Part shown: positions 1 through 20,936 of the stretch, one piece after another
Position numbering within the stretch: position 1 is the first letter of the stretch
Layout of the letters: each line of letters opens with the position of its first letter
Source: a virus
Strand: one strand, 5' to 3'
Virus record (IMG/VR): IMGVR_UViG_3300025736_000254
Span: 1 to 20,936 of that record
Length of the DNA: 20,936 nt
Translations under genes and position numbers: made by a program
Notes under the pieces: model-generated
The model's input: the letters and a program-made list of their open reading frames with translations, nothing else
Databases searched by the model: none
Told to the model about the DNA's origin: nothing

Positions 1-2
1 AT

Positions 3-50
3 TATGATATAGGACAAAAAAGAATTAAATGGTATGGAGACAATGTGTAA
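3..50 (+). CDS. C-terminal end of an upstream gene (partial)
   Basis: An open frame enters from the left edge and reads YDIGQKRIKWYGDNV before a TAA stop. Only 15 codons are visible, so no function can be given. The ATG of the next small ORF (position 43) starts at the second base of one of its last codons. The same geometry is seen at the mini-gene junctions further on, which is the main reason to think this frame is real. Confidence 0.35.
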   Translation, partial: YDIGQKRIKWYGDNV

Positions 51-308
51 GGAAGATTATTTCAAACATATAAAAAAGTATTTTACAGAAAAAACTTTAA
101 TAGATGTTGGGTTAAATTATAAATATATTGAATATGTAAATGATATAAAAAAATATAGGATAAAAAAGAATTAAACATTTTGAAGATAGAAATAGAATAT
201 GATAAAAAGAAAAAGAAAAGAAATTGTGATAAACACTTTAAGAAATTTTTACAACAATTAAAAATAAATTCAAAGTATGAAAATCAGTCCAAAGTTGATA
301 AGTGTTGA
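43..308 (+). CDS. Small lysine-rich protein, needs a -1 frameshift
   Basis: The zero frame starts at ATG 43 (MCKEDYFKHIKKYF...) and stops at 172-174 after 43 codons. Just before the stop the sequence A AAA AAG (162-168) lies in the correct phase for -1 slippage. The -1 frame then continues KKELNILKIEIEYDKKKKK... to TGA 306-308, giving about 88 residues. That second frame has no ATG of its own. It overlaps the start of the following mini-gene (ATG 277) with the same phase as the other mini-gene junctions (codon TAT followed by a G-codon), which argues that it is translated. The protein is basic and probably helical; I do not recognise a family. A sequencing or assembly indel in the A-run would give the same picture. 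Confidence 0.4.
162..168 (+). promoter_or_regulatory. Candidate -1 frameshift site (A AAA AAG)
   Basis: The heptamer A AAA AAG is in the phase needed for tandem -1 slippage (zero-frame codons AAA AAG) and lies one codon before the zero-frame stop. I see no clear stimulatory stem-loop directly downstream, so programmed frameshifting is only a possibility. Confidence 0.3.
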
Positions 309-501
309 ATTGAATAGGGTTGGAACTAATGATACTTACAATTACAAAAATGGTCCAAAGGGTAATAGTTTTAGTGTAGGTGAAAAACCAGATGGAAAAA
401 GATTAGAACCAGTTAAGATAAATCCAGAAGGTAGATTTCCCACCCAGTTATTTACGAATATAAAAAATGATAGATATAAGTATGTTAAGAATATCTCCTA
501 A
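277..501 (+). CDS. Cassette mini-protein 1, methyltransferase specificity-segment-like
   Basis: This 74-residue ORF starts MKISPKLISVELNRVG, has a variable middle of about 35 residues rich in Gly, Asn, Lys and Pro, and ends GRFPTQLFTN followed by KYVKNIS. The start ISVELNRVGT lines up with the INIDGCRIGT-type segment, and GRFPTQLF with the GRFPANLI-type segment, that flank the variable region of phage-type beta-class DNA methyltransferases. This comparison is from memory of the family, not from a search. No SAM-binding or catalytic (DPPY-like) motif is present, so it cannot be an enzyme alone. It is the first of six related ORFs. The start is fixed by alignment with the other units and by overlap with the upstream frame. 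Confidence 0.7.
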   Translation: MKISPKLISVELNRVGTNDTYNYKNGPKGNSFSVGEKPDGKRLEPVKINPEGRFPTQLFTNIKNDRYKYVKNIS

Positions 502-694
502 ATTGATAAGTGTTGAATTGAATAGGGTTGGAACTAATGATATATTAAAAAGAAATATACCAGTGGTCCAAAACCCAACTATGTGGGGAACAAGGGATAT
601 AAGTAATTGGACTAATGAAGTTGGTAGATTTCCCACCCAGTTATTTACGAATATAAAAAATGATAGATATAAGTATGTTAAGAATATCACCTAA
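482..694 (+). CDS. Cassette mini-protein 2
   Basis: This 70-residue ORF starts MLRISPKLISVELNRVGTND, has a middle that includes a PTMWGTRD stretch, and ends GRFPTQLFTN followed by KYVKNIT. Its DNA matches cassette 1 through the 5' flank and about four codons into the variable part, and again through the whole 3' flank. An in-frame ATG 15 bases upstream (467) would add MIDIS; 482 is preferred because cassette 1 starts at the equivalent position. It overlaps cassette 1 by 20 nt in the next frame, so the two are probably translationally coupled. Function unknown; see cassette 1 for the methyltransferase-like resemblance. Confidence 0.7.
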   Translation: MLRISPKLISVELNRVGTNDILKRNIPVVQNPTMWGTRDISNWTNEVGRFPTQLFTNIKNDRYKYVKNIT

Positions 695-902
695 ATTGAT
701 TAGTGTTGAATTGAATAGGGTTGGAACTGAACTAATTGGAGATACTTGTATAAGAAAAGAATTTACTGGTAATGATAATATATATGGTGGTGGTAAAGGG
801 TATGGAGGGAAACAAGGATATATAAAGAATGGTAGATTTCCAACTCAACTCTTCACCAATATAAAAAATGATAGATATAAGTATGTTAAGAATATCACCT
901 AA
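675..902 (+). CDS. Cassette mini-protein 3
   Basis: This 75-residue ORF has the common start (MLRISPKLISVELNRVGT) and end (GRFPTQLFTN...KYVKNIT). The middle contains a Gly-rich stretch (YGGGKGYGGKQG), the kind of sequence often found between the two landmarks in phage DNA methyltransferases. The 3' flank encodes the same residues as cassettes 1 and 2 but with different codons in a row (CCA ACT CAA CTC TTC ACC against CCC ACC CAG TTA TTT ACG). Such silent divergence means selection acts on the peptide, so this is a translated gene rather than a plain DNA repeat. An alternative start is ATG 660. Confidence 0.7.
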   Translation: MLRISPKLISVELNRVGTELIGDTCIRKEFTGNDNIYGGGKGYGGKQGYIKNGRFPTQLFTNIKNDRYKYVKNIT

Positions 903-1101
903 ACTACTAAACATAAATGGGAATAGGATTGGAGATTATGAAGAGAAGAGAATAATCAATGATACTATAAAAAGTGATCAGGTTAAAAACTTTATCAGTT
1001 GTGAAAAACTAATACCAAGTTATATGACTGGCAGATTTCCAACTCAACTCTTCACTAACATAAAAAATGATAGATATAAGTATGTTAAGAATATCACCTA
1101 A
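883..1101 (+). CDS. Cassette mini-protein 4
   Basis: This 72-residue ORF begins MLRISPKLLNINGNRIGDYE, the most divergent 5' flank of the upstream array and the one closest to the INIDGCRIG segment of phage methyltransferases. Its middle is unrelated to the other units and it ends with GRFPTQLFTN and KYVKNIT. Its last 20 nt overlap the start of the terminase gene, so the 3' end of this cassette doubles as the start region of the terminase. Alternative start at 868. Function unknown. Confidence 0.7.
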   Translation: MLRISPKLLNINGNRIGDYEEKRIINDTIKSDQVKNFISCEKLIPSYMTGRFPTQLFTNIKNDRYKYVKNIT

Positions 1102-2410
1102 GTTAAAAGAATTAACATTTAAACCATCTTTAATACAATATGAAGCATGGAAATTGTTATTTGATACTACTACTACACAGATACTCTTTGGTGGTTCAGT
1201 AAGGAGTGGTAAATCATACTTAGCCGTTGCCTGGGCGACTATCTATTGTTTAATGTATCCTAACATCGCTGGGGGTTTATGTAGGGAAACTTTAAGTTCT
1301 TTGAAGATGACCACAGTAGAAACTTTAATGGAATTTTTTAGATTAAATGATATGAAGGAAGATGTTGATTACAGATTCAATAGAATGGAGAAGACAATAT
1401 CATTTAATAATGGTAGTAAGTTATTCTTAATTGAATTAACATCAAACCCAAGTGATCCTAATTTTGAAAGGATTATGAGTTTATCTTTAACCTTTGCTAT
1501 TGTAGATGAGGTGTCCCAGATTAGTAGAGATGCAATTGAAAAACTAATGACCAGATTATCCCATATGTTAAAAGAATATCAACTAATACCTAAATTGTTA
1601 TTAGTATCTAATCCTTCAAAGGGTTGGTTATATACAGATTACTACAAACCATATACTGAAAACGAATTACCACTTTATAGAAAAATAGTTCTTGCTCTCC
1701 CACAAGACAATCCATATTTAGATAAAAGTTATATTGATGGATTGGAACAAACTTTAACCAGTGTGAATAAATCCAGATTGTTATATGGCAACTGGGATTA
1801 TGACGATGATGATCTTGCTCTGTTTAGTTATGATGAATTACTACAAAGTTTTTATAATGATCCTTTACCAGGTGATAAATATATAACTTGTGATGTTGCT
1901 AATATTGGTAATGATAAATCTGTAATTGGTTTATGGAGTGGAACAGAGTTACTAAAAATTTTTAGTTATAAGAAAAATGACACTACACAATTAGTGAATA
2001 TAATTAAAGATAAAATAAAACTATATAGAGTGCCTATTAAAAATGTGTTGATTGATGCTGATGGATTAGGTATAGGAGTGGCAGATTACTTAAAGGGGTG
2101 TGTTGCTTTTAAAGGTGGTTCATCTGCTTTGAATAAAGAAAATTATATGAATTTAAGATCACAATGTTTTTTTAAGTTGAGTGAATCAATTAATAATATA
2201 AAACTACCTGATGGAGAATATCGTGATGTGATCATTCAAGAACTTCAAGCACACCGAATGGCGAATGTAGATAAAATTGGTAAGACAGCGGTGGAAGGTA
2301 AAGATAAGGTAAAGAAAACGATTGGAAGAAGTCCAGATTATGCTGATATGATTATGATGAGAATGTATTATGATATACAAAGAAAAAAAGTTAAGACTTA
2401 TGTTTTGTAG
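1082..2410 (+). CDS. terL: Terminase large subunit (packaging ATPase and nuclease)
   Basis: The 442-residue protein has the two-domain plan of a phage large terminase. It powers DNA translocation into the prohead and cuts the concatemer. Visible motifs: Walker A GGSVRSGKS (residues 37-45), Walker B-type LTFAIVDE (136-143), a coupling-type LLLVSNPS (173-179), and nuclease acidic residues Asp271 (ITCDVAN), the DADG at 325-328, and Asp419/Asp422 (SPDYADM). Length is typical. Its first eight residues, MLRISPKL, are identical to the start of the neighbouring cassettes, after which it turns into normal terminase sequence. The start at 1082 follows from that match; an in-frame ATG at 1067 is possible. 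The gene ends inside the start of cassette 5 (2400). No separate small terminase is evident next to it. Confidence 0.95.
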   Translation: MLRISPKLKELTFKPSLIQYEAWKLLFDTTTTQILFGGSVRSGKSYLAVAWATIYCLMYPNIAGGLCRETLSSLKMTTVETLMEFFRLNDMKEDVDYRFNRMEKTISFNNGSKLFLIELTSNPSDPNFERIMSLSLTFAIVDEVSQISRDAIEKLMTRLSHMLKEYQLIPKLLLVSNPSKGWLYTDYYKPYTENELPLYRKIVLALPQDNPYLDKSYIDGLEQTLTSVNKSRLLYGNWDYDDDDLALFSYDELLQSFYNDPLPGDKYITCDVANIGNDKSVIGLWSGTELLKIFSYKKNDTTQLVNIIKDKIKLYRVPIKNVLIDADGLGIGVADYLKGCVAFKGGSSALNKENYMNLRSQCFFKLSESINNIKLPDGEYRDVIIQELQAHRMANVDKIGKTAVEGKDKVKKTIGRSPDYADMIMMRMYYDIQRKKVKTYVL

Positions 2411-2615
2411 AATATCGCCGAAATTGATTAGTGTTGATTTGAATAGGATTGGTGATTATGTTGAAACAAGAAAACCAACAACAGATACTACCAATTTAAT
2501 AAGATTGAATGGATCAAAAACAATTATGAATTATTGTAAAAATGGTAGATTTCCAACCCAGTTATTTACCAACAACAAAAAAGAATTGTTTAAGTATGTT
2601 AAGAATATCTCCTAA
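2400..2615 (+). CDS. Cassette mini-protein 5
   Basis: This 71-residue ORF starts MFCRISPKLISVDLNRIGDY and ends GRFPTQLFTNNKKELFKYVKNIS. It is the most diverged copy: the 5' flank has several silent changes (TCG CCG AAA) and the 3' flank reads NNKKELFKYV instead of NIKNDRYKYV. It starts inside the last codons of the terminase, with the terminase stop TAG at 2408-2410. The variable middle resembles no other unit. Function unknown; same methyltransferase-like landmarks as cassette 1. Confidence 0.65.
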   Translation: MFCRISPKLISVDLNRIGDYVETRKPTTDTTNLIRLNGSKTIMNYCKNGRFPTQLFTNNKKELFKYVKNIS

Positions 2616-2844
2616 ATTGATAAGTGTTGAATTGAATAGGGTTGATTATATTAGTGATGAAGATTTAGAAACATCTTTAAAGGGATTAAAAAGATATATT
2701 AAAAATTACAATAGTGATAGTAATTTGATGAGTAGTGATAAAAATAAACAAAAGTTTAAAGGTGGTAGATTTCCAACTCAACTCTTTACGAATATAAAAA
2801 ATGATAGATATAAGTATGTTAAGTCCATCAGTTTGGATAAGTGA
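2596..2844 (+). CDS. Cassette mini-protein 6
   Basis: This 82-residue ORF is the longest unit. It starts MLRISPKLISVELNRV and goes directly into DYISDEDLE (the usual Gly is missing), has a middle of about 40 charged residues, then GRFPTQLFTNIKNDRYKYVK. It ends SISLDK because the next gene starts with a different sequence. Its 3' flank is a mosaic: FPTQL is coded as in cassettes 3 and 4, FTN as in cassettes 1 and 2. That points to recombination between units. Confidence 0.65.
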   Translation: MLRISPKLISVELNRVDYISDEDLETSLKGLKRYIKNYNSDSNLMSSDKNKQKFKGGRFPTQLFTNIKNDRYKYVKSISLDK

Positions 2845-3340
2845 TAATTATTTTATATTAAAGGAAAAATTGGAATTGATAAAGAATATACCAGAGTGGA
2901 GTGATATATTCCACGAGGTGTTGATTCAATTTTTAATGATGGATACTAAAAAATCTACAAGATTAATAGATGATGGACAGGCATATAAATATATAATGAG
3001 CATGTTTAAGATAAATTGTTTTAGTAAGACCAGTCCTTACAATTGGAAATATAATAAGATCACATTTGATAAAAACTTCAATATGGATAAGATAGATATA
3101 ACAGATGGAGATGAGTATGATGAAAATTTATGTTTAGCAGATATAGAATTGGCACTTGATAGAATAGATGAGTTTTTTGTATATAAGATTGTTTATATGG
3201 ACTACTTGGATCGTAAGATACAGACACCAGGGTATAGTTTTAAGAAAATTGGTATGGAGAGTGAAATACCGAAACCAACTATCATTGCTAAATTTAGTGA
3301 ATTGAAGGAACAGATTAAAAAAATAATAGATGAGATATGA
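2816..3340 (+). CDS. Putative sigma-factor-like DNA-binding protein
   Basis: The 174-residue protein resembles sigma-70-like or HTH proteins seen near terminase genes in phages of Bacteroidota. The N-terminal half has a region-2-like helical block (WSDIFHEVLIQFL near 30-42, then AYKYIMSMF and SKTSPYNWKY near 60-80). After an acidic linker the C-terminal 60 residues look like a helix-turn-helix (YSFKKIGMESEIPKPTI). It could direct RNA polymerase to phage late promoters, possibly the AT-rich element described here, or act as a small terminase-like DNA binder; the sequence does not decide. Its start overlaps the last cassette; it ends in an ATGA overlap with the next gene. Confidence 0.55.
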   Translation: MLSPSVWISDNYFILKEKLELIKNIPEWSDIFHEVLIQFLMMDTKKSTRLIDDGQAYKYIMSMFKINCFSKTSPYNWKYNKITFDKNFNMDKIDITDGDEYDENLCLADIELALDRIDEFFVYKIVYMDYLDRKIQTPGYSFKKIGMESEIPKPTIIAKFSELKEQIKKIIDEI

Positions 3341-3343
3341 AAA
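3316..3343 (+). repeat. 28-bp direct repeat, copy 1
   Basis: A 28-base sequence (TAAAAAAATAATAGATGAG then ATATGAAAA) occurs here and, perfectly matched, at 3527-3554. This copy encodes the KKIIDEI end of the sigma-like protein and the ATG of the next ORF. The two copies are 211 nt apart and bracket the 66-residue ORF. Confidence 0.85.
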
Positions 3344-3537
3344 GAAGATTAATAAAAGAAACAAAATACTTTACTATAATTGAAGAAACAGAAGGTTTTT
3401 GGTATAAGGCATTAGATTCCAAAATAAAAGTTGAAATCACAAATAAAAATTATAAAGATATAATTTTAGATGCGTTGGATAATGATCTTACCCTTGGACC
3501 AGAAATACTGATGAGAATTTTGTTAGTAAAAAAATAA
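3337..3537 (+). CDS. Small hypothetical protein between 28-bp repeats
   Basis: A 66-residue ORF (MKRRLIKETKYFTIIEETEG...) that I do not recognise. It starts in an ATGA overlap with the sigma-like gene and ends VKK inside the second copy of a perfect 28-bp repeat whose first copy spans its own start. Removing one repeat copy plus this ORF would join the sigma-like gene directly to the next gene at the same kind of overlap, so the ORF looks like a recent insertion that duplicated the junction. The N-terminal part has alternating hydrophobic and polar residues that suggest a small beta-rich fold. Confidence 0.6.
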   Translation: MKRRLIKETKYFTIIEETEGFWYKALDSKIKVEITNKNYKDIILDALDNDLTLGPEILMRILLVKK

Positions 3538-3554
3538 TAGATGAGATATGAAAA
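3527..3554 (+). repeat. 28-bp direct repeat, copy 2
   Basis: Perfect second copy of the 28-base sequence at 3316-3343. Here it carries the TAA of the upstream small ORF and the ATG (3548) of the next gene; the stretch that encodes KKIIDEI in copy 1 is not in frame with a gene here. Confidence 0.85.
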
Positions 3555-3961
3555 AAGTAGATATGATTAAAAATTTACTTGATGAGGGTTTTGATACACC
3601 TGATTTAAAATGGCAAGACTTTATGAAATATTATAAAGAAAAAATGGAATTAGTAAAAGATAGAAACTCTTTAATAATTGAAAAGACTAATCAAAAGAAT
3701 ACAGATGAACTACTTGAAAGAAAAATTGAGAGGGAACCAGATTTAAGGACACCACTTCAAAAGAAACGTGAAGAATTATTTCCACTGATAGTAGATCTTA
3801 TGAATAGATTAAAGGGTAAATCAAAAGCATCACCTGGTGAATTAAATGAACTGATGAATTTATATAACCAGTTTTATTTAAGACACGATGCGGCTGGATG
3901 TGGTGCTTGTATAAGTAAAGCATATACAACCTTTAAGAAAATTTGTAAAGGGAGGATGTAA
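3548..3961 (+). CDS. Conserved-type phage hypothetical protein with Cys pair
   Basis: A 137-residue, helical, highly charged protein (MKKVDMIKNLLDEGF...). The last 35 residues (LYNQFYLRHDAAGCGACISK...) carry a CGAC pair and end KKICKGRM. Similar small proteins with a Cys-rich tail lie near the packaging genes of phages of Bacteroidota in my memory, but I know no function. A GGAGG sits just before its stop and would serve the next gene, which starts in a TAATG overlap. Metal binding by the Cys residues is possible but unproven. Confidence 0.6.
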   Translation: MKKVDMIKNLLDEGFDTPDLKWQDFMKYYKEKMELVKDRNSLIIEKTNQKNTDELLERKIEREPDLRTPLQKKREELFPLIVDLMNRLKGKSKASPGELNELMNLYNQFYLRHDAAGCGACISKAYTTFKKICKGRM

Positions 3962-4173
3962 TGAAAACAATTTTTAATGTGATAGGTGAATTGGAATTAC
4001 CAGATGTATCACCATTTTATAAACTACCTGATTGGTATATAGAAGGATATGTTTATCATATGTTTTTATGGCAATCTCAAAAATGGAATTATGATGTGGT
4101 TGAATATAAATATGAATTAAAAGATTTACAAATTAAACATATAATTACTATTAAGAAAAAGGATCCAAAGTAA
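3961..4173 (+). CDS. Small hypothetical protein
   Basis: A 70-residue ORF starting in a TAATG overlap with the gene before it and preceded by a strong Shine-Dalgarno (GGGAGG, about six bases before the ATG), one of the few clear ones here. The sequence (MKTIFNVIGELELPDVSPFY...) is rich in Trp and Tyr (LPDWYIEGYVYHMFLW). I do not recognise it. It is the last gene before an AT-rich promoter-like element. Confidence 0.55.
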   Translation: MKTIFNVIGELELPDVSPFYKLPDWYIEGYVYHMFLWQSQKWNYDVVEYKYELKDLQIKHIITIKKKDPK

Positions 4174-4184
4174 AAACATAAAAA

Positions 4185-4200
4185 ATTATATATATAAGAG
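4185..4200 (+). promoter_or_regulatory. AT-rich promoter-like element 1
   Basis: The sequence ATTATATATATAAGAG lies directly before the ATG at 4201. Related elements precede the scaffold gene, the gene at 11187, the tail fibre and, on the other strand, the HNH gene. Consensus is roughly TTTTTATATATATA followed by purines. Confidence 0.45.
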
Positions 4201-4860
4201 ATGATAAGAATAACTATAAATGATAAAACATATAAAGTTCCTAATGAATTTAGTGAATTGACTATTGAAAAGTTCCAAGAATTATCAAAGGTGGAAGATG
4301 TTGATAAAGGAAATGTGTTAGAATATATACATATATTATCTGGTATAGATAAAGATATTCTAAAACATATAAAACTAGAAGATGTGAAAAAGATCACTGA
4401 AAAATTACTAACCTTCTTTAAACAAGGTGATTACAAATTGGTAGATGCCGTAGAAATTAAAAAACGTATATATGTTTTTGATGATGATCTATATAATATG
4501 ACATTTGAAATGTTTATAGATTTAGATGAACTGACCAAGGATCAAGATAATATAATAGATAATCTACATTTGATAATGGCTATTCTATATAGGGAGAAAA
4601 AGAAACAAAAGATATACAGGAAAAAATTATATACAGATAAGTATGATAGTAAAACAATTAAAGATAGGGCAGAGTTCTTTTCAACTAATCTTATGATGGA
4701 TAAAGTATTGGGAGCGTTGTTTTTTTTTATCAATTTAAGAACGATTTATATACAAAATATAGTGGGCTCTTTGGATCAGGAACAGATGAACCAGTTGAAG
4801 ACGACGAATACGAAGACACAGGACCAGAAAAATACTATAAAAAGTGGGGTTGGTTCTTAA
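4201..4860 (+). CDS. Tail assembly chaperone, zero-frame product
   Basis: A 219-residue product starting MIRITINDKTYKVPNEFSEL, placed two genes before the tape measure, where siphoviruses encode tail assembly chaperones (lambda G/GT-like position). These bind the tape measure and bring tail tube subunits to it. The first 175 residues look like genuine protein. After a run of nine T (4720-4728, encoding FFF) the zero frame becomes a Gln/Asn/Thr-rich tail (INLRTIYIQ... to SGVGS) that looks out of frame, while the -1 frame continues as a plausible protein to 4979. So this product is either the short form of a frameshifting pair or the result of a one-base error in the T-run. Confidence 0.65.
   Translation: MIRITINDKTYKVPNEFSELTIEKFQELSKVEDVDKGNVLEYIHILSGIDKDILKHIKLEDVKKITEKLLTFFKQGDYKLVDAVEIKKRIYVFDDDLYNMTFEMFIDLDELTKDQDNIIDNLHLIMAILYREKKKQKIYRKKLYTDKYDSKTIKDRAEFFSTNLMMDKVLGALFFFINLRTIYIQNIVGSLDQEQMNQLKTTNTKTQDQKNTIKSGVGS
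4720..4728 (+). promoter_or_regulatory. T9 run, candidate -1 frameshift site
   Basis: Nine T in a row give the slippery heptamer T TTT TTT in the correct phase (codons TTT TTT TTT). A -1 slip leads into TAT CAA TTT AAG..., the frame of the C-terminal extension. A ten-T run in the true sequence would fuse both frames without any slippage. Confidence 0.5.
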
Positions 4861-4979
4861 TACTTTATAATATAAGTGATGGAGATATAACAAAGATAGA
4901 ATATATAGGTAAGAAGCCGATACTTGAAATTTTGAATTGGTTGGCTTTAACAAAAGAAAAACAGATATATGAAAAGTAA
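4728..4979 (+). CDS. Tail assembly chaperone, -1 frame extension
   Basis: From the T-run the -1 frame reads YQFKNDLYTKYSGLFGSG, then an acidic linker (DEPVEDDEYEDTG), then KYYKKWGWFLILYNISDGD and LNWLALTKEKQIYEK before TAA at 4977-4979. Aromatic and helical content make this far more protein-like than the zero frame over the same bases. Joined to the upstream part it gives about 259 residues. The end of this extension overlaps the start of the next small ORF (4969) with the gene-junction phase seen elsewhere in the window, which supports its translation. Confidence 0.6.
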   Translation, partial: YQFKNDLYTKYSGLFGSGTDEPVEDDEYEDTGPEKYYKKWGWFLILYNISDGDITKIEYIGKKPILEILNWLALTKEKQIYEK

Positions 4980-5073
4980 ATTAGAAATTGAATTTGAGGC
5001 AATGATTAAACTAATTGAATATGGGTTTGAAGGAGTTGCTGAAATTTTATATGAACTAAAAAATAAGGAATAA
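4969..5073 (+). CDS. 34-residue ORF before the tape measure
   Basis: A short ORF from ATG 4969 to TAA 5071-5073 (MKSKLEIEFEAMIKLIEYGF then EGVAEILYELKNKE). It overlaps the end of the chaperone extension by 11 nt and stops one base before the tape measure ATG. It is predicted to be two amphipathic helices. The tight fit between two real genes supports translation. No function recognised; a tape-measure partner or a simple coupling ORF are both possible. Confidence 0.5.
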   Translation: MKSKLEIEFEAMIKLIEYGFEGVAEILYELKNKE

Positions 5074-5074
5074 G

Positions 5075-7027
5075 ATGGCAGATGATATAGTATTAAAAGT
5101 AGATGTTGATACAGGGGACGCAGATAAAGAATTAAAAGATTTAAATAAAAATCTTGATAAGACAGGTAAGAATGCTAAAACAGTTGGTAAGGAAGCCAAG
5201 GGTGGTTTTAGTGGTATGATTAAAGGAGTTAAGGGTGTTGGTATGGCATTAAAGACGGCAGGTATAGGGATATTCTTGGCAGCACTTGCTGGGTTGTTCG
5301 CACTGCTTAAAGAGAATCAGGCTGTAATGGACTTCTTCAATAAGGCAACGAGAACTATGGGTATATTGTTTAGTAAATTAACTGATGCTCTTATTCCAGT
5401 TAAAGATGCTTTGATGAGTGCATTTGAAGATCCTAAACAAGCAGTTATAGATTTGTGGGAAGTGATTAAAGAAAATATGGTTAATCGTGTTACAGGTATG
5501 ATTGACTTTTTCAAACAGAGTTTTAGTGGGTTGATAAATACAATACAAGGATCAGCCCTTGCAATTAAGGGAATTTTTAGTGATGAAGCGAAAGAAAAGA
5601 GTAAAGAGTTTTTCGCAGCAGCAAAGAAGGACGCATTGGCAGCAGGGGAAAGTTTCTTACAGATGAGCACAGGTATAGATGACTTACCAAATAAATTAAA
5701 AAAGGGGTTTGAAGCATTAAAAGAGGTGGTTACAGATGCAGTTGATGGAGCAGATAAATATGTTAAGAAACAAAATGAACTATTATTAGCGGAAGCACAA
5801 TTGACTAAATTTATTGCTGGTAATAGATTGGAGTTGGAAAAACTTAAAACTACTCGTGAAGATGAAACAAAATCTATTGAGGAACGAATATCGGCAAGTG
5901 ATGAAATGATGGTTTTAATTAAGGAGGAGGAAGATAGAGCGATTAAATTACAAGAGGAAAAGATTGCTTTAATGAAACTTGATAAAGATCAAACACAAAC
6001 TACTATTGAAGATTTAGCAGAGATTGCCAAGGCAGAGGCAGCACTTGATGATTTAAGAACAAAGGCAGTGGTTAGTAATCTTGAAAATTTAAAATTTGCG
6101 AATACATTAAGGAAACAAGAATCAGATGCATCAAAGTTAGCAAAGGATACTGAAATTGAAAGGATGAAAGAGTTTAGAGATAGAAAGAAAGGACTTGAAG
6201 ATGAGTGGAAGTTAGAAGATTCTGAAACAGATGCCGAATATTATGAAAATTTACAAGAATTAGAATTAGAAAGATATGAAACCGAATTAGAAAATGATTT
6301 ATTAAAACAGGAAGAAAAGGAATTTCTATTAAAAGAGCATTTAAGAAATAAGCAAGATATTCAAGATGAAGCAGATAAGATAGCGGCAGATCAAGCAAGA
6401 GCAAAATTAAAATTTGAGCAGGGTATTGAAAATAGTAAATTAGATATAGCCAAGCAAGGATTACAACTTATTCAATCAATAGCAGCAGAAGGTAGTGATA
6501 TACAAAAGGCAGCATTGGTTGCTGAAAAGGCAATTGCCATAGCACAAATTATTAAGAATACTATGGTTGCGAATTCATTAGCATTGACCGCTCCTCCTTT
6601 GGGGTTAGGTCCAATAGCAGGACAAGCGTTAGTTGGTATAAACATAGCATCAGCCGCTGTTGGAGTTGCAACTGTTTTAGCACAGACAGCGATGGCATTG
6701 GGAGCATTTGAAAAAGGTGGAGTATTAGTAGGACCATCACATGCACAAGGTGGAATAATTACTCCATTTGGAGAACTTGAAGGTGGTGAAGGTGTAATTA
6801 ATAATATGAGTATGGCAACTCCATCGTTAAGAAATTTGGCATCAGCAGCCAATACAGGTGGTGGTGGAAATGATTTTTCTACTGGTGATGGATCAATTAA
6901 GTTAAGTGCTGAAAGTATTAGTATGATTGTAAATGGAATAAATGATAAAAAAGTGATCGTGAGTGAAACAGATATAACATCTACACAAGAAAGAGTATCT
7001 GTAATTGAAGCAGAAGCAGTTTTATAA
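5075..7027 (+). CDS. Tail tape measure protein
   Basis: A 650-residue protein that sets tail length and is ejected with the DNA. The N-terminus has Lys-rich short helices (ADKELKDLNKNLDKTGKNAK), then a hydrophobic block (about 58-78, GVGMALKTAGIGIFLAALAGLFALL). The middle (about 240-450) is long charged coiled coil. The C-terminus has a second hydrophobic Ala/Ile/Val-rich region (about 490-550) and a Gly-rich end with GGVLVGPSHAQGGI and EGGEGVINN, which I know from tape measures of phages of Bacteroidota. At about 0.15 nm per residue it predicts a tail near 100 nm. It lies upstream of the head genes, apart from the tail-tip genes, an unusual order. Confidence 0.9.
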   Translation: MADDIVLKVDVDTGDADKELKDLNKNLDKTGKNAKTVGKEAKGGFSGMIKGVKGVGMALKTAGIGIFLAALAGLFALLKENQAVMDFFNKATRTMGILFSKLTDALIPVKDALMSAFEDPKQAVIDLWEVIKENMVNRVTGMIDFFKQSFSGLINTIQGSALAIKGIFSDEAKEKSKEFFAAAKKDALAAGESFLQMSTGIDDLPNKLKKGFEALKEVVTDAVDGADKYVKKQNELLLAEAQLTKFIAGNRLELEKLKTTREDETKSIEERISASDEMMVLIKEEEDRAIKLQEEKIALMKLDKDQTQTTIEDLAEIAKAEAALDDLRTKAVVSNLENLKFANTLRKQESDASKLAKDTEIERMKEFRDRKKGLEDEWKLEDSETDAEYYENLQELELERYETELENDLLKQEEKEFLLKEHLRNKQDIQDEADKIAADQARAKLKFEQGIENSKLDIAKQGLQLIQSIAAEGSDIQKAALVAEKAIAIAQIIKNTMVANSLALTAPPLGLGPIAGQALVGINIASAAVGVATVLAQTAMALGAFEKGGVLVGPSHAQGGIITPFGELEGGEGVINNMSMATPSLRNLASAANTGGGGNDFSTGDGSIKLSAESISMIVNGINDKKVIVSETDITSTQERVSVIEAEAVL

Positions 7028-7078
7028 ACTTTGGAACAAAAGGGTAATGTTCCCTGGAATAAGGGAAATAAAAAATAA
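7028..7078 (+). pseudogene. Possible NUMOD3-like remnant after the tape measure
   Basis: Directly after the tape measure stop the same frame reads TLEQKGNVPWNKGNKK and stops. GNVPWNKG resembles the short repeated NUMOD3 motif found in homing endonucleases. There is no start codon and no other endonuclease sequence, so this is at most a fragment. The same bases form a 6-bp hairpin (TTCCCT, loop GGAATA, AGGGAA, 7050-7067) without a T-tract. Confidence 0.3.
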
Positions 7079-7090
7079 ATTATAACTAAT

Positions 7091-7279
7091 ATGAAAAAAG
7101 AAGAATTAGAATATATAAAAGGGATTAAAGAACAAAGAGATTTAATGTTTGAAGAAGGAATAACAAGTGATCATCTGTTGATGATGATTTTGAAAAGATT
7201 AGACACAATAGTATATGTCCAAGAATTAGATTATCAAAACAAAAACTTTTCAAAAAAGTGGTATAAGTTTTGGAAATAA
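7091..7279 (+). CDS. Small hypothetical protein
   Basis: A 62-residue ORF (MKKEELEYIKGIKEQRDLMF...) with a Met-rich helix (LLMMILKRLDTIVYVQ) and a basic aromatic end (KKWYKFWK). It lies between the tape measure and the protease, in the same direction. No family recognised. An A-rich stretch instead of a Shine-Dalgarno precedes the ATG, as for many genes here. Confidence 0.5.
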   Translation: MKKEELEYIKGIKEQRDLMFEEGITSDHLLMMILKRLDTIVYVQELDYQNKNFSKKWYKFWK

Positions 7280-7284
7280 AAAAT

Positions 7285-7321
7285 AAATTGATAAAATGAA
7301 AAAACAACTTAAAGAAATTGA
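7285..7321 (+). repeat. Duplicated start of the protease gene, upstream copy
   Basis: AAATTGATAAA, ATGAAAAAACAACTTAAAG, AAATTGA here matches 7424-7461 (the start of the protease gene) with two substitutions and one extra G in the second copy. The ATG here (7296) opens only 11 codons (MKKQLKEIDKR), a broken echo of MKKELKEIE. Confidence 0.7.
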
Positions 7322-7452
7322 TAAAAGATGAACTTAAAAAATTGATAAAAGAGAATAGGGTTTTAGATGAAAAGTTTAGATATACGAAAGAGTGGATTGA
7401 ACTTTATAAAGAATATAAAAAACAAATTGATAAAGATGAAAAAGGAACTTAA
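7318..7452 (+). CDS. Small ORF between duplicated protease starts
   Basis: An open frame reads MIKDELKKLIKENRVLDEKF..., then RYTKEWIELYKEYKKQIDKDEKGT to TAA 7450-7452. No ATG exists in frame; a TTG at 7318 is a possible start, or removal of one A from the run after ATG 7296 would connect that ATG. Composition looks like a charged helical protein. Its end overlaps the protease ATG (7436) in the common junction phase of this window, with the ATG at the second base of a GAT codon. It may be a real gene, or a remnant with a broken start. Confidence 0.4.
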   Translation: MIKDELKKLIKENRVLDEKFRYTKEWIELYKEYKKQIDKDEKGT

Positions 7453-7461
7453 AGAAATTGA
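7424..7461 (+). repeat. Start of the protease gene, downstream copy of the duplication
   Basis: Second copy of the sequence at 7285-7321, about 139-140 nt downstream. It contains the functional ATG (7436) and the first codons MKKELKEIE of the protease. Confidence 0.7.
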
Positions 7462-8029
7462 ATTGATAGTTGATGGAGATGAAGATTTTTTAACAGCGAT
7501 GGGGTTTGTAGATTACCCCGCTATTGAAAAACAATTAGTATATTTTGGTGATGATAGAACCAATTTTACTTTTGGTAAGGAAATTGAAGAGCAAGGGATC
7601 ATAGTTAGTCCAGCACTGATTGCTGATAAAAGAATTTTTAGATTTGATCCTGAAACTAATGAAGAATATTATGTTTATTTTAGTGAGGATACAATAAGAC
7701 AATTAAGTCAAGGGTTTTTAATGAGTGAGAACTTTAAGAATAATACTGAACAACATGAAAAACAAATTGAAGGTGTCCATCTTATATATTCTTGGATCGT
7801 TGAAAACCAAGATGACCAACTGATGACCAAATATGGTTTTAAAGATATACCGAATGGATCATGGGCCGTAGCATATAAGATAGAAAATGAGGACATCAAA
7901 GCCAAGATTAAAAGTGGTGAGATAGGTGGCATATCAATTGAAGCATTCTTAACAGAGAAGTATGATAAACATTTTAGTAGAGATGAACAAAAGATAGAAC
8001 AAATTAAAGATTTACTAAATAGTCTTTAA
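7436..8029 (+). CDS. Prohead protease, XkdF-like
   Basis: From ATG 7436 the protein has 197 residues. It resembles the XkdF-type putative phage serine protease: a DFLTAMGFVDYPAI start, ISPAL-like IVSPALIADKRIFR, a His-containing EQHEKQIEGVHLIYSWIVE, then GSWAVAYKIENEDIKAKIKSG and EIGGISIEAFL. Such proteases cleave scaffold and capsid during head maturation, and the scaffold and capsid genes follow. The His near 100 and the Ser of GSW or GGIS are candidate catalytic residues. A start at 7367 would add 23 residues (MKSLDIRKSG...), but the family-like sequence and the duplicated start favour 7436. Its end overlaps the converging HNH gene by 15 nt. Confidence 0.8.
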   Translation: MKKELKEIELIVDGDEDFLTAMGFVDYPAIEKQLVYFGDDRTNFTFGKEIEEQGIIVSPALIADKRIFRFDPETNEEYYVYFSEDTIRQLSQGFLMSENFKNNTEQHEKQIEGVHLIYSWIVENQDDQLMTKYGFKDIPNGSWAVAYKIENEDIKAKIKSGEIGGISIEAFLTEKYDKHFSRDEQKIEQIKDLLNSL

Positions 8030-8647
8030 TTTGTATTCCTTTACTTTTTGTATAGCATCTTCTTTTTTCTTAAACCAACCAAGATGGATATGTTTTCCTT
8101 TAATAAATAATTGTGAGTGGTAATATATATTTGATTTTCCAGTATATTTATCATTTTTAAAATTTTCTTTATGTTTTTTTACTTCATCTTTTGTATGATA
8201 AATTCCAAGATATATTAATCTTCCTTTAAAAGAAAACTGGCATCTATATTTTCTTGGATTATCTTTTATTGGTTTTTTATTTTTATATATTTTTGGTGGT
8301 TTAGTTTTTTTTCTTTTATTTTGATTTTGAGTTCCTGTAAGCAATTGTAAATTAGTGATGTTATTATTAAGTGGGTTATTATCAATATGATCTATTTGTA
8401 ATTTACTCATATCTCTTTTATCTCCTTTTTTTACGGTGCCTATATCAGTTCTTTTTCTATCTCCAAAGTGATCCCATACTAATTGATGGATTAAATGTGT
8501 TTTTTTATTTAATCCAACCACATAATAACCTCTAAGGGATTTAGATTTTTTCATAACATACCCACCCAAATGTATTTTGAAACTCCTCACATCACCAAAA
8601 TTACTAACTTGGTAATCTTCATTTACCCATTTCCATTGATTTTCCAT
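8015..8647 (-). CDS. HNH homing endonuclease with NUMOD4 and two AP2-like repeats
   Basis: A 210-residue protein on the minus strand, against all neighbours. It starts MENQWKWVNEDYQVSNFGDV, a NUMOD4 domain (about 5-50), followed by an HNH core (LIHQLVWDHFG, then QIDHIDNNPLNNNITNLQLLT, about 95-116, with the HxxxN-type catalytic signature). The C-terminus has two AP2-like DNA-binding units: YRCQFSFKGRLIYLGIYHTK and YYHSQLFIKGKHIHLGWFKK. Such free-standing endonucleases cut a site in related phages and spread by repair; they are common between phage structural genes. It sits between the protease and scaffold genes with its own AT-rich promoter-like element directly upstream. Confidence 0.9.
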   Translation of the reverse strand: MENQWKWVNEDYQVSNFGDVRSFKIHLGGYVMKKSKSLRGYYVVGLNKKTHLIHQLVWDHFGDRKRTDIGTVKKGDKRDMSKLQIDHIDNNPLNNNITNLQLLTGTQNQNKRKKTKPPKIYKNKKPIKDNPRKYRCQFSFKGRLIYLGIYHTKDEVKKHKENFKNDKYTGKSNIYYHSQLFIKGKHIHLGWFKKKEDAIQKVKEYKLKTI

Positions 8648-8670
8648 ACAACTATATATATAAAACTTTT
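8648..8670 (-). promoter_or_regulatory. AT-rich promoter-like element 2 (minus strand)
   Basis: Read on the minus strand: AAAAGTTTTATATATATAGT then TGT, directly before the ATG of the HNH gene. It matches the elements upstream of + strand genes. Its presence in reverse orientation next to the only reverse gene is good evidence that the element marks transcription or translation starts. Confidence 0.5.
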
Positions 8671-8700
8671 CAATATGTTTATTTTTTTTATGTCAAATTC

Positions 8701-8720
8701 GACTTTTTTATATATATGAG
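8701..8720 (+). promoter_or_regulatory. AT-rich promoter-like element 3, before the head genes
   Basis: GACTTTTTTATATATATGAG lies about 24 bases before the scaffold ATG. The nearly identical ACTTTTTTATATATATAGAT is found at 11111-11130; these two share the longest match of the set, including a preceding CAAA-T-C stretch. Confidence 0.5.
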
Positions 8721-8743
8721 TAGAAAAAAAAACAATCTTTAAT

Positions 8744-9337
8744 ATGGAACAAAAAAACTATTCAAGCATTTTAGACAAGATAAGAACTATCTTGGGTATG
8801 GAAAGTGTTGTTGAATTAGATGAAGTAGTTGAACCAGTGCCAGTTGAAACTGAATTAGAACCAGTTGATACTAAATTAGCAGAAGCAACATTAGAAGATG
8901 GAACTATTATATATTATGATGGTGAAATGCTTGGTGTAGAAATTGCTGTTTATACTGATGAGATTATGGAGGTTGTTGTTATTGATGGGGACTATGTTTT
9001 AGAAAATGGAGATACTTTTAGTATCGTAAATGGTGTAATTAGTGAGTATATACCAATAGTGGTAGAGGAAACTGAACCAGAACCAGAAGAAGAAGCATTA
9101 GAGGAAATTAATTTTGAGGAAAAATATAATGATCTTATGATCGTTGTAGATGAATTGAAACAACAATTAGAAAAATTTAACAAACAGGAAATTGAATTAA
9201 AGGCTGAAATCGAAAAGATGTCAGCAGAGCCAGAGGTGGAAAGTATAGCACAGGCACCACAGGCGACTATTGAATTAACCGCAATTGAAAAAAGATTAGC
9301 GGCTCTTGACGCAATTAGAAAGTTAGGACAAAAATAA
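8744..9337 (+). CDS. Putative capsid scaffold protein
   Basis: A 197-residue, very acidic protein between protease and capsid genes, the usual scaffold position. The N-terminal part is rich in Glu, Val and Pro (VELDEVVEPVPVETELEP). The middle has a beta-rich unit with IIYYDGEMLGVEIAVY and VVVIDGDYVLENGDTFSIVN. The C-terminal half is coiled coil (about 125-165), ending in a basic helix (EKRLAALDAIRKLGQK) of the kind that contacts the capsid protein in scaffolds. I know similar proteins from phages of Bacteroidota. It would guide prohead assembly and then be cleaved by the XkdF-like protease. Confidence 0.7.
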   Translation: MEQKNYSSILDKIRTILGMESVVELDEVVEPVPVETELEPVDTKLAEATLEDGTIIYYDGEMLGVEIAVYTDEIMEVVVIDGDYVLENGDTFSIVNGVISEYIPIVVEETEPEPEEEALEEINFEEKYNDLMIVVDELKQQLEKFNKQEIELKAEIEKMSAEPEVESIAQAPQATIELTAIEKRLAALDAIRKLGQK

Positions 9338-9347
9338 AATAAAAAAA

Positions 9348-10295
9348 ATGAGTTTTAGTAAAAAATATGATTTCGCTTTTGATGTTTCAACATTGAGCGA
9401 TTATACAAACGAGAATACAGGTTTGGTGGCTAAGGCATTATATTCAGCACCAACAATTGGTTCAGGTATAGAAATTATACCAGGACAAAAAGGTGATGTG
9501 AAACTTAATGTATTAGATCATGATATTTATCTTCAAACGGCAGCTTGCGGTTGGACGGTAAGTGGTAATACAAATTTGGAACAAGTAAGCGTTTCTGTAT
9601 GTAGTGTAGATTATAAAGAGGCACTATGTCCTAAAACACTTGAACCTAAATGGTATGGTCAGTTAATGGCACAGGGTTCAAACCCAGAAACATTCCCATT
9701 CGCACAATTTGTAGTAGAAAATAAGATGCAGGCTTTAACAAGTCAAATGGATTATATGTTCTGGCAAGCAGATTCAACCGTAGGAACAGGTGTTCTTACT
9801 TTATGTGATGGTATAGGTTCATTCTTATCAGGAGCAACTGGTGATGTTTATACAGCAGCAGCAAGTGGAACTTCAACAGCATCAACAATCAACACACAGA
9901 TTTTGGCGATGATTGATAATGTAGATGAAAGAGCATATACTACAAATGATTTAACACTTTATATGAGTGTTGCTAAATTTAAATTATACGTTCAGTATTT
10001 AATAAGTGCAAATTTATATAATTATGCACAAAGTGAAAATGGTAAAACATTAGAAACAACTATTCCAGGACATAACATCAAGGTGATGGGTGTTGGTGGA
10101 TTAAGAGGTGTTGAATTTATGTATCTTACACCTGCTTCAAATATGGTATTTGTAAATGATGGCATTAGTGATGGTGATTTAGATATGTGGTATTCAAAAG
10201 ATAATGTTGAATTAAGATTACTTGGATCATTCAAATTTGGTGTTGGAGTTTATTTCAATGACTTAATGGTTCATAACAACGAAAATCTACAATAA
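9348..10295 (+). CDS. Major capsid protein, HK97-fold type
   Basis: A 315-residue protein (MSFSKKYDFAFDVSTLSDYT...) directly after the scaffold. It contains IEIIPGQKGDVKLNVLDHDI and an EALCPKTLEPKW segment that I associate with capsid proteins of phages of Bacteroidota, then an E-loop and A-domain-like region with a C-terminal VGVYFNDLMVHNNENLQ. Length suits an HK97-type capsid protein that lacks a large N-terminal delta domain, in line with a separate scaffold gene. GC-rich codons are used slightly more here, as expected of a highly expressed gene. A hairpin follows the gene. Confidence 0.85.
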   Translation: MSFSKKYDFAFDVSTLSDYTNENTGLVAKALYSAPTIGSGIEIIPGQKGDVKLNVLDHDIYLQTAACGWTVSGNTNLEQVSVSVCSVDYKEALCPKTLEPKWYGQLMAQGSNPETFPFAQFVVENKMQALTSQMDYMFWQADSTVGTGVLTLCDGIGSFLSGATGDVYTAAASGTSTASTINTQILAMIDNVDERAYTTNDLTLYMSVAKFKLYVQYLISANLYNYAQSENGKTLETTIPGHNIKVMGVGGLRGVEFMYLTPASNMVFVNDGISDGDLDMWYSKDNVELRLLGSFKFGVGVYFNDLMVHNNENLQ

Positions 10296-10320
10296 GATAA
10301 GGGAATTAAAAAATGAGAGT

Positions 10321-10337
10321 GAGGAGTTTAACTCCTC
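10321..10337 (+). other. Hairpin after the capsid gene
   Basis: GAGGAGTT and AACTCCTC form an 8-bp inverted repeat with a single base between them, in practice about 6 bp with a TTTAA loop. It is followed by an A-run, not a T-tract, so it is not a normal terminator. It may protect or process the capsid mRNA. Another short reading frame here (ATG 10313, 16 codons) is too short to call. Confidence 0.4.
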
Positions 10338-10364
10338 CTCTTAATAAAAAAAAAGAAAATTAAA

Positions 10365-10895
10365 ATGGGATGTATAACAATAGCAGGATACAGTAAAGGT
10401 TGTGACGCAAGTTACGGCGGTATTAAGAAAGTAGCTATTTATGAAAAAGCAGGCCTTGATATAACAGATATGACAGTAGTGAGTGGTGAGATTACAACAA
10501 TCGACATCAATTCTGGATATACTGGATATTCTTATGATTTCCTTAAAGACAATAGTAATTGGACTGAACCAATTGTAGGTGATGGTATAGTATCATCAGT
10601 TCATTGGACACCGAATGTGAATTTGGTTTTTAGAAAAATGAGTAACACTTTAAGAAACGAAATCGTGGAATTAACAAAAGGTGAAGTAGTGATTTTCATA
10701 AAAGATAGAAATGATATAATCTGGGCATTGGGAACAGATAGAGGTATGCAGATGGTGGCTTCTACTGGTGGTCAATCAGGATCAGTATTAGAGGAATTAA
10801 ATGGTGAAACCCTTTTATTCACAGGTGCTGAAAGTTACAAGACCTATACAATGGCAACAGATGCGAACGCAGTAATAACAGCATTACTGACTTAA
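10365..10895 (+). CDS. Putative major tail (tube) protein
   Basis: A 176-residue protein starting MGCITIAGYSKGCDASYGGI. It has a pattern known to me from a structural protein family near capsid genes of phages of Bacteroidota: an N-terminal Cys/Gly segment with GGIKKVAIYEK, a beta-rich middle (VNLVFRKMSNTLRNEIVEL), then VVIFIKDRNDIIWALGTDRG and a C-terminal ELNGETLLFTGAESYKTY. The two-sheet layout and final GxE-type strand suit a tail tube fold. No other tail tube candidate is present although a chaperone and tape measure are. A head decoration protein is the alternative. A strong terminator follows. Confidence 0.5.
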   Translation: MGCITIAGYSKGCDASYGGIKKVAIYEKAGLDITDMTVVSGEITTIDINSGYTGYSYDFLKDNSNWTEPIVGDGIVSSVHWTPNVNLVFRKMSNTLRNEIVELTKGEVVIFIKDRNDIIWALGTDRGMQMVASTGGQSGSVLEELNGETLLFTGAESYKTYTMATDANAVITALLT

Positions 10896-10923
10896 AAGAA
10901 GCATATTAGTATTATTTATTTAG

Positions 10924-10955
10924 AACCTCTTATAGAAATATAAGGGGTTTTTTCT
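10924..10955 (+). terminator. Rho-independent terminator closing the capsid group
   Basis: AACCTCTTATA, loop GAAA, TATAAGGGGTT forms an 11-bp stem (one G-U pair) with a GNRA loop, followed by a T6 run. It is the clearest terminator in the window and separates the scaffold-capsid group from the portal group, which has its own promoter-like element at 11111. Confidence 0.9.
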
Positions 10956-10987
10956 ATTAATAATTTGTAGTAATAACTAAAATTATT

Positions 10988-11128
10988 ATGATTATTGGAA
11001 GTATTGAAAAAATTAAAATTCCTGTTATTCTTTTTATTGTGTTCATAGTGTTTTTTATTTTAAATATACTACACTTTTATCAAAATACCAAATTTTCATT
11101 TACAAAATCAACTTTTTTATATATATAG
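10988..11128 (+). CDS. Possible single-pass membrane peptide
   Basis: A 46-codon ORF (MIIGSIEKIKIPVILFIVFI..., then VFFILNILHF) between the terminator and the promoter-like element. It has a short basic N-terminus, one transmembrane segment (about residues 11-30) and a polar end. No clear ribosome site is visible. The T-rich base composition of this spacer alone can yield hydrophobic codons and its stop lies inside the promoter-like element, so it may be chance. A holin-like or host-modifying peptide is possible. Confidence 0.25.
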   Translation: MIIGSIEKIKIPVILFIVFIVFFILNILHFYQNTKFSFTKSTFLYI

Positions 11129-11130
11129 AT
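11111..11130 (+). promoter_or_regulatory. AT-rich promoter-like element 4, before the portal group
   Basis: ACTTTTTTATATATATAGAT after the strong terminator and before a structured leader and the gene at 11187. It matches element 3 almost base for base. Its place directly after a terminator supports a promoter role. Confidence 0.55.
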
Positions 11131-11136
11131 AAGTAA

Positions 11137-11162
11137 GATGGAACTCGGCGAAAGTCGGCATC
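11137..11162 (+). ncRNA. Structured, GC-rich 5' leader hairpin
   Basis: In a very AT-rich region this stretch is GC-rich. TCGGC, loop GAAA, GTCGG (11145-11158) forms a 5-bp stem with a GNRA tetraloop, and GATG (11137-11140) pairs with CATC (11159-11162) around it, leaving GAAC as a bulge. It would lie at or near the 5' end of the transcript from element 4, about 25 bases before the next start. It could control translation or mRNA stability. A 13-codon ORF (ATG 11138) spans it. No known RNA family recognised. Confidence 0.35.
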
Positions 11163-11186
11163 AAACTAAAAAAAACTAAAAGATAG

Positions 11187-11552
11187 ATGAGTTTAAGATT
11201 TTTATATAATGATACAACTGGAACAACTTTTAATTTAATCATACTTGGTATAACTACAATTGGGGACACATACTATATGGATTTTGAAAATGAATTAACT
11301 GATGTATCAACAGGAATAACTTTAACAGACACAAGTTCCTACCCAGATACATATTCCACTTTTGAAATAATGATAAGTGGATTGACTTTAAGTGAAGGGT
11401 GGTATAGATATAGAATTTATACTGATGATACTAAAACAGATTTACTAAAATACGGACAATGTTATTGTTATGATACAGAAGGTAAAGTAGAGAATAGTCC
11501 TGATGATGTATCTTATACTGAAACTAAAAATAAATATGTATATAAAAAATAA
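11187..11552 (+). CDS. Small virion-associated protein (putative)
   Basis: A 121-residue, beta-rich protein (MSLRFLYNDTTGTTFNLIIL...) rich in Thr, Tyr and Asp. The part FEIMISGLTLSEGWYRYRIY followed by a LLKYGQCYCYD segment looks like an immunoglobulin-like or carbohydrate-binding-like sandwich. I remember similar small proteins beside portal and connector genes in phages of Bacteroidota, without known function. It is the first gene after promoter-like element 4 and directly precedes the portal gene. A minor head or decoration protein is a reasonable guess. Confidence 0.5.
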   Translation: MSLRFLYNDTTGTTFNLIILGITTIGDTYYMDFENELTDVSTGITLTDTSSYPDTYSTFEIMISGLTLSEGWYRYRIYTDDTKTDLLKYGQCYCYDTEGKVENSPDDVSYTETKNKYVYKK

Positions 11553-11561
11553 AATAATAAA

Positions 11562-13430
11562 ATGGAATTAAGTTTGAAAACTGAAAAAAATGACGGAAGA
11601 TTTTTATTTAGTGCTTTATCGTATCAAGATGATATAGTCCTACCAACTTTTAATGATGCGAGACATCTTGATTGGGTAAAATATGGTGATGATAATATGT
11701 TTCCTCACGAATTATTAACCTTATTCAACAAAAGTGGAATACACAATGCTATTATAGAAAGTAAAACTCGTATGATGAGTGGTGATGGTATAGTTCAAGA
11801 TAAAACAGAAGGGTTTAGTGATAAGACACAAATGTTTATTGATAAAGCAAATCCTTATGAAAGTATGGATCAGGTTTATGGTAAATGTGCCATGGATTTT
11901 GAATTATATGGACTGGCTTATATAGAGGTTCTATGGGGAAAAGGTAAAAAACAGATTGCTGAATTACACCACATAGACGCAACTAAAATTAGATGGAGTA
12001 AATTAAATGATAAGAATAGAATAGATACATTCTATTATAGTCGTGATTGGAGTAATTATAGAAAAGAACAATATGTTCCAATTGAAATACCAGTTTTTAA
12101 TGACGAAAAAAGAGAAGCAAGACAGATTATACCAATTGTAAGATATACACCTGGTTTAGACTATTATGCGTTTCCTGATTATATAGCATCTACAAAGTGG
12201 ATTGCTATTGATACAGAAATTGCCAATTTCCATTTTAATAATCTTAAAAATGGTATGACACCATCTATATTCTTTGGGTTCCCAGTAGGAGATACTACAA
12301 ATGAGGAACGTGAGGTGATTGATGAAAAGATAAGAGAAAAATATGCTGGAACAAATAACGCTTCAAAATTTATCTTGGCTTTTTATGATGCGGAGGGTGA
12401 TAAGAAACCAGAGGTTACAATATTAGAAAGCCCGAATGCTGATAAGATGTATGACATCTTAAATAAAACCACACTACAACAAATCTTAGTGGGGCACAAG
12501 GTAGTAAATGAAAATTTAGTAGGTATATCAACACCAGGTAAATTAGGTTCATCTAACGAGGTTTTACAAAATTACGAATTATATTTTAATACTGTAGTTC
12601 AACCCGAACAACAAAAAGTGTTGGATCAATTTAGAAGAGTTATGTTGATAAATGGTATGAACGATATAAGTATATTAGATAATAAACCATTGAGTATGGA
12701 ATTTAGTGAAAGTATAATGGCACAAATATTAACTCGTGATGAAATGAGAGATGTAATAGGTTATGAACCAGGTGCTGTTGAAGAAAAAGTAGATGAAGAG
12801 GTTTTAGAAGAGGATATAACTGAAAGTGATGATGAAATTTTGATTAATAAGGTTAAGTTTAAGAAGATATTTGCTGGTGTTAGGACAATTGATAAGGGTA
12901 ATGCTGGAACAAAAGTAGGTGAAGCGAATTTAGATGATACTTATATGTGGCGAACTACCACAAGTGATCCTTCTTGTAAAAGTTACGAGATACATCCAAT
13001 GGACTTGGCAAAAATTCTACAATGGAAAAACAAGGACACAATGGCACAAGAGGTTTTAGAAGAGGATATAACTGAAAGTGATGATGAAATTGTGGTTAAT
13101 AAGGTTAAGTTTAAGAAGATATTTGCTGGTGTTAGGACAATTGATAAGGGTAATGCTGGAACAAAAGTAGGTGAAGCGAATTTAGATGATACTTATATGT
13201 GGCGAACTACCACAAGTGATAATTGTCCTTCTTGTAAAAGTTACAATGGAAAAACAAGGACACTTGAAAACTGGTTAAAATGGGCAATCCCAGGACAAAG
13301 ATCAGGAACAAATTTTGGTAGTGATAAGACATACATAAGTCCATTTACAAAACAAGATGGAGGAGTTCCATATGGAACTTTTTGTGAAGAAGATTGTCAT
13401 TGTAAATTGGTAAAAGTAGGTAAAGTATAA
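11562..13430 (+). CDS. Portal protein with MuF-like Cys-rich C-terminus and internal duplication
   Basis: A 622-residue protein. The first about 410 residues are a portal: HLDWVKYGDDNMFPHELLTL, then IESKTRMMSGDG, and a long helical middle (VLDQFRRVMLINGMND). The portal forms the ring through which DNA enters. The C-terminus carries a Cys motif (DNCPSCKSYNGKTRTLENW) and GTFCEEDCHCKL, resembling the end of MuF-like minor head proteins and probably binding zinc. Residues about 413-475 and 497-561 are a near-identical duplication (LEEDITESDDEI...MWRTTTSD). The first copy has lost the NC of the Cys motif and runs into a stretch (EIHPMDLAKIL) found nowhere else in the window. So the natural protein is probably about 84 residues shorter. 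Confidence 0.85.
   Translation: MELSLKTEKNDGRFLFSALSYQDDIVLPTFNDARHLDWVKYGDDNMFPHELLTLFNKSGIHNAIIESKTRMMSGDGIVQDKTEGFSDKTQMFIDKANPYESMDQVYGKCAMDFELYGLAYIEVLWGKGKKQIAELHHIDATKIRWSKLNDKNRIDTFYYSRDWSNYRKEQYVPIEIPVFNDEKREARQIIPIVRYTPGLDYYAFPDYIASTKWIAIDTEIANFHFNNLKNGMTPSIFFGFPVGDTTNEEREVIDEKIREKYAGTNNASKFILAFYDAEGDKKPEVTILESPNADKMYDILNKTTLQQILVGHKVVNENLVGISTPGKLGSSNEVLQNYELYFNTVVQPEQQKVLDQFRRVMLINGMNDISILDNKPLSMEFSESIMAQILTRDEMRDVIGYEPGAVEEKVDEEVLEEDITESDDEILINKVKFKKIFAGVRTIDKGNAGTKVGEANLDDTYMWRTTTSDPSCKSYEIHPMDLAKILQWKNKDTMAQEVLEEDITESDDEIVVNKVKFKKIFAGVRTIDKGNAGTKVGEANLDDTYMWRTTTSDNCPSCKSYNGKTRTLENWLKWAIPGQRSGTNFGSDKTYISPFTKQDGGVPYGTFCEEDCHCKLVKVGKV
12798..12986 (+). repeat. Portal internal duplication, copy A
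   Basis: 189 nt from GAGGTTTTAG to AGTTAC match copy B at 13050-13244 except for a few substitutions (ILIN against IVVN) and a 6-nt deletion (AATTGT) that removes Asn and the first Cys of the CPSC motif. It is followed by 34 unique bases, then AATGGAAAAACAAGGACAC, which also follows copy B. Confidence 0.95.
13050..13244 (+). repeat. Portal internal duplication, copy B
   Basis: 195 nt near-identical to copy A, with the intact DNCPSC coding. Just before it stands AATGGCACAA, a 10-mer also found about 80 bases before copy A (around 12717), which may mark a recombination joint. Confidence 0.95.
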
Positions 13431-13444
13431 AAAAAATAAGATAT

Positions 13445-13921
13445 ATGAAAGAAATTTGGAAAGATATAGAAGGATATGATGATTACCAGATAAGTAATTG
13501 TGGTAGATTGAAAAGTTATAAAGGTAAAACCGAAAGGATACTTAAAGAGAGTATTAGTCGTGGTTATATTATGTATTCAATTTGGAAGGACAATAAAATG
13601 AAAAATCTTAAATCACACATTTTAGTTTGGGAACATTTTGGTTCAAGTGAAAGATGTGATTTACATATAGATCATATAGATCACAATAAAACCAATAACC
13701 ATATTGATAATCTACAATTACTATCACCCAGATATAATACAATTAAACATCACAATAGAAAAGGTAATTTATTGGGTTCATCATATAAAAAATCAAATAA
13801 AAAATGGCAATCACAGATTTATTCTAATGGTAAGAAAAATTATCTTGGTTTATTTGATACAGAATTAGAAGCACATAATGTATATAAAGATGCATTACAA
13901 AAAATAAATATAAAAAGATGA
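13445..13921 (+). CDS. HNH homing endonuclease with NUMOD4 and AP2-like domain
   Basis: A 158-residue protein: NUMOD4 at the N-terminus (MKEIWKDIEGYDDYQISNCG), HNH core (LVWEHFG, then HIDHIDHNKTNNHIDNLQLL, about 78-98) and a C-terminal AP2-like unit (WQSQIYSNGKKNYLGLFDTE). It is a second, smaller relative of the minus-strand HNH protein, with a single AP2-like unit. It lies between portal and connector genes and overlaps the connector start (ATGA), so it is carried on the structural transcript. It probably cleaves a related phage lacking the insertion. Confidence 0.9.
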   Translation: MKEIWKDIEGYDDYQISNCGRLKSYKGKTERILKESISRGYIMYSIWKDNKMKNLKSHILVWEHFGSSERCDLHIDHIDHNKTNNHIDNLQLLSPRYNTIKHHNRKGNLLGSSYKKSNKKWQSQIYSNGKKNYLGLFDTELEAHNVYKDALQKINIKR

Positions 13922-14472
13922 GTGATAGAGTTTTTTTCATTAGTGTAAATGATTTGACTGAATACACAACTATAAATTATGCGGTAGAACCAAGCCTATT
14001 AGAGAATAGTATATATGATGGACAAAAAATAGATATAGAAGCGATAGTTGGGACACGATTATATAAGAAATTGGAACAAATGATCACAGGATCAACCGTA
14101 AGTGGATACTATAAGGAACTTTTAGATGATTATATCTTTGATACACTGATAAAATCAGCAGAAAAGAGAACTTTACTATGGGTTTATAGTAAGATTAGGA
14201 ACAAAGGTGTAGTAAATCAAGAGGGAGATACTGATGCAACAGTTGATATAACTATTTTGAATAAGATGAAACAGGAATTAAGTAATGATTTTGAGTATTA
14301 TGCTAATAAATTAAAGTCTTATTTATGTGAAAATAAAGATAATATAGCAGAATATAAGGATTATAACCCTGATAGTAAGGACTATTATATAAAACCAGAC
14401 AAAACAGATAGTTATTTTAGTGGTTTATTCTTAAATGATGTTCCAAAGAGGGATTGGAGGAACGAAGCGTGA
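13918..14472 (+). CDS. Head-tail connector (adaptor) protein, putative
   Basis: A 184-residue protein (MSDRVFFISVNDLTEYTTIN...). The pattern of an N-terminal ISVNDL segment, then DIEAIVGTRLYKKLEQMI, a helical LLDDYIFDTLIKSAEKRTLL and RNKGVVNQEGD fits the DUF6712-type connector family that I know from phages of Bacteroidota. It would bind below the portal. The C-terminal part is Asp/Tyr/Lys-rich and probably extended. It starts in an ATGA overlap with the HNH gene. Confidence 0.65.
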   Translation: MSDRVFFISVNDLTEYTTINYAVEPSLLENSIYDGQKIDIEAIVGTRLYKKLEQMITGSTVSGYYKELLDDYIFDTLIKSAEKRTLLWVYSKIRNKGVVNQEGDTDATVDITILNKMKQELSNDFEYYANKLKSYLCENKDNIAEYKDYNPDSKDYYIKPDKTDSYFSGLFLNDVPKRDWRNEA

Positions 14473-14750
14473 TACTAATTATTTATCTATTAGTGGTTTA
14501 TGGACTAACTAACATAATAGTCAATGAAAGTATATTTGATAAATTTGTAGATAGTTTTAAGGACTTTCCATTTTTTTATCAATTACTTTCTTGCTCGACT
14601 TGTTTATCATTTCATATTGGGTGGCTTTTATATATATTAGTGTCGATAGACATTTCTGGACTTTGGTTTGTTGATTGGTTTTTAGCAGGGTTGATGAGTA
14701 GTGGATTTGTAAATATAATAGAACATATAAAAATAAAATTTGGTGAATAA
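14469..14750 (+). CDS. Small membrane protein with CxxC, DUF1360-like
   Basis: GTG 14469 is taken as start: it overlaps the previous TGA as GTGA and has GGAGG at 14456-14460. A TTG at 14454 is the only upstream alternative in that frame. The 93 residues hold about three membrane segments: ILIIYLLVVYGLTNIIV, SFHIGWLLYILVSI and FVDWFLAGLMSSGFVNII. Between the first two lies FPFFYQLLSCSTC, a SCxTC-type motif like that of small DUF1360 membrane proteins. A membrane protein inside a connector operon may act in lysis, superinfection control or membrane association during assembly; none is shown. Confidence 0.6.
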   Translation: MILIIYLLVVYGLTNIIVNESIFDKFVDSFKDFPFFYQLLSCSTCLSFHIGWLLYILVSIDISGLWFVDWFLAGLMSSGFVNIIEHIKIKFGE

Positions 14751-14947
14751 TGAGAATAATGGGATTGAGTTTATTACAAATAATTTTATGGGGTGGTTTT
14801 TGGTGGTTAATAGTATATTATAGTTTTTGGTGGTCATTAATAATAGTAATAGTAATACCAGCATCTATTTTAATGTATGAATTTACTTGTAAAATTGGAT
14901 TAAAACAAAGAAGAAATAGAGAATTAAGGGAGTATTTTAGTGGATAA
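14750..14947 (+). CDS. Small two-pass membrane protein
   Basis: A 65-residue ORF in a TAATG overlap with the gene before it. It has two membrane segments (LLQIILWGGFWWLIVYYSF and WSLIIVIVIPASILMYEF), many Trp residues, and a basic C-terminal tail (KQRRNRELREYFSG). Its size and two-helix hairpin with a charged tail suit a holin, but small membrane proteins are poorly diagnostic. The pairing with the CxxC membrane protein suggests they act together. Confidence 0.5.
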   Translation: MRIMGLSLLQIILWGGFWWLIVYYSFWWSLIIVIVIPASILMYEFTCKIGLKQRRNRELREYFSG

Positions 14948-14962
14948 AAAAAATCAAGAATA

Positions 14963-15415
14963 ATGACGAAACAATATAAACAAGTTTTAGATAAATTAGC
15001 AGAAATTGCTTTAAGTGGAACAAGTGAGAGCATAGTTGATTCTGTTTATGAAGTAGCGAGTGTGGCAAGATCATACCCATTAACAATAATAGATCCTCTA
15101 TATAAAAATCACACATATCAAAATGGTATGCTGAACTTAAATGTAGATTTATATTTTGTAGATTTAACTTATCAGGATCGGTTAAATGAACTTGATGTGA
15201 TAAGTGATATGGTGAGCACCGCAATTCCATATGTAAATTATTTAAGAGATCAAGAGGATACACTTGGTTTTTATTTTAGAAAAGATACAGGATCAGTAAT
15301 CAACTTTGAAACATTTCATATGAAATGGGTAGATTTTGTAGCAGGTGTAAAACTGACATTAAATATATCTATACCTGATAATGGTGATCTTTGTAAAAAT
15401 ATATTTAATAAATAA
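14963..15415 (+). CDS. Putative head-tail joining or tail terminator protein
   Basis: A 150-residue protein (MTKQYKQVLDKLAEIALSGT...). The motif MLNLNVDLYFVDLTYQDRLN followed by ELDVISDMVSTAIPYVN and a FVAGVKLTLNISIPDNGDLC end is one I associate with a neck protein of phages of Bacteroidota. The alpha/beta layout fits tail terminator-like proteins that cap the tail tube. It overlaps the next gene by one base (TAATG). Confidence 0.55.
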   Translation: MTKQYKQVLDKLAEIALSGTSESIVDSVYEVASVARSYPLTIIDPLYKNHTYQNGMLNLNVDLYFVDLTYQDRLNELDVISDMVSTAIPYVNYLRDQEDTLGFYFRKDTGSVINFETFHMKWVDFVAGVKLTLNISIPDNGDLCKNIFNK

Positions 15416-15777
15416 TGGTTGGAACTAATTGGGTTAGACTTAAAAAGATAATAATGGAATATGGTAAATCTGTATCAGGCGAAATGCGTGATAAATTAAT
15501 GGATCAAGGACATATTGATACTGATAAATTAAGACAATCCATAAAACCATATACAGAATTTGAAGATGATAGACATTTTCTATATGTAAGTTTTGTTCAT
15601 TACGGACAATATGCTGATAGATGGTTTAAGAAAGGAACAAGGATATTAGATGTTCCAACATTCGTTCAACCATGGTATGATAATGTAGATAAACTAACTG
15701 AACTAATTGAGGAGAGCGCCCGTGATGATATAGCAGATAATATAAGTAGATTTGTTGATGAATATAATAACAGATAA
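15415..15777 (+). CDS. Putative tail completion protein, HK97 gp10-like
   Basis: A 120-residue protein starting MVGTNWVRLKKIIMEYGKSV. The layout of an N-terminal amphipathic helix (VSGEMRDKLMDQGHIDTDKL), then RQSIKPYTEF and a FVHYGQYADRWFKKGTR segment matches the HK97 gp10-type pattern (helix, S-I strand, YxxYxxxG). Such proteins close the head or join head to tail. Position right after the neck protein agrees. Confidence 0.6.
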   Translation: MVGTNWVRLKKIIMEYGKSVSGEMRDKLMDQGHIDTDKLRQSIKPYTEFEDDRHFLYVSFVHYGQYADRWFKKGTRILDVPTFVQPWYDNVDKLTELIEESARDDIADNISRFVDEYNNR

Positions 15778-15793
15778 AAAATAAAAATAAGAA

Positions 15794-17014
15794 ATGAGTT
15801 TAGGATTGATACAAGAACCAGTAATTTTATCACCAGTGAATAACCCATTACCAATTGTTTTTAGTAGTGGCGATAGTGGAGAAGATGGTTTTAGATATAA
15901 AGTGGTTTTACAAAATAATAAAGGAGATGACACGGAGGTATGGATATACCCAGATACAGATTATAGTAATTATTGTATCTTTGATTTTAGTATGTTAATG
16001 AGTGATGTAATTACCGACGATAAAGATAATTGGAATACAAGTGGATATACAGAAAGTTATAATAGTTGGGCATCTTACAATTATGATATAACAGAATATA
16101 TTGGAACCACCAGTGGAGATACTTATTCATCAGGCACCTTTTATGTGTTTAGAGGGGTCAAGCAATATGGGAAGAATTGGACTTCAAGTGATTATATACC
16201 TCGTGTAGGGGTCACCGCAGAATTTTTATCAAATAAAATATACTATAAATATAAAACAGATGAGTATGCTACAATAAATACTTTTTACGGAGCATATGAT
16301 GTATCATCAGCATTTAATAAAGTAATTATAGATTTAACTGATGGTGATATATTTAAGAGATACTATTATGAAAACCAATTAACAGGGGGACATATAAGAT
16401 CAATTTATACATTACCAATAGGACCAGCAAATTTGAACCTTATGAGTAATGGTGGGTTAATAATATATAGTGGGGCAACATTAACACCGGTAGTTGGAGA
16501 TTTAATAGACACAACATCATCATACTATAATGTTCATCTACAATATGATAGTGATATAGTAAGTGAAACAATAAAAGTAAATGTAGATCAGAATTGTTAC
16601 AAACACGATGGAATCCAATTTTTATATCTTGGAGAACTATCTACTTATGAAACTTTTTCAGCAAGGATGGCTGATATAAAAGGTTTTTCAACTAAAAGAT
16701 CAGAGGTCAAGAAAAACTATAATAATTACAATGGAACTAATTATGGATACTATCTTGGTGATAGAGGTAGAGATGTAGTTAATTTAACGACACAAGAGGA
16801 ACACGAAGCATATACAGACTGGATTAAAGATGACGAATCAACTGATTTAATGGAACTTTTTAATAGTCCAGATGTTTATATCATTAAAGATGATGGAATA
16901 TACCCGATCATAATAACTACAAAATCATACGAACAAAAGACAATTAGAAATAATAGATTATTTAATTATAAAATAGGTTTTGAAATGGCCTATGAAAAAT
17001 TAAGTAATATATAA
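15794..17014 (+). CDS. Tail protein, probably distal tail
   Basis: A 406-residue, beta-rich protein (MSLGLIQEPVILSPVNNPLP...) with many Tyr, Ser, Thr and Asp residues. It has a fold typical of tail-tip proteins at the N-terminus (PLPIVFSSGDSGEDGFRYKV) and a C-terminal domain with GIQFLYLGELSTYETFSARM, FSTKRSEVKKNY and IIITTKSYEQKTIRNNRLF. I know proteins of this type upstream of large tail-tip proteins in phages of Bacteroidota but cannot give a precise homologue. It could be the distal tail protein or a baseplate hub component. Confidence 0.55.
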   Translation: MSLGLIQEPVILSPVNNPLPIVFSSGDSGEDGFRYKVVLQNNKGDDTEVWIYPDTDYSNYCIFDFSMLMSDVITDDKDNWNTSGYTESYNSWASYNYDITEYIGTTSGDTYSSGTFYVFRGVKQYGKNWTSSDYIPRVGVTAEFLSNKIYYKYKTDEYATINTFYGAYDVSSAFNKVIIDLTDGDIFKRYYYENQLTGGHIRSIYTLPIGPANLNLMSNGGLIIYSGATLTPVVGDLIDTTSSYYNVHLQYDSDIVSETIKVNVDQNCYKHDGIQFLYLGELSTYETFSARMADIKGFSTKRSEVKKNYNNYNGTNYGYYLGDRGRDVVNLTTQEEHEAYTDWIKDDESTDLMELFNSPDVYIIKDDGIYPIIITTKSYEQKTIRNNRLFNYKIGFEMAYEKLSNI

Positions 17015-17096
17015 ATGTATTGGTGTGTTTGAAGATGAATATGAAGCACATTTAGCATACGAAAAACAATTAGATAAATATGGATTACTCAATTGA
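17004..17096 (+). pseudogene. Relic C-terminus of a homing endonuclease
   Basis: Between two tail genes a frame without start reads YKCIGVFEDEYEAHLAYEKQ, then LDKYGLLN and TGA 17094-17096. The part IGVFEDEYEAHLAYEKQL is the typical end of an HNH/AP2 homing endonuclease (compare YLGLFDTELEAHNVYKDAL in the intact gene at 13445). No NUMOD4 or HNH part is left. It overlaps the end of the upstream gene and the start of the downstream gene (17080), so an endonuclease gene once lay here and was mostly deleted. Confidence 0.6.
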
Positions 17097-19443
17097 GATT
17101 TTGGTTAAAGGAGTTGGTAAATTAGATATACAAACAAAAGATAGTGATGACTTTGGTATTCCTTTAACTTTTAATATAAGTGATATAAAAGATTTTGCTT
17201 CAAGAAAAGCCAGTTTTAGTAAAACCATAAAAATACTTGGAACTAAAAATAACAATATAATTTTTGATCAGTTATACGAAATCAAGGGACAGAATTTTGC
17301 CTTTGATATGACAGCTAAACACGACTGCGTTTTAATAGTGAATAAAAACCCGGTGATGAATGGATTTTTAGTTCTTAAAAAAATAGAAAAACTTTTAATA
17401 GGAAATAAATATCAAGTGGTTTATAATATAGTAATGTTTGATGAAACTAAAAACTTCTTTGAGGAAATTAAAGGTAAAGAATTACAAGATTTAGATTTTA
17501 GTAGTGGTTGGACTTATGGTGATATAACTTATGGTGTTGGGGATCACGTATATAATGAAACGACAATAAAGGAAACAGCAGAAAATACTTTTTTAGATGT
17601 TTATTGTTATTCTATGGTTGATTATGGATATTATGATGATGAAAAAGTTTTTCCATATAACGATACAATTACAACCAATCTATTATACCCATCAACATAC
17701 TTAAAACCAGTAGTTGATAAGATTTTTAATGATGCTGGATATTCTTATGAAAGTGATTTTTTAGATGGTAGTTCTCATGGAGGTATATTTAAGCAAATGG
17801 TTATGCTTCATAACAATTCAAATGAATATGTTAATTTAAGAATATGTGAATATGTAACTGGTAGTTTTGTTTTTCCATCATCAAATAATAATGGGTTTAT
17901 ACCATTTGGTAGGTTTTATAGCCAATTGATAGGTGGTATATCTACAAGTTATTATGAGGTTGGTGATTTTTATGGTGTGAGTGGATCAAGTGTTGGTATA
18001 GAAATACCTTTTGATGGTGATTATGAAATATCTTTAAGATTAGATGTGGGTGATGATGAAGGTGGATTATATGAGTGGCCTTATGGTTTAACTTGTGCTA
18101 TTGATACTACTTATCATCTTGGAGTAAAATATAGTGATGGAGGCGGTGATACACTACAAACTTGGGACAGCACTTTTTTCAGGGATTATGTAGGTGATGA
18201 CGAAGCAGTTGGTTGGTTTTGGGAAGGTATTGCTGATACTGGAAATACAGCAGATCTTAAACAAGGTGATATATTATATATGTTTGTTAATGGTGGAACT
18301 TATGGTATGGAATATGAACCACCAGCGGATCCTTGTATATCACAACAGGTTTCTGTAACTTTTGATGGTGCTTCAATTGAAGGTGTGTTAGTAAGAGAAT
18401 TAGATGAAACTTTAAGTGGAACAACAGACGGACCTTTAATTACAATAGACCATATATTACCGAATATGAACCAAGATGATCTTTTAAGAAATTTAATTAA
18501 AATGTTTAATCTTTATATTTACACCGAAGATGATCCAAAAAAACTTTATATTGAACCCCGTGATGATTTTTACAAAAAAGGAACATTAGTTAATTGGGAT
18601 AGAAAAGTAGATTACAATAAAAACATAATAATAAAAACACTTAATAATGATATAGCAAATGAAATTAGATTTGAATATAGTTTAGGTGAAGATTTTTATT
18701 CACAAAAATACTTTAATGAGTGGTATGAAACATATGGAACAAAAGTTTTAGAACAAAATAATCCATACTTAAAAGAAAATAAAAGTATTAAATTAGATAT
18801 ACAAAGTTATACTATGTTTAATGAAGATGATGATGAAATAATGCCAAGATTATATGAAAAGGATAATAGCCAACATACTATCTTTGATGATAGAATAGAA
18901 TTTGAACCGATGATTGCTTTTGAAACAATTGTAGAAAAATCTGGATTGGGATTTAGGGTTGGTAATTTAGAATATGATGCTTATGGAACAACATATAGAA
19001 ATGCAGGTATAAATAAATTGAAATTTGCTTCACATGCTGGTTTATTTGGTGGTTGGAGTTTTGATTTAAATTATGAAACAACTGGTGAAACTTTTTCTTT
19101 TACTGGTTATGATAATACAAGAGGTTTATATAAAATATTCTGGGAAAATTATATGAACGATTTGATTGATGATGATGCCAGAATAGTAGAGTTATATTGT
19201 AATTTTGATTTAGCAGATATATTGAAACTTAATTTTAAGAATATAATTTTTATAGATGGTCAAAATTATTATCTACAAAAACTTGAATATGACCCAAGTA
19301 AGAAATCTTCAAGTAAAGTAACCCTTCTTAAAGTGATGGATCCAATTGGAGAAGGATCATTTGATAGTTGTTTTTTACTTAAAAATGATAGTGGTGATTA
19401 TATTTTAACAGATGATACAGATAGTAAGATAATAATTTGTTAA
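17080..19443 (+). CDS. Large tail-tip protein
   Basis: A 787-residue protein (MDYSIEILVKGVGKLDIQTK...). Its N-terminal domain, with ISDIKDFASRKASFSKTIKI, LGTKNNNIIFDQLYEI and FLVLKKIEKLL, then ELQDLDFSSGWTY, is typical of a large structural protein near the tail fibre of phages of Bacteroidota. The middle (about 180-450) is Gly/Tyr/Asp-rich and beta-rich and could contact the host surface. The C-terminal part (LYIEPRDDFYKKGTLVNWDR, later DILKLNFKNIIFIDGQNYYL) resembles tail hub domains. It probably forms the tail tip to which the collagen-like fibre attaches. Confidence 0.6.
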   Translation: MDYSIEILVKGVGKLDIQTKDSDDFGIPLTFNISDIKDFASRKASFSKTIKILGTKNNNIIFDQLYEIKGQNFAFDMTAKHDCVLIVNKNPVMNGFLVLKKIEKLLIGNKYQVVYNIVMFDETKNFFEEIKGKELQDLDFSSGWTYGDITYGVGDHVYNETTIKETAENTFLDVYCYSMVDYGYYDDEKVFPYNDTITTNLLYPSTYLKPVVDKIFNDAGYSYESDFLDGSSHGGIFKQMVMLHNNSNEYVNLRICEYVTGSFVFPSSNNNGFIPFGRFYSQLIGGISTSYYEVGDFYGVSGSSVGIEIPFDGDYEISLRLDVGDDEGGLYEWPYGLTCAIDTTYHLGVKYSDGGGDTLQTWDSTFFRDYVGDDEAVGWFWEGIADTGNTADLKQGDILYMFVNGGTYGMEYEPPADPCISQQVSVTFDGASIEGVLVRELDETLSGTTDGPLITIDHILPNMNQDDLLRNLIKMFNLYIYTEDDPKKLYIEPRDDFYKKGTLVNWDRKVDYNKNIIIKTLNNDIANEIRFEYSLGEDFYSQKYFNEWYETYGTKVLEQNNPYLKENKSIKLDIQSYTMFNEDDDEIMPRLYEKDNSQHTIFDDRIEFEPMIAFETIVEKSGLGFRVGNLEYDAYGTTYRNAGINKLKFASHAGLFGGWSFDLNYETTGETFSFTGYDNTRGLYKIFWENYMNDLIDDDARIVELYCNFDLADILKLNFKNIIFIDGQNYYLQKLEYDPSKKSSSKVTLLKVMDPIGEGSFDSCFLLKNDSGDYILTDDTDSKIIIC

Positions 19444-19460
19444 TTTTTATATATATAAGA
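19443..19460 (+). promoter_or_regulatory. AT-rich promoter-like element 5, before the tail fibre
   Basis: ATTTTTATATATATAAGA directly after the stop of the tail-tip gene and about 27 bases before the fibre ATG. It shares the TTTTTATATATATA core with the other elements and AAGAG with element 1. Confidence 0.5.
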
Positions 19461-19486
19461 GAAAGAAAAAAGAAATGATATAAACA

Positions 19487-20936
19487 ATGGATAGTAGGAT
19501 ACGAAATTTGAATTATGAAGGAGCACCAACAGGGACAACTTTATTTATAGTTGATGACGCGAGTTATACCAATGCTGAATATACAACTTTAACAGATGTA
19601 AAGGATTATATATTAGATGGATATAGTAGTGATAATACTTTTACAACAGGACAAACATTTGATACAAATACAGGTATATTAAATAATTATAGAAATGATG
19701 GAGGAATATACTTTGTAGATTTAGATGGTAGATATGCTTTAAGTGGATCAACAGGAACTAGTGGAACATCTGGAGTAGATGGAGCATCTGGTTCAACAGG
19801 AGCATCAGGCACAGACGGCACAAGTGGAACATCAGGAACAGACGGAGTATCAGGAACAAGTGGAACAGATGGACAAGATGGTTCAGTAGGAAATACAGGA
19901 ACATCAGGAACATCAGGAACAGACGGAGTATCAGGAACTTCGGGAGTAAATGGAACAGACGGCACAAGTGGAACATCAGGAACAAGTGGAACATCAGGAA
20001 CAGACGGAGTATCAGGAACAAGTGGAACATCAGGAACAGACGGAGTATCAGGAACATCAGGAACAGATGGACCACAAGGACCAGCAGGTGGAACATCAGG
20101 AACTAGTGGTGTATCAGGAACATCAGGAACTAGTGGTGATGATGGAGGACAGGGTCCAGCAGGTAATGATGGAACAAGTGGAACAGATGGAACATCAGGT
20201 AGTTCAGGCACAAATGGAACAAGTGGAACATCAGGCACAGACGGAACAAGTGGAACATCAGGAACAGACGGAGGATCAGGTAGTTCAGGAACAGACGGAA
20301 CAGATGGTGCTTTAACTGGAATTACTACTGATAGTAATTTTTATTACTTAAATGATGTTTTATACACACCTGAAATTAATTTAACAGGAACGACTGAATT
20401 TACATCTCACCCATCAAATTATTATGGATTGTTTATAGATCAAGAAAATGGTGATGTTTATGCCAATAGTGGAGGAACAGGTGAAACAGGCACATCAGGA
20501 ACTTCAGGAACAGATGGCACATCAGGAACAGATGGGTTAGATGGAAATGGAACTGCTGGCACAAGTGGAACAGATGGGCAAGATGGAACATCAGGCACTT
20601 CAGGAGTAAATGGCGGAACAGGAACATCAGGCACAGACGGATTAACCGGTTCTACTTTTGATGTAGATTTATATTTTACAAATGATATACTTTATAGTCC
20701 TTTCTTAACTTTAACAGGAACCACAGGAGCAACGGATCACACTAACTTCAATAACTTATATATCGATACAGATAGTGGAGTTGTTTTTAGTAATACAGGA
20801 TCAACTGACGGAACATCAGGAACAGACGGAGTAGCAGGAACAAGTGGAGTAGCAGGAACATCAGGAACAAGTGGTGATGATGGTTTATCAGGAACAAGTG
20901 GGACAGATGGACAAGATGGTTCAGTAGGAAATACAG
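19487..20936 (+). CDS. Collagen-like tail fibre (partial, runs off the window)
   Basis: From ATG 19487 ([20 protein letters not shown]) the frame stays open to the right edge (483 codons). Residues 1-85 are globular and probably attach to the tail. Then come Gly-X-Y repeats, mostly GTSG, GTDG and GVSG with few Pro, in three blocks: 19744-20308, about 20476-20640 and 20806 to the edge. Two similar globular units interrupt them (20309-20475 and 20641-20805). Such fibres form triple helices and carry receptor-binding ends. A one-residue break (GPAG then GTSG near 20092) interrupts the Gly register. The C-terminal tip is outside the window. The highly repetitive DNA invites expansion and contraction. 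Confidence 0.85.
20309..20475 (+). repeat. Fibre globular module, copy 1
   Basis: About 55 residues within the fibre: [20 protein letters not shown], then [30 protein letters not shown]. It is similar to the unit at 20641-20805 (shared pattern: Y..ND.LY.P, LTGTT..T.H, L.ID...G.V..N). Confidence 0.75.
20641..20805 (+). repeat. Fibre globular module, copy 2
   Basis: Second unit: [20 protein letters not shown], then [30 protein letters not shown]. Protein-level similarity to copy 1 with strongly diverged DNA, so the duplication is old compared with the flanking Gly-X-Y repeats. Confidence 0.75.

Follow-up and report, generated by a model that had tools for sequence, protein, structure and literature searches.

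A partial tandem duplication, probably segregating among near-identical strains, in the portal protein gene of a phage

Partial tandem duplication of a gene, leaving a scarred junction between the copies, is a known and general kind of event. Here we describe such a duplication in the portal protein gene of a phage represented by a 20,936-base virus record, the whole of which was analysed (hereafter the window), and which encodes a terminase, a portal and further phage genes. Among the papers listed by literature searches, none concerned this phage or its portal duplication. The best annotated phage match to the protein is the portal of Nonlabens phage P12024S, with 24% identity over residues 16-367; this also has a cysteine-containing tail, but one different from the C-terminus of the portal in the window. 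When the last 169 aa of the protein in its single-copy form were compared with annotated phages by tblastn, nothing was retrieved at E<=1, and sequence searches for solved relatives of its C-terminal module and of the whole portal returned none, the best E values being 0.42 and 0.82 respectively.

The portal gene extends from 11562 to 13430 on the plus strand and encodes 622 aa, with no interruption of the open reading frame. It matches the Pfam family Phage_portal (PF04860) with E=8.9e-11 and a score of 42.0 bits, above the curated cut-off of 39.1, and PHROG portal families with E values down to 5e-28. The same family, PF04860, was matched at E<=1 (best 1.9e-14) by all 14 members of an alignment of single-copy portals, termed A3. 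The predicted fold of the core also retrieved portals as the top Foldseek matches in the PDB, with E values down to 2.5e-10, these being modest matches (TMq 0.38, TMt 0.57, rmsd 11) to a model with a mean pLDDT of 62.9.

An internal duplication had been proposed in this gene by the initial annotation, and is clearly present: positions 12796-12968 recur as a direct repeat at 13048-13220, over 173 nt with 99% identity and a spacing of 252 nt, which is far beyond chance. When a single 6-nt gap is allowed, the repeat reaches 12986 and 13244 (197 columns, 95.9% identity, two mismatches and six gap positions), giving two neighbouring direct copies on the plus strand; the longest exact repeat within the duplication is 125 nt. 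Copy A (12796-12986) is identical, up to the gap, to the sequence of a near-identical strain, L003, in which a plain single-copy portal gene encodes 538 aa. Near its 3' end copy A lacks the hexamer AATTGT, found at about 13221-13226 in copy B, hence the Asn-Cys codons are missing and the motif NCPSC is reduced to PSC. Copy B (13048-13244) is likewise identical to L003, other than substitutions at 13092 and 13095 that distinguish it from both L003 and copy A; these are 3 nt apart, both in first codon positions, and replace Leu-Ile with Val-Val.

Between the copies is a 34-nt joint (12987-13020, plus strand), which like copy A ends with TAC, followed by the 19 nt AATGGAAAAACAAGGACAC at 13021-13039 and then by AATGGCACAA at 13040-13049, at the join with copy B. 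AATGGAAAAACAAGGACAC occurs for a second time at 13245-13263; at its first site the frame is shifted, and it is restored at AATGGCACAA. The sequence TACAATGGAAAAACAAGGACAC, exact at both 13018 and 13242, is translated as QWKNKDT in one instance and NGKTRT in the other. A search of both strands of the window located AATGGCACAA at 13040 and at 12716 only, the upstream occurrence (12716-12725, plus strand) containing codons for MAQ. The start of copy B corresponds to the sequence from 12716 onward minus the 72 nt at 12726-12797, upstream of copy A, which are themselves in frame and are missing between AATGGCACAA and GAGG ahead of copy B. Overall the gain is 252 nt, equivalent to 84 codons, and the portal gene stayed open because this length is divisible by three and carries no stop codon. 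The initial annotation was therefore accurate regarding the lost Asn-Cys, the upstream 10-mer at the joint, the two frames of the shared sequence and the maintenance of an open gene throughout.

The 14,293-base contig of L003 is otherwise colinear with the window, minus exactly 252 nt, with the 5' side corresponding to copy A and the 3' side to copy B. We consider, with a probability of roughly 0.7, that this is a real, segregating partial tandem duplication, produced by one illegitimate-recombination or error-prone copying event, the mechanism being inferred. Such an event would have repeated the linker and the first half of a Cys module, with 72 nt omitted where copy B begins, 6 nt lost where copy A ends, and about 31-34 nt of filler inserted between them; the outcome is 84 additional residues in an acidic linker and one complete Cys module at the C-terminus. 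The four breakpoints (6-nt loss, filler, jump back and 72-nt loss) are all within about 85 nt, and one messy duplication event is a simpler explanation than several clean ones, in a reconstruction that draws on the four records covering the site. The two differences between the copies across 173 nt would fit errors borne by the event, and would also fit an older duplication.

The 34 bases of the joint had been described as unique, and indeed none of their 11-mers occurs elsewhere in the window, whichever strand is searched. When the joint was aligned to the window, the score was reached by 251 of 300 shuffled versions; against nearby sequence the local score was 9, which 280 of 300 shuffles reached, giving no sign of a templated insertion. 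It had no exact 30-mer match in GTDB genomes, and nine annotated phage records were retrieved, of which the eight listed had E values of 3 to 9, as arise by chance; the joint 11-mers in L004 and L012 are also attributable to chance. Exact scans of viral contigs, a set from which the window's own record was possibly excluded, recovered the joint from no contigs but this phage's own, those of the records L001 and L002, whilst the intact site was found in the contigs of L001, L002 and L003. A template-switch junction, with filler copied from nearby, is not supported, no template having been found in the window, as exact matches in viral contigs or GTDB genomes, or in annotated phages; nor was it accepted that the joint had replaced its 34-nt homologous counterpart in register, the two being identical at 14 of the 34 positions (shuffle P 0.08).

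The joint could instead have arrived, together with the 5' part of copy B, through recombination with an unsampled divergent phage having a shorter linker, V-V in place of L-I and other sequence after CKSY. Copy B's differences are clustered, at 13092 and 13095, with the second codon, GTT, being that of L004, and the joint lies in register with the nucleotides it would have replaced; however, that register signal is not significant, the 173-nt repeat is identical at all other sites, whereas identity to L004, the closest relative recovered, is only about 80% there, and the exact scans place the joint in no contigs other than those of this phage. Such an import is unlikely.

Between the portal and the next structural gene, outside the duplication, is a gene encoding a NUMOD4-HNH endonuclease (13445-13921, plus strand). 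Insertions at this border were observed in three phages: in L028 (4646-5167) there is another HNH gene, 43% identical to that in the window, and in L026 (1459-2399) there are two other open reading frames. Homing-type HNH enzymes often act on adjacent sequence, and the HNH genes at this border in the window and L028 would suit a footprint of homing, in which the downstream endonuclease cut or nicked the 3' region of the portal gene and error-prone repair made the duplication. This is nevertheless very unlikely, as the same HNH gene is present in L003, which has no duplication, and amongst 16 further contigs containing both genes, 14 have them within about 40 nt of one another, with no insertion.

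Several other features of the window were observed. A second NUMOD4-HNH endonuclease gene is on the minus strand at 8015-8647. Six small overlapping open reading frames of 74-100 aa are found either side of the terminase gene, at 277-1101 and 2370-2844, each having a near-constant head (ISPKLISVELNRVG and variants), a hypervariable centre and a tail that is also near-constant (GRFPTQLFTNIKNDRYKYVKNIT and variants); successive members overlap, and the terminase open reading frame opens with the same prefix, MIDISMLRISPKL. This stretch is matched at 100% in four contigs (L094-L097), whilst in three more (L098-L100) a terminase is surrounded by seven to eight cassettes whose centres differ from these; an open reading frame in L100 with the same prefix is presumably methylase-like. 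Five of the six small open reading frames were scanned and showed no clear family, the best E values being 0.004 in PHROGs (tail fiber) and 0.023 in Pfam. The 3' end of the window, 19741-20936, is a collagen-like repeat region with many imperfect periods of 9, 18, 27 and 36 nt.

A portal search of the viral collection returned nine loci. L001 and L002 encode a 622-aa protein identical to that of the window, with the same join, and carry different metagenome labels; hence the duplication is found in three of the four records known to cover the site and is absent from one, the near-identical L003, making it a polymorphism between closely related genomes. Amongst wider portal relatives, of which 197 were found and 80 kept, 31 were checked for internal 20-mer repeats; these were absent from 29 genes, and the two with repeats were the two duplicated contigs. 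Within this set L025 was read only up to a frameshift, and L026, L031, L033 and L036 were incomplete. The phage with the duplicated portal is also present in Antarctic lake data, where we take the label 'TB' to denote Taynaya Bay. In a study of the Vestfold Hills, 3300023061 is an 'AL' (Ace Lake, Antarctica) assembly and both 3300038786 and 3300039186 are 'TB' assemblies (PMC8620254); 3300025661 and 3300023297 are not named in the available portions of PMC8542988, PMC9716671 and PMC8116208.

The initial annotation had raised mixed strains in the assembly as an explanation. There is indeed a strain that lacks the duplication, the single-copy and duplicated forms are both found in near-identical contigs, and copies A and B jointly carry two alleles, as a strain-variant chimera or an unresolved repeat might produce. 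However, the same join with the same 34 novel bases recurs in three records, two with different metagenome labels and the third being the window, which argues against mixing inside one assembly; furthermore, the longest exact repeat could be spanned by reads of an assumed length of 150 nt, and the reading frame is preserved. An accident of one assembly thus appears unlikely, and an artefact of any such kind is very improbable.

The consequences for the protein were assessed from the A3 alignment, consisting of L003 and thirteen single-copy relatives; set aside from it were L016 and L017 (duplicated form), L024 (like L023), L025 (frameshift), L031 (cut by a contig end), L032 (no module) and the distant L034 onward (another C-terminus in those read). 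All 14 rows have the pattern FAG...Y.W...CPxC...L..W....IPG...C...CxC, with C471, P472, C474, C524, C528 and C530 invariant. Each of these residues is retained from copy B on, the intact module being encoded by 13122-13427 on the plus strand (FAG ... NCPSC ... IPG ... FCEEDCHCKL), whereas in copy A the first Cys pair is reduced to PSC and the second Cys group is never reached. With copy A damaged, and copy B and the sequence downstream intact, the 84 residues are gained in the acidic linker, leaving the C-terminus as it was. The suggestion that the portal C-terminus may have been changed is hence not upheld: the change is internal, and the sequence past copy B is unaltered relative to the single-copy strain.

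A first structural model, from seven rows, was discarded (pLDDT 33) in favour of one from 37 rows. In the latter, pLDDT by ten-residue blocks ranged from 51 to 94 across residues 41-380 and from 66 to 83 across residues 521-590, in the copy-B module; it fell below 50 over 379-428 and 430-501, partly owing to there being few aligned rows across the inserted part. The acidic linker that joins the portal core to the Cys module is probably disordered. The arrangement CPxC ... CxC resembles, we assume, the tail of Mu F-like or phage minor head proteins; unlike a recognised Mu F-like minor head protein, the module had no corresponding Pfam match, and PF06152 (Phage_min_cap2) was matched by just one of the 14 A3 members, at E=0.19. 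The portal of L032 stops before the module, with the next gene immediately after, and that of L025 has a frameshift just ahead of CPxC (4340-4380), at an apparent 7-nt near-duplication, which is possibly an assembly error; going by these two sequences, the module may be dispensable in places.

It is conceivable that the additional 84 residues, which include half a Cys module, affect how the portal or neck assembles and have been retained as beneficial: they are in frame and present in three of four records, and the copies are more divergent than the strains. This reading is scarcely probable: copy A is without the first invariant Cys and the second Cys group, such that a metal site should not form, no relative examined has the same arrangement, and L032 is entirely without the module. 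Most likely the insertion is neutral or carries a mild cost, in a linker that seems to tolerate it.

L012, L011 and L013 are the contigs of L002, L001 and L003 respectively, and relative to the window L012 differs at 3 of 10,110 sites and L011 at 12 of 10,491, six of these inside its first 36 bases. L013 differs at 7 of 11,925 sites outside the repeat, in addition to the two sites in copy B, at which all three duplicated records share the same changes. At 18839, 18956, 18960, 19395 and 19402, in the 3' third of a 787-aa open reading frame (17080-19443), L011 agrees with L013 against the window and L012, three of the five differences being amino acid-changing; by these alleles, the single-copy record groups with a duplicated one. 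The L011/L013 state is found in both of two outgroup contigs at 19402 and in one at 19395, where the other carries neither state, whilst at 18956 the direction is opposite, with one poorly aligned outgroup having the window's state; polarisation is poor for three of the five alleles, two sites being unreadable. A conflicting site, 19850, at which L012 agrees with L013 against the others, is inside a repeat region. The simplest order would be L013 first, then a single gain, then L011, and then the window and L012; the shared alleles are consistent with one gain that followed the divergence of the single-copy strain.

The duplication had also been called recent, which accords with its presence in three near-identical records. 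However, 2 of 173 sites distinguish the copies, against 7 of 11,925 between the window and the single-copy strain; calibrated on L013, a clock gives P 0.005, or 0.02 at the upper bound of the rate. A plain clock would thus place the event very recently only if it introduced these changes itself, and errors arising in this way are the simplest explanation. At the two substituted positions L003 agrees with copy A, and at the 6-nt gap with copy B, a pattern expected of an ancestor and equally of a recombination product within the 125-nt exact block, through which homologous recombination could restore a single copy. It is very improbable that the duplication predates the strain split and acts as a reversible switch of linker length via this repeat, with L003 a revertant and not the ancestor.

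The duplication represents a naturally occurring, in-frame difference in the length of a phage head protein, amongst near-identical records and with the sister allele known, and it marks a stretch of the portal apparently tolerant of insertion. It is unlike scarred partial tandem duplications in that the template of the filler was not detected and in that the net length is in frame. It resembles them in the close placement of its direct copies, the small indels and filler where they meet, and the existence of a single-copy sister strain. In other respects the duplication is an ordinary kind of event.
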